Assembly (NCBI GenBank): GCA_937899905.1 | Contig: CALCCF010000112.1 | Coordinates: forward strand, 1 to 55,686 | DNA length: 55,686 nt | Direction: 5' to 3' | Source of the DNA: an uncultured Phycisphaeraceae bacterium | GTDB taxonomy: Bacteria; Planctomycetota; Phycisphaerae; Phycisphaerales; UBA1924 | Part shown: positions 1 through 55,686 of the stretch, piece by piece | How positions within the stretch are numbered: position 1 is the first letter of the stretch | Layout: every line of letters begins with the position of its first letter | Made by a program: the position numbers and the translations under genes | The notes under the pieces: model-generated | What the model saw: the letters and a program-made list of their open reading frames with translations, nothing else | What the model was told of the DNA's origin: nothing | Databases searched by the model: none

Positions 1-1
1 G

Positions 2-1315
2 CGTCAGCCGCTGGACGTGCTCGCGCAGCACATGGTGACCGTTGCGCTCGGCGGGGGTTTCGATGCCGACGAGCTGTTCGACGAGGTGCGCACGGCCTGG
101 TCGTTCAGGGATCTGACGCGCGAGGCGTTCGACTGGACGCTACTGCTGGTAACCCAGGGTGGAACAACGCTGAGCGCCTACGAGCGGTTCCACAAGGTCG
201 AGCTGGTCGACGGCGTGTACCGCGTGCCCAACAAGCGGGTCGCCCAACTGCACCGGCTGAACGTCGGCACGATCACGGGGCCGAGCACGATCGAGTTGCG
301 GTTCGTGAATGGCCGGAGCCTGGGCCACATCGAGGACAGCTTCGTTGGCCGTCTGCGTCAGGGACAGCACTTCTTCTTCGCCGGCCAGACGCTGAAGTTC
401 GTGGGCGTTCAGGCCGACACGGCGCTCGTCCGCCGCGGCACACGCAGCACGAACCTCACGCCCATCTGGGGCGGCACGCGGCTGCCGATCAGCGAGAGCC
501 TGTCCAGCGCGGTACGCGATGCGCTCGAACGCGCGGCTCGGGTGGTCGAGGACGGCGTAGCCGACGATCTGCCGAGCGAGCTCGATGAGTTTCTCCCGGT
601 CGTTGCATCCCAGGCTCGGCGCTCGGTGGTGCCGGCCGCGAACGAGGTGCTCTTCGAGACCTATGCCAGCAGCGATGGTTATCGACTGCTCGTGTACCCG
701 TTCGAGGGCCGTCTGGTCCACGCGGGCATCAGCTCGCTCCTGTCGCTCCGTCTCGGCCGCTTGGCGCCCGCGACGTTTACATCAACCTTCAATGACTACG
801 GCTTCGAACTGCTGTGCCCAGAAGACTTTCCGTTCGAGGAACACCTCACGCCCGAGTTGTTCACACGCGTGAATCTCGTTGAGGACGCGCTAGAGAGTGT
901 GAACAGCGCCGAGCTTGCGCGGCTGCAGTTCCGGGAGATCGCGCGCGTCGCGGGTCTCGTTTTCCAGGGCTTCCCTGGTTCGCGTACGCGCGCCCAGGGC
1001 AAGCACCTGCAGGCGTCGAGCGGCCTGATCTTCGACGTGCTCGCCGAGTTCGATCCGGATCATCTGCTCGTTGCGCAGGCTCGAAGGGAATTGCTTGAGA
1101 ACCAGTTCGAGCAGGGGCGTTTGGCTGCTGCGCTTGACCGGATCGCCGCCAGCCAGTTCCGCATCGTGCAGCTGGACAAGCCGAGCCCGCTCGCGTTACC
1201 ACTAATCATCGAACGGCTCAATGCACAAACGATGTCCAGCGAGGACATCGAGTCGCGCCTCGCGCGCATGCAGGCGGAGATGCAGGCCGAAGCATCGCCG
1301 GAGTCGAGGCGATGA
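2..1315 (+). CDS. Ligase-associated Lhr-like DEXH helicase, C-terminal part (5' truncated by window)
   Basis: The reading frame is open from the first bases of the window, so only the C-terminal 437 residues are present; the DEXH motor domains lie upstream. The visible N-terminus (QPLDVLAQHMVTVALGGG) matches the stretch that follows the helicase core in Lhr-type large helicases, where the winged-helix region begins. The rest fits the Lhr core C-terminal DUF in length and character. The stop codon overlaps the start of the next gene in an ATGA, so the two are translationally coupled. That neighbour is a PdeM-type phosphoesterase, which places this gene in the ligase-associated DNA repair cluster (ATP-dependent ligase, exonuclease, helicase, PdeM) known from many bacteria. 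The remaining members would be expected to the left of the window. A general Lhr helicase is the alternative; the neighbour argues for the ligase-associated form. Confidence 0.85.
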   Translation, partial: RQPLDVLAQHMVTVALGGGFDADELFDEVRTAWSFRDLTREAFDWTLLLVTQGGTTLSAYERFHKVELVDGVYRVPNKRVAQLHRLNVGTITGPSTIELRFVNGRSLGHIEDSFVGRLRQGQHFFFAGQTLKFVGVQADTALVRRGTRSTNLTPIWGGTRLPISESLSSAVRDALERAARVVEDGVADDLPSELDEFLPVVASQARRSVVPAANEVLFETYASSDGYRLLVYPFEGRLVHAGISSLLSLRLGRLAPATFTSTFNDYGFELLCPEDFPFEEHLTPELFTRVNLVEDALESVNSAELARLQFREIARVAGLVFQGFPGSRTRAQGKHLQASSGLIFDVLAEFDPDHLLVAQARRELLENQFEQGRLAAALDRIAASQFRIVQLDKPSPLALPLIIERLNAQTMSSEDIESRLARMQAEMQAEASPESRR

Positions 1316-1989
1316 GCGAGGTGCTGCACGACACATCGATCACGCTCGCGGGCCACGACTTTCGGTTGCTGCCCGAGCGTGCGGTATTCTGGCCCGAGCG
1401 AGCGTGGCTGCTGGTGGCCGATACGCACTGGGGCAAGTGCCAGACGCTGCGCGACGCGGGGGCGGCCGTACCATCGGGACCGCTGCTGGCCGATCTCGAC
1501 CGGTTACGGCTGGTAGCCCATCGTACGGAGGCGACACGCGTCATCATCCTGGGAGACCTCGTGCATGGTCCGTCGTCGCTGGCGCCTGGCATGGACGAGC
1601 TCATCCGAGACTGGCGACCATCGCTCGACTGCGAGCTCGCGATGGTGCCAGGGAATCACGATCGCGTGATCGCCAGCCCAAGGGGGCTCGGCAGGCTCGC
1701 GGCGTGGCAGATCGAGCTATTGCCCGCTGTACTTGAGCTTGACGGTTTCCGGCTCATGCACGAGCCGCCGAACATGGCCGGCCCGGCAACGCTGTGCGGA
1801 CATGTGCACCCAGCCGTGCGCATGCGGGGCCGTGGTGAGTCCATGAAGCTGCCGTGTTTTTGGCACGATCGGGCGTACAACACGCTGGTGCTTCCGGCGT
1901 TCTCGAGCTTGGTCGATGGCGCGGTGGTCAAGGCCGAGCCGGGTGACGATCGCTGGGCGATCGCCGGGCAGCGCGTGATGTCGGTGTAG
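1312..1989 (+). CDS. pdeM: Ligase-associated DNA damage response endonuclease PdeM (calcineurin-like phosphoesterase)
   Basis: This 225-residue metallophosphoesterase carries the family signatures in order: VADTHWGK near residue 40 (D-x-H), GDLVHG near 83, PGNHDR near 118 (GNHD/E) and GHVHP near 163 (GHxH). These supply the two-metal site. The short single-domain length and the HWGK motif are typical of PdeM, the nuclease or phosphodiesterase found beside ATP-dependent DNA ligases and Lhr-like helicases. The start is fixed by the ATGA overlap with the upstream helicase gene. The 3' end overlaps the convergent NRPS gene by about 60 bp, which is unusual and limits room for a terminator between them. 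The biochemical substrate is inferred from the family. Confidence 0.9.
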   Translation: MSEVLHDTSITLAGHDFRLLPERAVFWPERAWLLVADTHWGKCQTLRDAGAAVPSGPLLADLDRLRLVAHRTEATRVIILGDLVHGPSSLAPGMDELIRDWRPSLDCELAMVPGNHDRVIASPRGLGRLAAWQIELLPAVLELDGFRLMHEPPNMAGPATLCGHVHPAVRMRGRGESMKLPCFWHDRAYNTLVLPAFSSLVDGAVVKAEPGDDRWAIAGQRVMSV

Positions 1990-4900
1990 ATGGCCTCAAC
2001 GGCAAAGTCAGCCCATCGATGATGGCCTCGGCGACGGTGTTCGCCTTGCTGGTGAGCATCGAGAGGTGCTCAACGTCCAGCACTCGCACGTCGAGGTTCG
2101 TTCCAAGCCAGGGCCCGAGCCCGTTGGACTGCGCATGATGGATGGGGCGGACGTGGTCCCACGCGGACGCGGATCGAACCAGGGTGACGGGTACGTCGAG
2201 GCGCGGTGGAGACCAGCTCGACAGCGTTTCGTGTATGTGCTTCCACTCCGCGCGGCTGGCCTCGGCCGCATGCGCGTCGCCGCTGTCGGGTACGGTTTCT
2301 TCGATCCGGGGCGGCGTTCCACGAGCGCCAATCCGGCGGAGCTTGGCGTTGATCTTGGCAAGATACCACATGCGTGTGCGGCTGAGGTACGCGGGGGCGT
2401 AGGCATCGAGGAGCACGACGCGGTCGATCGTGTGGCCGAGGTCGGCGAGCTTGCGGGCCATGTCCATCGCGACCAGCCCGCCGAGCGAGTAGCCAAGCAG
2501 TGTGATGGGGCCGCGGCGATCGACAGCGGTCGCGTGCGCGTGAGTGAGCGCGGTGAATCTGCCGAAGAAGCGACGAGGATCGAAGCTCGACTCCTCGGTT
2601 GTCGCAATCGTCGCCAGATCAAAAGCGAGCATGTCCTTGGCGATGCGGCCGGGTGCCTCGGCGAGCATCCAGAGTCTGTGGACGTCGATGGCGCGACCCG
2701 CCGAGCCGGGGATGGCGACGCACCACGGCGAATCACCGGTGTTTTCGGTGCCGTGCGAGTACTCGGCGAACGGCTGCTCGGTGTCGTCACGAACGCTTGC
2801 CGCCAGGTTTTCGAACGTCGGCGTGCGGAGGAACTGGTTGAGCATGAGCTTGCGGCCCGTGCGTCTGTGCACGAGCGCGGCCAAACGCATCGCGGTCAAG
2901 CTCGTTCCGCCTTGGGAGAAGAAGTTGACCGAGTCATCGGGAGTATTGCCCAGTAGTTCTGTCCAGACCTGGGCAAGCTCTGCGCGTTCGGCTGTGGAAA
3001 CCTTCGACGTGCTGTTGTCGCGGGACGCGTCAGACGCGGTTCTCGTACTCGACGGGGCGACGGTATCGACGCCCAAGATCGCGCTCGCGATCTGGTTGCC
3101 GATTGCCTCCAGCTGCGATTGAGAGTAGTGGGATCGGGCGGACTCGAGCCAGAGGCGAAGGCCAGACCGACGACGCTCGACGTGGAGGCACAGGCCGAAC
3201 CGAGCCGCCGCGGGCTCGATATCGATCGGGGTGGCGGTACTCTGGCCGAGCGTGGTCGGAGCGTCGTCGATTAAGCGGTAGGTGAAGCCGAATCGGGTTG
3301 CGTCTTCGGCGCGAGTCGGGTCGATCTCTCGAACGCGATCGATGAGCGTCTCGAGAGGGAGCGTCGTGTCGCCTTGGGCTTCGAGCATCTGCGTGTGGAC
3401 GACGCGGGCGGACTCGGACACGCTCTCGCCCGAGACTTCGATGGGTCGCATATCGAGGCAGCATCCGACGACGCGTTGCAATTCTTCGGTGGGTCGCTTT
3501 GCGAACGGTGTGAGGACCCAACGCCCCGGTGGTCCGTATCGCTGCCGCAGTACCTGTCCGAAGGCCGCCATTGCGAGCGCAGCGGGGCTGACGCCTAGGT
3601 CTCTTGCACGCTCGTCGAACACGGCTTCTGTGAGGTCGGATCGGTTGATCGTGTGGAACCGTCCGGGTTGCGGGCCGGCCTTTGGTGCCTCGTTGGTCGA
3701 TGGTCCTCCAGAAGCAATCCGCTCGCCGATGTCATGCGCCAAGCTCGTGCTGGACATTGCGTGTTCTGCTCGCACAAACGCGGCATATGGAACGCACGGA
3801 CCCGATTGGATGCCACGTAGGGCGCTGCTCAGTTCTTGCGTGACGAGATCGAGCGACCACTCGTCGATGGCAGCATGGTGAAACACCATGAGCACGAGCT
3901 GAGATCCGTCTTCGACGTCCCATGCGTGCAATCGTGCCGGCGGATCGCCCCGGCCGATCGTGCGTTGCGCAGCTCGTTCCACGAGCGGATGTCGCGGATT
4001 GGGCGCATCGAGGCGGTCCTGTTCGGCGTGGAACGCCGGCGCGCTGTGTGGGTCGTGACGTCGGAGCTCTGGGCCGGCCCCGCCGAACATCACGCTCGTG
4101 CGAAGGCCGTCGTCGCGCTCGAGCACGCCAGTCCACGCGGCACGCAATCGCTCGATGGGGATGGCCGGCGAGACGTGCCACGCGTGGTGAACGAGCATCG
4201 CCCGGCCTGTCGGATCACGTTCGTGTTCCAGGCTCGCACGTCGGCGGATATCGCCGACGGCTTCCGAGAGTGCTTCGTTGTGCTGCGGTGCTACGGATTG
4301 GGGGAGGGAATCGACCAGTATGGCCAAATTGTCGATCGTCTGGCGGCGCAGGATCTCGACGGCCGGCAGGGTTACGCCCAGCTCTCGGCGCATATCGGCG
4401 CTCAGACGCATCGCCATAAGTGAGTGACCGCCGGCGTCCTGGAAGCGCTCGGTTGCGGTGATTGCATGGCCGAGCCTTGCCGAGAAGAGCTCGATGAGAC
4501 GGGCCTCGGTCTCGCTCGATGCTTGCGTGATCGGTCGGTCGTGGGTTTCGATCGATGCGAGGAGGGCCGATCGGTCAATCTTTCCTGTGCCGCCGATGGG
4601 CATGCGATCGACTGCGATTAACCGCGTCGGCAGCATTGATGGTGGCAGTCGGTCGGATAGCTCCGATCGGACGGCGTCGATCGACGCGGGTGGTTCGAGC
4701 ACGATGAACGCCACCAGTTGTCTTGTTTCGGCGGCATCGCCTGCAACGGCGACGGCGGCTTGCTCGACGCCGGCGCAGGAGATGAGCTCGCGTTCCACGC
4801 CGTCGGGCTCGATGCGGTGGCCGCGGATCTTCACTTGGCGATCCACACGGCCGAGGAACACGATGGCACCGTCTTCGCGGCGTTGGACCAGATCGCCGGT

Positions 4901-6001
4901 TCGATACCAACGCAGATTGTCCCGATCGTTCACGAACTTCTCGGCCGTCTTGGCGGGGTCGTTGAGGTAGCCCAGGGCAAGGCCCTCGCCTCCGACGAGA
5001 AGCTCACCGCGGTCGATCGAGACCGCGGGTTCGTCGGGTCCGGCATCGGGTGAGACGATCCGGGCGGTGCTGCCGGCGATGGGGAAGCCGATGGGGATGC
5101 GATCTTGCCGAGCGTCGTCTTTGGTGATCCTGTGGCAAAGGCTGAACGTCGTGTTTTCGGTCGGGCCGTAGCCGTGGATGAGCGCGAGGTTCGGGTGGCG
5201 TTTGAGGCACCGGCGGATGTGCGTCACGCTCTCGCGTTCGCCGCCGGTGAGGATCTGCTCGACGCCGGCCAGCGCATCGGGCCGTTCGTCGAAGATCGTG
5301 TTGAAGAGCGCGGCCGTCAGCCATGCGTGGCCGACACGCCCTTGCTTGAAGTAGTCGTCGAGTTGGTCAAGCGAAGGCACCGGCTCGTATTGCACGACGG
5401 CGCACCCGCCGTGGAGCAGCGCGCCCCAGACTTCGAGCGTTGAGGCATCGAACGCAACCGCACTCATCACCGCCCAGCGGTGGTCGGGCCCAAAGCTTGC
5501 AAAGTCCGCGCCCTCGACCAGCCGGATCACGGCGCGATGGGGAACGACGACGCCCTTCGGCTCGCCCGTAGTGCCACTGGTGTACATCACATACGCGGGA
5601 GCCTCGGGGTCGATGTCGACCTCTGGCAATGGGGCGGCGGCCCCCGCGTGCGAAGGGTCGAGCATCCCCGATTCCGTCCCGACGACGATCGGCGCATCGA
5701 GCGGCTTAAGCAACGCCTCGCGCCGGGGATCGGCCGGATCGATGGGGGCGTAGGCCGCACCGGTGCGCAGAGTCGCGACGATGGCGACGAGGAACTCCGC
5801 CGAGCGGGGCATCACGATCGGGACGAACGAGCCGGGGCCGACGCCGTGTTCGGCGAGCGCGGCGGCGAGTGTCGCGCTGGCGACATCGAGCTGTGCGTAG
5901 CTCATCCGCCGGCCAGACGGCCACTCCTCGATGGCCACACGATCGCCGTGCGCGGCGAAGGCGCCGTCGATCGCGTCGAGGATGGTCCGTCCCTCGCCCA
6001 T
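1928..6001 (-). CDS. Single-module nonribosomal peptide synthetase, A-T-C-T-TE
   Basis: A 1357-residue multidomain enzyme. Adenylation domain, residues 1-480: A3 YTSGTTGEPKG at 140-150, YGPTE at 278-282, YRTGD near 367, GRVDRQVKIRG near 384, A10 Lys at 474. First carrier domain with GGHSL, phosphopantetheine Ser527. Condensation-like domain about 600-980 with HHAAIDEWS at 708 in place of HHxxxDG. Second carrier domain with GGTSL, Ser1034. Thioesterase 1090-1330 with GYSLGG (Ser1172), Asp1199 and His1312. Aligning by eye to GrsA gives the specificity residues D-A-L-W-L-G-G-T-F-K, close to a known valine code (DAFWIGGTFK), so a Val-like aliphatic substrate is inferred. The start at 6001 has GGGGAG directly upstream; the frame stays open to 6406 but that part is antisense to mnmA. 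No PPTase, MbtH or tailoring genes lie nearby. Confidence 0.88.
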   Translation of the reverse strand: MGEGRTILDAIDGAFAAHGDRVAIEEWPSGRRMSYAQLDVASATLAAALAEHGVGPGSFVPIVMPRSAEFLVAIVATLRTGAAYAPIDPADPRREALLKPLDAPIVVGTESGMLDPSHAGAAAPLPEVDIDPEAPAYVMYTSGTTGEPKGVVVPHRAVIRLVEGADFASFGPDHRWAVMSAVAFDASTLEVWGALLHGGCAVVQYEPVPSLDQLDDYFKQGRVGHAWLTAALFNTIFDERPDALAGVEQILTGGERESVTHIRRCLKRHPNLALIHGYGPTENTTFSLCHRITKDDARQDRIPIGFPIAGSTARIVSPDAGPDEPAVSIDRGELLVGGEGLALGYLNDPAKTAEKFVNDRDNLRWYRTGDLVQRREDGAIVFLGRVDRQVKIRGHRIEPDGVERELISCAGVEQAAVAVAGDAAETRQLVAFIVLEPPASIDAVRSELSDRLPPSMLPTRLIAVDRMPIGGTGKIDRSALLASIETHDRPITQASSETEARLIELFSARLGHAITATERFQDAGGHSLMAMRLSADMRRELGVTLPAVEILRRQTIDNLAILVDSLPQSVAPQHNEALSEAVGDIRRRASLEHERDPTGRAMLVHHAWHVSPAIPIERLRAAWTGVLERDDGLRTSVMFGGAGPELRRHDPHSAPAFHAEQDRLDAPNPRHPLVERAAQRTIGRGDPPARLHAWDVEDGSQLVLMVFHHAAIDEWSLDLVTQELSSALRGIQSGPCVPYAAFVRAEHAMSSTSLAHDIGERIASGGPSTNEAPKAGPQPGRFHTINRSDLTEAVFDERARDLGVSPAALAMAAFGQVLRQRYGPPGRWVLTPFAKRPTEELQRVVGCCLDMRPIEVSGESVSESARVVHTQMLEAQGDTTLPLETLIDRVREIDPTRAEDATRFGFTYRLIDDAPTTLGQSTATPIDIEPAAARFGLCLHVERRRSGLRLWLESARSHYSQSQLEAIGNQIASAILGVDTVAPSSTRTASDASRDNSTSKVSTAERAELAQVWTELLGNTPDDSVNFFSQGGTSLTAMRLAALVHRRTGRKLMLNQFLRTPTFENLAASVRDDTEQPFAEYSHGTENTGDSPWCVAIPGSAGRAIDVHRLWMLAEAPGRIAKDMLAFDLATIATTEESSFDPRRFFGRFTALTHAHATAVDRRGPITLLGYSLGGLVAMDMARKLADLGHTIDRVVLLDAYAPAYLSRTRMWYLAKINAKLRRIGARGTPPRIEETVPDSGDAHAAEASRAEWKHIHETLSSWSPPRLDVPVTLVRSASAWDHVRPIHHAQSNGLGPWLGTNLDVRVLDVEHLSMLTSKANTVAEAIIDGLTLPLRPSTPTSRAARRSPSDRHPARP

Positions 6002-6123
6002 TTCTCCCCAGCTGGCCGCGCGTTCAGGAAGGTTACACCGCACAGGTGTTTTCGGACCGATCGGGTCCTGGGTTTGGTCAATCCAGGGAAACGCGCCTGA
6101 ATTCCGGGTCCTGGAAGCCGGCC

Positions 6124-7320
6124 TCAGCCTGCCGACTCGATCCAGCCGCCGCCCAGCACGAGATCGGGCTCGGATCGGTGGTAGAGCACCGCGGCCTGCC
6201 CGGTCGCGATGGCGCGTTGCGGCTCGGCGAACTTGAGCGCGAAGCGGCCGCTGCGGCCTGATGGCGTGTCGCCGGAACCCTCGGGGAGATGATGGAGCTT
6301 CGCGACGCACTCGCTGCCGTGGGCCCGGTAGCGGACCAGCACGCCGGAGCCGTCCTTGGGCCTTGGGCCCAGCCAGTTGGCCTCGCCGACCTCGACCGAA
6401 TCGCACATGAGCGAGTTGGCACCGCCAACTGTCACGGTGTTGGTGGAGGGATCCTTCGAGACCACGTAGAGCGGCTCGGCGGCGGCGATGCCCAGCCCGC
6501 GGCGCTGGCCAACGGTGTAGCGGTGCTGGCCGGCGTGCTCGCCCAGGGGCTTGCCGTCGATCGTCAGCACCGAGCCCGCGCCGACGAGCTCGGGGCGCCG
6601 GCGCTCGACGAGCCCGGCGTAGTTGTCGTCGGGCACGAAGCAGATCTCCTGGCTGTCGGGCTTGCTGGCGACATTGAAGCCCAGGGCGGCCGCCGCGTCG
6701 CGGACCTCTTGCTTGTCCTCGAACTCGCCGACTGGCAGGACCATCTCGGCCAGCCGCTCGCGTGGGGCGCCGAAGAGCACGTACGACTGGTCCTTCGCGT
6801 GGTCTCGGCCGCGCATGAACCGAGGCTCGACGCCGGTGCGATCAACTCGCGCATAGTGCCCGCTGACCACGACGGACGCCCCAACGCTGCGGGCGTAGCT
6901 GTGGAGCTTGCCGAACTTCAGCCAGTCGTTGCACCGCACGCACGGGTTGGGCGTGCGGCCTTGGGCGTAGGCGTCCACGAAGTAGTCGATGATGCGGCCG
7001 AAGTCGTCCTTGAAGTTGCAGACGTACAGCGGGATTCCCAGATCGGCCGCGACGAGCCTTGCGTCTTGGGCGTCGCCGATCGAGCAGCAGCCGCGGTGGC
7101 CGATCTTGGTGTCCGCGTCGTCCAGGTCCTCGTCGGGCGAGCCAAGCCGCATGAAGCAGCCGATGACGTCCCACCCGGCCTGGACCATGGCCGCCGCGGC
7201 GACCGACGAGTCCACGCCCCCCGACATCGCCACGAGCGCCTTGCGGCCCTGGGCGGGGGGGATCGACTCCAGCACGTGCTGTGGGATCTCGACGGTCACT
7301 GGAGATTGTAGAGGAGGCAT
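6124..7320 (-). CDS. mnmA: tRNA-specific 2-thiouridylase MnmA
   Basis: MnmA thiolates U34 of tRNA Lys, Glu and Gln. The 398-residue protein shows the PP-loop ATP-binding motif SGGVDSSV at residues 33-40, the catalytic stretch TPNPCVRCN at 123-131, and the second catalytic cysteine in SQEICFVP (Cys227). Cys127 and Cys130 both precede it, so the site has three cysteines rather than the Asp-Cys-Cys arrangement of E. coli MnmA. The three-Cys type has been linked to [4Fe-4S]-dependent thiolation. The C-terminal barrel ends in PDLVLGGGWI. The gene lies 122 bp upstream of the NRPS on the same strand and is divergent from the phosphofructokinase gene. The start chosen (MPPLQS) is about 25 residues longer at the N-terminus than the minimal fold needs; an internal start is possible. 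Confidence 0.95.
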   Translation of the reverse strand: MPPLQSPVTVEIPQHVLESIPPAQGRKALVAMSGGVDSSVAAAAMVQAGWDVIGCFMRLGSPDEDLDDADTKIGHRGCCSIGDAQDARLVAADLGIPLYVCNFKDDFGRIIDYFVDAYAQGRTPNPCVRCNDWLKFGKLHSYARSVGASVVVSGHYARVDRTGVEPRFMRGRDHAKDQSYVLFGAPRERLAEMVLPVGEFEDKQEVRDAAAALGFNVASKPDSQEICFVPDDNYAGLVERRRPELVGAGSVLTIDGKPLGEHAGQHRYTVGQRRGLGIAAAEPLYVVSKDPSTNTVTVGGANSLMCDSVEVGEANWLGPRPKDGSGVLVRYRAHGSECVAKLHHLPEGSGDTPSGRSGRFALKFAEPQRAIATGQAAVLYHRSEPDLVLGGGWIESAG

Positions 7321-7388
7321 GCCGGGGATCGGGGGCCAACAATCCGCCTCTTCGGGGTTCTCTTGGTCCGATTTTCGGGAGGCGAGCG

Positions 7389-8615
7389 ATGTCAGAACTT
7401 CCTACAGGTACGGCGGTCATCGGGCAGTCCGGTGGGCCGACCGCTGTCATCAACCAATCTCTCGTCGGCGTGGCGATTGGCCTGCGGAAGGGGCTGCACG
7501 CGTCCGGGCATGTCACCAAGATCCTCGGCATGCGCAACGGGGTGCGCGGCCTGACCGAGGGGCGCCTCACCGATATGACCGATCTGCCCGAGGCGATGCT
7601 CGACCGCGTGGCCGGCACGCCCAGCGCGGCGCTCGGCAGCACGCGCGATAAGCCCGATGCCGACTATTGCCAGCGCATCTTCGAGAGCTGCCGGAAGATC
7701 GATGCGCGATACTTTTTTTACATCGGGGGCAACGACAGCAGCGATACGTGCCGGATCGTGAGCGAGGCTGCCAAGGCGGCGGACTACGACCTGCGTTGCG
7801 TGCACGTCCCTAAGACGGTGGACAACGACCTCGTCGGCAACGACCACACGCCGGGGTACGCAAGCGCGGCTCGCTTTGTCGCGCTGGCGCACATGGCCGA
7901 CGGCATGGACAACGCCGCGCTGCCCGGCATCAAGATCAACATCATCATGGGCCGCCACGCGGGCTTCTTGACCGCCGCGGCGGCAGCCGCGCGGCATGAG
8001 GAGCATGCCGGCCCGCATCTCGTCTACGTCCCCGAAGTCCCGTTTATCACCGATCGCTTCGTGCAAGACGTTGCTGAGGTGTACGACCGGCTTGGCCGCT
8101 GCCATATCGCGGTGAGCGAGGGCATCCAGGACAAGGACGGCGTGGCCATCGGCGCGTTGCTTATGGGCGAGGAGAAGGACGCGCACGGTAACGTGCAACT
8201 CTCGGGTTCGGGTGCGCTGGGCGATCAGCTCTCGGGCCTGCTCAAGGCCAAGCTCACACCAGAGGGCGGCAAGCCTCCGCGCGTGCGGGCCGACACGCTG
8301 GGCTACCTGCAGCGGTGCTATCCCGACGCCTCACCGGTTGATGCCGGCGAGGCCCGCATGGTCGGCGTGGCCGCGGCCGAACTCGCCGCGCAGGGTCACT
8401 CGGGTATCTCGATCACGCTCGAGCGCACCAGCCAGATCGGCCCCAACGAAGCCTACCAGTGTCGCGCGGGCGTGCAGAGGCTCGAACACGTCGCGGCCAA
8501 GACGCGGCACCTGCCGCCTGAGTACATCGACGGCCACCGCAACGTGAGCGAAGCGTTCTTGCACTACGTTCGCCCGCTGGTTGGGGCATTGCCTCCGTTT
8601 GAGTTGCTCGAATAG
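7389..8615 (+). CDS. Diphosphate--fructose-6-phosphate 1-phosphotransferase (PPi-dependent PFK)
   Basis: A 408-residue phosphofructokinase. The N-terminus has the nucleotide or PPi loop IGQSGGPTAVIN. The GGNDSS motif near residue 113 carries Asp where ATP-PFKs have Gly (GGDGS), the residue change known to favour pyrophosphate. PKTVDNDL near 140 supplies the catalytic Asp, and MGRHAGF near 187 is also PFK-typical. It phosphorylates fructose 6-phosphate, reversibly if PPi is used. The start is the ATG preceded by GGGAGG about 6 bp upstream; the frame is open 108 bp further upstream but into the divergent mnmA region. The gene is monocistronic: an A+T-rich hairpin region follows and the next gene begins 344 bp on. 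Confidence 0.93.
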   Translation: MSELPTGTAVIGQSGGPTAVINQSLVGVAIGLRKGLHASGHVTKILGMRNGVRGLTEGRLTDMTDLPEAMLDRVAGTPSAALGSTRDKPDADYCQRIFESCRKIDARYFFYIGGNDSSDTCRIVSEAAKAADYDLRCVHVPKTVDNDLVGNDHTPGYASAARFVALAHMADGMDNAALPGIKINIIMGRHAGFLTAAAAAARHEEHAGPHLVYVPEVPFITDRFVQDVAEVYDRLGRCHIAVSEGIQDKDGVAIGALLMGEEKDAHGNVQLSGSGALGDQLSGLLKAKLTPEGGKPPRVRADTLGYLQRCYPDASPVDAGEARMVGVAAAELAAQGHSGISITLERTSQIGPNEAYQCRAGVQRLEHVAAKTRHLPPEYIDGHRNVSEAFLHYVRPLVGALPPFELLE

Positions 8616-8959
8616 CAAGCGGCGACTAACGCGGGTGTGATTGAAGCCAGTTCGACGTCGAGTCAGCGCATGGACTGCGCTTGGCCTTGATGCCCTGCGT
8701 TTTCTTTCGCTGGTGCAAGGTCAGCGCGATCGATCACTCGCGCGGCCGCGCGTCTCGAAGTACGCGCGTGAAAACACGCAGATTTCATGACGTAAATCCG
8801 TCGAATAACTTATGTCATGAAAGGGGTATTTCGATACCTCATAAATATAAGAAAATATGGAGAAGAGGCGTGAGTGAGGGCATTCGTTGACGCTGGTTTC
8901 CCTGTTCTTCGGACGCGACGAGTCGCGTCCGGCATGCCCGAAGGGGCAAGGAGAAAGCC
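8616..8959. other. Gene-free 344-bp interval with an A+T-rich hairpin island
   Basis: No convincing gene is present. An open frame of 69 codons at 8681-8890 lacks an SD and any recognisable feature. The interval from about 8760 to 8860 is clearly A+T-richer than its surroundings and holds three consecutive inverted repeats (annotated separately). The last 20 bases form the SD (AAGGAGA) of the next gene. The hairpins may end the phosphofructokinase transcript, regulate the secreted protein gene downstream, or both. Confidence 0.7.
8766..8840. repeat. Three tandem inverted repeats in an A+T-rich island
   Basis: First repeat: GCGTG, AAAA loop, CACGC at 8766-8779. Second: arms TTTCATGACGTAA (8783-8795) and TTATGTCATGAAA (8810-8822), which pair over 13 bp with one G-T mismatch around a 14-nt spacer. 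Third: GGGGTAT, TTCG loop, ATACCTC at about 8824-8841, seven pairs including one G-U and a stable UUCG tetraloop. No T-run follows any of them, so they are not classic intrinsic terminators. The second repeat is symmetric enough to be an operator for a dimeric DNA-binding protein. Confidence 0.6.
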
Positions 8960-10465
8960 ATGAGAATCCTCATGATGTCCGCCGTAGCGAGTGTCGCGTT
9001 CGCGTCGTGTGCTGCGAGTGCGCAGCCGATCTCGGCCTTTGGTCTTCCGCATGAAGCGCTCGGGCAGGCCGTACTGCGACCGAGTGGTGACGAGCTGATC
9101 GTTTCCAACATCGGCTCATCGGGGCAAGACGGCGTATCGATCGACCTGGGGGAGGCCGAATTCCACGTGGTTACGTTCGAGCCGCCTCCATTGACGTCGC
9201 TGCCCGACGGTGCCTTCCTTGAGACGACCGTCCGCGGCGAGGTCGATGGCGTGCCCGACCAGTTCGTGTGGTCGATCCGCTCCACCGCGCGGGGCGGCGA
9301 CGCGTTCCTCACGTTCGACGCGTCACGCGTCCGGCCCGGGGCCTTGCGGCTCGAAGCACGCCTCGGGGGGCGCACGGTCAGCGAGGTCCGTATCACCGAC
9401 TTTGACCCGAGGCTGGAACTGGTCGAGATCCGTCGGCTCGAGGGTTGCATCATTGACCCATTCTGGCCCATGCCACCGGAGTGCTGGGCGGTCATCGGGT
9501 TCCCGGTGCCGACCGAACTCGTGTTGCTCGGCGGCGACTTGGTTTTGGCTGATCAGATCATCGTCGCAACTGTTGATCAGCAAGCGGTCGTTGGCACGCT
9601 GTCTGCAACCGAGATGCGTGGTGCGGACTATCGCCAGATTTCGCTCACGGACGAGGCGCTCGGCCAGTTTGATTTCGAGCACAGGGCGTTGGGTGATGTG
9701 CAGCTGCAGGCACGCGGCGACCACCTCACCGTGTCGAATATAGGTTCGAGCGGGCAGGACGGTGTGCGCGTCAGCTGGTTCGAGGAGACCGAGCCAACCG
9801 ATGGCTTCCTAGCCGAGCTCGAGCCGCTTCGACTCGTCGGGCCGGAACAAGAGCTGACACTTCGTGCGACCGGGCGCATCCCGGGTGCCCCCGGTCTGCC
9901 GCTTGGCGTTTCGAGCATCAACAATGGCGTCGTGACGGCGGACTTCTCGTCGATCGGCGCGCAGACAGCAACACTGATCGGCCTGCTGGACGGACGAGTC
10001 GTCGATCGGCGAGAAGTGCCAGCGGGGGGGCGAGTCATCGTGATGGAGGAAATCGTGGTCCACGGCTGCGTAAAGCAGCCGTCGCTGCCGATCCCCCCGC
10101 TCCCACCATTCCCGTGCTTCATCTGGATCTTTGACGAGACGCTCGTTTCGCCGATCGTGGGCGATCCATACATCGCTGACGAGGTCCGCATCCTCGCGTC
10201 GGATGCGACCGTTCCGTTCGACGGGCTGCAGAGTTTCAGCATCCGTGGCCGGGGCATCGGCCAGTTCAGCCTGCTCTCCGAGACGCACACCGTCGACTGC
10301 CGAGCCGATCTCGACGGTGACGGCCAGCTCACCATCTTCGACTTCCTGGAGTTCCAGAACCTGTTCGTACGACGCGATCCACGCGCCGACTTCGATGGTG
10401 ACGGCGAGTTCACGATCTTCGACTTCCTTGAGTTCCAGAACGCGTTTGACGCCGGTTGCAACTGA
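8960..10465 (+). CDS. Secreted protein with internal duplication and C-terminal GC-type dockerin module
   Basis: The 501-residue protein starts with a signal peptide (MRILMMSAVASVAFASCAASA, cleavage after residue 21 or so) and has an AAGGAGA SD. The body contains two copies of a motif of roughly 200 residues. Each opens with ALGQAVLRPSGDELIVSNIG (first copy) or ALGDVQLQARGDHLTVSNIG (second copy), followed by SSGQDGV. The function of this repeat is unknown to me. The last 55 residues hold two EF-hand-like units, DLDGDGQLTIFDFLEFQN and DFDGDGEFTIFDFLEFQN, ending in DAGCN. A Cys precedes the first unit. This module is shared with five other proteins in the window and probably directs surface retention or complex formation after export. 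The substrate or role of the N-terminal region cannot be read from sequence. Confidence 0.85.
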   Translation: MRILMMSAVASVAFASCAASAQPISAFGLPHEALGQAVLRPSGDELIVSNIGSSGQDGVSIDLGEAEFHVVTFEPPPLTSLPDGAFLETTVRGEVDGVPDQFVWSIRSTARGGDAFLTFDASRVRPGALRLEARLGGRTVSEVRITDFDPRLELVEIRRLEGCIIDPFWPMPPECWAVIGFPVPTELVLLGGDLVLADQIIVATVDQQAVVGTLSATEMRGADYRQISLTDEALGQFDFEHRALGDVQLQARGDHLTVSNIGSSGQDGVRVSWFEETEPTDGFLAELEPLRLVGPEQELTLRATGRIPGAPGLPLGVSSINNGVVTADFSSIGAQTATLIGLLDGRVVDRREVPAGGRVIVMEEIVVHGCVKQPSLPIPPLPPFPCFIWIFDETLVSPIVGDPYIADEVRILASDATVPFDGLQSFSIRGRGIGQFSLLSETHTVDCRADLDGDGQLTIFDFLEFQNLFVRRDPRADFDGDGEFTIFDFLEFQNAFDAGCN

Positions 10466-10837
10466 GTTGGATGCCGGTTGGACTTCCGGAGTACTGGCAC
10501 TAGCACGATCCAAGCCAGCAAGCCTTCGATCGTAGCTTCCTGAGTAATTGAGCCCCAGTGCCCCGCCGCGCGTGTGTATGCACTGTGGCGGGGTGGTCGT
10601 CCATGGCACCCTGATAGGCTCGTGACATGAAGGTGGCACCCTTCAGCACGTTCCACCTTTGCAGCGACCCTTTAGGCCCAGTACGCATGTCTGCTGTTCC
10701 ATAAGAACCGGTGCGTCCGTCGGCGAGCGATGAACGAACAAGATTGCCGAGTGGCAGTGGGTGGAACCGGTAGCCACGCGGCTCAGTACCGCGGGATACC
10801 TTGGTTCTCGTTTAGTGCCAGCTCACAGGAGAGAGAC
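10466..10837. other. Gene-free 372-bp interval with two hairpins
   Basis: No coding potential is convincing; the open frame running into the next gene from 10730 lacks an SD and precedes a clear signal peptide. A perfect 7-bp stem (CCCCGCC at 10561-10567 with GGCGGGG at 10587-10593) about 95 nt past the upstream stop could act as a transcription end, though no T-run follows. A second element at 10629-10659 can fold in two mutually exclusive ways (GAAGG with CCTTC, or AAGGTGG with CCACCTT). The SD of the next gene, CAGGAGAG, lies at its right end. Confidence 0.6.
10561..10593 (+). terminator. Possible terminator hairpin without U-tract
   Basis: A perfect 7-bp G+C stem, CCCCGCC with GGCGGGG, around a 19-nt loop lies 95 nt downstream of a stop codon. 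The following bases are TGGTCGTCC, so a canonical intrinsic terminator is not supported. It could also stop RNase. Confidence 0.35.
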
Positions 10838-12799
10838 ATGAGGCGATTCCCTGCTCGACACGTGACTCGATCACGAATCCCGCTCATCCTGTTCACCGCG
10901 GCCGGTCTTGGGGTGCTCGGAATCGGCGTCCAAACCGCATCGGCCCAGAGCAGCATCGAGTGGGCCAGCCCCGTCGATGGCGACTTCGCGGTGGCCGGCA
11001 ACTGGCTGCCGATGGCCGTGCCGGGTGAGCGGGACACGGCCGTGCTGGGCGGGTTCGGGCCATACCTCGTCTCAGTCAACGCGGCGACGCCGGTCGACAC
11101 GGTCCTGCTCTCGAACCCAGAGGCGTCGCTGCTCCTCCGCCCCGGCGCGACGCTGAGCGTTGGCGACCTCAGCGGCCCCGGATCGGTGCGCATCAGCGAC
11201 GGTTCGAGCACGGTCCCTGCGGAGCTTGCCGTCGCGAATCGGGGCGCGATCGACGCGGCCATCGTCCTCGATGGGACCAGGCTGGATCGGGCCCGGCTCG
11301 TCGGGCGTGGCTCGTCACACACGCTCGGCCCGAACGCGGTGATCACCGGCAACAGCGGATCTATCGTCGGGCCTTGGACCAGCGAGGCGACAGTCCTCAA
11401 GGACGGGCCCGGCGTCATCAGCCTCAACGGCCTCGACATTGTCGGTGGCACGCTGCGCAGCAGCGGCGGGGGACTGCTTGTCCTCGACAACGCCTCGGTG
11501 CGCAACGCGACTATCGAGGTTGGCCCGGACGCACGCTTCGTGACCAACCAGAACACCGTCGTTTCGGACTCGACGTTTGTTGGCGAATTCACGATCCGTA
11601 GTGGTCAGGACATCACATTCGGTGATGGTGTGGAACTCACGGACGGCTTGGTCATCAATGAGCCCGGCTCGATCGGCCAGGCCCGTCTCTTCGTGGAGGA
11701 AGGCGTCACGCTGAACGGCCCCATTCGGCTTGAGGGCTCCACGTTGGGCGGCGAGATCATCGGGCTTGGCGATGGGCAAACGCTCGGTCCGGACGCGATA
11801 ATCACGGGCACCCGTGCCGCGATCGTTGGGCGATGGAACAGCGAGGCGACGATCATCAATGATGGGCCGGGGGGCTTCAGCCTGACGGGTCTGAATATCG
11901 TGGGCGGCACGCTGCACAGCAGCGGCGGCGGGCGGCTTGATATCGCGGGCACGACGATCAGGAACGCGACGATCGAAGCCGGGATTGGCAGCGCCTTCAG
12001 AACCACCGTGACGACGAACATCTCGGACACCACGATCGTGGGCGATCTCACGATCTTGGGCGGGCGCCTCACGTTCGGCGATGGCGTGGAGCTGCAGGGC
12101 GACCTCACCCTTGGTATTCCAGGTGTTCCTGGCCAAACGCAGCTCTACGCAGAAGATGAGGTGACACTGGATAGCCCGATCCGCCTCGCCGGAATCGAGA
12201 GCGAGCTCTTCGGCATTGGGCTCTCGCACACGCTCGGGCCGGACGCGGTTCTCACGGTCGCGGATGGCCGGATCACAGGCGCATGGACGAACGAGGGGAC
12301 CATCTCGATCGGCGATGTGGACGATCCGATCGGGCTTCTGCAGCTGAGCGGGCCAAACCTGACGCTCGCGCCGACCTCCTTGCTGGAATTCGAGATCGCC
12401 GGCTCGATGGATGATCGGTTCGACCGGATCGAGAGCACAGAGGTGGTCACGCTTGGCGGAAGGCTGAGCGTCGAGTTCCAGGACGGCTACGCGCCCGATC
12501 CGCGTGATCGGATTGAGATCATCAGAGCCACGGTTGTCGACCGGGTGTTCGACGAGCTCACGGTCGAGCCCTTTGGTGCGCCCGGGCCTGCGCACGTCGT
12601 GTACACTGGCGATTCGGTTGTCGTCGTGATCTGCGCCGCCGACCGTGACGCCGACGGCGTGCTGACGATCTTCGACTTCCTCGAATACCAGAACCAGTTC
12701 GATGCCGGAGACCCGCAGGCCGATCTCGACGGTGACGGCAGACTAACGTTGTTCGACTTCCTGGCGTTCCAGAATCGATTCGATGCCGGGTGTGAGTGA
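10838..12799 (+). CDS. Secreted beta-helix repeat protein with C-terminal GC-type dockerin module
   Basis: The start ATG follows CAGGAGAG by 5 bp and opens a long signal peptide (basic MRRFPARHVTRSR, then a hydrophobic stretch ending TASAQS). The mature N-terminus has WASPVDGDFAVAGNWLP and VPGERDTAVL, the pattern seen at the start of right-handed beta-helix passenger-type repeats (x-W-x-x-x-G-N-W, then G-D-x-x-V). Three long tandem repeats follow, each containing TLGPxA(V/I)(I/L)T and, in the first two, DGPG, GGTL, SSGGG and RNATIE. They differ enough to be an old duplication. The C-terminal 60 residues are a dockerin-like pair, DRDADGVLTIFDFLEYQN and DLDGDGRLTLFDFLAFQN, ending in DAGCE. It is likely an extracellular structural or adhesive protein. 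The protein is 653 residues. Confidence 0.82.
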   Translation: MRRFPARHVTRSRIPLILFTAAGLGVLGIGVQTASAQSSIEWASPVDGDFAVAGNWLPMAVPGERDTAVLGGFGPYLVSVNAATPVDTVLLSNPEASLLLRPGATLSVGDLSGPGSVRISDGSSTVPAELAVANRGAIDAAIVLDGTRLDRARLVGRGSSHTLGPNAVITGNSGSIVGPWTSEATVLKDGPGVISLNGLDIVGGTLRSSGGGLLVLDNASVRNATIEVGPDARFVTNQNTVVSDSTFVGEFTIRSGQDITFGDGVELTDGLVINEPGSIGQARLFVEEGVTLNGPIRLEGSTLGGEIIGLGDGQTLGPDAIITGTRAAIVGRWNSEATIINDGPGGFSLTGLNIVGGTLHSSGGGRLDIAGTTIRNATIEAGIGSAFRTTVTTNISDTTIVGDLTILGGRLTFGDGVELQGDLTLGIPGVPGQTQLYAEDEVTLDSPIRLAGIESELFGIGLSHTLGPDAVLTVADGRITGAWTNEGTISIGDVDDPIGLLQLSGPNLTLAPTSLLEFEIAGSMDDRFDRIESTEVVTLGGRLSVEFQDGYAPDPRDRIEIIRATVVDRVFDELTVEPFGAPGPAHVVYTGDSVVVVICAADRDADGVLTIFDFLEYQNQFDAGDPQADLDGDGRLTLFDFLAFQNRFDAGCE

Positions 12800-12805
12800 G
12801 CCGTT

Positions 12806-14017
12806 CTACTCCGGCACGATCCGTACCAGCTCACCGGCGCGTTGATCCGCGAGCACGTAGAGGAAGCCGTCGGGGCCTTGCCGAACGTCACGGACGCGTT
12901 GAGGTAGTGAGATCGTCTCGTTGCTCGCGGCGGTCATGCCTTCGAGATTGACTCGGCGGACTTGGCGGGCGATGAGGCCGCCGGCGAAGAGGTCGCCGTT
13001 CCAGTCCTCGAACTTGTCACCCGAGTAGAACGCCAGGCCGCTAGCCGCAAGCACGGGCGTCCACACGCACACTGGGTCGACCATGCCCTCGAGCGAGACG
13101 TGCTCGCTGATGGTCTGGCGGTTGTAGTGGATGCTGTAGGTGGCCTTGGGCCAGCCGTAGTTGTTGCCCGGCTCGATGAGGTTCAGCTCGTCGCCGCCCA
13201 GCGCGCCGTGCTCGGTGGCCCACACGTTTCCGGTGGCCGGGTCGATGTCCATGCCCTGGATGTTGCGGTGGCCGTAGCTGTAGACAAAGCGGCCCGCGTC
13301 TTCACGGTCGCTGAACGGGTTGTCGTCGGGCGCGGTGCCGTCGTCGTTGACGCGGACGACCTTGCCCCAGGTGTTGTCCAGGAACTGGGGGTTGTCTCGC
13401 GCGAGCCGACCGCCGGCGCGGGTGGGGGGGTTGCCGCCGTCACCAACGGACATGAGCAAGGTGCCATCGGGCAGCCAGACGAGGCGTGAACCGAAGTGCT
13501 GCCCGCCGGGCTTGTCGGGCGTGACGCGGAAGATCTCTTCGACGTCCTCGAAGCGCGGGCCTGCATCATCTCGGACCAATCGCATTCGTGAGAGCACGGT
13601 GCGGTTCGCGTTGCGATCGCCCGTTGCCAGAGTCAGATAGATAACGCCGTTGGTCTCGAAGTCGGGATGCAGCGACACGTCCATCATGCCGCCCTGACCG
13701 AGCGATGAGCTCTGCGGTGCGCCTTCGATGGCGACTGGCTCACCAAACCCCTCATCCTGCGGCTTGGCCAACAGCACGCCACCTCCGCGCTCGGTGATGA
13801 TCACGGCGCCGTCGGGTAGGAAGGCCATGCCCCACGGGCGATTGAGCCCGTCGAGCAGCGTCTCGGTGCGATATCCCGTCGCCGGCGGTGCGTCGGTCTC
13901 GCTGTCGGAGAAGATCGGCGAGGGGCCCGATGTTGGCAGGTTGGCTGGCTGGCCGCACGCGGGTAGCGTGATGGCGGCGATGGCGAGGGTGGCAACGGTC
14001 GAGGTGGTTCGCAGCAT
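12806..14017 (-). CDS. PQQ-dependent sugar dehydrogenase family lipoprotein
   Basis: The 403-residue protein begins with a lipoprotein signal (hydrophobic stretch, then LPACG), so it is likely anchored in the envelope. The body is a soluble glucose/sorbosone dehydrogenase beta-propeller: RPWGMAFLPDG near 59, LGQGGMMDVSLHPDF near 109, PGGQHFGSRLVWLPDG near 172, GHRNIQGMDIDP near 252 and WATEHGALGGDELNLI near 268 are all family signatures. The last includes the region that contacts PQQ and the substrate. It would oxidise an aldose at C1 with PQQ, passing electrons to the respiratory chain. It follows the ZnuA-like gene by 18 bp on the same strand, so it may be the last gene of the ABC operon. 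It is convergent with the preceding beta-helix gene, with 6 bp between stops. Confidence 0.88.
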   Translation of the reverse strand: MLRTTSTVATLAIAAITLPACGQPANLPTSGPSPIFSDSETDAPPATGYRTETLLDGLNRPWGMAFLPDGAVIITERGGGVLLAKPQDEGFGEPVAIEGAPQSSSLGQGGMMDVSLHPDFETNGVIYLTLATGDRNANRTVLSRMRLVRDDAGPRFEDVEEIFRVTPDKPGGQHFGSRLVWLPDGTLLMSVGDGGNPPTRAGGRLARDNPQFLDNTWGKVVRVNDDGTAPDDNPFSDREDAGRFVYSYGHRNIQGMDIDPATGNVWATEHGALGGDELNLIEPGNNYGWPKATYSIHYNRQTISEHVSLEGMVDPVCVWTPVLAASGLAFYSGDKFEDWNGDLFAGGLIARQVRRVNLEGMTAASNETISLPQRVRDVRQGPDGFLYVLADQRAGELVRIVPE

Positions 14018-14035
14018 GGATAAGCCTACGTGCGC

Positions 14036-15037
14036 TCAGCCGCCGACGGCCTGGCGCAGCCGCTCGAAGTTGGCCCGCATCTCGTCCATGTAATCCCCAG
14101 CTTCGGGCGCGGTCTCGGCCGGGCTGAAGAGCACGCTGGTCACGCCAAGCTCGGTTTCCAGTGCCTCGACGATCGCCGGCGTGGGCTCGCCCTCCCAGAG
14201 CAGGATCACCGGCTTGTCGCCGTGGGTGTGATCGTGTTCATGGTCGTTCTGCTGATCCTCGTGCTGATGCATCGCGTCGTGGACGGCTTCCACGATCGCT
14301 TGCGAATCGGCGTTCTCGGGGTCGAGGTCGAGGTTGTGAACGTCCCACCCAAGCTCGCGCGCGAGATAGTTGTACGCAGGGCGGCTGGCGAAGAGCCGGT
14401 ATTCAGTGAGTTGTGGCGTTAGGCCCGACAGCGACGCACCGAGCATCTCAAGCTCCTCGACGAGCAAGGCGAGGTTCTCCTCGAACTTCGATGCATGCGT
14501 TGGCCAGGCCGTCGACATCGCTTCGGCAATGCGCTCGGCTTGGACGATCGCCAACTCGGGGCTGACCCAGGTGTGTCCGTCGATGCCCTCGTGTGTGTGC
14601 TCGCCGGCCGGGCCGTGGCTGTGCGTGGTGGTCTCCATGGTGATCGGCCCGCCCTCGCGTGCCAGCGCCTCGCTCGAGATGCTCTCAACGGTGCGACCAC
14701 GCGGCAATGCTGCGCCCGCGACCCACTTCTCGAACTCGGCGCCGTTCGTGATGATGAGCTTGGCGCTCTGGAACTGGGCGATGGTCTCCGACCCCGGCCG
14801 CCAGAAGATCGGGTCCTCGTCGTTTGGCAGCGGGCTCTCGACCGCCACCAGCCCGCCGCTGATCCGCTCGGCGAAGTACTGCGTCGGGTAGAAGGTGGTC
14901 AGCACCGCGTCTTGCGTTGCGTTGCTGGCGGTCGACGTGTACTCGACACCGCAGCCGGTGAGTGGCAGCGTGGCGAGCGGTAGACCAATGGCAAGCGTGA
15001 TGCACAACGAGCGGCAGAGCGGGCGGAACGCGTGCAT
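14036..15037 (-). CDS. ZnuA-like metal-binding lipoprotein, ABC transporter substrate-binding (cluster 9)
   Basis: The 333-residue protein has a lipoprotein signal ending LPLTGC. It shows the cluster-9 metal-binding fold: TTFYPTQYFAERISG near 47, a first binding segment DEDPIFWRPG (where ZnuA proteins have a D-P-H metal ligand, here lacking the His), HTWVSPELA near 154, YRLFASRPAYNYLARELG near 216, and an acidic LWEGEP segment near 293. Two His-rich loops are present, one around residues 138-155 (HSHGPAGEHTHEGIDGH) and one around 256-274 (HQHEDQQNDHEHDHTHGD), as in zinc-specific ZnuA proteins. An AAGGAGG SD sits upstream. It follows an FtsX-type permease and a LolD-type ATPase rather than the usual ZnuBC partners. 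Zinc is the most likely ligand, by inference from the His-rich loops. Confidence 0.85.
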   Translation of the reverse strand: MHAFRPLCRSLCITLAIGLPLATLPLTGCGVEYTSTASNATQDAVLTTFYPTQYFAERISGGLVAVESPLPNDEDPIFWRPGSETIAQFQSAKLIITNGAEFEKWVAGAALPRGRTVESISSEALAREGGPITMETTTHSHGPAGEHTHEGIDGHTWVSPELAIVQAERIAEAMSTAWPTHASKFEENLALLVEELEMLGASLSGLTPQLTEYRLFASRPAYNYLARELGWDVHNLDLDPENADSQAIVEAVHDAMHQHEDQQNDHEHDHTHGDKPVILLWEGEPTPAIVEALETELGVTSVLFSPAETAPEAGDYMDEMRANFERLRQAVGG

Positions 15038-15067
15038 GGGGAGGCCTCCTTGGGAATCGCGTTGAAA

Positions 15068-16240
15068 CTATAGAAACGCCGACGCGTGGCTCGCCACGGC
15101 GAGCGCAACCCACGCGAGGCCAAGAGCGAGCCCTGCGCCCAATCCGATGAGCACCGCGAGTTCGCCACCAGCGAGTACGGCGGCGATTCGCCTCGATGCG
15201 CCCATGTCTGCCAGCGTGCGCAGCTCCTCGGCCCGCAATCGGTAGCCGAGCAACGCGATGAGCGCGACCAGCGCCCCGGTGCTGCCCGCGAGCACGACCG
15301 AGATGGCGTCGAACACCAGCCGCAGGCGGATCACGAACGCGATCAGTTCGTCAACGACAGCCCCCGGCTCGATGGCTTGCACACCGTCCTGCGCGTTGAG
15401 CCTGGCTTGCAGGATCGTGCCCGCGCGTTCGTCGTTGGGGTAGAGCAGCACGGCGGTCAGCGGGAAGCCATCGCGAGAGCCGTGGACATGGAAGCTGTCG
15501 ACGTTTTCGTCCGTGATCTGCTGGTATGTGCGGAGCGCCTCGCTGAGGGCCACACGGTCGCCCTGCCGCACGATGACCAGATCCTCGTGTTCGATCGACT
15601 CCGCGTCTTCGTGCCCGTGGCTGAATCCTTCGAGCAGCCACGCGGTCTCGAGGTCGACGAAGACTGCGTCGTCATCGCTCGTGCCCGTTGGTGCCAGCAC
15701 GCCGACGATGTCGAGTTGCAACGGCACGGCGTTGGTAATGTCGTACGCTTGTCGCAGGTCGCTGAGCACCGACGATCCCGGGCCGAGCCCCTGACGCTGC
15801 GCCACCGCCGAGCCGACGACGGCCTCGCCCATACGCGTGAACAGCCGGCCTTCCGCGATCTGGAGCACGATGCCGGGCCGCTGGAAATACCCGATGTCAG
15901 TTGCCACAACCGCATCACCACCCGCGGTGAAGCGGGCGTGGACCGGGACGGCCGTTGCAAGCGGATCGGTGGCCAGTGTCTCAAAGCGCGCGAACGTGAT
16001 GGCATCGATGGGCGCCGGTCGGAAGTAGAGCGAGGCAAGGACCAGATCGAACCGGCCGCCACGAGCACCAACGACCAATGGCGCCATGTCGGCTCGGGCC
16101 CGAAGCCCGCTCTCGAAACGTGCCGCCAAAGATCGGCTGAGCACCGGGATCACCACCGCCACGCACACGCAGCCGATGAGCAGGGTGCTTCGGCCGCGGT
16201 GCTGCCATGCGTGCCACCAGATGAGTGCGAGCAGCTTCAC
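15068..16240 (-). CDS. FtsX/MacB-type ABC transporter permease
   Basis: The 390-residue protein has one N-terminal membrane segment (STLLIGCVCVAVVIPVL) followed by a large extracytoplasmic domain of about 240 residues and three C-terminal membrane segments (LIAFVIRLRLVFDAISVVLAGSTG; GALVALIALLGYRL; LAVLIGLGAGLALGLAWVAL). This is the topology of FtsX, MacB and LolC/E permeases, which transmit ATPase motion to the periplasm rather than moving a solute through a ZnuB-like channel. The linker contains LRTLADMGASRRIAAVL, matching the conserved E-x-x-x-L-R-x-(I/L)-G-A motif. A His/Asp/Glu-rich segment (GFSHGHEDAESIEHED) lies in the extracytoplasmic domain. The gene overlaps the upstream ATPase by 4 bp (ATGA) and is followed 30 bp later by the ZnuA-like gene. 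Confidence 0.85.
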   Translation of the reverse strand: MKLLALIWWHAWQHRGRSTLLIGCVCVAVVIPVLSRSLAARFESGLRARADMAPLVVGARGGRFDLVLASLYFRPAPIDAITFARFETLATDPLATAVPVHARFTAGGDAVVATDIGYFQRPGIVLQIAEGRLFTRMGEAVVGSAVAQRQGLGPGSSVLSDLRQAYDITNAVPLQLDIVGVLAPTGTSDDDAVFVDLETAWLLEGFSHGHEDAESIEHEDLVIVRQGDRVALSEALRTYQQITDENVDSFHVHGSRDGFPLTAVLLYPNDERAGTILQARLNAQDGVQAIEPGAVVDELIAFVIRLRLVFDAISVVLAGSTGALVALIALLGYRLRAEELRTLADMGASRRIAAVLAGGELAVLIGLGAGLALGLAWVALAVASHASAFL

Positions 16241-16920
16241 GGCGCGACTCCCTCGGGCGCAGGCGCGCCCATATCGAGCACTTGCTCGAAGCGCGGCAGG
16301 AGTGCATGGTCATGGGTGACGAGCAGGACGGTGGCGCCTGCTCGCTCGGCCTGCTCGAGGATCAACGACAGGATCGAGTCGGTCCGCCGCGGGTCGAGGT
16401 TGCCGGTTGGTTCATCGCAGGCGATCAGGGTTGGTTCGGCGATGAGCGCCCGGCAGATCGCCACGCGCTGCTGCTCTCCCTGGCTCAGCCGGTTTGGTCG
16501 ACGCGCAAGCGTGTGCTCGATGCCCGAGGCCTTTGCCAGCTCTCTTGCGCGATCACGCGCGCCGGAGTCCATCGCCCCACCGCCATGCCGCTGGGGCACG
16601 AGGATATTCTCCAGGGCCGGGCAGTTGTCGAGCAGGGCGAAGCGCTGGAACACGAAGCCGACGCGGGCGATGCGCAGCGCCCGCCGCCTGGCGTCGCTGA
16701 GTTGGTCGAGCCGATGGCCATCGAGCTCGATCGTGCCGGCGGTGGGGGAGAGGATGCCGGTGAGCAGGCGCAGCAGCGTGGTCTTGCCGCAGCCGCTGGG
16801 GCCGACGATGGCGGTGTGCCGTCGCCGCTCGATCTCGAAGCGGGGGACGTTGACGACGAGCCCTTCTCGGGCATCAAAGGCAAATCGCAAGTTGTGTGCC
16901 GCGAGCACCGTTGATTGCAC
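16237..16920 (-). CDS. LolD/MacB-type ABC transporter ATP-binding protein
   Basis: The 227-residue ATPase has Walker A GPSGCGKTT (about 39-47), Q-loop VGFVFQRFAL, signature LSQGEQQR, Walker B LIACDEPTG followed by NLDP, and the switch HDH. The QRFALLDNCPALENILVP stretch and the signature are typical of the MacB/LolD/FtsE group. The start is a GTG; no good SD is in the usual position, so an alternative start is possible. It is the first gene of the tightly coupled set ATPase - permease - ZnuA-like lipoprotein. The gene upstream (dockerin beta-propeller) ends only 51 bp away on the same strand, so read-through is possible. Confidence 0.9.
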   Translation of the reverse strand: MQSTVLAAHNLRFAFDAREGLVVNVPRFEIERRRHTAIVGPSGCGKTTLLRLLTGILSPTAGTIELDGHRLDQLSDARRRALRIARVGFVFQRFALLDNCPALENILVPQRHGGGAMDSGARDRARELAKASGIEHTLARRPNRLSQGEQQRVAICRALIAEPTLIACDEPTGNLDPRRTDSILSLILEQAERAGATVLLVTHDHALLPRFEQVLDMGAPAPEGVAP

Positions 16921-16971
16921 GGCTATTGGTAGGCCGCTTCCTTCTGGATGGCGCGAGACCCTGGGCTTGGC

Positions 16972-18123
16972 TCAGGGGCATCCGGCGGCGAGCTTTGCCT
17001 GAAATTCGACGAGATCATTGGCGGTAAGCTCGCCGTCACCGTCGAAGTCGGCTTGGAGCTGGCCGCTGGTAAACAGGCCCGAAAACTCCTGTGCATCGAA
17101 GAAGTCGGCGACGCCGTCGCTGTTCAAGTCGGCCGGACAGAATCGGTATGGTGGGCAGCCGCCGATGTCGAAGATTTCGACACCGGCGCGCGACACGGCA
17201 TACAACCGGTCGCCAACCAGCTGGAATCCGGCGGCGCTGCCTCCGAAGCTCACACCGCCTAGAAAGCGAGGCCGCGTGAAGTCTTCGAGGCTGTGGATGG
17301 TGACGCCCGTGGATGAGGGGCCGCTCGTGATTAGCCAGTCGCCCTCGATTTGGTAGGGCGCAGCAAACCGTACGAAGTCGAACGTACCGGTCCGGAACAG
17401 ACGCATCGCTTCGGGTCGATCGACATGGACGAGCCTGAGAAGGCGGTCGGAGTCACGATTCTCTCGCGCGAACGCCAGCGGCCCCTGCACGCCCATCAGG
17501 AACACGCCGTCCAGCCCGCTCTCAAAGCGGCCGAGCTCTTGCGGGTTTGCTGGGTCGCCGATGTCGAGCGTGATCAAACTGTCTCCGTTGCTGAGGTAGA
17601 CAAAGGGCCACTCGACCTGGAACGCCTCGATGCGATCGCCGACGCGAAGCTCGGAGAGCTGGACGGGCGCGGCGGGGTCTGTTACGTCGAAGACGGTGAC
17701 CACTGGTGACAGCCGGCTCGCCACGACGGCCGTACCACCCACAACGTCGATGAACTCTGGCCCGGGCACAGGCGTCTGCGAGAGCTGCACCGGGTTGTAC
17801 GGATCGCTGACATCGAAGATCCGCAGGCTGCCCAAGAAGTCGGCGATGTACAGCGTGTTGCCGACGGCCTCGAGCGCGAATCCCTCGATGCCCTGGAGGG
17901 ATGATGCCAGGACGGGTGCGGCCGGGTCCGAGACGTCGACGACCTGCACCACGCCGATCCCTCGACCGAATAGGGTGGGGCCCACGACCTCGACCTCGAA
18001 GCCTAGATCGAGCGAGAGCGAGCCGAGCCTTTCGATGTCGCAGAACTGGGCCTGGGCGGGCGATGCCAAGGCGGCTCCCGCGAGCGTTGCGGCAAGGGCG
18101 CAGAGTGTCTTTGCGGTGCGCAT
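16972..18123 (-). CDS. Secreted LVIVD-type beta-propeller protein with dockerin-like C-terminus
   Basis: The start ATG is preceded by AGGAGGA (spacing about 6 bp) and opens a signal peptide, MRTAKTLCALAATLAGAALA then SPAQAQ. The mature part has repeated blade motifs of about 45 residues: VVDVSDPAAPVL, IFDVSDPYNPVQL, VFDVTDPAAPVQL and LDIGDPANPQEL. This D-(V/I)-S-D-P-x-x-P pattern is the LVIVD repeat of bacterial surface beta-propellers. The C-terminus is a diverged dockerin-like pair, CPADLNSDGVADFFDAQEF and DFDGDGELTANDLVEFQ, ending in AAGCP. It keeps both bracketing cysteines but departs from the FDFLEFQ consensus of the other five. It is probably cell-surface; binding partner unknown. Length 383 residues. 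Confidence 0.85.
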   Translation of the reverse strand: MRTAKTLCALAATLAGAALASPAQAQFCDIERLGSLSLDLGFEVEVVGPTLFGRGIGVVQVVDVSDPAAPVLASSLQGIEGFALEAVGNTLYIADFLGSLRIFDVSDPYNPVQLSQTPVPGPEFIDVVGGTAVVASRLSPVVTVFDVTDPAAPVQLSELRVGDRIEAFQVEWPFVYLSNGDSLITLDIGDPANPQELGRFESGLDGVFLMGVQGPLAFARENRDSDRLLRLVHVDRPEAMRLFRTGTFDFVRFAAPYQIEGDWLITSGPSSTGVTIHSLEDFTRPRFLGGVSFGGSAAGFQLVGDRLYAVSRAGVEIFDIGGCPPYRFCPADLNSDGVADFFDAQEFSGLFTSGQLQADFDGDGELTANDLVEFQAKLAAGCP

Positions 18124-18259
18124 GGGGTTCCTCCTGTATGGACGAGCGTTCGGATGCGGCGCGTCGTGGAGGTGTACCAACACGGCCGGGCGTGGTTGCG
18201 GTGCTCGACCAATTTTGCGTAACCTGTGCCAGGGACGAGTGCGAAGCACGCGTGGGGTA

Positions 18260-19600
18260 CTAGAAAGCCTGGGTCGCGGGCTCTGGGACTAGCCCGTCGT
18301 CATCCAGCCGACGCTGCTGGCGCATCTGTTGATCAACGATCCGCCAGCCCTCGTTGAGTCCGGCCAGTGTGTAGACCGCCTCGTACTCGTGGACGCGCGT
18401 GTGGCTGTGGCCCCAGTGGTACACGGTGCCCTCGACCTGCCAGCGATGCAGCACGTCGATGCGGGCCCGGCCGTCTTCGCCGACGGCGATCGATTGCACG
18501 GAGAGATCCATCGGGTCCACGCCGGTGATGATGCCCAGCATCCCGCCCTGCTCGGCCTGTACGAGTGAGTTGTAGACCTGGGTGTACAAGTCTCTGAGCA
18601 GCGGGCCGCTGACTGAGCGTTCGAGCGCGTCGTAGATCTCTTGCTCGCTGCCGTAGTCGAAGGCTCTGTACAGGTTGCCGTGCAGTGGCTCGAAGATCGC
18701 GGCGACGCCCTCATTGCTGGGAAGCACCAGAGCGCCGCCCGTGCCAGGCACACCGACACGCGCCATCGGGAGCGCAATCGCGCCCGCAACGCCGCCGACT
18801 ATTGCGCCCACCAGCGCCACCGCTCCGGGGAGTGCGCCGTTCTTCCGCGACACGATGACTGCTGCGGGCAGGCCGGTGAGCAGCAGCGCGAGGCCGAGCA
18901 GGGACAGCATGACCGGTTCGCTCGGACTGGGCACGGCTGGCACGAACTCGTATCGCGAGTCGCCGGACTCGTCGGCGTACCACTCGATGGTTGGTTTCAC
19001 GTCGCTGAAGTTCACAATCTCGACGAGCCCGTCCGAGGTCTGCAGGAGGCACTCGAAGACCATGAACGGCGCGCCGCCGTCGGGCCCGGTCATGCCTTCC
19101 ATTTCGGCGGCCACACGATCGCGCGGATAGGTCGGCCACGTCACCTCGACGATCTGCGGGTCGGGCGAGTCGTATCGCACGACCATTGCCGCCCGCATGA
19201 GTGCGCGGTTCCCGTACGTCGGAAAGGCGCCGATCATCCACGGCTCGGGCTCGGAAAAGAAGTCGTACCGCTGGATAACCGGCTCGATGGTCTCTCCATC
19301 GATGCGCACCGGGATGTCGTTGGCGACATGGGCCCGCAGCGCCTCCTCCAGGGCTTGGAGCTCAAGCTCGACGATCTGCTCGAGGGCCTCGCGGGGCACG
19401 CTCACGGCCTCGTCGATAAACGCCAGGTTCAGCCCGATCTGGAACGTGACGCCCTGGCCGTCAATGGACAGCCTCAGATCGGCGTGGGGTCCATCCATCG
19501 GATGGGCTTCAAGAGCCTGGGACGGTGCCACATTTGGCCCGAGAACCCAGATCAGGGCCGCCAGGGACGCGAACACGATGTCAGTCAGGGAGTTCCGCAC
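18260..19600 (-). CDS. Unknown membrane protein with N-terminal signal and internal hydrophobic hairpin
   Basis: I do not recognise this family. The chosen start is a GTG that opens a hydrophobic segment (SLTDIVFASLAALIWVLG, then PSQALE), which reads as a signal peptide. The frame is open 101 codons further upstream, but that part is antisense to the divergent peptidase gene. Residues 30-240 form an extracytoplasmic beta-rich domain starting HADLRLSIDGQGVTFQ. Two membrane segments follow (about 243-290: MLSLLGLALLLTGLPAAVIV, and GAVALVGAIVGGVAGAIAL). A C-terminal domain of 150 residues then contains FEPLHGNLYRAFDYGSEQEIYD and VLHRWQVEGTVYHWGHSH. The pattern suggests a receptor- or transducer-like protein. 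Length 446 residues with this start. It is divergent from the M28 peptidase gene across 98 bp. Confidence 0.6.
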   Translation of the reverse strand: MRNSLTDIVFASLAALIWVLGPNVAPSQALEAHPMDGPHADLRLSIDGQGVTFQIGLNLAFIDEAVSVPREALEQIVELELQALEEALRAHVANDIPVRIDGETIEPVIQRYDFFSEPEPWMIGAFPTYGNRALMRAAMVVRYDSPDPQIVEVTWPTYPRDRVAAEMEGMTGPDGGAPFMVFECLLQTSDGLVEIVNFSDVKPTIEWYADESGDSRYEFVPAVPSPSEPVMLSLLGLALLLTGLPAAVIVSRKNGALPGAVALVGAIVGGVAGAIALPMARVGVPGTGGALVLPSNEGVAAIFEPLHGNLYRAFDYGSEQEIYDALERSVSGPLLRDLYTQVYNSLVQAEQGGMLGIITGVDPMDLSVQSIAVGEDGRARIDVLHRWQVEGTVYHWGHSHTRVHEYEAVYTLAGLNEGWRIVDQQMRQQRRLDDDGLVPEPATQAF

Positions 19601-19698
19601 GCAACGATGGTACGTCGGGCATTCTATATTGCACTGGTTCCGCCCCAGACGTGGCGGGGTCCCCCGCGCATCCGTTTTGGGCGAAAGGAAGCCACCCC

Positions 19699-21621
19699 AT
19701 GGATCAGATCTCCCGCTCACGCCGTCCCGCGTTGCTCGTCGCGCTCGCCGCCGGCTGCTCGCTGCTCGCGAGCGCTGCGGCCGCGAACGACACCGAGTCC
19801 ACCGTCCAGAGCGTCGAGGGCTCGCCCATCGCCGACGCGCTGGCTCAAGTGCCTGAGGATGTACGGACATACGACATCCACATCTCGACGCTCGCCAGCC
19901 CATACATGCAGGGCCGTGTGCCCGGCACCGAGGGCCACGAGCGGGCCAAGGACTACATCGAGTGGCACCTGCGCGACGCGGGACTGACCCCGGCCTTCGA
20001 GGACGCCGACGGCAACCCGTTTGCCAGCTATCGCCAGCCCTTCCCGCTGTCGGGAACCTGGACGGTGCAGAGCGAGTCGCTCGCCGCGATGATGGGCAAC
20101 CAGAAGATCGAACTGGCTGCTGAAGATGACTACATGCTCACCGGGCTCGGCCAGAACGGCGAGGGCACGGGCGAGGTCGTCTTCGTCGGCTACGGCATCG
20201 AGAACGGTCCCGATGGGTACAACAACCTCGAGGGCATCGATTCGCTCGAGGGCAAGATCGCCGTCATGTTCCGCTTCGAGCCGATGGACGAGAACGGCCA
20301 GAGCCAGTGGGCCGAGCGCGGCTGGAGCGGCCGGGCCGGGTTCGCGAACAAGGTGGGCTCGGTGGCCGATCTCGATCCCGCCGGCATCATCATCATCAAC
20401 CCGCCCGGCTCGGCCGACAACCGGGCCAATCGTCTCAACCGTGCCCGCGGTCGCGCTCGCGCCGACGTGCCGGTCATGATGATGTCTTACGAAGCCGGCG
20501 ATCGCGTGCTCGAGGCCATGGGTAGCGACATGACCATGATGGAGCTGCGCCAGCACGCCGACGAGGATGCGTCGTCGAAGGCGTTGGGCTTTCAGATCTC
20601 GATGACCGGCGAGGCCGAGCGTGAGAGCCTGATGGCCGAGAACGTCGGCGGCGTCATCCGCGGCGTGGGTGATCTGGCCGACGAGTGGATCGTCGTGGGT
20701 GCCCACCTCGACCACCTGGGCATGGGCTACTTCGGCTCGCGCTCGGGCCCAGGTGAGTTGCACCCTGGCGCCGACGATAACGCGTCGGGCACGGCGGCCC
20801 TGCTGCTGATCGCCGACCGCCTCGGCGCCGCGATGGCGAATAGCACCGAGCCGCGTCGCTCGATCTTGATCATGGGTTTCGATGCCGAGGAGAGCGGCCT
20901 CAACGGCTCGTTCTACTACACGCGTAACCCAATCGCCGACATCGAGGACCACGTCCTCATGGTCAACTGGGACATGATCGGGCGCATCACCAACGAGCGT
21001 GTGCTCGTGGCTGGTGGCTTCACGGGTGAGGGCCTGAGCGACTTCATCCAGCCTTACCTCGCCACCAGTGGCCTCGAGCCCGTGGTTCCCGAGACGATGA
21101 GCGGCGCGAGCGACCACACGCCTTTTTACCGCGTGGGTGTGCCGGTGCTCTTCTCGATCATCGCCGACTTCCACTCGGACTACCACACGCCGGCCGACAC
21201 GGTCTGGAAGATCAATCGCGTGGGCGCCGTGAAGACGGTCCACATGTACGAGGACATCGTGGCGGCGGCCGCGACGCGTCCCGAGCGCTTCCGCTTCATC
21301 AGCCCCGAAGAGCAGGCTGCGCAGCAAGAGGCCGCAGCGCAGGCCAACCAGCCGCAGATCACCGTGTTCGTCGGTGTGGTGGTTGATGCCGAGGCAGATG
21401 GCGAGGGCGTCGTGCTCGCCGAGATCAGCGACGACTCCCCGGCATCGCAGGCCGGCCTGCAGGACGGCGATCGCCTTGTCCGCTGGGACGGCCAGAAGCT
21501 GACCGATGCCAATGCGTGGCGTGAGCTGCTCGCGGGCCACAGCGCTGGTGATACCGTCAACATTGGTGTCAAGCGAGGTGACGACGAGGTCACGCTCAGT
21601 ATCACGCTGGCGGGCCGCTGA
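19699..21621 (+). CDS. Secreted M28 family zinc peptidase with PA and PDZ domains
   Basis: A 640-residue exported metallopeptidase. A signal peptide covers the first 29 residues (ALLVALAAGCSLLASAAAAN). The M28 metal site is readable: GAHLDHLG (His336), HPGADDNASG near 355 (bridging Asp), DAEESGLNGS near 395 (catalytic and metal Glu), NWDMIGR near 425, and SDHTPF plus DYHTPADT (final His). An inserted PA-like domain lies between residues 120 and 290 (GEVVFVGYGIENG, GIIIINPPG). The last 95 residues are a PDZ domain (GVVLAEISDDSPASQAGLQDGD). The start ATG has AAAGGA upstream. It probably acts as an aminopeptidase on peptides outside the cytoplasm. A strong hairpin 66 nt past the stop may end the transcript. 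Confidence 0.92.
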   Translation: MDQISRSRRPALLVALAAGCSLLASAAAANDTESTVQSVEGSPIADALAQVPEDVRTYDIHISTLASPYMQGRVPGTEGHERAKDYIEWHLRDAGLTPAFEDADGNPFASYRQPFPLSGTWTVQSESLAAMMGNQKIELAAEDDYMLTGLGQNGEGTGEVVFVGYGIENGPDGYNNLEGIDSLEGKIAVMFRFEPMDENGQSQWAERGWSGRAGFANKVGSVADLDPAGIIIINPPGSADNRANRLNRARGRARADVPVMMMSYEAGDRVLEAMGSDMTMMELRQHADEDASSKALGFQISMTGEAERESLMAENVGGVIRGVGDLADEWIVVGAHLDHLGMGYFGSRSGPGELHPGADDNASGTAALLLIADRLGAAMANSTEPRRSILIMGFDAEESGLNGSFYYTRNPIADIEDHVLMVNWDMIGRITNERVLVAGGFTGEGLSDFIQPYLATSGLEPVVPETMSGASDHTPFYRVGVPVLFSIIADFHSDYHTPADTVWKINRVGAVKTVHMYEDIVAAAATRPERFRFISPEEQAAQQEAAAQANQPQITVFVGVVVDAEADGEGVVLAEISDDSPASQAGLQDGDRLVRWDGQKLTDANAWRELLAGHSAGDTVNIGVKRGDDEVTLSITLAGR

Positions 21622-21686
21622 GTTATCGCGGACGTTGGCGGGGTTATCACCGCCACGAACACTACAACCGAGCCTCAAACTCCACG

Positions 21687-21709
21687 ATCCCGGCGGCTTC
21701 CGCCGGGAT
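21687..21709 (+). terminator. Strong hairpin, likely transcription end after the M28 peptidase gene
   Basis: Arms ATCCCGGCGG (21687-21696) and CCGCCGGGAT (21700-21709) pair perfectly over 10 bp around a 3-nt loop. Only TT follows, then GTGG, so the U-tract is weak. It lies between the peptidase stop (21621) and the next start (21768). Confidence 0.55.
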
Positions 21710-21767
21710 TTGTGGTATGTTGACCAGGCGTTTGCTCGCCGAACGCTCAACCGAAGAGAGGCCCGAT

Positions 21768-22304
21768 ATGCGACGACTGCCAACAACGATGCTCCTGATC
21801 CCGCTCGGCCTGTGCGCTGCGGCGGCCCACGCCGATTCGGTCGAGCTCGTCGTGCTCTCGAACACGAACGGCCAGCAGGTGTCAACGCCGCGATCGCTAT
21901 TTGTCTCGCTCGCGCAGGCCGGCGAGATCTCGTCGAACGTGTTGTTCTCGTCCGATCTCGGCGCCGACGGCGATGGCACGGTGCCCGCGACGACTCAGGA
22001 CATCAGCGCGGTGCTGTACTCGATGGTGAGCGGGCCGAGCAACCGTTCGAGCGTGGGGTTCACCACGTTCGATCCCTCGATACTGCCCCCGATCGACGGG
22101 CCCGATGATCCTGCCGGTGGCGGTGGCTCGCTTATCGACGAGATCGCAACGGACGAGGGCCAGCGCGAGGTCGAGAGCAACACCGGCGGCAACCCGCCGC
22201 AGGACGATCCCGCCGGTGGGTACCACGTCGTGGTGCCGCTGCCTGGCGCCGGAGCACTCGCCGCGATCGGCATCGCCGGCCTCGTCGTCCGCCCTCGACG
22301 GTAG
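21768..22304 (+). CDS. Small exported protein with PEP-CTERM-like C-terminal sorting signal
   Basis: The 178-residue protein has a signal peptide (MRRLPTTMLLIPLGLCAAAAHA) and ends in VPLPGAGALAAIGIAGLV followed by RPRR. A Pro-rich turn, a hydrophobic helix and a basic tail at the extreme C-terminus are the features of PEP-CTERM-type sorting signals, which are processed by exosortase. The region between is low-complexity in part (PPIDGPDDPAGGGGS, NPPQDDPAGG) with no domain I recognise. The ATG is chosen because the signal peptide begins there and GAGAGG lies upstream; an ATG 51 bp earlier would add an unusual leader. The role is unknown, and exosortase is not in this window. Confidence 0.7.
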   Translation: MRRLPTTMLLIPLGLCAAAAHADSVELVVLSNTNGQQVSTPRSLFVSLAQAGEISSNVLFSSDLGADGDGTVPATTQDISAVLYSMVSGPSNRSSVGFTTFDPSILPPIDGPDDPAGGGGSLIDEIATDEGQREVESNTGGNPPQDDPAGGYHVVVPLPGAGALAAIGIAGLVVRPRR

Positions 22305-22338
22305 CCGATCGTCTTACACAGATTCCGGGGAGGGGAGA

Positions 22339-22376
22339 GCGCCGTCCGAGAGCCACGAGCTCGGGCGGCGTTTTCA
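22339..22376 (+). terminator. Intrinsic terminator between convergent genes
   Basis: GCCGTCCGAG (22341-22350) pairs with CTCGGGCGGC (22360-22369) over 10 bp with one G-U, around a 9-nt loop, followed by GTTTTCATT. It suits termination of the plus-strand PEP-CTERM-like gene. The prmC stop codon (22374-22376, minus strand) lies just past the stem, so the hairpin could also serve the opposite transcript, although the minus-side flank is not U-rich. Confidence 0.75.
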
Positions 22377-23258
22377 TTCGCGCCGAAACGCTCGAACCAC
22401 CCGCGGGCGGCCCGTGAAATCGCGAACGATGCCAACTTCGTTCGCGTAGGGCGAGGCTCCAACAAGTTCGACTGCTTCATCGGCTCGACTCGCCGCGACC
22501 TCGATCGCGAGCAGCCCTCCTGGCTGGAGTCGGTCGAACGCGCCATCGATGATCCGCTGCACGAAGTCGAGCCCGTCTGTGCCGCCGCGCAGCGCGTGCG
22601 TGGGCTCGTGGTCCTTCACGTTCGCGGCGACGGATTCCCACTCGTCATCGGGGATGTAAGGCGGGTTGGCGACGATCGCGTCGAAGGGGTCGCCCGCGGG
22701 CAGCGCGGCAAGCAGATTGCCCTGGAACAACGAGACGCGTTCGGCCAGGTCGTGCCGTTCGACGTTCTCTGTCGCGAGTGCGAGCGCTTCCGAATCGATG
22801 TCGCTCGCAAGCACGATCGAATCGGGAGCTTGGCTTGCAATGGCGATCGCCACGCATCCGCTGCCGGTGCAGACGTCGGCCACGCGCGGCGGGCGATCCT
22901 CGATGGTCTTGATGGTTTCGACCGCCTCATCGACGAGTGCCTGCGTCTCGGGCCTGGGGATGAGCGCCCGCTTGTCGGCCTTGAGCGAGATGCCGTAGAA
23001 GCTCGCCTCGCCGACGAGGTATTGCACGGGCTCGTGCGCGAGCGCCCGCTTGGCCAACGAACGCAGCTGCGAGAGCTCATCGGGTGAGGCCGGCCGATCG
23101 ACCTCCATGTAGAGCTTCAGACGGGGGCAAACAAGAACGCGTGCGACGAGCATCTCGGCGCAGAGGCGTGAGTCTTCGACGCCCTTGTCCTTCAGGGCAC
23201 CGCGGAGCCAGTCGAGGAGCTTGCGTGTGGTCCAGGGCTCGTTGGCGGTCGCGCTCAT
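22374..23258 (-). CDS. prmC: Peptide chain release factor N5-glutamine methyltransferase PrmC
   Basis: PrmC methylates the Gln of the GGQ motif of release factors RF1 and RF2. The 294-residue protein has the N-terminal helical domain (TTRKLLDWLRGALKDKGVED), the SAM-binding motif DVCTGSGCVAIAIA near 122, and the catalytic NPPYIPDDEW motif near 189. The start is fixed by the 4-bp ATGA overlap with the GNAT gene upstream. The 23 codons of open frame before it are inside that gene. The gene is last in the polA - GNAT - prmC operon. Confidence 0.95.
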   Translation of the reverse strand: MSATANEPWTTRKLLDWLRGALKDKGVEDSRLCAEMLVARVLVCPRLKLYMEVDRPASPDELSQLRSLAKRALAHEPVQYLVGEASFYGISLKADKRALIPRPETQALVDEAVETIKTIEDRPPRVADVCTGSGCVAIAIASQAPDSIVLASDIDSEALALATENVERHDLAERVSLFQGNLLAALPAGDPFDAIVANPPYIPDDEWESVAANVKDHEPTHALRGGTDGLDFVQRIIDGAFDRLQPGGLLAIEVAASRADEAVELVGASPYANEVGIVRDFTGRPRVVRAFRRE

Positions 23259-23872
23259 GGCTTGGTCCAGGTGTCGGCGGTCGTGCCGAAGATGAGCGTG
23301 TCGCTCCAGCCGATGCCCTTGACCCACCGGTGCGCTCGGTGCGTGGCCTCGTGTTCGTACCCCGACTTTTGTGCGACGCGCGCCGAAGCGGGGTTATCCG
23401 CCGAGCAAACGATCTCCATCCGCCGGAGCCCAAAGCCGCCCTTGTCTTGGGATCGAAAGCAGGCCTCGGTCAGCGCGGTCACGGCCTCGGTGCATATGCC
23501 GGTCCGCTGGCGATCGGGCAGCACCCAGTAACCCGTTTCCGCCTGGTGCGTCGCGGGCTTGAAGTCGTGCAGCCCCGTGCCCCCGACGAGCGTGTTCGTT
23601 TCGCGATCACAGATCAGCATCGCGAGGTTTACAGGGACCGCTTGCGTCGCGTCGCGGATGAAGCGCTCGGCCGTGTAGTGTGTCTGCTCGATGGTCAGGT
23701 TCTCGGTCTCGGCCCACTCCATCCACGGAAGGAGCCGCTCGCGGTTCGCGTCGACGGTCTCGAAGATCTCGGGTACGTCGTCGTGCGTGGCGAGCCTGAT
23801 GACCAGCCGCTCGGTTTCGATCGGCAGGGGCCAACGCTCGGGTCTGATCCATGGCGGAGGCTGTTCCATCAC
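23255..23872 (-). CDS. RimJ/RimL-type GNAT N-acetyltransferase
   Basis: The 205-residue protein starts with ETERLVIRLATHDDVPEIFE, the beta1-alpha1 signature of the RimJ/RimL branch of GNATs. ETGYWVLPDRQRTGICTEAV near 124 supplies the acetyl-CoA loop (usually Q-G-x-G-x-(A/G), here QRTGIC, so the loop is atypical). Later, EIVCSADNPASARVAQKSGY is the conserved region for N-x-x-S-x-x-x-(A/L)-x-K-x-G-(F/Y). The substrate is unknown; ribosomal proteins or small molecules are both possible. It is coupled by 4-bp overlaps to polA upstream and prmC downstream, which hints at a role in translation or housekeeping. Confidence 0.88.
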   Translation of the reverse strand: MMEQPPPWIRPERWPLPIETERLVIRLATHDDVPEIFETVDANRERLLPWMEWAETENLTIEQTHYTAERFIRDATQAVPVNLAMLICDRETNTLVGGTGLHDFKPATHQAETGYWVLPDRQRTGICTEAVTALTEACFRSQDKGGFGLRRMEIVCSADNPASARVAQKSGYEHEATHRAHRWVKGIGWSDTLIFGTTADTWTKP

Positions 23873-26787
23873 TTGCCCTCGTACCAGTTCGTCGCCACGC
23901 TCGCCTCAACGACCAGCGGCACGCGGAGGTCCATGGCCGACTGCATTCTGATTTCGATCAGTGCCTTGGCTTCCTTCGCGTTCTTCTTGTCCGCCTCGAA
24001 TACCAGTTCGTCGTGGATCTGCAGGAGCATGAGCACGCCCTCGATCTCTGGTTTCTTGCCGCCGCGCAGGTGGGCGGCGTGCGGGCTGAGCCGGGCGTGA
24101 AGGTCGACCATCGCGAGCTTGATGAGGTCGGCCGCCGAGCCTTGGACCACGGAGTTGATCGCCATCCGCTCGGCCAGCGATCGCCTGGACGGGTTCTTCG
24201 CGTCGATCTCGGTGATCGGTCGCCGCCGCTTGAGCATGGTCTCGACGTATCCATTGCTTCGGGCCTGCTCGACGCACTCCTCGAGGAAGGTCGTGATGCC
24301 GGCGAACTTTTTCTTGTAGCCGTCGATGATCTCGCCGGCCTCGGTGTTCCCGATGCCAAGCCGCCGCGCGAGCCCGAACGCCGTGACACCGTAGATGATG
24401 CCGAAGTTGACCATCTTGGCACCGTCGCGTTGCTCGCGCGTGACTTCGTCGGCTTCGACGCCGTGGATCTGCGCTGCGACGGCGCGGTGGATGTCCTCGC
24501 CGGCCTCGAACGCCGCGATCAAGGCGGGATCCTGGGATAGGTGCGCCAGGATCCGCAGCTCGATCTGCGAGTAGTCGCCGGCGATTAGCACGCGGCCCTT
24601 GGGCGCCACGAACGCCTTGCGGATTTCTCGGCCGATCTCGCTGCGGATCGGGATGTTCTGCAGGTTGGGGTCACTAGAACTCAGCCGACCCGTCGCCGCA
24701 ACGGTCTGGTTGAAGCTCGCGTGGATGCGTCCGGTCTCGGGGTGGATCTCTTCTCGGAGGCTCACCAGGTAGGTGTTCACCAGCTTGGTCAGCTGGCGAT
24801 ACTCGAGGATGAGCTCGGGCAGGGGCGTCTCAACGCTCGCGTCTTGTGAGAGCTTCTCGAGCACCTCGGCGTCGGTGGAGGGGCCGGTCTTGCCGCGCTT
24901 GAGCGGGCGGATGCCCAGCCCTGCCTCGGCCGCGTCGGGCTTGTTGAAGAGGATGGTCGCCAGCTGCTTGGGCGAGTCGGGCTCGAACGTGCGCCCGCAG
25001 GTGGCCATCGCCTCGTCCTGGATCTGGTCCTTGAGCTCTTCGATGCGTCCGTTGAGGCGTTCTTCCTGGTTCTCGAGCTCCTTCGGATCGACGAGGATGC
25101 CGTTGTACTCCAGCTCGGCGAGCACGTCGATCAGTGGGACTTCGATGTCGTCATTGAGATCGCCCAGGCCCATCGACCTGATCGCGGGCGCCATCTCGCC
25201 GTGAAGTTGCAGCGAGACGTCGGCGTCCTCGGCCGCGTACGGGCCGGCCTGATCCAGCGGTACCTCGTCGAAGCGTTTCTGCTTCTTGCCGGTGCCGATG
25301 AGCGTCTTGATCGAGATGTTCTCGCGGCCGAGCAATGCCAGCGATAGCGCGTCCATCGAGTGCGACGAACGCGACGCATCGATGAGATAGCTCGCGATCA
25401 TCGTGTCGAAGGCCACGCCGCCGAGCTCGATCCCGGCGTTGCGGAGCACGAGCAGGTCGTACTTCAGGTTGTGCCCGGTCTTGGTTGGCGTTTCCGCTTC
25501 AAGGATGGGCTTGAGCGCCTCAAAGACGGTCGCCTGGTCGAGGTGAGAGTCGGGCTCGGGCGATCGCACCGGCACGTACCACGCCTCGCCGGGCTCGACG
25601 GCGAAGCTCAGGCCTGCAAGCTTGGCACGCATGGCTCGGATGTTCGTTGTTTCGGTATCGACTGCGATGAGCTCGGCCGACTTGAGTTGCTTGGCCAGCG
25701 CGGTGAAGTCCTTCTTGGTCCGCACGACGTGGTAGTTGCCATCGGCGGTCGCGCTCTCTGTGGGCGCGTCGAACAGCCCGGCCTGCCCATCGCTCCGCGA
25801 GGCCTTCTCTTCCTTGGTCGGCTTCGCCTCGACCTCGCCAGCCGCAGGCTCGGTGTCGCCGAGGAGCTTCTTGAGCTCATCCTGGTAGCGATTGAAGCCC
25901 AGCTCCTTCAGGATGGGCATCAGGTTCTCGAGCGCGAGGCCGCCGACGCGTGCGGTCTCGAGATCGAGCGAGACGTCGATGTCGTCGATCAGCGTGACGA
26001 GTTCCAGGCTGGTCTTCAGCACGTCGCCGGCCGCGCGAAGGCGCTCGCCGCGCTTGCCCTTGACCTCGTCGGCACGCTCGAGCAGATTGGCCAGCGAGCC
26101 ATACTCGCCGATGAGCTTCGCCGCCGTCTTCGGGCCGACGCCCTCGACGCCCTTGATGTTGTCCGCGGTGTCGCCCGCTAGCGCCAAGACGTCGCGCCAT
26201 TGCTCGGGCGTGACGTTGAACTCTTCTTTCAGGCTGTCGGCCGTGATCAGCCCATCGTTGTGGACGTCGTAGAGCTCAAAGCCACCACGAGTGCTCTGGC
26301 CAACCGGATGGAGCAACTGCTTGAGGTCCTTGTCCTTGCTGACCACACGGATGTTCGCCTGGTCCGCAAGCGTGCGCGCGAGGGCGGCGATGACGTCGTC
26401 GGCCTCGTACCGCGCCTTGCCCAGGACCGGAACGCCAATCGCCTCGAGGATGCTCAGGCATCGCTCGACCTGCTGGGGCAGGTCCTCGGGCGGTGGGGGG
26501 CGTTGCGCCTTGTAGTCCTTGTCGATGGCGCTGCGCACGGTCTCGGTATCGCCCGAGACATCGATGGCAACGGCGAGGTAGTCCGGGCCATCGCCGACCA
26601 GGGACGCGCCCGCCGATGCACCGCGCAGTAGCTTGAGCAGCATGCCCACGAAGCCGAACGTCAGGTTGGTCGGCTCGCCCGTCACGGGGCTGGTCATCGG
26701 CGTCCGGATCGCGTGGTAGGCCCGGAAGAATTGGGCGTACCCGTCGATAAGGTAGAGCGTCTTGAAGTCGTTGGAGGGCATCTCCAC
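23869..26787 (-). CDS. polA: DNA polymerase I
   Basis: A 972-residue full-length Pol I. The 5' nuclease domain (residues 1-310) has YLIDGYAQFFRAYHAI and GDTADNIKGVEGVGPKTAA. The 3'-5' exonuclease domain (about 350-540) appears active, with AVDTETTN, TGHNLKYDLL and YAAEDADVS retaining the metal-binding acidic residues. The polymerase domain has motif A DYSQIELRILAH, motif B KMVNFGIIYGV and motif C QIHDELVFE. Roles are lagging-strand maturation and repair. The frame starts at a GTG (26787); an ATG two codons later (26781) has GGTGGAG immediately upstream, and either may be used. It is the first gene of a coupled operon with a GNAT and prmC. Confidence 0.97.
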   Translation of the reverse strand: MEMPSNDFKTLYLIDGYAQFFRAYHAIRTPMTSPVTGEPTNLTFGFVGMLLKLLRGASAGASLVGDGPDYLAVAIDVSGDTETVRSAIDKDYKAQRPPPPEDLPQQVERCLSILEAIGVPVLGKARYEADDVIAALARTLADQANIRVVSKDKDLKQLLHPVGQSTRGGFELYDVHNDGLITADSLKEEFNVTPEQWRDVLALAGDTADNIKGVEGVGPKTAAKLIGEYGSLANLLERADEVKGKRGERLRAAGDVLKTSLELVTLIDDIDVSLDLETARVGGLALENLMPILKELGFNRYQDELKKLLGDTEPAAGEVEAKPTKEEKASRSDGQAGLFDAPTESATADGNYHVVRTKKDFTALAKQLKSAELIAVDTETTNIRAMRAKLAGLSFAVEPGEAWYVPVRSPEPDSHLDQATVFEALKPILEAETPTKTGHNLKYDLLVLRNAGIELGGVAFDTMIASYLIDASRSSHSMDALSLALLGRENISIKTLIGTGKKQKRFDEVPLDQAGPYAAEDADVSLQLHGEMAPAIRSMGLGDLNDDIEVPLIDVLAELEYNGILVDPKELENQEERLNGRIEELKDQIQDEAMATCGRTFEPDSPKQLATILFNKPDAAEAGLGIRPLKRGKTGPSTDAEVLEKLSQDASVETPLPELILEYRQLTKLVNTYLVSLREEIHPETGRIHASFNQTVAATGRLSSSDPNLQNIPIRSEIGREIRKAFVAPKGRVLIAGDYSQIELRILAHLSQDPALIAAFEAGEDIHRAVAAQIHGVEADEVTREQRDGAKMVNFGIIYGVTAFGLARRLGIGNTEAGEIIDGYKKKFAGITTFLEECVEQARSNGYVETMLKRRRPITEIDAKNPSRRSLAERMAINSVVQGSAADLIKLAMVDLHARLSPHAAHLRGGKKPEIEGVLMLLQIHDELVFEADKKNAKEAKALIEIRMQSAMDLRVPLVVEASVATNWYEGK

Positions 26788-26891
26788 CGATGCTAGTCGG
26801 GCGATGCTATCGGGCCAGCAAGCCGGTGGAGCGGGTGCCGAAGGTGCCTATCGCCTACAATTGCCCCCTCAAGCGGACGCGAGCCGGATCA

Positions 26892-26944
26892 CCGGACTGA
26901 CGACCGCACCCGGGCGCACACGCCCCCGGTTCGAGTCAGTCTGG
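26892..26944 (+). promoter_or_regulatory. Nested stem-loop in the leader of the DEAD-box helicase gene
   Basis: Outer arms CCGGACTGAC (26892-26901) and GTCAGTCTGG (26935-26944) pair over 10 bp with one G-U. Inside, ACCG (26903-26906) pairs with CGGT (26927-26930), and GGGCG (26912-26916) pairs with CGCCC (26921-26925) around CACA. The element lies between the divergent polA start and the helicase start. Position and stability suggest a structured 5' UTR. A tRNA was considered and rejected. Confidence 0.5.
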
Positions 26945-27010
26945 CCTTCTTGTTCGTCGCGTCAGCGCCGGGGCCATTCGACATCCCGACCTCCCCCGGC
27001 CCGTTGCTGC

Positions 27011-28543
27011 ATGCCTGATTGGGTACTGCGCGGCGGCCAGATTGCCCGCCAAGGGCGAAAGCGATCCGTCTTGCCTGAAAACTCGACTCCGAACTTCGAT
27101 TCGCTCGGCCTGGCCGAGCCCATCGCCGCCGTTGTTGCCCAGCGCGGCTACAAGACGCCCAGCCCGATCCAGGCGCTCGCCATCCCGGCCGTGCTGGAGG
27201 GCCGTGATGTCTTCGGCACCGCCCAGACCGGCACCGGCAAGACCGCGGCGTTCGCGCTGCCGATCCTGCACGACCTCTTCGAGGCTGGGCACGCCGGCGG
27301 CCCGAAGCGCACGCACAACGGCAAGAAGCAGCAGCGCGGCAAGCGAGGCCGCCCGCCGCGGGCGCTCGTGCTGTGCCCGACGCGTGAGCTCGCGGTCCAG
27401 ATCTTCCAGTCGTTCGTCGCCTACGGCCGCAACATCCCGCTGCGCCACGCGGCGGTCTACGGCGGCGTCGGGCAGTACCGCCAGGAAAAGGCGCTCAAGG
27501 GCGGTGTCGACGTGCTCATCGCGACGCCCGGCCGTCTGCTCGATCTTCATCAGCAGGGCGTCGTTGATCTCAGCGAGATCGAGGCGCTCGTGCTCGACGA
27601 GGCCGATCGCATGCTCGACATGGGCTTCTTGCCCGACATGAAGCGCATCGCGGAGCTGACGCCCGAGAGCCGGCAGACGCTGCTGTTCAGCGCGACGGCC
27701 TCGAAGGCGATCAAGGCGCTCGCCAACGGCCTGCTCAAGGAGCCGGTGCACCTCGAGACCGCGCCCGAGTCGACCACCGTCGAGCGGATCAATCAGCAGG
27801 CGTACATCGTCACGAAGACCAACAAGCCTCAGTTGCTGCGAGCGCTGCTCTCGCGCGAGCACGTGGGCCGGACGCTGGTGTTCACGCGTACGAAGCACGG
27901 GGCCGACCGCGTCGTGAAGCAGCTCAGCCGGACGGGTCTTGATGCCAACGCCATCCATGGCAACAAGACCCAGAACGCCCGCATCCGCGCGCTCGACGCG
28001 TTCAAGCAGGACCCGCACGGCGTGCTCGTTGCGACCGATGTTGCCAGCCGCGGCATCGACGTCAGCGGCATCACGCACGTGATCAACTACGACCTGCCCG
28101 TCGACTCAGAGACCTATGTCCACCGCGTCGGCCGCACGGCCCGCGCCGGCGCGTCGGGTGTTGCGATCACGCTGTGCGAGCCCGAGGAGTCGCGCGACCT
28201 CGGCGCCATCGCGCGCCGCACGAAGGCGGACATCCAGCCGGGCGACGAGCTGCCCATCGAGCTCGAGCATCTTGGCAAGCCGTACGTCGCGACCAAGCGT
28301 GAGCAGCGGGCCGAGCGGCCGGCGTCCAAGCCCAAACCGCGAGGCAAGCCCCGCAGCGGCGGTGGGCCGCGGGGATCGAGCACCGGCTTCGGCGGCCAGA
28401 AGAACCCGCGTCGCAACGCGAGCAACCACCGCGGCGGCCCACGGTCGGGTTCAGGCCCCGGCCCGCGCATCCAGGGCGGTCGGCCCGGGGGCAAGCCTGG
28501 TCGCAAGCCACGCCCCGCCGGCAGCCGTGCGAACCGCGGCTGA
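27011..28543 (+). CDS. DEAD-box RNA helicase, RhlE-like
   Basis: A 510-residue helicase with FDSLGLAEPI and the Q motif YKTPSPIQALAIP, motif I AQTGTGKT, Ia PTRELAVQ, II VLDEADRML, III FSATAS, then TLVFTRTKHGAD, ATDVASRGIDVSG and HRVGRTARAG. It is an ATP-dependent RNA unwinding enzyme, for example in ribosome assembly or mRNA turnover. The C-terminal 110 residues are basic and rich in Gly, Arg, Pro and Ser (RSGGGPRGSS, RGGPRSGSG), an RNA-binding tail as in RhlE. The start is uncertain: ATG at 27011 or TTG at 27071 (MPENSTPNFDSLGL), neither with a good SD. The frame extends further upstream but overlaps polA. The leader holds a nested stem-loop. Confidence 0.93.
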   Translation: MPDWVLRGGQIARQGRKRSVLPENSTPNFDSLGLAEPIAAVVAQRGYKTPSPIQALAIPAVLEGRDVFGTAQTGTGKTAAFALPILHDLFEAGHAGGPKRTHNGKKQQRGKRGRPPRALVLCPTRELAVQIFQSFVAYGRNIPLRHAAVYGGVGQYRQEKALKGGVDVLIATPGRLLDLHQQGVVDLSEIEALVLDEADRMLDMGFLPDMKRIAELTPESRQTLLFSATASKAIKALANGLLKEPVHLETAPESTTVERINQQAYIVTKTNKPQLLRALLSREHVGRTLVFTRTKHGADRVVKQLSRTGLDANAIHGNKTQNARIRALDAFKQDPHGVLVATDVASRGIDVSGITHVINYDLPVDSETYVHRVGRTARAGASGVAITLCEPEESRDLGAIARRTKADIQPGDELPIELEHLGKPYVATKREQRAERPASKPKPRGKPRSGGGPRGSSTGFGGQKNPRRNASNHRGGPRSGSGPGPRIQGGRPGGKPGRKPRPAGSRANRG

Positions 28544-28573
28544 TCGTCCGAGAACACGGCGCAGGAACGATTC

Positions 28574-28762
28574 CTGACGCGTTCGGAAGGGCATCCGAAC
28601 GTTCGGCAGGCCTTCCCGACGCGATGGAAGGCCGCCCCAACGCGATCGGCGGGCTTGACAACGCGATCGGATGCCCATCCAACGCGATGGGCAGAGGGGC
28701 GAGCACGGTCGGAAGCCGCACCAACGCGATGGGCGGCCAAGCCGGCGTGTGGGTAATGCCTC
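28574..28762. repeat. Nine tandem 21-bp repeats downstream of the helicase gene
   Basis: The core CCAACGCGATSGG recurs every 21 bp; units begin at 28574, 28595, 28616, 28637, 28658, 28679, 28700, 28721 and 28742. The central units (28616-28741) are best conserved, the outer ones diverged. Since 21 is a multiple of three, every frame reads a heptapeptide repeat: on the plus strand x-N-A-(I/M)-G-x-x, on the minus strand H/D-R-V-G-x-A-x. No SD or clear start precedes a plus-strand frame. The array ends about 30 bp before the next gene. Confidence 0.8.
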
Positions 28763-28793
28763 CGGCACGGCGCGTCGCGGTACCCTTGCCCCG

Positions 28794-29450
28794 ATGGCTG
28801 CCCGCAACGCTCGCCGCATCGTGACCTTCCGCATGCTGCTGGTCGGCGTGGCGGTGGGGGTGGTGCTGGCGCTTGCGAGCGTGCCATATGGCACGCTCGT
28901 GCGCGAAGCGGGCTTCCAGGGCTGGGCCATTGGCGACCTACCCGGGCGGCAACACGGCGTGGGGCTGACGCCATACTCGCGTGACCTCGAGCTTGAGGGC
29001 CGATGGATGGCGTGGGGGCCGTTCATCGAAGCGGACTTCCCCGTCATGGGGTCGCCGGGTTCGATTGCAGTCCAGTCGCTTCCCGCTGCCGTGATGAAGC
29101 GCGGCTTACAAAACGAAGAGCCGTTCGACGCCTACTGGTCTGGCTTTCCTTGGAGGTGTGCTGTTGGCTGGTGGGAATGGGATGACACCCATCCCTGGCT
29201 CGTCAAATGGACCCAGATACAGCACCGCACCATCGTCACGCCGCTGCGTCCGATCTGGCCCGGCCTTCTCGGCAATACCTTGGTATACGCAGGGTGCGTG
29301 CTCGTGCCGTGGATCACCCTCCGAGCCATTCGCACCAGCCGCCGCCACAAGCGCGGCTGCTGCCTCGCCTGCGCTTATGAGCTTGGCCAAAGCATCACCG
29401 TCTGCCCCGAGTGCGGCCTCGAGTCACGGCCGACGGAACGACCGAGCTAG
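28794..29450 (+). CDS. Two-TM membrane protein with C-terminal zinc ribbon (copy 1)
   Basis: The 218-residue protein has an N-terminal membrane segment (MLLVGVAVGVVLALASV), an outer region of about 140 residues rich in Trp and Pro, and a second membrane segment (about 168-188: LLGNTLVYAGCVLVPWITL). A basic stretch (RTSRRHKRG) and a zinc ribbon follow, CLACAYELGQ then VCPECGLE: two C-x2-C pairs 16 residues apart. The topology puts the ribbon in the cytoplasm. C-terminal CPECG ribbons on small membrane proteins are common in planctomycetes; their role is unknown. The start ATG is chosen by the MAARNARRIVTFRML homology to the next gene (KKHRIVTLRML). It is followed 3 bp later by a paralog. Confidence 0.75.
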   Translation: MAARNARRIVTFRMLLVGVAVGVVLALASVPYGTLVREAGFQGWAIGDLPGRQHGVGLTPYSRDLELEGRWMAWGPFIEADFPVMGSPGSIAVQSLPAAVMKRGLQNEEPFDAYWSGFPWRCAVGWWEWDDTHPWLVKWTQIQHRTIVTPLRPIWPGLLGNTLVYAGCVLVPWITLRAIRTSRRHKRGCCLACAYELGQSITVCPECGLESRPTERPS

Positions 29451-29453
29451 CCC

Positions 29454-30122
29454 ATGTCGACCAAGAAGCACCGCATCGTGACGCTCCGCATGCTGACCGC
29501 GAGCGCGGTGGTGGGGGTGATTCTGTCAGCAGCGAGCGTGCCTGCCAGCGCCCTCATATCCGCCGAATTGTTCAACACGCAGAACCTGCGCCGGCCTACT
29601 CCTTGGGCATGGTTAGACTACGGCGACCACCAGATCTACGTGGACCAGCGGAGCGACGCGTTCTACACGCACTGGGAGTCGGCCATCGTGCCCGACGGCA
29701 TGGAAGATCCGCCTGGCACAGAGTTCGATCGACCGATCAACGACCCGCGTCCGCGATACGCCAGGCGTGCCTACACCGGCCACGTGCAGTCCATCGTGTC
29801 TCTTTCGGCGGGCTGGCCCTCGCGAGCCGCCAGCGGCCGGGCCATCCTCGACGGCACGCCGCGACGCACGTGGGAAGACGGCTTGTATCGGGTCACGATC
29901 GGCACATTCTCGCATCGCTTTCCGGTGAGCCCCATCTGGACCGGCCTACTCGCCAATGCCATTTTCTACGCCACCATCACGCTCGCGCTGCTCACCGGCC
30001 TTCGCCTGATCCGCACGCGTCGCCGCCGCACTCGCAACCTCTGTATTGAGTGCGCCTATGAACTCGGTGATGGCATTGACGTGTGCCCCGAGTGCGGGCT
30101 CAAAGCCCGAACCCGCGCTTAA
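29454..30122 (+). CDS. Two-TM membrane protein with C-terminal zinc ribbon (copy 2)
   Basis: The 222-residue paralog of the preceding gene has the same plan: HRIVTLRMLTASAVVGVIL N-terminal segment, an outer region, SPIWTGLLANAIFYATITLA second segment, basic RTRRRRTR, and ribbon CIECAYELGDGIDVCPECGL. The outer regions of the two copies are largely different, while both ends are conserved, so the outer part probably diverged after duplication or is under different selection. The start lies 3 bp after the previous stop, which suggests a coupled pair. Its stop codon shares TTAA (30119-30122) with the stop of the convergent GNAT gene. Confidence 0.75.
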   Translation: MSTKKHRIVTLRMLTASAVVGVILSAASVPASALISAELFNTQNLRRPTPWAWLDYGDHQIYVDQRSDAFYTHWESAIVPDGMEDPPGTEFDRPINDPRPRYARRAYTGHVQSIVSLSAGWPSRAASGRAILDGTPRRTWEDGLYRVTIGTFSHRFPVSPIWTGLLANAIFYATITLALLTGLRLIRTRRRRTRNLCIECAYELGDGIDVCPECGLKARTRA

Positions 30123-30658
30123 ACCCCATCCCCATACAACGGATCGCCCTCGAGCGTGCTCGCGGTGTCATTGCTGGGCTGGGGTGGGGCGTCGAGGATC
30201 ATCTTCATGTGGCCGATGCCGGCTTCTTCGAAGGGCTCGCCCTCGGCGTGCCAGCCGATGGCCTCGTAGAAGCCGATGGCCCGGTCCTGCGAGTGGCAGT
30301 ACAGGCGACTGAGCTCGAGCTCGCCGAACGCGCGGGCCTCGGCTGCAACAACCAGCCGCCGCCCCAGCCCCGCGCCCTGCCGCTGCGGATCGACGGCCAT
30401 CTGCATGACCTTGGCCTGTGTTTGCCCGCCCTCGCTGGGCTCCTCGTCGGTCAGCAGCAGCAGGCAGCCGACGACTCTGGGCCCCGTGGGATGGTCCATC
30501 ACCGCCACGAAGTGCTCGGCCCGCTCGTCGACGCTGGGATACTCGGCCACAAACTTGGCGTGGTCGTAGCCGATGGGGTTGAGCAGCACCGATTCGCGCA
30601 GCGCGACGGCGCTGGCGAACAGCGGGCTCTGGGGCGTGATGCGCTCGATCTTGATCAC
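30119..30658 (-). CDS. GNAT family N-acetyltransferase
   Basis: The 179-residue protein shows the GNAT acetyl-CoA binding motif: MQMAVDPQRQGAGLGRRLV near 92, with R-Q-G-A-G-L-G as the Q/R-x-x-G-x-G/A loop. YCHSQDRAIGFYEAIGWHAE near 120 is the beta5-alpha4 signature. The arrangement resembles ElaA/YjdJ-type small acetyltransferases (AVALRESVLLNPIGYDHAKF at the N-terminus). The start is a GTG (VIKIERITP); there is no clear SD, and the open frame upstream enters the divergent gene's leader. The substrate is unknown. It is divergent from the ubiquitin-like/DUF4132 operon across 98 bp. Confidence 0.82.
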   Translation of the reverse strand: MIKIERITPQSPLFASAVALRESVLLNPIGYDHAKFVAEYPSVDERAEHFVAVMDHPTGPRVVGCLLLLTDEEPSEGGQTQAKVMQMAVDPQRQGAGLGRRLVVAAEARAFGELELSRLYCHSQDRAIGFYEAIGWHAEGEPFEEAGIGHMKMILDAPPQPSNDTASTLEGDPLYGDGV

Positions 30659-30756
30659 AATGGCAGGATAGGCGGGGTGGGGGGCTCCCCGCGCTGCAAC
30701 GATGTTTCGCGAGCGGCGTATCAAGCCCATGGAGATCCGATGAGGGAGGACCGAGC

Positions 30757-31182
30757 ATGCCGGCAACGCTGACGATCCGTGACGAGGGGCTGGGGGCCGC
30801 CGAGGGCCAGGGCGTGGACATCTACGAGCTGACGGTGCCGGACGAGCGGCTGACGATCCGCGAGTTGATCCGCGAGCGGGTGTACCAGGAGGTCGACGAC
30901 CACAACCACCGGGCACGCGCGGGCGAAGACAATCGGTTCCGGGGGCTTGTCCGGCCAAATGACGTGGAAGCATCGCTCAACTCCGCGGCATCGCGCGAGA
31001 AGCGGACGCCCCGGCAGATCGACTGGAAGGCCCAGTTCGAGCTGGCGACCGAAGCGTTCGAGGACCGCCGCGTGCTGGTGCTCGTCGGCGAGAAGCAGGC
31101 GACCGATCTCGACGAGGTGTTCACCATCTCGCCGGGCATGGAGGTGACGTTCCTGAGGCTGGTGCCGCTGGTGGGCGGGTGA
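30757..31182 (+). CDS. Small protein with ubiquitin/ThiS/MoaD-like C-terminus ending in Gly-Gly
   Basis: The 141-residue protein has a GGGAGGA SD. Residues 1-47 read as a beta-hairpin plus helix (ATLTIRDEGLG, DIYELTVPDE, RLTIRELIRERVYQEVDD). Residues 104-141 read like the end of a beta-grasp fold: RRVLVLVGEKQATDLDEVF, then SPGMEV and TFLRLVPLVGG. In ThiS, MoaD and ubiquitin-like proteins the same order (strand, Leu-x-x turn, G-D/M-x-V, strand, Gly-Gly end) delivers the activated C-terminus. The 55 residues between (about 48-103) are charged and probably an insert. The last codon overlaps the GTG start of a DUF4132 gene by 4 bp (GTGA), so the two are coupled. No ThiF/MoeB-type E1, JAB peptidase, ThiG or MoaE is nearby. 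The fold assignment is inference from sequence pattern; the Gly-Gly end is directly visible. Confidence 0.6.
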   Translation: MPATLTIRDEGLGAAEGQGVDIYELTVPDERLTIRELIRERVYQEVDDHNHRARAGEDNRFRGLVRPNDVEASLNSAASREKRTPRQIDWKAQFELATEAFEDRRVLVLVGEKQATDLDEVFTISPGMEVTFLRLVPLVGG

Positions 31183-33746
31183 GCGAGCTCAGTACCGCAG
31201 AGATTGTCGAGCAGGCCGTTGAGCGATGCCTGGCGATGTACGAGCGCGTGGCGGGTACGACGGGCTCGGACCGCATTGGCATGATCCGAGCCATCGATGA
31301 GGATCCCAAGGCCCTCACTCGTGAGCAGCAGGTCCAGTTCATCATCGCAGCACTCCGGCACCCGCGGCTTGGCCCGGACATGCACGGGCCTCAGCACGGC
31401 GAGAGCCGAGTTGATTCGGCGGCGTACTTGCTTGAAGCGGTATGCGAGAAGTTGCTGACAAAGAAGCTGCCGCTGACGGCTGTCGACGCTCGCGCAATAC
31501 TGGAAACCGCGTTCACGAGGCGTACGTGGTTTAGTTCGTATGCGTGCGAGACGCGCTCTCTCGTGGCCCAACTCGGTCGTTGGCACACGGAGTTGATCGA
31601 GGACGAGGAACTCCAGGATGGGCTGCGCCGACTTGCGGAGGGACTCGAGCGTCGGAAGTCCGATGGGCAGGAGTTGGCACGGCGAGTCCGCAAGCTGCTG
31701 CCGACCGACCTCAAGCTGCCAATGGAGCCGGGCGAGGCGTGGAGCGATGCGGCGATTGCATACCTGTCGCCCCTCGATGAGTCAGTGCGCGTGACATGGA
31801 TCCAGTTGTTGCGGCACTGCATCGACGCTCCGGGAGGCAAGCCAACCAAGAAGTGGTCGTCGGCCGCGCGGGAGATGGTCTCTAAGCTCGGTGAAGACGA
31901 GGTGCGACGCTGCCTTTTCACATGGTTCCCATTGGTGGACGAGCCGCGAACGATCCCAAAAGGCCAAAACGATGCATGGCGAACCTTCTATGACCAACAC
32001 ATCGAAGTACCACACTCGGACATGCTTCGGGGCTTGTGCTGGATCGCGGCGTGGACCGAGTCTGCCGAGATGGCCCGCACGCTGACAGCACTGGCGATCT
32101 CGTGCTATCGCAAGCCGCCCGGGGAAACCGCGAGGCTGATCGGGCTCGGCAATGCAGCGGTATACGCGTTGGGTGCCATGCCGGGTACCGCCGCGATCGG
32201 CCAGCTGTCGCGCCTCCGCACCAAGGTCAAGTTCGGTACCGCTCAGGCCATGATCGGTAGAGCGCTCGATCGGGCCGCTGAGCGAGAGGGCATGCCGCGC
32301 AGCGAGATCGAAGAGATGGCCGTGCCCTCGTACGGGCTCGAAGCTGTGGGCGTTCTCCGCGAGGAACTGGGTGATTGCGAAGCTCAGATTCGCGTTGGTC
32401 ACACGCTGTCCGCTTCGTTGCATTGGACGAACAGCAAGGGCAAGACGGTCAAGTCGATACCCGCGAATGTGAAGCGTGACCACGCGGACCCCGTGAAGGA
32501 GTTGAAGGCGGCGCTGAAGGACATCCAGGTCATGCTGCCGTCCCAGCGGCTGCGGATCGAGCGCGGCTTCCTCGAACGCAGGCGTTGGTCCGTCGATGTG
32601 TGGCGTGAGCGATATCTCGACCACCCCCTCGTGGGCGTAATTGCACGCCGGCTTATCTGGATTTTTGACGATGGAAAGCAAAGGGTGGCGGCGGCTTGGC
32701 TCAGAGGTGATGCCGACGAGCCGCCGCACGCCGACGGCGAACTCGTGCGTGCCGACGGGCGGCCGTTCGAACCAGCCGAGGGTTCCTTGGTGACACTGTG
32801 GCACCCGATTGAGGGCGACGAAGTGGGAGCTGAGAGCGCGGTGCGCGATGACGTGGCAGCGTGGCGACAGTTCTATGAGAGCAACCAGATCTGCCAGCCC
32901 TTCAAGCAGGCGCATCGAGAGGTGTACCTGCTGACCGATGCCGAGCGACAGACGGGCGTGTACTCGAATCGATTTGCCGCTCATGCGGTGGAGCAATACC
33001 AGTTCAACGCGCTCGCACGCGAACGCGGATGGAAGCTGTCGCTGCAGATGGCGATAAGCGGAGACGAGGGTGTGCCCGCGCGACGGGATCTGAATGAATG
33101 GAACCTGCGCGTCGAGTTTTGGATCAGCGGGCTCGGCGATGCGCGGGATCCAGAGATGGTCGTGGGGTCTGGTTCATACCGCTTCCTGGCGACCGATCAG
33201 GTGCGGTTCTACAGCGCGGACCAACGCCTGCAAGATGACGACCCGATTCCGATCGAGCAGATCCCGCCGAACGTGCTCAGCGAGTGCTTGCGCGACGCTG
33301 ACCTGTTCGTGGGCGTTGCCAGCGTGGGCAACAACCCCGAGTGGTCCGATGGAGGGCCCGAGGGCCGGTTTCGAGACTATTGGAGCGCGTACAGCTTTGG
33401 AGAACTCGCCGAGAGTGCGAAGACACGGCACGGCATTCTCAGCCGGCTCACTTCGCGGCTTGAGATCGCCGACGCGTGCGAGCTGGATGATCGCTTCTTG
33501 ATCGTGCGCGGCACCAAGCGGACGTACAAGATCCACCTGGGCAGCGGCAACATCCTGATGGAGCCGGACGATCAGTATCTCTGTATTGTGCAGGGCAGGA
33601 CCGAATCGGGGCGCGGTGTGTTCTTGCCCTTTGAGGGCGACCGCACGCTGGCGCTAATCCTCAGCAAGGCGTTCCTGCTCGCCGCCGACGACAAGATCAC
33701 GGACAAGACCATCCTGAGCCAGATCGGCCGTTATCGCACACCTTGA
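31179..33746 (+). CDS. DUF4132 (MolR-like) domain protein
   Basis: The 855-residue cytoplasmic protein begins at a GTG inside the GTGA overlap with the ubiquitin-like gene. Residues 1-440 are mostly helical with HEAT-like character (for example RTLTALAISCYRKPPGETARLIGLGNAAVYALGAM, given here only as position about 304-340). The DUF4132 region starts near residue 470 with VWRERYLDHPLVGVIARRLI, followed by IFDDGKQRVAAAW, FEPAEGSLVTLWHP, and QICQPFKQAHREVYLLTDAE near 570. These are the signatures shared with E. coli MolR/YehI-type proteins. The C-terminus, GVFLPFEGDRTLALILSKAFLLA, is also typical. The biochemical function of DUF4132 is not established. The tight coupling to a Gly-Gly-ending small protein suggests they act together. 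It is convergent with a pseudopilin-like gene, with 16 bp overlap. Confidence 0.82.
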   Translation: MSELSTAEIVEQAVERCLAMYERVAGTTGSDRIGMIRAIDEDPKALTREQQVQFIIAALRHPRLGPDMHGPQHGESRVDSAAYLLEAVCEKLLTKKLPLTAVDARAILETAFTRRTWFSSYACETRSLVAQLGRWHTELIEDEELQDGLRRLAEGLERRKSDGQELARRVRKLLPTDLKLPMEPGEAWSDAAIAYLSPLDESVRVTWIQLLRHCIDAPGGKPTKKWSSAAREMVSKLGEDEVRRCLFTWFPLVDEPRTIPKGQNDAWRTFYDQHIEVPHSDMLRGLCWIAAWTESAEMARTLTALAISCYRKPPGETARLIGLGNAAVYALGAMPGTAAIGQLSRLRTKVKFGTAQAMIGRALDRAAEREGMPRSEIEEMAVPSYGLEAVGVLREELGDCEAQIRVGHTLSASLHWTNSKGKTVKSIPANVKRDHADPVKELKAALKDIQVMLPSQRLRIERGFLERRRWSVDVWRERYLDHPLVGVIARRLIWIFDDGKQRVAAAWLRGDADEPPHADGELVRADGRPFEPAEGSLVTLWHPIEGDEVGAESAVRDDVAAWRQFYESNQICQPFKQAHREVYLLTDAERQTGVYSNRFAAHAVEQYQFNALARERGWKLSLQMAISGDEGVPARRDLNEWNLRVEFWISGLGDARDPEMVVGSGSYRFLATDQVRFYSADQRLQDDDPIPIEQIPPNVLSECLRDADLFVGVASVGNNPEWSDGGPEGRFRDYWSAYSFGELAESAKTRHGILSRLTSRLEIADACELDDRFLIVRGTKRTYKIHLGSGNILMEPDDQYLCIVQGRTESGRGVFLPFEGDRTLALILSKAFLLAADDKITDKTILSQIGRYRTP

Positions 33747-34645
33747 CCGCCGGTGATGCTGTGGAACGCCCGTCCCCAGAGCCGCTGCTCGACGGTCTGC
33801 CACGGCGTGGCCAATCTCGCCGAGCCATCGAGCATCACGATCCACGCGGCGCCCTGACCGTTGTTGGTGCGGTGCGTGCGGCCCATCGCGTTCACTTCGG
33901 TTGAGCCTTGGCCGGTCAGCACCTCGCGGAAGTCGGCGCCGTCGCCGAATACCTCGCCCGAGTCCGGATACTCGAACGGTGTTACGCTCGCGCCGGCGAC
34001 GGGTTCTCGCTCCGGACTGCGGCCAGACGTCCCACCGACGAACGGCACGATGGGTCGATGGCTCATGACCATCTGGCCCTGCATGAGCGCGCCCCAGTTT
34101 TGGCCTGCGTACCACTCGGTGACCAGCATTGTGCTGGCGGGCGCGATGGGCTCGGCCTGCCTCGTCCATCGCGTTCCAGACTGTGGCGTTGCTGCAGCGT
34201 GCATCACCTGCTGGTAGTGCCGATCGGTGCCCGAGTACGCCAGCGGCTCGGGTGGCATGATGGCACCGTTCACCGTGAACGCGACGCGCTCGGCCTGGGT
34301 GACGTGGTCGCCCGCTGATGGCGCGCCGCCATCGGGAACGAGCGGGCTGGTGAACGTGCGCTCGTCGGCCACGTACCCGCCGGCCATCAGCGCGGCCGAG
34401 TGGTGCGTGAACCCGCCCTCGTCGTTGCGGCGGTACGCGGGCGCGTACAGCCCGGTATCGGTTGCCGCCAGCTCGATGCCCCGGGCGATGTCTCGTGCGT
34501 GATCCAGTGCGGTTCGTGATCCGCTGTCGAGCCGGGAAGCGCCCATCATGGGTAGGGCGACCACCGCCAGGACAACCACCATCGCGATACCCACGCACGC
34601 CTGCGTCAGCGTCGCCCCGTGTCGAGCCTCATCCCTGAAAGCCAT
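33731..34645 (-). CDS. Type IV pilin/pseudopilin-like protein
   Basis: The 304-residue protein begins MAFRDEARHG followed by ATLTQACVGIAMVVVLAVVA, a short basic leader, a Gly, and a hydrophobic helix starting right after it. This is the prepilin layout, but the Glu normally at mature position +5 is Gln here (G|ATLTQ). The C-terminal domain contains VADERTFTSPLVPDG, AWIVMLDGSARLATPWQ and other features seen in planctomycete pseudopilin-like DUF1559-type proteins (a display-type H/D-G-x-A motif near the end). A strong SD, GAAGGAGAT, lies 6 bp upstream of the chosen start. No prepilin peptidase or secretion genes are near. Function: a surface or secretion-associated pseudopilin, by inference. 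Confidence 0.65.
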   Translation of the reverse strand: MAFRDEARHGATLTQACVGIAMVVVLAVVALPMMGASRLDSGSRTALDHARDIARGIELAATDTGLYAPAYRRNDEGGFTHHSAALMAGGYVADERTFTSPLVPDGGAPSAGDHVTQAERVAFTVNGAIMPPEPLAYSGTDRHYQQVMHAAATPQSGTRWTRQAEPIAPASTMLVTEWYAGQNWGALMQGQMVMSHRPIVPFVGGTSGRSPEREPVAGASVTPFEYPDSGEVFGDGADFREVLTGQGSTEVNAMGRTHRTNNGQGAAWIVMLDGSARLATPWQTVEQRLWGRAFHSITGGQGVR

Positions 34646-34734
34646 CTGGTATCTCCTTCTATCGTTGGTGCCCACGGGGCCCGATGCCCGTATGGTTTTG
34701 GCATACGACGCACCAGACCGCAGTGGAGAACACT

Positions 34735-35163
34735 ATGTCAGACGCCACCAACAACGGAGCCACCTCGCTGGAAGCTCAGGTCGAGGCCCTGAAGGCCGAA
34801 TTGCGCGCACTCCGTTCCGAAGTGACGCAAGGGGTCGCCACGCGGTCCCTCCGGCTCGTGGATGAGGATGGGGCCGATCGAGCGGTTCTCACAGCGGATC
34901 GCGACGGCCCGACCTTCATATTTAACGATGATTCGGGCACGGTGCGAATGAAGCTGACCTTGACGTCCGCGGGGCCGGGCATGACCCTGGCCGACGACAA
35001 GGGCCACACCCGCGCCTGGCTCGGCTTTACCAAAGAAGCCCTGCGCATCGGCTTCGCCGACGACAACGGCAACAGCCGCGCCTTCTTCGGCGTCATGCGC
35101 TCGGGCCAGCCGGTGGCGAAGTTCTACGACGAGACCGGTAATGTGGTGTGGAGCGCCGAGTAG
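34735..35163 (+). CDS. Small unknown protein with N-terminal coiled coil and beta-repeat body
   Basis: The 142-residue protein has no signal peptide. Residues 8-30 (SLEAQVEALKAELRALRSEV) form an amphipathic heptad segment, a short coiled coil. The rest consists of repeated short beta units: LRLVDEDGADRAVLTADRDG, FNDDSGTVRMKLTL, ADDKGHTRAWLGF, ADDNGNSRAFFGVM and YDETGNVVWSA. Each is about 24 residues with a D-(D/E)-x-G turn then alternating hydrophobics, likely a beta-helix or stacked hairpins on a trimerising coiled coil, as in small phage-like or structural proteins. GGAG lies upstream of the chosen ATG; an upstream in-frame start would add a non-conserved leader. No function can be assigned. 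Confidence 0.65.
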   Translation: MSDATNNGATSLEAQVEALKAELRALRSEVTQGVATRSLRLVDEDGADRAVLTADRDGPTFIFNDDSGTVRMKLTLTSAGPGMTLADDKGHTRAWLGFTKEALRIGFADDNGNSRAFFGVMRSGQPVAKFYDETGNVVWSAE

Positions 35164-35231
35164 GCCGCACGCGAATCGGTGAAGATCTCAGCGATTTGTG
35201 CAACCTTCCCGTGTCCAGGATGTACGAAATG

Positions 35232-35257
35232 CGGGCAGGGGCGATGTGCCTTGCCCG
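35232..35257 (+). terminator. Hairpin after the coiled-coil gene
   Basis: CGGGCAGG pairs with CCTTGCCCG (bulged T), loop GGCGATGTG. No U-tract follows (ACAAATCC). It is 69 nt past the stop and 46 nt before the next start, and could end transcription or sit in the leader of the next gene. Confidence 0.35.
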
Positions 35258-35302
35258 ACAAATCCAAGTCTCTGGTAAGGGACATGCGGGGAGGAACCGA
35301 AG

Positions 35303-36652
35303 ATGTCGATCCGGTGGATGGTGTGCCTTGCTCTGAGCGGAGCGATTGCAGCGCAGGCGTCTGCGCAGTGGAGCCAGACCCAGGAACTGGACGGCAGGGA
35401 TATCGGAGCGTTGCGTTTCGGCGAGTTGCTCCATCGCGATGGCAACCGCCTGCTTGTGACCTCGACGACAGACCAGACGCGAGGCCGGGGCGCTGGTTCG
35501 GCCTCGATTTATGGCCAGAGTCCCGCCGGGTTGTGGGAACTCGAAACGACGCTTTACGCCTCTGACGCTCGGGATGGGGATCAATTCGGCGCTGGCGCGA
35601 TCAACGGCGATCGTGCAGCCGCGTTCGCCGTGTTTCGCTCACCGTTCAGCACTGCCTACTTCTTCGAGCGGCAGCCTGATGGCCAGTGGACCGAGACGCA
35701 GAAGATCGATACCGAGCCCTACGACCTTGCCGGTTTCTGGGTCGACATGAACGAGTCCTGGGTCGTCGCTGGCACGCTTGGGACACGAGACGCCGGCGAG
35801 ACCGACGGCGTCGTGCTGACCTATCGGCTCGTTGACGGCGAGTGGGTGCCCGGCCCGATCGTGCGTCCGCCCCTGCCAACGGTCGACACGGGCTGCGGTG
35901 TCACCGCGGTTCTCGATGGCGGGTTCCTGTACGTTGGTGCATCTGCAGATAACGAGAACGGCGAGCAAGCCGGGGCGATCTACGTGTACCGCGAGGACGC
36001 GGGTGAGTGGGCGTTCGACCAGAAGATCCTCGGCTCGCGGACAGAGGCCAGGCTGGGCGCCACGCTCGATGTCGATGGGGATGTGATGGCCACCGGAGCG
36101 ATTTGCTCGGGTTGCGGGTTCGCCCCTGGCGTGGCCTACTCGGCCTTTGCCTTCGAACGGCAGCCCGATGGCCAGTGGGAGCTCGCCGACGAGCTGCAGC
36201 CTCAGGGCGGTTCGACGGCCTCCATGCGATTTGGAACGGGCATCACCATCGATGGCGATCGGATTGTGGTCGGAGCGAAGGACGCGGGCGATCCAACTGC
36301 GGGCGCCGCGTTCGAGTTCCGCCGCACCGATCGGTGGCTACCGCGGAGTGTCATTGAGTCTCCGGTCCGCGAAGCGTGCGAGGACTTCGGCGTTGGCATG
36401 GATCTGAGCGGAGATGAACTCCTCGTCGGCGCCCCGTGCCTGACTATGGCGAGGTCGGCAGGTCGCGTCTATGCGTTCACGTTCTGCACCGCCGACTTCG
36501 ACGGCGACGGCGCGCTCACGATCTTCGACTTCCTCGAGTTCCAGACCCGCTTCGCGGACATGGAACTCGCTGCCGACCTTGATGGCGACGGCGCGCTCAC
36601 GCTCTTCGACTTCTTGGCGTTCCAGACCGCGTTCGACGACGGTTGCGCGTAG
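35303..36652 (+). CDS. Secreted FG-GAP-like beta-propeller protein with GC-type dockerin module (copy 1)
   Basis: The 449-residue protein has a signal peptide (MSIRWMVCLALSGAIAAQASAQ) and GGGGAGG upstream. The body is a seven-blade-like repeat of about 55 residues with G-D-R-x-(A/V)-x-F-A-V-F, FERQPDGQWTETQKI, NENGEQAGAIYVYREDAGEW and DGDRIVVGA, as in FG-GAP/integrin-type propellers found on bacterial surface proteins. The C-terminal module is DFDGDGALTIFDFLEFQT then DLDGDGALTLFDFLAFQT, ending in DDGCA, with a Cys before the first unit. The next gene is a close paralog in tandem, so a recent duplication is evident. It probably acts outside the cell; no ligand can be named. Confidence 0.88.
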   Translation: MSIRWMVCLALSGAIAAQASAQWSQTQELDGRDIGALRFGELLHRDGNRLLVTSTTDQTRGRGAGSASIYGQSPAGLWELETTLYASDARDGDQFGAGAINGDRAAAFAVFRSPFSTAYFFERQPDGQWTETQKIDTEPYDLAGFWVDMNESWVVAGTLGTRDAGETDGVVLTYRLVDGEWVPGPIVRPPLPTVDTGCGVTAVLDGGFLYVGASADNENGEQAGAIYVYREDAGEWAFDQKILGSRTEARLGATLDVDGDVMATGAICSGCGFAPGVAYSAFAFERQPDGQWELADELQPQGGSTASMRFGTGITIDGDRIVVGAKDAGDPTAGAAFEFRRTDRWLPRSVIESPVREACEDFGVGMDLSGDELLVGAPCLTMARSAGRVYAFTFCTADFDGDGALTIFDFLEFQTRFADMELAADLDGDGALTLFDFLAFQTAFDDGCA

Positions 36653-36692
36653 CGCGATCGCTGCGTGCTCGTCCGGCGTCCGAAAACACGGT

Positions 36693-36716
36693 CCTCGCGT
36701 TTCAATCACCGCGAGG
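36693..36716 (+). terminator. Hairpin after propeller copy 1
   Basis: CCTCGCG (36693-36699) pairs with CGCGAGG (36710-36716) over 7 bp around a 10-nt loop, followed by GCGTCTTGG. It lies 40 nt past the stop. The lack of a T-run makes it only a candidate. Confidence 0.4.
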
Positions 36717-36866
36717 GCGTCTTGGTGTGGCCAGCTCAGATTGGCCCGGGCCATGGCCCGCAACCGCGACGTGCCTAGTCGGTATGACTTCTCAGTCAAG
36801 GCATGAATTCCTGTCAGCAGGCGCCATCGCCCGCGTTTCGGCAGGCAGACCGAGGAGTACGCGAGA

Positions 36867-38219
36867 ATGTTGATCAAATGGATGGCGTGCGTCGGCGTGA
36901 GTGGTGTGATCGCGGCACAGGCGCCGGGGCAGTGGAGCCAGACGCAGGCACTGGAACTGATGGACCAGCCCGGGTCGCGGTTTGGTGAGGTGCTCGACCG
37001 CGAGGGTGACCGCCTCATCGTCGGTGCCACGCAGGACGCGACCATCGTTCGCTTTACGGGTTCTGCCTCGGTCTATCGGCAGGAGCCCGATGGACAATGG
37101 GTCTTGGAGCAGGTCCTCTTCGCATCCGATGCCCAGCGTGGCGATGGATTTGCGCCCGCGGCGATCTGGGGCGATCGTGCCGCGGTGTTCACTGTCTTCC
37201 GCTCACCGTTTAGCTCCGGCCACTTTTTCGAGCGCCAGCCCGATGGCCAGTGGATCGAGACGCAGAAGATCGACACCGACCCCTACGACCTTGCCGGTGT
37301 CTGGGTCGACATGAACCTGTCGTGGGGCGTCGCCGGCACGCTGGGGACAAGAGATGCCGGCGAGACCGACGGTAACGTGCTGACCTATCGGCTCGTGGAC
37401 GACGAATGGGTCCCAGGGCCGATCGTGCGCCCGCCAGTGCCAACCCAGGACACCTTCTTCGCCGCAACGGCAGTGCTCGACGGTGACTTCCTGTACGTCG
37501 GTGCACCCAATGACAACGAGAATGGCGAGCTCGCCGGAGCTGTCTACGTGTTCCGCGAGGACGCGGGCGAGTGGGTGTTCGAGCAGAAGATCCTCGGCCC
37601 CCGAGCGAACGCCCTGTTTGGCGCCACGCTCGATGTCGATGGAGATGTGTTGGCAGGCGGCGCGATCTGCTCGGGGTGCTTTTTCGACACATCCCTCGCC
37701 TACTCGGCATTTGCGTTCGAGCGCGTCGACGGCCGCTGGGAGTTCGCCGGCGAGCTCCAGCCGCAGGGCGGCTCCACGCCTTTCATGCGGTTCGGCACCG
37801 GTATTACGGTCGACGGCGATCGCATCGTCGTGGGAGCTCGCTTCGCGGGTGATGGAGCCGGCGGCGCGGCCTTTGAATTCCGTCGGACCGACCAGTGGCG
37901 GCCGAGGAGCGTCATCGTGTCGCCGGTGCAGGATCGCGGGCAGGACTTCGGCATCGGCATGTCTGTCGATGGCGACGAACTCCTCGTCGGCGCGCCGCAA
38001 ATCTCCGGCGGCATTGGGCTCCCCGGGGCCCGCGTATTCGCCTTCGAATTTTGCACCGCCGACTTCGACAACGACGGCGAGCTCACGATCTTCGACTTCC
38101 TCGAGTTCCAAACCCGCTTCGCGGACATGGATCTCGCCGCCGACCTCGATGGCGACGGCGTGCTCACGATCTTCGACTTCCTGGCGTTCCAGACCGCTTT
38201 TGACGACGGTTGCCCGTAG
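36867..38219 (+). CDS. Secreted FG-GAP-like beta-propeller protein with GC-type dockerin module (copy 2)
   Basis: The 450-residue tandem paralog of the previous gene has the same blade order: signal peptide MLIKWMACVGVSGVIAAQAPG, then VFRSPFSSGHFFERQPDGQW, GTLGTRDAGETDGNVLTYRL, NENGELAGAVYVFREDAGEW, GDRIVVGARFAGDG and so on, with stretches of near identity at the amino acid level. The C-terminal module ends DFDNDGELTIFDFLEFQT, DLDGDGVLTIFDFLAFQT, then DDGCP. Conserved nucleotide blocks in the C-terminal module are longer than elsewhere in the pair, which suggests either recent copying or gene conversion among dockerin modules. The SD GAGGAG is about 10 bp upstream of the ATG. Confidence 0.88.
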   Translation: MLIKWMACVGVSGVIAAQAPGQWSQTQALELMDQPGSRFGEVLDREGDRLIVGATQDATIVRFTGSASVYRQEPDGQWVLEQVLFASDAQRGDGFAPAAIWGDRAAVFTVFRSPFSSGHFFERQPDGQWIETQKIDTDPYDLAGVWVDMNLSWGVAGTLGTRDAGETDGNVLTYRLVDDEWVPGPIVRPPVPTQDTFFAATAVLDGDFLYVGAPNDNENGELAGAVYVFREDAGEWVFEQKILGPRANALFGATLDVDGDVLAGGAICSGCFFDTSLAYSAFAFERVDGRWEFAGELQPQGGSTPFMRFGTGITVDGDRIVVGARFAGDGAGGAAFEFRRTDQWRPRSVIVSPVQDRGQDFGIGMSVDGDELLVGAPQISGGIGLPGARVFAFEFCTADFDNDGELTIFDFLEFQTRFADMDLAADLDGDGVLTIFDFLAFQTAFDDGCP

Positions 38220-38235
38220 GGAGGGGCGTCGTGTC

Positions 38236-39204
38236 CTAGTCTGGCGCCCGATACCTCGGCTCGCGCCCCTCCAGCACCGCCACCACGTCCTGCACGACCC
38301 AGCTCATGTTGAGCCGGGCCGGGGACGTAGCCGCGGCGATGTGGGGCGCGAGGTGCGCGTTGGGCACGCCTAGCAGCGGGTAGCCCGCGTCGAGCGGCTC
38401 GTGCGGATCGTGGACGTCCAGCAGGGCCCGGGCCTTGGGATTGGCGGCGAGCCACCTCGCCAAGGCACCCGGGTCGATCGCCAGGCCCCGGCTCGTGTTC
38501 ACGACGATGCAGTCGGGCCGAAGCGCATCAAGGAAGTCGGCGTTCACGAAGTGGTGGTTGCCTTCGCGCCAGTCGATATGCACGCTTAGCACCTGAGACG
38601 ACCGCTGCAATTCGTCGAGTGACACCGGCTCGCAGCCGTGCCGACCCTCCGGCGGGATCTCGACGATGTCGTGGTACCGCACGCGGCACCCGAGCGCCGA
38701 CAGCGCACAGCCGACGCGGCTGCCGATGCGGCCGAAACCCAGGATGCCGACGTCGAGGTCCGCAAGGTGGCATTCGCCCTGCAAGTCTCGCCTCGCGGCG
38801 TGCCACGCCTCGCCCTCGAGCGGGCCATCGAGGAACACGCGCGGACGCAGCGCATCTAGGAGCAGGCATAGCACGAACTCAACAACCGCCTGGGTGTTCG
38901 CCGCCGGCGTGTGCACGACTTCGACGCCCCGGGCCCGGCACGCCGCGATGTCGATGTTCTCCAGCGCCACACCGGCGCGCCCGACAACCTTCAGCTTCGG
39001 CGCAAGGTCGAGCATCGATCGGTTGACCCGCGTGTACGTGCGGACGACGAGACCCTCAGCGTCTGGTAACAGCTCCAGCAGGCGCGAGTCGTCGTACGCG
39101 CACACCTCCAGGCGAGCGCGCTCAGCGAGCCACGTCTGAGCTTGGGGTTCGAGCGTCTCGGTCTGGATCACGAGCGGCCGGTCGCCGGGTTCGAACTCGG
39201 CCAC
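38236..39204 (-). CDS. D-isomer-specific 2-hydroxyacid dehydrogenase
   Basis: The 322-residue enzyme has the N-terminal catalytic domain with LVVRTYTRVNRSMLD and KLKVVGRAGVALENID (phosphate or substrate binding), the NAD motif LGILGFGRIGS written as DVGILGFGRIGSRVG near 148, the catalytic Arg in NTSRG near 238, ALLDVHDPHEPL near 262 (usually D-V-(F/Y)-x-x-E-P, so the catalytic Glu should be the one in HEP), and LAPHIAAAT with catalytic His near 286. The start is a GTG with GAGGAG at good spacing. Substrate could be 3-phosphoglycerate, glyoxylate or another 2-oxoacid; sequence alone does not say. The clpS gene ends 4 bp upstream, so they share a transcript. Confidence 0.9.
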   Translation of the reverse strand: MAEFEPGDRPLVIQTETLEPQAQTWLAERARLEVCAYDDSRLLELLPDAEGLVVRTYTRVNRSMLDLAPKLKVVGRAGVALENIDIAACRARGVEVVHTPAANTQAVVEFVLCLLLDALRPRVFLDGPLEGEAWHAARRDLQGECHLADLDVGILGFGRIGSRVGCALSALGCRVRYHDIVEIPPEGRHGCEPVSLDELQRSSQVLSVHIDWREGNHHFVNADFLDALRPDCIVVNTSRGLAIDPGALARWLAANPKARALLDVHDPHEPLDAGYPLLGVPNAHLAPHIAAATSPARLNMSWVVQDVVAVLEGREPRYRAPD

Positions 39205-39208
39205 GCGG

Positions 39209-39550
39209 CTACTCCTCGCCGTCCGTTTCTGCGGGCTCAAGGAGCGCGCGCATTGGCCCGCGGCTGCTCGCGAGCATCGGGTCGGCACCGAAGCCTCGGA
39301 CCTGGGCGACGCGGAGCTCGCCCAACTCGCGGTGCACCGTGGCGACGATGGCCCGTCCCTCGGTGTCGACGGTGCGCGCGAGCTTGAATCCACGCTCGCT
39401 GGGATAGCCGAAGATGCTGCCGAGCATGCCGATCACGTAGTCGTACGTGTGATCCTGATCATCCAGCAGCACCACGTTCCAGGGCTGCAGGGGCTGGCGA
39501 TCGGTCGATTCCGCTTCGCGCACGTCGGATTTTGTCTGGGTGGCGTTCAT
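39209..39550 (-). CDS. clpS: ATP-dependent Clp protease adaptor ClpS
   Basis: ClpS delivers N-degron substrates to ClpA/ClpC-ClpP. The 113-residue protein has a disordered N-terminus (MNATQTKSDVREAESTDRQ) and the ClpS core: PWNVVLLDDQDHTYDYVIGM, where the canonical P-x-x-V-(I/L)-L-x-N-D has Asp in place of Asn, then GFKLARTVDTEGRAIVATVH, the K-A/L-x-x-V-(H/D)-x-x-G-x-A segment. The C-terminal part is longer than in E. coli and ends in ETDGEE. It is upstream of and nearly abuts the hydroxyacid dehydrogenase gene. The start is taken as MNATQ; 14 codons further upstream are open. Confidence 0.85.
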   Translation of the reverse strand: MNATQTKSDVREAESTDRQPLQPWNVVLLDDQDHTYDYVIGMLGSIFGYPSERGFKLARTVDTEGRAIVATVHRELGELRVAQVRGFGADPMLASSRGPMRALLEPAETDGEE

Positions 39551-39741
39551 TACTGTGCATGGTAGGTGACGCGCCCGGTGGTCATGGTGCAACCCGTGGG
39601 TTGCGTGATCGGTACGAAGTTCTTCATCGGTTTGGGTTCATGCGCCGATAACACTCCCCAGCGGGGAACATGGGCGCGTCCCCCAAGAGCCACAAGTGGC
39701 CCCTGTGCGTTTTCCAGGCAGCCGATCGCGGAGCCTGTGCC

Positions 39742-40083
39742 ATGAACAAGAGCGATCTGATCGATCGAGTCGCTTCCAAGATGGGCATCACCCGGGGTGA
39801 ATCCACCCAGTATGTCGATGTCGTGCTCGACGCCATTGCCGACGGCCTGATCGAAGACGGGCGAGTGAAGATCACCGGCTTCGGCAGCTTCATCCGCCGG
39901 CATCGCAGCGCCCGCGATGGAACCAAGCCGAGCACCGGCGAGCCCATCACCATCCCCGCGAGCGAGACCTGCGGCTTCAAGGCCGCCCCGGCATTGCGTC
40001 AGAAGCTGACCGATGGAGTCCTGCCCTCGGGCCAGGTCGAGCCCAAACCGGTAGCCCGGGAAGCGGTCCGCGAGACGCTCTGA
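39742..40083 (+). CDS. HU/IHF family DNA-binding protein
   Basis: The 113-residue protein starts MNKSDLIDRVASKMGITRGE, the standard HU helix 1, followed by DGRVKITGFGSFIRRHRSARDGTKP, the core including G-F-G-x-F and the start of the beta-arm, and GEPITIPAS, the arm tip region. The C-terminus (about 25 residues after ALRQKLTDGV) is longer than in E. coli HU and ends in PVAREAVRETL. It should bind and bend DNA nonspecifically. The start is the ATG with a signature HU N-terminus; the frame is open 24 codons upstream. It is convergent with ispF, with 6 bp between. Confidence 0.92.
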   Translation: MNKSDLIDRVASKMGITRGESTQYVDVVLDAIADGLIEDGRVKITGFGSFIRRHRSARDGTKPSTGEPITIPASETCGFKAAPALRQKLTDGVLPSGQVEPKPVAREAVRETL

Positions 40084-40089
40084 ACGCCC

Positions 40090-40641
40090 TCAATCTCGCT
40101 GGGAGTTCCGGCACAGCAGCACCACCGCATGCGCCTCGATCGCCCGGCCCTCGCCGACCGGCCCGACGTGCTCGCCGGTCTTGCCTTTCAGGTTCACACG
40201 ATCGGTGGGCAGGTCTACGAGTTGTGCGAGACGCTCGCGTATCGCGATCTTGTGTGGCCCCAGTTTGGGCGACTGGAGCAGGACGGTGAGATCGATATTG
40301 GCCAGTTGCCAGCCCCCGAGCCGCATCTGGCGGATCGCCTCGGCGAGGAAATCCGTCGACGAGCGGTCCTGATTCGACGGATCGTCGTTGGGGAACAGCT
40401 GACCGATATCGGGCAGTGCGGCCGCGCCCAGGATGGCGTCGGTCAGCGCGTGCATGAGCGCATCGCCATCGGAGTGCGCCACTGGGCCCACCGGCGGCTC
40501 GGCCACTTGCGGAACCTCGACGCCGCCGATGACCAGAGGCTTTCCGGACCCGGCCGGCGAAATCGGCTCGAGCCGGTGCAGGTCGTAGCCGTGGCCAATA
40601 CGGAAGGGCGGATCGAAGGCGTGCTCGGAATCTGGTGTCAT
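40090..40641 (-). CDS. ispF: 2-C-methyl-D-erythritol 2,4-cyclodiphosphate synthase
   Basis: IspF forms the cyclic diphosphate in the MEP pathway of isoprenoid synthesis. The 183-residue protein has RIGHGYDLHRLEP (metal-binding Asp and His), VAHSDGDALMHALTDAILGA (metal His and Asp), PDIGQLFPNDDP, NIDLTVLLQSPKLGPHK, and a C-terminal VNLKGKTGEHVGPVGEGRA in place of the more common KATTTE, as in several other phyla. The ATG has no SD; the leader instead holds an 11-bp direct repeat. Upstream open frame was rejected. Nothing else of the MEP pathway is nearby. Confidence 0.94.
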   Translation of the reverse strand: MTPDSEHAFDPPFRIGHGYDLHRLEPISPAGSGKPLVIGGVEVPQVAEPPVGPVAHSDGDALMHALTDAILGAAALPDIGQLFPNDDPSNQDRSSTDFLAEAIRQMRLGGWQLANIDLTVLLQSPKLGPHKIAIRERLAQLVDLPTDRVNLKGKTGEHVGPVGEGRAIEAHAVVLLCRNSQRD

Positions 40642-40663
40642 TGATTGGGTTTTGATTGGGTTT
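40642..40663. repeat. Tandem 11-bp direct repeat in the ispF leader
   Basis: TGATTGGGTTT occurs twice back to back (40642-40652 and 40653-40663), immediately upstream of the ispF start on the minus strand, where the SD would be expected. Confidence 0.7.
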
Positions 40664-40858
40664 CTTGGCGTGTTGTTGTCCCTGGTGGCCGTGCCGCTGG
40701 GGCGGGGTCGCCATCCTGACGATAGAAGAGCGATAGGGTTCGGGCCGCTTTTCGGCGGAGCCGGGCCGAGACACGAACCGGCCTTCCCGGTCGTCGTACT
40801 CCGTCGGATCCTGTCCACGTCATTCCAGCATCGCGTGCAACGCATCGGGAGACCTTCC

Positions 40859-41332
40859 ATGACCATGCCTCGCCGATCCCGACCCATGATCGCCCGCAGC
40901 GCCGCCGCCGCGCTCGCCGTGGCCGCCACGCTGCCGCTGGTCGGCTGCTTTGGCGTCTCGACGGACAAGTACCCCTTTGAGAGCCGGACGTGGAGCCCCA
41001 AGACGGTGGTGCTCATCGATACGCGCACCGAGGAGGAACTCTGGCGGTACGAGGCTCCCGTTGGCACGACGCTCACGATCCGTTTTTCCTCGGGCGACGA
41101 GGAGAACCTCGAGTTCCCCGACGAAATGCGCTGGGAGGTCAAGTCCGACATCGGTACCGAGTTCAGCGACGAGGGTGAATTGCCGGCGCCGCCGGAGGGC
41201 GTCCGCCGAGTCGACTGGTACCTCAGGCCCGCGCCCGAGTATCCCAAGCCCGACGCCCCGAGGGCCGAGCCGGCACCTTTGCCCGAGCCTGAGCCCGAAG
41301 AGCCCGCGGCCGAGGATCCCGAAGACGGCTGA
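40859..41332 (+). CDS. Small unknown lipoprotein with acidic Pro/Glu-rich tail
   Basis: The 157-residue protein has a lipoprotein signal (basic MTMPRRSRPMIARS, hydrophobic AAAALAVAATLPL, lipobox LVGC). The mature domain of about 90 residues is beta-rich (KTVVLIDTRTEEELWRYEAP, TIRFSSGDEENLEFPDEMRW) and ends in WYLRPAPEYPKP, followed by a tail of PEPEPEEPAAEDPEDG. No family is recognised. GGGAG lies about 8 bp upstream of the ATG. It is likely anchored to a membrane facing the periplasm. A strong intrinsic terminator follows 23 nt after the stop. Confidence 0.7.
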   Translation: MTMPRRSRPMIARSAAAALAVAATLPLVGCFGVSTDKYPFESRTWSPKTVVLIDTRTEEELWRYEAPVGTTLTIRFSSGDEENLEFPDEMRWEVKSDIGTEFSDEGELPAPPEGVRRVDWYLRPAPEYPKPDAPRAEPAPLPEPEPEEPAAEDPEDG

Positions 41333-41355
41333 GTCCAGGCAAGTCGCGAATCGAG

Positions 41356-41382
41356 CCCCCGCAAAGGCGGGGGTTTTTGTTT
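41356..41382 (+). terminator. Intrinsic terminator
   Basis: CCCCCGC (41356-41362) pairs with GCGGGGG (41367-41373) over 7 bp around AAAG, followed directly by TTTTTGTTT. This is the clearest rho-independent terminator in the window and ends the lipoprotein gene. Confidence 0.92.
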
Positions 41383-41396
41383 GCCGGTGGCTCGAG

Positions 41397-43880
41397 TCAG
41401 CGCCAGCCGCTCTGCTCCCAGTCGAGCGACCAGTCGGGCCCGAAGAAGCCCGCTGCAACGACGCCGTCGAGCCCTGTTTCGAGCACTGCGGGCGTGGTCA
41501 GCAGCCAGTCGGGGTAGCCCACACCCGAGATGAAGTACCGGGCCGGATCGGCGGTCCGGCGTCCCTCGGCGCCGGTGGCGGCGATCACGCCGACGAGGGC
41601 GCGATCGCTACCCGGCCGCGGGTACGCGAAGTGGGCGGCGATGTCCGAGCCGGTGCGTTCGCGATCGCCGACTTGAGCGCGCCCCCTGGAGATCCGGATC
41701 GGGCACCCAGCCAGCAGCGCGTCCCAAAGGCCGTGTGAGTCCGCGCAGCCGTAGAGGATCACACTGCGATCGGCTTCCTCAGGGTCGTCAAGTTCGAAGG
41801 CCGTGTCGGGCACGACATCGACCGAGCCGTTGGCGCGATACTGCCAGACGTCGGCGTCGTAGCGGGCCTTGGCGAGCGCCCAGGCGTTTTCTTCCTCGGT
41901 GCCGCCGGTGGCGTACACGAAGACCATGTTGTTGTCGAAGGCATGCTTGAACGGGCCAGCGCGGTGGTCACCCTTGAGCGCAGGGTCGAACTCGTCGACC
42001 GACTCCCACGGCGACTCGATGTTGTCGCGCACGAATCGCGTAGCGCCCGCGTCCATCTCTTGTCCATCGATGACGACACGGTTCGCCTCGGTTCCGAGAG
42101 CTGCGCCTAACAACTCGAAGGCGAGCACGTTCTCGGTCGAGACCTCGATCGGCCCATCTTCTGCGGCTCTCACGCACGTGATGGTGGTGGGGGACATGGA
42201 CTGCGCTTGGCGCACGATGCGCGTCAGCCTGGCCCGGCCGTTGATCGCCGGGTTGACCGTACTGAAGCGCTCCCGCGCGGGCTGTGGATCGACGCTGCGT
42301 TCCTCGAAGAACCGCATCATCGGCGGCCAGTCCACGCAGCGGTTGCCCCACCAGTGGCCCGCGCCCGGCTGCTCGTAGTACGCAAAATCGGGGTGGAACT
42401 TTGACAGCCGCTCACGCATGAACCTCGCCTGGCTCACCGGCACGTTGTTGTCGTTGTCGCCGTGCAGGATGTAAACGCCCAAGTCCTCGTAGTTGCGCTC
42501 GAGGAGCAGCGTGCGGCTGGCGTTGTTCGCCGTGTTGAGCACGGTGCCGATCGGGTCTTCGGGTTCGAACTCTCCGGCTCCGCCGTAGCTCCAGAAATCG
42601 CGCCAGCCCGCGCTCGGGCCGATGGCCGCGAAGAGCGGCGCGAAGTGCGCGCCCACTTGCCAGGTGCCATGCCCGCCCATCGAGTGGCCGGTGAGCCATC
42701 GCCGGCTCGGGTCCATCGGATCGCCCACACGCTGCGCGGCCCCGATGGCGTGCTCAAAGACCTCCATCGCGTCGATGCGGCCCCAGTCTTCCCAGTCAAA
42801 ACCGAAGGGGCGGCGGTTCGTTGGCGCGACGACGGTCGCCCACGACTTCGGCCCGTACGCCCCCGCCTGCCGGCGCGCCTGAACGCTCGCGCCGTGCAGC
42901 GTTAGGATCATGCCGTGGGGCTCGGTTGCGCCCTCGGGCCTTGGCATCACGGCGTAGTACTGCACGCTGCCATCGATTGCGCTGATGAACGTGCGGTCCT
43001 GGCGCTGCTCCCGCTCGCGCACCGTGAGGGAGACGTCCTGATCGACGGTGGCCGGTCCATCACCCTTGTTCGCTACGGCGCGGGCCCTAAAGGGCATCAG
43101 TCCGTCCACCAAATCTGCATGTCTGCTGGGTACGGCACCGACCTTGCGCACGCCGAGTGGTGGGATCGCACCGTATCCCGACCGGAGGCTGTTCCGCGAG
43201 TAAGAGCCTTCTTTCCATGTCTCGCCAATCACGCCGAGCAATTGCTCATTCGATGCGTTCGCGATCGGCACGGCCATGAACAGCGGCTCTGAGCCCCCCT
43301 GGATCACATTCGGCTTGACGTGATCTGTCTCGAGCCACACGAGATCGCTCTCTGGCTTACGTAGCTCGATGCGCATCCGGCCGCGAGCACCTCGGAGCAG
43401 CAGTTCGTTCTCTCCCTGGCGCAGCTCGATCGGCACTGCCGTGATGCCCAGGTTGTACACGTCGCCGCCACGACGGACGCCGTTGATGTACGCATGTCGA
43501 TGGCCTCGGGCGTGGAGCATCATGATACGATTCGCGTCGGAACGGACGACAACGTGCAGGTACCCCCGGGCGAGCGCGCCCGTGAACTGGCCGTCCTCGT
43601 TGGCGGCGACCACTTGCCAAGCCGCCGAACGTCCGTCTGCCGTGGAGACTTCGTCCCCCTCAACAGGCCGGGACCACGTACCCCGAGCGATGCTGGCCTC
43701 GACCGGATCGGTGACGATCAGGCTGCGGCCGCCGCGGGCCAGGCTCTGGATCGCCAGGGCGTCGCGCACGAGGATGGATTCGTCGCCAGCCGCGACCTGG
43801 GTGGGTGTCTGGGCACCGGCGCTGCAAGCCAAGGCAAGCAGCAAGACAGCTGAGAGTTGTGTTCGTACGTGGTTGATCAT
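41397..43880 (-). CDS. Secreted alpha/beta-hydrolase (prolyl oligopeptidase/esterase-like)
   Basis: The 827-residue protein starts after GGAGGA with a signal peptide (MINHVRTQLSAVLLLALACSAGA). The first 280 residues form a non-catalytic beta-rich region, including a segment near 130-170 (HRHAYINGVRRGGDVYNLG). The hydrolase domain begins near 315 with VQYYAVMPRPEG and MILTLHGASVQA (oxyanion region). The nucleophile is in WLTGHSMGGHGTWQ (Ser near 398), a predicted acid in YILHGDNDNNVP, and a His in PGAGHWWGN. The C-terminal 290 residues are another beta-rich domain. The family resembles PHB-depolymerase or prolyl oligopeptidase-like esterases common in planctomycetes. The substrate is unknown. 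The amine oxidase-like gene lies 32 bp upstream on the same strand. Confidence 0.85.
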   Translation of the reverse strand: MINHVRTQLSAVLLLALACSAGAQTPTQVAAGDESILVRDALAIQSLARGGRSLIVTDPVEASIARGTWSRPVEGDEVSTADGRSAAWQVVAANEDGQFTGALARGYLHVVVRSDANRIMMLHARGHRHAYINGVRRGGDVYNLGITAVPIELRQGENELLLRGARGRMRIELRKPESDLVWLETDHVKPNVIQGGSEPLFMAVPIANASNEQLLGVIGETWKEGSYSRNSLRSGYGAIPPLGVRKVGAVPSRHADLVDGLMPFRARAVANKGDGPATVDQDVSLTVREREQRQDRTFISAIDGSVQYYAVMPRPEGATEPHGMILTLHGASVQARRQAGAYGPKSWATVVAPTNRRPFGFDWEDWGRIDAMEVFEHAIGAAQRVGDPMDPSRRWLTGHSMGGHGTWQVGAHFAPLFAAIGPSAGWRDFWSYGGAGEFEPEDPIGTVLNTANNASRTLLLERNYEDLGVYILHGDNDNNVPVSQARFMRERLSKFHPDFAYYEQPGAGHWWGNRCVDWPPMMRFFEERSVDPQPARERFSTVNPAINGRARLTRIVRQAQSMSPTTITCVRAAEDGPIEVSTENVLAFELLGAALGTEANRVVIDGQEMDAGATRFVRDNIESPWESVDEFDPALKGDHRAGPFKHAFDNNMVFVYATGGTEEENAWALAKARYDADVWQYRANGSVDVVPDTAFELDDPEEADRSVILYGCADSHGLWDALLAGCPIRISRGRAQVGDRERTGSDIAAHFAYPRPGSDRALVGVIAATGAEGRRTADPARYFISGVGYPDWLLTTPAVLETGLDGVVAAGFFGPDWSLDWEQSGWR

Positions 43881-43912
43881 GGGCGGGTCCTCCGCCCAGC
43901 GTACGGCGTTGA

Positions 43913-45202
43913 TCAGCCCGAGGTGGCCAGCACGGCGTCGGCGCAGCGGCGACCGCTGGCGAGGGCCCCGTCGATCGACGCGTTCTCCAGCCAATCGCCG
44001 CAGGCAAACAGGCGCTGGCCGAGCTCCACCGGGCGGTTCGACGAGAGCCACGGCGGGCTCTGGTCGGGTAGCGCTCGCTCGATGCGATCGATATTGAGCA
44101 GCGTCCAGCCATCGGCCTGATCACCAAACCAGCGGCGCAGCTGCGGCCGACACGCGGCGTCGAGCGTTGCGTCGTCCGGGGCACCTTCGAGCGCCGCGGG
44201 ATCCACGATGTTGGCGTAGACAAGGTGCTTGCCCGGCGGCGCGTACCGGTTGCCGGCGGCACTCATCGTGGCGAGGTGGTTCACGGGCCCTTCGCCCTCG
44301 CCGTCGAGCACAAGGATCGCTTCCTTGGTCGGTGCGTCATCGACCGCGTAGGCGAGCGTCGCGGTCTGGCGCCATCGCACCGGTGGGTGTAGGCCCTCTC
44401 CTACTTCGCCGACGAGCGAACCCGCCAGATCGCCCTCGGTAGCAACCACGACGTTCTTGGCCTCGTGCGATTGGCCGTTCGCGTGGACACGCCAGCCGTC
44501 GCCGTCGCGTTCGATGCGATCTGCCTTGGCATTGACCTGTATCGCGTCTGCGGGCAACCTGGACGTGAGCTGGACCGCCAGTTGGCCCATACCGGCGGCC
44601 GGCACGCAGGTCCGGCCTTGCGCGAACATGCGCATGCAGAACTCGAACATGCGGCTGGAAGTCTGCAATTCTCGGTCGAAGAACACGCCGCCAAAGAAGG
44701 GACGAAAGAATCGCTCGATGGTGGAGTCAGCGAATCCGGCATCCTTCAATGCGTCGACCGCCGGGCGATCGGGCCGCTCCCAGATGCTGTCCGTCTTGCC
44801 TGCGAGGACGCGCAAGAAGACCTCTCCAAGGCGGATCTTGTCACGCGTGGTCGCGATGGGTGTGCGGAAGCCCTTGAGCGCGTCACCCATGCGTCGCCGC
44901 GGGTCGGCCACTCGGTGCATCGCGTCGCCATACCAAACCAATGCTCCGGGATAGAACGTGCCGAGCTCGAGCGCGTCGTAGTCGAAGGCGTCGGCCGCGT
45001 GCGGGTAGGCCGTGAGCAGAACCTGGAACCCGCGGTCGATCAGGTAGTCGCCTTCGGGGGTCGTTACGGTGTCAGTGCGCACGCGGCCGCCGGTGCGGTC
45101 GCTGGCCTCGAGCAGCACGAAGTCTCGCTTTGCCTCGTGGAGCCTGCGGGCGCAGTTCAGCCCGGCTAAGCCCCCTCCAACAATCACCGTCCCGACACCC
45201 AT
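43913..45202 (-). CDS. FAD-dependent amine oxidase/protoporphyrinogen oxidase-like oxidoreductase
   Basis: The 429-residue flavoprotein has the dinucleotide-binding motif TVIVGGGLAGLNCARRL then LLEASDRTGGRVRTD (the G-x-G-x-x-G and E-x-x-x-x-G-G-R pair typical of the flavin monoamine oxidase and PPOX superfamily) at residues 4-44. A C-terminal FAD motif RLFACGDWLENASIDGALASGRRCAD closes the fold. Residues in between match the superfamily only loosely (FRPFFGGVFFDRELQTSS). The substrate is unknown; carotenoid desaturase-like or amine oxidation are options. The ATG has GGAGGGGA 1 bp upstream. The start is divergent from dtd across only 33 bp. Confidence 0.85.
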   Translation of the reverse strand: MGVGTVIVGGGLAGLNCARRLHEAKRDFVLLEASDRTGGRVRTDTVTTPEGDYLIDRGFQVLLTAYPHAADAFDYDALELGTFYPGALVWYGDAMHRVADPRRRMGDALKGFRTPIATTRDKIRLGEVFLRVLAGKTDSIWERPDRPAVDALKDAGFADSTIERFFRPFFGGVFFDRELQTSSRMFEFCMRMFAQGRTCVPAAGMGQLAVQLTSRLPADAIQVNAKADRIERDGDGWRVHANGQSHEAKNVVVATEGDLAGSLVGEVGEGLHPPVRWRQTATLAYAVDDAPTKEAILVLDGEGEGPVNHLATMSAAGNRYAPPGKHLVYANIVDPAALEGAPDDATLDAACRPQLRRWFGDQADGWTLLNIDRIERALPDQSPPWLSSNRPVELGQRLFACGDWLENASIDGALASGRRCADAVLATSG

Positions 45203-45235
45203 GTCCCCTCCACAAACACCCCTGGAGAACGACTC

Positions 45236-45706
45236 ATGCGGACCGTCTTGCAGCGCGTCACCCGAGCGAGCGTCACCCTCCCTGGGAGCGGTGGTGGCGG
45301 CTGCGAAATCGGTCCCGGCTTGGTCGTTCTCGCGGGTTTCCAGAAACAGGATACCCCCGAGCAGCTTCTCTGGATTGCCAAGAAGATCGCGAACCTTCGC
45401 ATCTTCCCAGACGACGCCCGACGGATGAACCGGTCGGTCGCCGACGTGCCGCGCGGCAGCATTCTTATTGTCCCGAACTTCACCGTGGGATGCGAGATCG
45501 GTAAGGGAAATCGCCCAGGCTTCGATGACGCGATGCCGCCAGATCAGGCCGAGCCAATGTTCGACGAATTCGTACGTGTGATGCGAACGTTTTCCATACC
45601 CGTCGAAACTGGAGTCTTCGGCGCCGAGATGCACGTGTCGCTGTGCAACGATGGCCCGGTGACCTTTATCCTCGATTCGCCGCCGAGTCCGGCATCGCCA
45701 CGCTGA
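45236..45706 (+). CDS. dtd: D-aminoacyl-tRNA deacylase
   Basis: DTD hydrolyses D-amino acids from mischarged tRNA. The 156-residue protein begins MRTVLQRVTRASVTLPGSG and has CEIGPGLVVLAGFQ and NRSVADVPRGSILIVPNFTV. The canonical S-Q-F-T motif is P-N-F-T here, so Ser and Gln are changed while Thr is kept. The second site motif NDGPVTF (N-x-G-P-V-T) is intact, and GNRPGF matches the R-P-x-F segment. The SD GGAGAACGACTC precedes the ATG. The 3' end overlaps the convergent Cys-cluster gene by 41 bp. The altered first motif leaves its activity on D-aminoacyl-tRNA open. Confidence 0.9.
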   Translation: MRTVLQRVTRASVTLPGSGGGGCEIGPGLVVLAGFQKQDTPEQLLWIAKKIANLRIFPDDARRMNRSVADVPRGSILIVPNFTVGCEIGKGNRPGFDDAMPPDQAEPMFDEFVRVMRTFSIPVETGVFGAEMHVSLCNDGPVTFILDSPPSPASPR

Positions 45707-46190
45707 ACAACTCGAGAAGTGCGCGCCATTCCATGTACCGGTAGGGCACGTTCGCCGCTCGATGGATGGCCTTGACCATCTCGTGCGCGCGTTCGGTGAG
45801 TTCTTCCTGCCAGCGCTGCGCCGTCGGATCGCAGAAGTACGTCCTGCAGCCAACCGGCTTGATGGTGTGTACGCCGCACAGCGTGCCGACCTGGAAGGGG
45901 CACCCGCCGCGCTGCCGGGCGTCCTGCACCGTCTGGATACTGAGCAGTGGCGTCGTGCCATCGAGCCGGACGATACACCACGCCGCTTCGAGCCCGGTGA
46001 CGTAGAGCCGGTGGCCGTATGACTCGAAGTTACAGCATCGCCCCGATGCGACGCACGCGGGCGATCGGGCCTCGACCTGATCGCCGATCATCGCATAGAT
46101 CGCCGCCATGCGATCCGAGATGTCGGGCCGTCCGATGGCTTCGAGCCATTGGTGCGCCAGCGCGACATCATCCGGGTCGGGCGCATGCAT
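45666..46190 (-). CDS. YkgJ-type cysteine cluster protein (copy A)
   Basis: The 174-residue protein has the Zn/Fe-chelating cysteine pattern of the YkgJ/FliB family: CVASGRCCNFE near 46, GGCPFQVGTLCGVH near 95 and CRTYFCDPTAQ near 115. The cysteines probably bind an iron-sulfur cluster or zinc; function is unknown. It is the third gene of the coupled PP2C - YkgJ B - YkgJ A operon: its ATG overlaps the stop of copy B (TGATG). The 3' end overlaps dtd on the opposite strand. Confidence 0.8.
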   Translation of the reverse strand: MHAPDPDDVALAHQWLEAIGRPDISDRMAAIYAMIGDQVEARSPACVASGRCCNFESYGHRLYVTGLEAAWCIVRLDGTTPLLSIQTVQDARQRGGCPFQVGTLCGVHTIKPVGCRTYFCDPTAQRWQEELTERAHEMVKAIHRAANVPYRYMEWRALLELFSVAMPDSAANRG

Positions 46191-46681
46191 CAGATCGGGC
46201 TCTGATCTCGGGTAAGACGAACCGCGTACGAGTCGTGCAAGGGCCCGCTATTCATGCCCGGGCACGTCTGGGTCGCCCGATCCCAAGATCGCGGATCGTC
46301 CAGGTTCTTCTTCCAGAAGGGCCACGTCCGGCATTGCACCGGCCGATCCTCGTAGACCCCGCACACGGCCTTGCCGGGGACCGTCTCACGATCGAGGAAC
46401 ACGCAGTCCCAGCCGAACGCTGTGAGGCGTTCTGAGAGCGACAGCCCGCCGTCCATCGGCTTGGTGTATCGCTCTGTAAATCCGGCACGGTCTACGCCGA
46501 GCCTCGTTGACAGCGCGAGGATGTCATGCTCGCTGAGTAAAACGGTTCCGGGCGCACCCGTGCAGCAGTTGCCGCACTGCGTGCACTGGAACCGCAACCC
46601 GTCCTCGGTCGACGCGTGCCCCTGATCGTCGGCGGGTCCAAACGGGGCCGCCTCGAACCAGTCTTTGGCGGCCGAACTCAT
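46190..46681 (-). CDS. YkgJ-type cysteine cluster protein (copy B)
   Basis: The 163-residue protein has a more canonical pattern than copy A: FQCTQCGNCCTGAPGTVLLS near 31 (C-x2-C-x2-CC), CVFLD, CGVYEDRPVQCRTWPFW near 113, which includes the P-x-x-C-R-x-(W/F)-P-F motif of the family, and TCPGMN. It probably binds a metal or Fe-S cluster. The start overlaps the PP2C phosphatase stop by 4 bp and its stop overlaps the start of copy A. The two copies are only distantly similar. Confidence 0.82.
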   Translation of the reverse strand: MSSAAKDWFEAAPFGPADDQGHASTEDGLRFQCTQCGNCCTGAPGTVLLSEHDILALSTRLGVDRAGFTERYTKPMDGGLSLSERLTAFGWDCVFLDRETVPGKAVCGVYEDRPVQCRTWPFWKKNLDDPRSWDRATQTCPGMNSGPLHDSYAVRLTRDQSPI

Positions 46682-48039
46682 GCCATCACGCCGGCGATGG
46701 TCTCGATCGTGGGCATGTCGATCTTCGGCGTGGGGTTGTAGCGGATCGCCACGATCGTCTGATCGTCGTCGCGCGTGCGAGACTTCGTGTGCTCGTAGAG
46801 CGCGCCGTGTACGGAATCGACCACGCAGTCGGGCGCGCCCGAGCAGTTCTCCAGCGACGCATCGAGCCCATCGACGCCGAACATTTCTCGGCCTGTGTTG
46901 AACGCCTCGGTGATGCCGTCGGTATACAGCACGACCGTGTCGCCCGGATCGAGACGGATCGACGCGCTCGTTGCGCCGAGCGGCTCGAACACGCCCAGCG
47001 GCAGGCTGCCCGCCTCTTCGAGCGAGATGAGCTCCCCTGTGGCGCCCTTCTTTAATCGCGGAGGGTTGTGCCCCGCGCGGCTGAACTGGAATTCGCCTGT
47101 GGCGGGATCGAACACGGCCAGGAAGGCTGTGGTGAACGCGCCCTCCAGCCCCGCGGCCACCAGACGGCTGTTGGCGTGCTCGAGCACGAGGTGGGGGTGG
47201 ATGCCGCTGCCTTCGTACGCGTGCAGGATGGCGTGCAGCATCGCCATGACCGTTGCGGCTGCGGCACCGTGGCCGGCCACGTCGGCAATCAGGATGCCCC
47301 AACGTCCGTCCTCGAACGGGAAGAAGTCGTAGTAGTCCCCGCCTGCCTGGTCGCTCGTGAGGTAACTCGTTGCGAGCGCGAGGCCCGGAATATTCGGCAG
47401 CTTGCGCGGCAGCAGGCTCTGCTGCACACGCGCGACCTCCTCGAACTGCGTACGCAGCCGATCGGTTGCCCGCTTAGCCTCTTGCACCGCCACCAGGTTG
47501 CGTGTGGCCGTACCGCTCAGATTCGCCATCATGACGAAGAGTTCGAGCGAGTCCTCGTTCAGCGCGTCGGGATCGCGTGCGAACTGGAACGCCCAATTCA
47601 GGGGCTGGCCCTGGTCGAATATCGGCGTGGCGATCATCGAACGCATCTCGCGGGCGACGTCGCCGAGCACCGGATCTCCGGTGATGCCATCGAACTTGCG
47701 AAGCACCGGCTCGCCGTGCTCGATCAGCTCGCCGACGAGCCCACCCTCGTGCACCGGAATCCGCTCCCAGTTGCTCCAGGGATTCTGCTGGGCGTAGAGC
47801 GCGAGCCCGTCATCCTCGGCTTCCATGACGTCGCGCGTCTCGATCTGACGCGTGATCTTGTACTGGCCGGCTTGCAGGCCGCGGACCGACGCCGAGACGT
47901 AGAGGTCTACCGGCCGGAGCTTCCACATCCGCCGGAAGGCCATCTGGATGTCCATCGGTTCGCTCGCGCGGCTGACGTTTTCGATCAACTCGCGGACGAG
48001 TTCGAGCCGGGCTTGGGGATCGGTCAGGATCTGGGCCAT
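46678..48039 (-). CDS. GAF-domain PP2C-type (RsbU/SpoIIE) serine phosphatase
   Basis: The 453-residue protein has an N-terminal GAF-like sensor (residues 15-185), a linker helix (QEAKRATDRLRTQFEEVARVQQSLLPRKLP in part) and a SpoIIE-type phosphatase domain: GGDYYDFF at 233-240, IADVAGHGAAAATVM near 251, FSRAGHNPPRL near 334, VLYTDGITEAF near 378, and DDDQTIVAIRY near 430. The Asp residues coordinate the two catalytic metals. These enzymes dephosphorylate anti-sigma factor antagonists in partner-switching. No anti-sigma or antagonist gene is in the window. It is first in an operon with two Cys-cluster proteins, each overlapping the previous one. No clear SD precedes the ATG. Confidence 0.9.
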   Translation of the reverse strand: MAQILTDPQARLELVRELIENVSRASEPMDIQMAFRRMWKLRPVDLYVSASVRGLQAGQYKITRQIETRDVMEAEDDGLALYAQQNPWSNWERIPVHEGGLVGELIEHGEPVLRKFDGITGDPVLGDVAREMRSMIATPIFDQGQPLNWAFQFARDPDALNEDSLELFVMMANLSGTATRNLVAVQEAKRATDRLRTQFEEVARVQQSLLPRKLPNIPGLALATSYLTSDQAGGDYYDFFPFEDGRWGILIADVAGHGAAAATVMAMLHAILHAYEGSGIHPHLVLEHANSRLVAAGLEGAFTTAFLAVFDPATGEFQFSRAGHNPPRLKKGATGELISLEEAGSLPLGVFEPLGATSASIRLDPGDTVVLYTDGITEAFNTGREMFGVDGLDASLENCSGAPDCVVDSVHGALYEHTKSRTRDDDQTIVAIRYNPTPKIDMPTIETIAGVMA

Positions 48040-48190
48040 CGTGTAATGGTATGGAACACCGTGGGCGGCGACCTATTCCGTGTACCGCCTAGCAGGTATA
48101 CCAGACCGTGTTTTGGCGGGCTTACCGGGCGTGGGGCGTGGTTCCTTACCTCGATCGCGATCCCCAAACACAGCGCTATCATCGGGTGCC

Positions 48191-48754
48191 ATGGGCCGCC
48201 GCCAGATCCACTACGAGCGCGCGTTTACCGCCATGCTCAAGGAGCGGAGCGTGCCCTACGTCGCCGTCGACGAGGCCCGCCGCGCCATCCTGCCAGGCGA
48301 CCAGGCGCCGCTGAAGACCCTGCACGACGGCCAGGCCCGCACGCTGAAGGCCTTCGACTACGTGCTCTATGGCACGCCCAACCTGCTCGTCGAGCTCAAG
48401 GGCCGCCGCCTTCCGGCGGGCTCGACTCGCTTGGAGAACTGGGTCACCGCCGATGACATCGACAGCCTCCGCCGATGGACGGCCCTGTTCAGCGCGGGCG
48501 GCTCGGGCTATACCGGCTGCTTCGTGTTCGTCTACGAGTGTGCCGCCGAGCCACCGACGGGGGCGAGCCCGCTGTTCGACGACTGCTGGATCTACAAGGA
48601 CCGCTGGTACGCACTCCGCACGATCGACGTCGAGGCGTACGCCGCCCACATGAAGGTGCGCAGCGCGCGATGGCGGACGATGAACCTGCCCAAGGCGGAG
48701 TTCGAGCGGTTGAGTGGGCCGTTGCTGGGGCGGGAAGCGGTCGCGCACGCCTGA
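48191..48754 (+). CDS. HYExE-like protein with PD-(D/E)xK nuclease-type motif
   Basis: The 187-residue protein starts MGRRQIHYERAFTAMLKERS. The HYE near residue 7 and VPYVAVDEARRAI match a planctomycete family I know as HYExE. It carries a PD-(D/E)xK-type pattern: Glu28 in helix 1, FDYVLYG with Asp56, and LLVELKGR with Glu68 and Lys70 (D-x11-E-x-K), followed by a possible QWxS-like helix. YTGCFVFVYECAAEPP near 107 and FDDCWIYKDRWYALRTIDVE are family-specific. A nuclease function is inference; the family could be a dead or structural relative. There is no clear SD; the start is chosen by the family N-terminus. It is convergent with a dockerin gene 16 bp on. Confidence 0.72.
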   Translation: MGRRQIHYERAFTAMLKERSVPYVAVDEARRAILPGDQAPLKTLHDGQARTLKAFDYVLYGTPNLLVELKGRRLPAGSTRLENWVTADDIDSLRRWTALFSAGGSGYTGCFVFVYECAAEPPTGASPLFDDCWIYKDRWYALRTIDVEAYAAHMKVRSARWRTMNLPKAEFERLSGPLLGREAVAHA

Positions 48755-48770
48755 GTGGTGCGTGTTCTGC

Positions 48771-50195
48771 TCAGCTGCACCCCGCGTCGAACGCATCGCG
48801 GAAGGCCGCGAAGTCGAGCAGCGTGAATTCGCCGTCGCCGTCGAGGTCGGCGATGGGATCGGCCGCGTCGAAAGCGTTGGAGAAGGCGAGGTAGTCGAAC
48901 AGCGTCAGGCGGCCATCGTCGTCCAAGTCGGCGTTGCACGCACCCAAGATGCAATCGAGGTCGAACACGTACGCCGCGCCGGTCTCGCCCTCCGCCATGG
49001 CGTTGAGAACGGCCCAGCGGCCGTTCTGAGTCGCACGATAACCGAACCCAGAGGGATATGTTGGGGCTGCGACTCCCGGTCGGAGCACGCTGGCATGGTC
49101 CCACACCCCATCGGCCCCGCGTCGGAACACGTGCGCCTGGCCCATCAGGGAATTGCTGTCCAAGTAGCCGATGATGAGCCGGTCGCCCAGGACGGAGATC
49201 CCACCGCCAAACTCCTCCATATCCTCGGGACCCATGCCCGGCGTCGGGCTGCGCAACTCCTGCCGGAAGACCCACTGGTCACCCTCGAGTTCGTACACGT
49301 AGGCCACGCCCTGGACATCGAAGTCGCGATCGGCACGCGGGGCACCCACCACCAGCGTGCGCCCGTCAAAGTCCAGGTCCGCGCCGAAGAATTCGGCTTC
49401 GGGAAGCCGGCCCGACGCATCGAGCGGGGGCAGCAGATACTGCGCAAGGGCGAGCGAGCCGTCGGGCTGGCGGCGATAGACCACGACCGAGCCGTGACTG
49501 AAACCCCGGGTTTCGTCACGGTGTGCTCCGATAAAGGCCCACTGGTCGTCCAGCGCCATGCCCCCTCGGCCAAAATTCGGCGACGGAGAGGGAACCATAA
49601 AGTCCGGAACTCTCAGCGAATCCTGATACACCCACGCGCCGGCGACATCGCGATAGAGATGCACACGGGCCGATTGGTTGATGAGCATTGTGTCGCCGTG
49701 CAACGAGGAGGTGAAGCCGAAGGTGGTGAAGGGGTGGCCGGTGGGCGCGTCGAATCGCGCGGTCTCGCGCCAGGCCTCCCCATCGAACTCGTACACGTGT
49801 CCGTGGCCCATGCGATCGCCGTAGAACCGCCGTCCCGTCAGCACGATGGCGCGGTTTGGATTGCGCGGGTCGAGCACGGTGCCGAGGCCGAACCCGTCGT
49901 TGAATTGGATATCGGGTGGAATGATGGTCTGCGCACGCACCCACCGGCCGTCCACGAGCTCGAACGCGTTCACCGACCCGGCCGTGCACTCGAACGGATC
50001 GCCCCCGGGGCAGATCGACAACGCGTTGTCGCTGATCAGGATGTGCCGGTCGTTAACGGTCAGGCTGCTGCCGAACGCGAGCGAGAGGCCGTCCGGCCCG
50101 CTCAGGCGCGTCACAGAGCAGCCATCCTGCGACGACGCAGCCACGCTGATTGCAACGCAGAAAGGGATGGTGGCGGCGGCAGTGACAGTCCTCAT
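48771..50195 (-). CDS. Secreted FG-GAP-like propeller protein with GC-type dockerin module (third propeller)
   Basis: The 474-residue protein has a signal peptide (MRTVTAAATIPFCVAISVAASS) and a body of about seven repeats: FGSSLTVNDRHILISDN, YGDRMGHGHVYEFDGEAWRE, GAHRDETRGFSHGSVVVYRR, GRTLVVGAPRADRD and GDRLIIGYLDSNSLMGQAHV. This is the same general plan as the 35-38 kb pair but clearly diverged. The C-terminal module has DLDDDGRLTLFDYLAFSN and DLDGDGEFTLLDFAAFRD, ending in DAGCS, with a Cys before it. The frame continues upstream to 53729 antisense to mgtE, but that extension is a shadow. The start lies at an ATG with no SD; a TTGCAC box 17 nt before GACAAT and 6 nt before the ATG allows a leaderless transcript, a weak suggestion. 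Confidence 0.85.
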   Translation of the reverse strand: MRTVTAAATIPFCVAISVAASSQDGCSVTRLSGPDGLSLAFGSSLTVNDRHILISDNALSICPGGDPFECTAGSVNAFELVDGRWVRAQTIIPPDIQFNDGFGLGTVLDPRNPNRAIVLTGRRFYGDRMGHGHVYEFDGEAWRETARFDAPTGHPFTTFGFTSSLHGDTMLINQSARVHLYRDVAGAWVYQDSLRVPDFMVPSPSPNFGRGGMALDDQWAFIGAHRDETRGFSHGSVVVYRRQPDGSLALAQYLLPPLDASGRLPEAEFFGADLDFDGRTLVVGAPRADRDFDVQGVAYVYELEGDQWVFRQELRSPTPGMGPEDMEEFGGGISVLGDRLIIGYLDSNSLMGQAHVFRRGADGVWDHASVLRPGVAAPTYPSGFGYRATQNGRWAVLNAMAEGETGAAYVFDLDCILGACNADLDDDGRLTLFDYLAFSNAFDAADPIADLDGDGEFTLLDFAAFRDAFDAGCS

Positions 50196-50283
50196 ACCCG
50201 TATTGTCACGCATCTGCCAGGCTAGTGCAAGCCTTTTGTTCCTGGAACTCCCCCGTCGGCCCCCTCCTACACTCCTCCACATC

Positions 50284-50310
50284 TGGTGGCCCCCCTCCCC
50301 AGGGCCACCA
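50284..50310 (+). promoter_or_regulatory. Perfect 9-bp hairpin in the nrdR leader
   Basis: TGGTGGCCC (50284-50292) pairs perfectly with GGGCCACCA (50302-50310) around a 9-nt C-rich loop, 20 nt before the GTG start of nrdR, just ahead of the GGAG at 50315. It could be a binding site or a structure limiting translation. Confidence 0.5.
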
Positions 50311-50330
50311 TACGTGGAGTGCTCGTCCCC

Positions 50331-50855
50331 GTGATCTGCCCCTTCTGCGGTGCCAACGACGATCGGGTGATCGACTCTCGGCCGGCCGAGAGCGGGCGGA
50401 CCATCCGCCGACGCCGGGTCTGCAACCGCTGCGAGCGGCGGTTCACGACCTATGAGCGCGTCGAACAGCACGCCCGGCTCGCGGTCGTCAAGCGGGACGG
50501 CAGCCGCGTGCCCTTCGACCCCGACACCGTGCTCCGAGGCATCCAGGCCGCCTGCGGCAAGCGGCCCGTGCCCGAGCAGGCCAAGGCCGGCATCGTCGAG
50601 GCCGTCGAGGAAGAGCTGCACCAGACCTACGAGCGCGAGGTGGACAGCCGCGTCATCGGCGAGCTGGTCATGGCCCGGCTGCGTGAGGTCGACGAGGTCG
50701 CGTACATCAGATTCGCCAGCGAGTACCACCAGTTCATGAGCGTGACCGACGTGCAGCGCGAGCTGGACATGCTCAAGACCCGGCCAAAGAACGTCAAGGA
50801 CCAGCGGGACCTTTTCGACGCCGTGCCTCGACCGGCCGCGCCCGCCGACCCCTAA
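50331..50855 (+). CDS. nrdR: Transcriptional repressor NrdR
   Basis: NrdR represses ribonucleotide reductase genes in response to ATP/dATP. The 174-residue protein has the N-terminal zinc ribbon ICPFCGANDDRVIDSRP with CNRCERRFTTYERVE, two C-x2-C pairs, then the ATP-cone VKRDGSRVPFDPDTVLRGIQ and YIRFASEYHQF near 128. The length is slightly above the usual 150-160 because of a C-terminal extension (DLFDAVPRPAAPADP). The start is a GTG, chosen because V-I-C-P-F-C is the conserved beginning; GGAG lies 12 bp upstream. No nrd gene is present in the window. Confidence 0.95.
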   Translation: MICPFCGANDDRVIDSRPAESGRTIRRRRVCNRCERRFTTYERVEQHARLAVVKRDGSRVPFDPDTVLRGIQAACGKRPVPEQAKAGIVEAVEEELHQTYEREVDSRVIGELVMARLREVDEVAYIRFASEYHQFMSVTDVQRELDMLKTRPKNVKDQRDLFDAVPRPAAPADP

Positions 50856-50888
50856 ACTCTGGCGGATCCCACGACGCAAGGAGGCGCC

Positions 50889-51368
50889 ATGGCCAGCTTC
50901 GGAGTAACACGGCAACCCAGTCGCACGGCACTCGGTGTCGCTTGCGGTGCCTTGCTTGTCACAGCCTCCGCGTGCTCGACCAACCCGCCGCCGCGGCCCA
51001 TGCCCAGCCCGACCCCGCTGACGCGGGCGGCCGAGCCGAGCCGCGAAAACCCACCGACAGCGCCTGAGCGCGCCACCCCAACCCAAGGGCGCCAAGCCGA
51101 GCGTCGGGTCGCTCGTGCCGAGCCCGCCCCGCAAGCTCCGGCTCGGGCCAAGGGCGAGCCGCCCGCTTGGTACACGGACGGCGTGCAGACGCTGGGCGGG
51201 TTGGAGCACCGGGCGTTCGCCGTCACGGCGGCCGACGTGCGCGATGCGCGCAACCGCGCGATGGCCTTGGCGTACGAGGCCTATCCGGATGGGGCCGTCG
51301 CTGCACACGAAGCGGTCCGCCTCGCCGATGGCTCGTGGCGTTTCTTCGTGCTGATCAGCAAGGGATAG
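50889..51368 (+). CDS. Small unknown lipoprotein with Pro/Ala-rich linker
   Basis: The 159-residue protein follows AAGGAGG at ideal spacing. It has a lipoprotein signal (hydrophobic GVACGALLVTASAC, lipobox), a Pro-, Ala- and Arg-rich linker of about 60 residues (STNPPPRPMPSPTPL and so on), and a C-terminal domain of about 65 residues (PAWYTDGVQTLGGLEHRAFA, VTAADVRDARNRAMALAYEA). The last reads as an LPP20/DUF-like or FlgT-type N-terminal fold with conserved A-x-x-x-A-R/A-R-x-x-A. No function is assigned. It lies 33 bp downstream of nrdR, so the two may share a transcript. Confidence 0.72.
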   Translation: MASFGVTRQPSRTALGVACGALLVTASACSTNPPPRPMPSPTPLTRAAEPSRENPPTAPERATPTQGRQAERRVARAEPAPQAPARAKGEPPAWYTDGVQTLGGLEHRAFAVTAADVRDARNRAMALAYEAYPDGAVAAHEAVRLADGSWRFFVLISKG

Positions 51369-51385
51369 CGGCCCGCGATCGAGTG

Positions 51386-52081
51386 CTAGTCCTGGGCAGG
51401 CTCGATGAGCGATGGCTCGTCTACTCGCGCGTTGCCCACCCGCTTGGACACCCTTCGGATCTCCAGCAGGCCGTCGGGCGCGGGTCGGAGCAGTCCTGCG
51501 GCTTGCTTTGAGTCCTGCTGCTCGGGATCGACCCACGCGGCGACCTCGCCGGGTTCCAGCACGCAGGGCATGCGGTCGTGCAGCGTCGACATCTCCGCGT
51601 TCGGCGACGTGGTGAGGATCGTGCAGCTCTCGAGCTCGTCGCGCCAGCAGTCCCACAGTCCGGCGAGGAGCAGCGGCTCGCCATCGGCTCGCGTGATGTA
51701 GTGGGGCTGCTTCGTCTTGTCGTCGATCTTCTTCCACTCGTAGAACCCGCTGGCAGGCAGCACGCAGCGGCGGTACTTCATCGGACCACGGAACGCCGGC
51801 TTCGTGGCGGCCGTCTCGCTGCGCGCATTGAACATGGGGTACTTGGTCGATGCTTCTTGCGCCCAGTGTGGCACGAGCCACCAGCGCATCATCGCGGCCG
51901 AGAGCGGGCCCATGGCCTTGCCTCGTACGACCAGCACGGGCACATCGGACGTCGGGGCCACGTTGTACCGAGCCGCGGGGCCGGCCATCGCAAGGGTCGC
52001 GTCTTCGAGCGCGAGCCCGAAGCCGCTGAGCTGCTCGTGGATCTGGCTCCACGTGAACCGATAGGTGTATCGCCCGCACAT
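51386..52081 (-). CDS. HMCES/YedK-type SOS response-associated DNA-protein crosslink peptidase
   Basis: This family shields abasic sites in ssDNA through a thiazolidine link to Cys2. The 231-residue protein starts MCGRYTYR, so Cys2 is exposed after Met removal. It has RYNVAPTSDVPVL (Asn), MMRWWLVPHW, FNARSET near 84, RCVLPASGFYEW near 104 (catalytic Glu), and the His in LHDRMP near 168. All catalytic residues appear to be present. It should act in abasic site protection; SOS regulation cannot be seen. It is divergent from mgtE across 43 bp. Confidence 0.93.
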   Translation of the reverse strand: MCGRYTYRFTWSQIHEQLSGFGLALEDATLAMAGPAARYNVAPTSDVPVLVVRGKAMGPLSAAMMRWWLVPHWAQEASTKYPMFNARSETAATKPAFRGPMKYRRCVLPASGFYEWKKIDDKTKQPHYITRADGEPLLLAGLWDCWRDELESCTILTTSPNAEMSTLHDRMPCVLEPGEVAAWVDPEQQDSKQAAGLLRPAPDGLLEIRRVSKRVGNARVDEPSLIEPAQD

Positions 52082-52124
52082 CGGGGCACGCTAGCGCGCT
52101 ACGTTGGTCGAGCATGGAGGCCCT

Positions 52125-53672
52125 ATGACCCCGACACCGCCCACGCGTTCGGAGCCCGCCGGTCCGCCGCTCGAGGAAGCCGTCCTCGACGCCGCGGTCG
52201 AGTCCGGCGATGCCCCGATCTGCACCGATTGGCTCGACAAGGCCAGTGCCGAGGAGACCGTCCACGCCGTGAGCGCGATGACGGTCGATGAGCAGGCCCG
52301 CCTGCTCGCGCTCCTGCCCTGCGAGACCGCGGCCGATGTGCTCGAGGTGCTGCCGCGGGTGCAGGCGGCCGACGCGATCGAGGCGTTGGGCGTTCGTGAT
52401 CACGATCGGGCCGCCGAGATCCTCGAGGCCCTGTCGAGCGATGAGCGCGCCGACGTCTTCGCCGAGATGGACGAGTCCAAGGCCGGGGCCATCCTCGGCG
52501 CCCTGCCCGAGGACATCGCCGACGAGGTGACGCGGCTGGCCAGCTACGAGGACGACGCCGCCGGCGGCCTCATGCTCACCGAGTTCCTGGCCTTCAAGGA
52601 CGCCATGACCGTCGCGGGCGTGCTCGACGACATGGAGGCCAACGCCGAGCGCTACCGCGACTACAACATCCAGTACTCGTACGTCGTCGATGAGGCCGGC
52701 GTGCTCACCGGCGTGATCCCCATCCGCAGCATGCTGCTCGCGCCGCGCGACACGCCCATCCGCGACGTCATGCTGCCCGACCCCGTCACCGTTGCCGACA
52801 CGACGGACTTCGACCAGCTCCGCGGCATCTTCGACGACCACGGCTTCCTTGCGCTGCCGGTGGTGGGGGAGGACGGCCGCTTGCTCGGCGTCGTGGAACG
52901 CAGCGCCGTGGCCGAAGCCGCCCGAGAAGACGCCGACGACCTCTACCGCGCCACCCAGGGTATCGTGGGCGGCGAGGAGCTCCGCTCGATGCCGCTCACG
53001 CTGCGGTCGCGCCGCCGCCTGTCGTGGCTGAGCATCAACATCGTCCTGAACATCATGGCCGCCAGCATCATCGCCGTGAATTCGGGGACGATCGAGATGT
53101 ACATCGCCTTGGCGGTGGCCCTGCCGATCATCTCGGATATGAGCGGGTGCTCGGGCAACCAGGCCGTCGCGGTCTCGATGCGCGAGCTCACGCTGGGCGT
53201 CACCCGCCCGCGAGACATCTTCCGCGTGCTCTTCAAGGAGTGCAGCGTCGGCATGGTCAACGGCTGCGTGCTGGGCGTGCTCATCGGCCTGGTCGCGTAC
53301 TTGTACCAGGGCGACTGGGCGTTCAGCTTCGTCGTCGGCGCGGCTCTGGCGGCCAACACCGTGATCGCCGTGTGCATCGGCGGGGGCGTGCCGCTGCTGC
53401 TCAAGGGCCTCAAGACCGACCCGGCCCTGGCATCCGGCCCGATCCTCACGACCGTCACGGACATGTGCGGCTTCCTGATCGTGCTCACCCTGGCCGCGGC
53501 CGTGCTGACGCCACCGCCCGAGGACGGGACGCCCGAGGATCAAAATCCGGCGGTGTCGATTCCCAATCAGGAGGCAACGGCGCCCACGCTCCACGGGGCC
53601 GCCCTGGAAGGACACACGACATGGCCTGCGCTCCAGCCCTACCCGCCGAATTCGCCGACCAGCCCGAGCTGA
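52125..53672 (+). CDS. mgtE: Magnesium transporter MgtE
   Basis: MgtE is a Mg2+-gated Mg2+ channel. The 515-residue protein has the N-terminal superhelical domain (repeats LLALLPCETAADVLEVLP, DERADVFAEMDESKAGAIL), a CBS pair (about 145-270, PIRDVMLPDPVTVADT), a plug helix and five C-terminal membrane segments. DMSGCSGNQAVAVSMRELTLG near 345 matches the G-G-x-x-G-x-Q pore segment, with Cys in place of the second Gly, and TTVTDMCGF near 448 supplies the pore Asp. The ATG has GGAGG 4 bp upstream; a TTG 21 bp earlier is less likely. The last 17 codons overlap the next gene in another frame. Confidence 0.93.
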   Translation: MTPTPPTRSEPAGPPLEEAVLDAAVESGDAPICTDWLDKASAEETVHAVSAMTVDEQARLLALLPCETAADVLEVLPRVQAADAIEALGVRDHDRAAEILEALSSDERADVFAEMDESKAGAILGALPEDIADEVTRLASYEDDAAGGLMLTEFLAFKDAMTVAGVLDDMEANAERYRDYNIQYSYVVDEAGVLTGVIPIRSMLLAPRDTPIRDVMLPDPVTVADTTDFDQLRGIFDDHGFLALPVVGEDGRLLGVVERSAVAEAAREDADDLYRATQGIVGGEELRSMPLTLRSRRRLSWLSINIVLNIMAASIIAVNSGTIEMYIALAVALPIISDMSGCSGNQAVAVSMRELTLGVTRPRDIFRVLFKECSVGMVNGCVLGVLIGLVAYLYQGDWAFSFVVGAALAANTVIAVCIGGGVPLLLKGLKTDPALASGPILTTVTDMCGFLIVLTLAAAVLTPPPEDGTPEDQNPAVSIPNQEATAPTLHGAALEGHTTWPALQPYPPNSPTSPS

Positions 53673-54067
53673 ACGACCCAGCCCCGACCCCAGCCCCCGC
53701 ACGCCGCCGCCGCTGCGGGCGTACGGCATCCAAGAAGGCCTGCAGCAAGCTCGCCGCCAGCCCGACCCGCGGCATGGCCATCATCATGTCGATGGCCACG
53801 GTCCTGGCCATGACCATCGCGATGCTCCAGCTCGTCGATGGCCAGACCGGCAAGACGGCGGCCCAGACGCTCTACCTCGCCGCCGGCTTCAACGTGCTGT
53901 TCACGCTGCTGTACACGCCGCTCATCGGCATCTTCACGCTGAGCTCGGGCTTCTGGCGCGCCGTGCGCACGGTGTTCTGTACGTTCTTCACCGGATTGGC
54001 GTACACCCTCGGCCTGCTGTTCATCAGCGCGGCCGTGCTCGTTGGCCTGGCGACCGTCTTCGGCTGA
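53621..54067 (+). CDS. Small unknown membrane protein overlapping the mgtE 3' end
   Basis: The 148-residue protein has a Pro-, Arg-, Lys-rich N-terminus of about 45 residues (ARRRRCGRTASKKACSKLAA) then a first membrane segment (MAIIMSMATVLAMTIAML), a second (YLAAGFNVLFTLLYTPLIGIF), and a third or split third-fourth (VRTVFCTFFTGLAYTLGLLF, AVLVGLATVF). It has no recognised family. The first ATG has GAAGGA 9 bp upstream, and its first 52 bp overlap mgtE; an internal ATG near 53773 would avoid the overlap but would begin inside the first membrane segment. The gene may assist or regulate the transporter, but only position supports this. Confidence 0.6.
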   Translation: MACAPALPAEFADQPELNDPAPTPAPARRRRCGRTASKKACSKLAASPTRGMAIIMSMATVLAMTIAMLQLVDGQTGKTAAQTLYLAAGFNVLFTLLYTPLIGIFTLSSGFWRAVRTVFCTFFTGLAYTLGLLFISAAVLVGLATVFG

Positions 54068-54124
54068 CCCGGCTGCGGCTTTCGCGAGTCCCGCCCGCAC
54101 GCTGGCGGCCCCATACACTCCCGG

Positions 54125-55129
54125 GTGCCAGAGCCCACGACCGACACCACGCCGGACACCCAGTCGGCAACACCCACTGGACCACCGGCCACGGCCAATG
54201 TCCACATCGCCGACCTCTTCAGACGCGATGGCGTGACGGCCAGCTTCGAGTTCTTCCCGCCCAAGAGCGCCGAGGCCGCCGACAGCCTGTACGCCGCCAT
54301 CGCCGATCTTGAAGAGCTCAAGCCCAGCTTCGTCTCGGTGACCTACGGCGCGGGCGGCAGCACGCGTGAGCTCACGACCGATCTGGTCCTGCGCATCCAG
54401 CGCGAGACGCCGCTGCACCCCGTGCCGCACCTCACCGGCGTGTGCCACACGCCCGCCGAGGTCGACGCGATGCTCGAGGGCTACGCGACGGCGGGGGTGC
54501 GCAACATCATGGCGCTGGGCGGCGATCCGCCGCACGAGCAGGGCGCGCCCATGGGCCGCCGCGCGGGCGAGCAGGCCTTCGCCCACTTCCGCTACGGGGC
54601 CGACGTCGTCCGCGCCATCCGCGCGTTCAGCGATACGCACCTGGTCGAGTCGCGCCGCTTCGGCATCGGCGTGGGCGGCTACCCCGAGGGCCACGCCGCC
54701 ACGCCCAACCGCCTGACCGAGATGGACCACCTGAAGGCCAAGGTCGACGCGGGGGCCGACTTCATCATCACCCAGCTGTTCTTCGACAACCACGACTACT
54801 ACGACTTCCGCGAGCGGTGCGAGCTGGCCGGTATACGAGTCCCCATCATCGCGGGCATCATGCCGATCACGAGCACGAAGGGCATGGCCCGCATGGCCGA
54901 TCTGGCCGCGGGCAGCCGCTTCCCGGCGCCGCTGCTGCGGGCGCTCCGGCGCGCGGGCGACGAGCCCGACCTCGTCCGCCGCGTCGGCCTGCACTGGGCC
55001 ACCGAGCAGTGCCGCGACCTGCTGGACCACAAGGTCGCCGGCCTGCACCTGTACACGCTCAACAAGAGCAAGGCGACGCGGGAGATTTATCGCACGCTTG
55101 GCGTCAAGGATTCGCGAGCACTGTCATAG
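54125..55129 (+). CDS. metF: 5,10-methylenetetrahydrofolate reductase
   Basis: MetF reduces methylene-THF to methyl-THF for methionine synthesis, using FAD. The 334-residue TIM-barrel protein has SFEFFPPKS near 40 (the catalytic Glu region), PSFVSVTYGAGGST near 68, HLTGVCHTPAEVD near 101, NIMALGGDPP near 127, GVGGYPEGH near 179, and GADFIITQLFFD near 212. These are the MetF landmarks. The start is a GTG (MPEPTTDTTPD), with a Pro/Thr-rich N-terminal extension not needed for the fold; an internal start is possible. It is last in the plus-strand set and is followed by 132 bp of non-coding sequence. Confidence 0.94.
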   Translation: MPEPTTDTTPDTQSATPTGPPATANVHIADLFRRDGVTASFEFFPPKSAEAADSLYAAIADLEELKPSFVSVTYGAGGSTRELTTDLVLRIQRETPLHPVPHLTGVCHTPAEVDAMLEGYATAGVRNIMALGGDPPHEQGAPMGRRAGEQAFAHFRYGADVVRAIRAFSDTHLVESRRFGIGVGGYPEGHAATPNRLTEMDHLKAKVDAGADFIITQLFFDNHDYYDFRERCELAGIRVPIIAGIMPITSTKGMARMADLAAGSRFPAPLLRALRRAGDEPDLVRRVGLHWATEQCRDLLDHKVAGLHLYTLNKSKATREIYRTLGVKDSRALS

Positions 55130-55261
55130 CACGTACGGCCAACTGCGGGAGAACCATGGCCTCTTGTTTCAATGTTCGACAACTATCGCGCCCTGCACTG
55201 ATCTAGGATCACTCGAGAGCTATAGGTGTATGCAGGTGACTAACTCGAAACCGGCCTAGTT

Positions 55262-55686
55262 TTATTGTACAAAGAACACTCCAGTAAACAGGATGTCGAC
55301 CGCTAGCCTCTTGTTTTCGACTGCGCGTATGAATTCATTGTCTGTAGTGTTCACATACACGGCGCCACTACGATTTACAAGGACTATTCCTGAAGCGGTA
55401 TAGAAGTCGTCAGGGTTGATTTGATTAGCCTGCCGTTGATCGCGTGGAGCTGCTCTGAGCTTCACGCCCGGCAATGTGAGAGAGAGGTGGGGGTCCGTCG
55501 AATCCACGAAACCGGCTGAAAACAGATCTGTATTGTCTAGGGATGCGACTTGCGTCAGTTGAGCGAACTCTCGTGGGATCTCTAATAGCTCGATTTGCCC
55601 TGCCAGGTACGTAATGCCGCCCCGATAAGAAACCCGAAGCGGATTCTCCTTGCTAGACCTCCACCCTTGCGTCACATCGAGTTCGG
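55262..55686 (-). CDS. Unknown protein, partial (continues beyond the right edge)
   Basis: The reading frame is open through the window's right boundary, so only the C-terminal 140 or so residues are visible. The sequence is beta-rich with polar stretches (PLRVSYRGGITYLAGQIELL, ASLDNTDLFSAGFVDSTD, YTASGIVLVNRSGAVYVNTT) and ends ILFTGVFFVQ. I do not recognise it. Base composition is visibly more A+T-rich than the rest of the window, including the 130 bp just left of it, so this may be the edge of an accessory or transferred segment. A GTG at 55675 could be an internal start if the gene is short. Confidence 0.5.
   Translation of the reverse strand, partial: ELDVTQGWRSSKENPLRVSYRGGITYLAGQIELLEIPREFAQLTQVASLDNTDLFSAGFVDSTDPHLSLTLPGVKLRAAPRDQRQANQINPDDFYTASGIVLVNRSGAVYVNTTDNEFIRAVENKRLAVDILFTGVFFVQ

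Follow-up and report, generated by a model that had tools for sequence, protein, structure and literature searches.

The stretch of DNA analysed here (the window, 55,686 nucleotides from an uncultured Phycisphaeraceae bacterium) probably carries a two-gene module, in which a free-standing protein with a beta-grasp like that of MoaD, ThiS and ubiquitin is the dedicated partner of a large DUF4132-DUF7737 protein and has a tail that serves that partner. Direct support comes from the predicted fold of the small protein, the operon overlap of the two genes, their co-inheritance, including cases on separate contigs, their nearly matching copy numbers and the Gly-Gly end in the branch of the family to which the window protein belongs (branch A). 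The joint inheritance, across several phyla, of a Gly-Gly-ended ubiquitin-like protein and one large protein suggests an overlooked two-part system.

The small gene is an open reading frame (ORF) of 141 residues at 30757-31182, which starts with ATG and encodes the C-terminal end TFLRLVPLVGG. Its stop codon, TGA, lies at 31180-31182 and the GTG start of the partner at 31179-31181, so that the small gene and the DUF4132-DUF7737 gene overlap in the letters GTGA. The initial annotation had read this overlap, the Gly-Gly end and the DUF4132 neighbour from the letters, and all three are borne out by the ORF coordinates and a Pfam match. A promoter scan of the locus found none. The features of the locus are as follows.

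30757-31182, + strand: predicted ubiquitin-like (beta-grasp) small protein of branch A, 141 aa, ending LVGG (ORF, relatives, AlphaFold model)
30856-30921, + strand: long helix alpha1, residues 34-55, with the conserved stretch RELIRxRVYQEV (alignment and model)
30922-31023, + strand: insert separating the halves of the fold, residues 56-89, variable in length and of lower pLDDT, with a short helix at 69-77 (alignment and model)
31174-31179, + strand: C-terminal Gly-Gly codons, immediately 5' of the stop (ORF and conservation)
31179-33746, + strand: DUF4132-DUF7737 partner, 855 aa, with its GTG start on the stop of the small gene (ORF and Pfam)
31179-32321, + strand: N-terminal helical region of the partner, residues 1-381, HEAT/ARM-like solenoid (AlphaFold model; Z 7-9, weak for helical repeats)
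32439-33032, + strand: DUF4132 domain, residues 421-618, motif QPFKQAHREVY...YSNRFA (Pfam and alignment)
33417-33725, + strand: DUF7737 domain, residues 747-849, absent from three MolR/yeh-type DUF4132 proteins (Pfam)

In its AlphaFold model (pLDDT 80.6), the small protein is predicted to adopt a ubiquitin-like beta-grasp (beta-beta-alpha-beta-beta) that can be aligned with ubiquitin over nearly its full length. VIA-align returns a Z of 9.3 against MOCS2A, the MoaD-homologous small subunit of molybdopterin synthase in humans (80 residues aligned, rmsd 2.9), and of about 7.5 (7.3-7.8) against ubiquitin, with 71-75 residues aligned. The beta-grasp that had been proposed thus holds in the model when compared with MoaD and ubiquitin, and the non-beta-grasp structure that would have spoken against it did not appear; the insert, previously put at 55 residues, shrinks to about 34; it separates helix 34-55 from helix 90-102 and itself contains a short helix. 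Other searches returned little. The best Foldseek hit of the model has an E of 0.015, with no match at 0.001, and neither the ThiS model (PF02597) nor any other Pfam family matches the protein at E up to 1. Nor did the Pfam ThiS model match any of five relatives, even with E relaxed to 10. Against PDB sequences, the window protein has two matches, both with E >1, and a 49-sequence profile of the family has none up to E 10. Searches of the PADLOC-DB anti-phage defence models with four proteins gave no match at E up to 0.01.

The partner contains both DUF4132 (E 3.6e-49, 167.5 bits, residues 421-618) and DUF7737 (E 2e-40, 137.4 bits, residues 747-849), each well above the cut-off of 27, which places it in the DUF4132-DUF7737 family. 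Its fold matches fall on the solenoid, with little coverage of residues 382-855, and the nine matches of its profile to PDB sequences (best E 0.046) are designed or natural helical proteins. The E. coli yeh locus (WGR-DUF4132, DUF4132, the MoxR ATPase YehL and DUF5682) shares the DUF4132 domain and part of the invariant residues but differs in having no DUF7737 and, in the stretch examined, no small beta-grasp gene; the three MolR-type DUF4132 proteins have neither. The literature searched, which took in few subscription journals and did not have DUF7737 itself as a query, yielded no biochemical function of DUF4132-DUF7737 proteins and, in the parts of it that were accessible, no link between DUF4132 and a ubiquitin-like protein.

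In one scan, from which the best 80 of 300 stretches were kept, relatives of the small protein come from six phyla; further relatives occur in Deinococcus, Bacteroides and Novosphingobium. A DUF4132 gene adjoins the small gene in 74 of these best 80 of 300 loci, a sample in which counts of tails and pairing describe the closer relatives. The small-gene and DUF7737 surveys of Planctomycetota show the same genome handles and were therefore treated as one sample: among 392 genomes, 19 have both, five DUF7737 only, one the small gene only and 367 neither (Fisher 8e-27, with relatedness ignored), and small genes can have been missed, since at most ten candidates were scored per genome. DUF7737 occurs in three of 149 Actinomycetota genomes, and the Gly-Gly protein in the same three, one of them being the centre genome chosen for having that protein. 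Of 29 genomes with counts for both genes, 27 have equal copy numbers, including three (G469, G470 and G471) whose copies sit on different contigs; of the two mismatches, G599 has two DUF7737 copies and one small gene, and in G116 the second DUF7737 match is a 29-residue frame. The distance matrices of both proteins, compared for the 71 of 80 loci with a partner match over 550 aa and a small protein of at least 100 aa, correlate with an r of 0.89 (71 pairs; permutation maximum 0.21) and, outside Actinomycetota, of 0.59 (37 pairs; permutation maximum 0.22), both values including shared species history.

A DUF4132-DUF7737 gene stands without a nearby small gene in two incomplete genomes (G306 and G405), on an Acetobacter plasmid and in one of the G599 copies, and one genome (G156) has a distant Gly-Gly-ended relative and no DUF7737 match. 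Among plasmids, the small protein was found in a single record, from Nonomuraea, and none of 32 pattern matches on viral contigs is a relative by tblastn. A match in G084 (E 7e-4, 42 residues within a 1967-residue frame) was discounted as a chance hit. DUF4132 as the constant partner, as first suggested, is therefore borne out as to regularity, by the 74 of 80 loci and by co-occurrence in Planctomycetota and Actinomycetota, but "DUF4132" proved too wide a term: what accompanies the small protein in the genomes examined is the kind with both DUF4132 and DUF7737, not DUF4132 as such. Related genomes retain both the gene pair and the Gly-Gly end, whose absence would have counted against the proposal.

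Within the best 80 of 300 loci, the Gly-Gly end is present in all 20 complete ORFs located by a mid-protein pattern, that is, without use of the tail; this, and the same end in homologues from relatives, puts the observation beyond chance. Of 23 sequences, branch A or deep, that came from whole-sequence searches, 22 end in Gly-Gly, the branch A exception being one copy (L024) that ends GRG. The Gly-Gly tail, exposed at the stop in the window protein and in branch A, is nearly invariant in that branch, and the last Gly is often lost in the second branch (B), where the tails are GG in ten of 17, GA in four and GM, a single G and GRLW in one each, with the DUF4132 gene still adjoining. The conservation expected of the terminal Gly-Gly is thus kept in the window's branch, but conjugation cannot be assumed with only 10/17 in branch B. 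Three Actinomycetota genomes with neither DUF7737 nor DUF4132 carry relatives ending ASGS or ASAS.

A member of the family has already been studied in Deinococcus radiodurans. DRA0165 (SEP068184) falls into the family by hmmsearch (7e-22 with profile A1 and 3e-34 with A3, both built without DRA0165, in a five-sequence set) and by hhalign (E 7e-28). It ends LAGG, belongs to branch B, unlike the window protein, and is encoded two bases upstream of a DUF4132 protein of 1626 residues, DRA0166. The pair is a published DNA-damage target, and mitomycin C is reported to raise DRA0166 protein in the wild type, an increase that delta-irrE lacks (PMC8533742). A MoaD/SAMP1-like fold of DRA0165 has been noted before, and the accessible sections of that paper present the protein as Deinococcus-only, with no functional tie to DUF4132 (PMC9650054). 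All four Deinococcus loci have an RDRM-like site upstream. A scan of 250 bases upstream of the best 80 of 300 loci for LexA-box and RecA-NDp (PafBC-type) motifs gave one partial LexA-like match and one reverse-strand match, and damage regulation is therefore not extended from Deinococcus to the other loci.

The initial annotation had envisaged a new type of bacterial ubiquitin-like system. Read as a tagging system, it would have a shared E1 adenylate the small protein, which would then be ligated to lysines, the DUF4132-DUF7737 protein being the ligase or hydrolase. We consider this unlikely. Ubiquitin, SAMP, TtuB, Urm1 and the bacterial conjugation operons share the fold and the Gly-Gly end, which in branch A is flush with the stop, but a bacterial ubiquitin-like conjugation operon encodes E1, E2 and JAB with its modifier, and the search around the small gene turned up neither an E2 nor a ligase nor a deconjugating enzyme. 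As had been stated for ThiF, MoaE and JAB, the ten neighbouring genes examined in the window include no ThiF, MoaE, JAB, E1, E2 or RING domain and no thi or moa gene, and no third gene recurs widely across phyla in the best 80 of 300 loci, where the clusters shared by several groups, DUF4132 aside, are small and the largest covers 13 loci, of which Actinomycetota account for 11; a third gene may have been missed, since the home-made gene caller does not pick up every gene where GC content is high (in several loci it missed DUF4132, which a six-frame search recovered). A ThiF-family gene (PF00899) is at hand in 29 of 29 genomes searched, the window genome having one such E1 (L227:5432-6487), outside the locus; as 25 of these genomes carry the pair and four do not, E1 presence does not discriminate between them. 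Prok-JAB occurs in five of 12 pair-bearing and none of four pair-less genomes, which are few, but is absent from the window genome and from seven of the 12. A thioester ligase acting through C802 of DUF7737, a Cys that all 40 rows of the branch A alignment share, was rejected because this Cys is not retained in branch B; at the thresholds used, across 24 partners no Cys in the C-terminal 480 residues is common to branches A and B, which leaves no universal thioester ligase site there. Branch B tails without the last Gly also speak against tagging, and the 157 proteins reported to co-purify with DRA0165, a number that would suit tagging, were found with N- and C-tagged forms alike, although the C-terminally tagged form has no free Gly-Gly (PMC9650054).

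Somewhat less doubtful, though still improbable, is a non-covalent subunit or regulator that would bind the DUF4132 protein through its tail as a docking strand without chemistry. The tolerance of GA, GM, a single G and GRLW in branch B, the lack of an E1 found with the module and the pull-down of thioredoxin Trx1, the validated binding partner of DRA0165 (PMC9650054), would suit it; the near-constant Gly-Gly of branch A exceeds what a docking strand would seem to require, and Gly-Gly-less relatives occur in three genomes without the partner. There is very little to recommend reading the small protein as a ThiS/MoaD sulfur carrier that has diverged, serves thiamin or molybdenum cofactor synthesis and lies beside DUF4132 by accident: although MOCS2A is the best structural match, the ThiS family model finds neither the protein nor the five relatives searched, the window genome has a separate, single ThiS-family gene on another contig, and the co-occurrence is with DUF7737. 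The nearest known systems are MoaD/MOCS2A with MoaE and ThiS (PF02597) with ThiG, which share the beta-grasp, the flexible Gly-Gly tail and a small gene beside one larger partner; the window differs from them in the helical insert of the small protein, in a partner built of helical solenoid, DUF4132 and DUF7737, and in its neighbours.

For the dedicated two-gene module, a working scheme can be drawn from these systems, in which the MoaD tail enters MoaE, the ThiS tail enters ThiG, and the E1 can be shared and encoded elsewhere. By analogy, the flexible Gly-Gly tail would dock in, or be used by, the C-terminal DUF4132/DUF7737 part of the partner, and the N-terminal solenoid would bind substrate or another protein. 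Less certainly, the branch A tail may be activated (with AMP, possibly then as thiocarboxylate) by a housekeeping ThiF/MoeB-type E1, and the branch B tail may only dock. A role in stress or DNA-damage response would follow by transfer from DRA0165-DRA0166. Counting against the module are the varied branch B tails, the GRG end of L024, the mismatched or unpaired gene copies and, for D. radiodurans, the report of Trx1 as the validated partner of DRA0165 and of the 157 co-purifying proteins common to both tagged forms (PMC9650054). Possibly, and we put this forward tentatively, the whole is an enzyme system that depends on the tail, is widespread (Planctomycetota, Deinococcus and Streptomyces being among its bearers) and has gone unrecognised; in it the Gly-Gly protein, activated by the shared E1, would deliver its tail (sulfur or the whole protein) to the DUF4132-DUF7737 half, which would modify or repair a solenoid-held target under DNA-damage or redox stress. 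DRA0165 of D. radiodurans is now placed in a family spanning several phyla and tied to its operon partner DRA0166, and the conserved Gly-Gly-tailed beta-grasp partner offers a testable handle on the widespread DUF4132-DUF7737 family.

The small gene of the window is followed by, and overlaps, a gene for a much larger DUF4132-DUF7737 protein:

30757-31182, + strand: small gene, 141 residues, C-terminus TFLRLVPLVGG
31179-33746, + strand: partner gene, 855 residues, GTG start

A GTGA overlap joins the stop of the small gene to the GTG start of its partner, in which Pfam places DUF4132 at residues 421-618 and DUF7737 at residues 747-849. The small protein itself had no match in Pfam (E up to 1), nor in PADLOC and PHROG (E up to 0.01). 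Ten neighbouring window genes encode a PrmC-like methyltransferase, two GNAT acetyltransferases, a DEAD-box helicase, a hydroxyacid dehydrogenase, ClpS and four products without a match; ThiF, MoaE and JAB domains are absent from these ten. The partner also matches phrog_20839, of unassigned function (E 2e-22), so some phages carry DUF4132-like proteins.

The AlphaFold model of the small protein, built from 49 sequences (mean pLDDT 80.6), comprises strands 3-12 and 21-27 and helix 34-55 in its N-terminal half, an insert bearing a short helix (69-77), and, in its C-terminal half, helix 90-102, strands 106-110, 121-123 and 129-135 and a loose tail. Foldseek against PDB returned nothing at E 0.001 or below, the top match being a human molybdopterin synthase chain (E 0.015). 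In VIA-align, 80 residues of the MoaD-homologous chain of that enzyme were superposed at rmsd 2.9 (Z 9.3). Ubiquitin is represented by many chains, with 71-75 residues aligned, rmsd mostly 1.8-2.5 and Z 7.3-7.8; values below 8, taken alone, may reflect a common arrangement. Despite these ubiquitin scores, topology, tail and MoaD match agree on a predicted ubiquitin/MoaD-like fold.

As a query, the window protein found matches in 14 of 101 genomes (its own and relatives), among which that in genome G084 is probably due to chance; a 14-row profile found the small gene in 20 of 392 Planctomycetota genomes. A scan of genome contigs with two patterns, one in mid-protein and one the tail itself, yielded 300 stretches encoding a relative. 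By record title, the best 80 of these 300 loci belong to Actinomycetota (36), Planctomycetota (31), Cyanobacteriota (10), Armatimonadota (1), Calditrichota (1) and Omnitrophota (1), and plasmid records of Deinococcus (4), Bacteroides (1) and Novosphingobium (1) supply additional relatives. A tree of 47 small-protein sequences splits into two branches. Branch A, that of the window protein, has DUF4132-DUF7737 partners, most of them 750-1140 residues long (seven were run against Pfam); branch B partners have about 1600-1840 residues, with DUF5724-DUF4132-DUF7737 in both of those run (L026, L208). The genome of the window holds one small gene of each branch; contig C90 ends with the branch B gene and contig C98 with most of a matching partner, and we infer that the two contigs join at this pair.

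Comparative evidence gives good support to a dedicated partnership of the GG-tailed beta-grasp protein with DUF4132-DUF7737. Among the best 80 of 300 loci, the small gene is directly followed by a DUF4132 frame in 69 and preceded by one in 5. Six have no adjoining DUF4132: L097, L112 and L141 lie at contig ends or close to them, and for L092, L114 and L153, with no DUF4132 inside the stretch, a DUF7737 gene lies on another contig of the same genome (G470, G471 and G469, respectively). Reversed order was seen at L083:1123-1554, L109, L134, L135, L150 and L159, and L133:8460-13580 has one small gene followed by two successive DUF4132 genes.

Both genes occur in 19 of the 392 Planctomycetota genomes, DUF7737 alone in 5, the small gene alone in 1 (G156, a distant relative) and neither in 367. 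The DUF7737-only cases comprise a gene at a contig edge (G133), a 57-residue remnant (G378), a match below cut-off (G163) and genuine genes in G306 and G405, genomes that are 67% and 80% complete. Copy numbers of small gene and DUF7737 are equal in 27 of 29 genomes with both counts, namely 18 of the 19 Planctomycetota, G568 and the eight genomes G464-G471, which were reached through loci and thus selected for having the small gene. They differ in G116, whose second DUF7737 match is a 29-residue frame, and in G599 (two DUF7737, one small gene). DUF4132 occurs in 17 of the 101 genomes and is adjoined by the small gene in 15; of the other two, G032 has it at a contig edge and G030 retains only the C-terminal part. 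In 149 Actinomycetota genomes, a sample centred on G465, DUF4132 occurs in 7 (6 over cut-off); 3 have DUF7737, and these are also the 3 with the GG protein.

Three DUF4132 proteins without DUF7737 were read, two encoded in the E. coli yeh locus and the third in Sinorhizobium; two carry WGR, their genes have MoxR-type ATPase, DUF5682, VWA or SWIM genes as neighbours, and no small gene lies within the stretches read. E. coli MolR is the yeh-type DUF4132 protein. The pairing has exceptions: neither an Acetobacter plasmid protein nor one of the copies in G599, both DUF4132-DUF7737, has a small gene nearby. In G599, L194:7582-13637 holds two divergent DUF4132 frames, with the small gene not nearby and a complete pair elsewhere in the genome.

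Since the tail was itself a scan pattern, this bias was avoided by counting GG in those kept loci (best 80 of 300) that were found through the mid-protein pattern alone: it stands at the stop in 20 of 20 complete ORFs, one further ORF being cut by a contig end. Over all 80, GG ends 78, one is cut and one (L102) was read in an early-ending frame. Whole-sequence searches gave 23 sequences of branch A and the deep rows (L085 and L086) together, of which 22 end in GG and the exception, L024, in GRG; the 17 branch B ends are GG (10), GA (4), GM (1), a single G (1) and GRLW (1, Bacteroides). The latter, on a Bacteroides finegoldii plasmid (L208:1344-1763), reads LSGRLW, as though residues came after the tail. 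With GG found to either side of the midpoint root and the other ends scattered over the tree, the GG end is probably ancestral. In three Actinomycetota genomes (G522, G546, G579), relatives end in ASGS or ASAS and searches for DUF4132 and DUF7737 gave no match; in these three the tail is absent along with the partner, which counts as one event, as they form one clade. There (L224:7225-7620, L225:7502-7897, L226:7602-7982), ERSVVAS(G/A)S replaces the last strand and GG. A very distant relative (L086:1981-2421) ends in VAGG; its genome, G156, gave no DUF7737 match.

The partner model (pLDDT 80.7) is helical to about residue 381, where HEAT/ARM-like solenoids match with Z no higher than 9.3, a weak score for helical repeats; the fold search bears mainly on this part. 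We aligned the C-terminal halves of 31 proteins: 13 from branch A, 11 from branch B, four that lack a small gene nearby and three of MolR type. Common to A and B partners are, among others, H542, Q573, Q577, R580, E581, Y583, E589, R598, W618, R705, D706 and D708 and, in DUF7737, G778, H786, S789, P817, D821, K830 and D842, and no cysteine is common to both in this alignment. Most of these residues also occur in the four proteins without a small gene. The pattern suggests a catalytic centre that works without cysteine.

Judged by sequence, Deinococcus DRA0165 belongs to branch B (hhalign E 7e-28; hmmsearch 7e-22 and 3e-34 with profiles built without it, five-sequence set), and it ends two bases ahead of DRA0166. 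Passages of PMC8533742 list an RDRM upstream of DRA0165, treat both genes as a putative operon and report induction of DRA0166 by mitomycin C, not seen in a delta-irrE mutant. RDRM-like sites precede the gene in four of four Deinococcus records (mismatches 1, 1, 1, 2). According to portions of PMC9650054, DRA0165 deletion raises antioxidant measures, the protein binds thioredoxin Trx1, and it is predicted to fold like MoaD and SAMP1. The same portions describe it as lacking an RDRM and confined to Deinococcus; both statements are contradicted by sequence, through the published RDRM at L171:4723 (L171:4723-5209, NZ_OV024759.1) and through relatives outside Deinococcus. E. coli molR figures among LexA-regulated or SOS genes in parts of PMC3978071 and PMC11039860. 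Outside Deinococcus, a search with two damage-regulation motifs (LexA box and RecA-NDp, 250 bases upstream of 80 loci) gave no sign of such regulation.

The genome of the window (95% complete) carries a single ThiF-family gene and a single ThiS-family gene, and Prok-JAB gave no match in it; Prok-JAB was matched in 5 of 12 genomes with the pair versus 0 of 4 without. A ThiF-family gene is present in 29 of 29 genomes searched, including four without the pair; an E1 is therefore available, but none dedicated to the pair was found. For the use of the tail, we place a carrier-type role, as in MoaD-MoaE, first, non-covalent docking second and tagging third.
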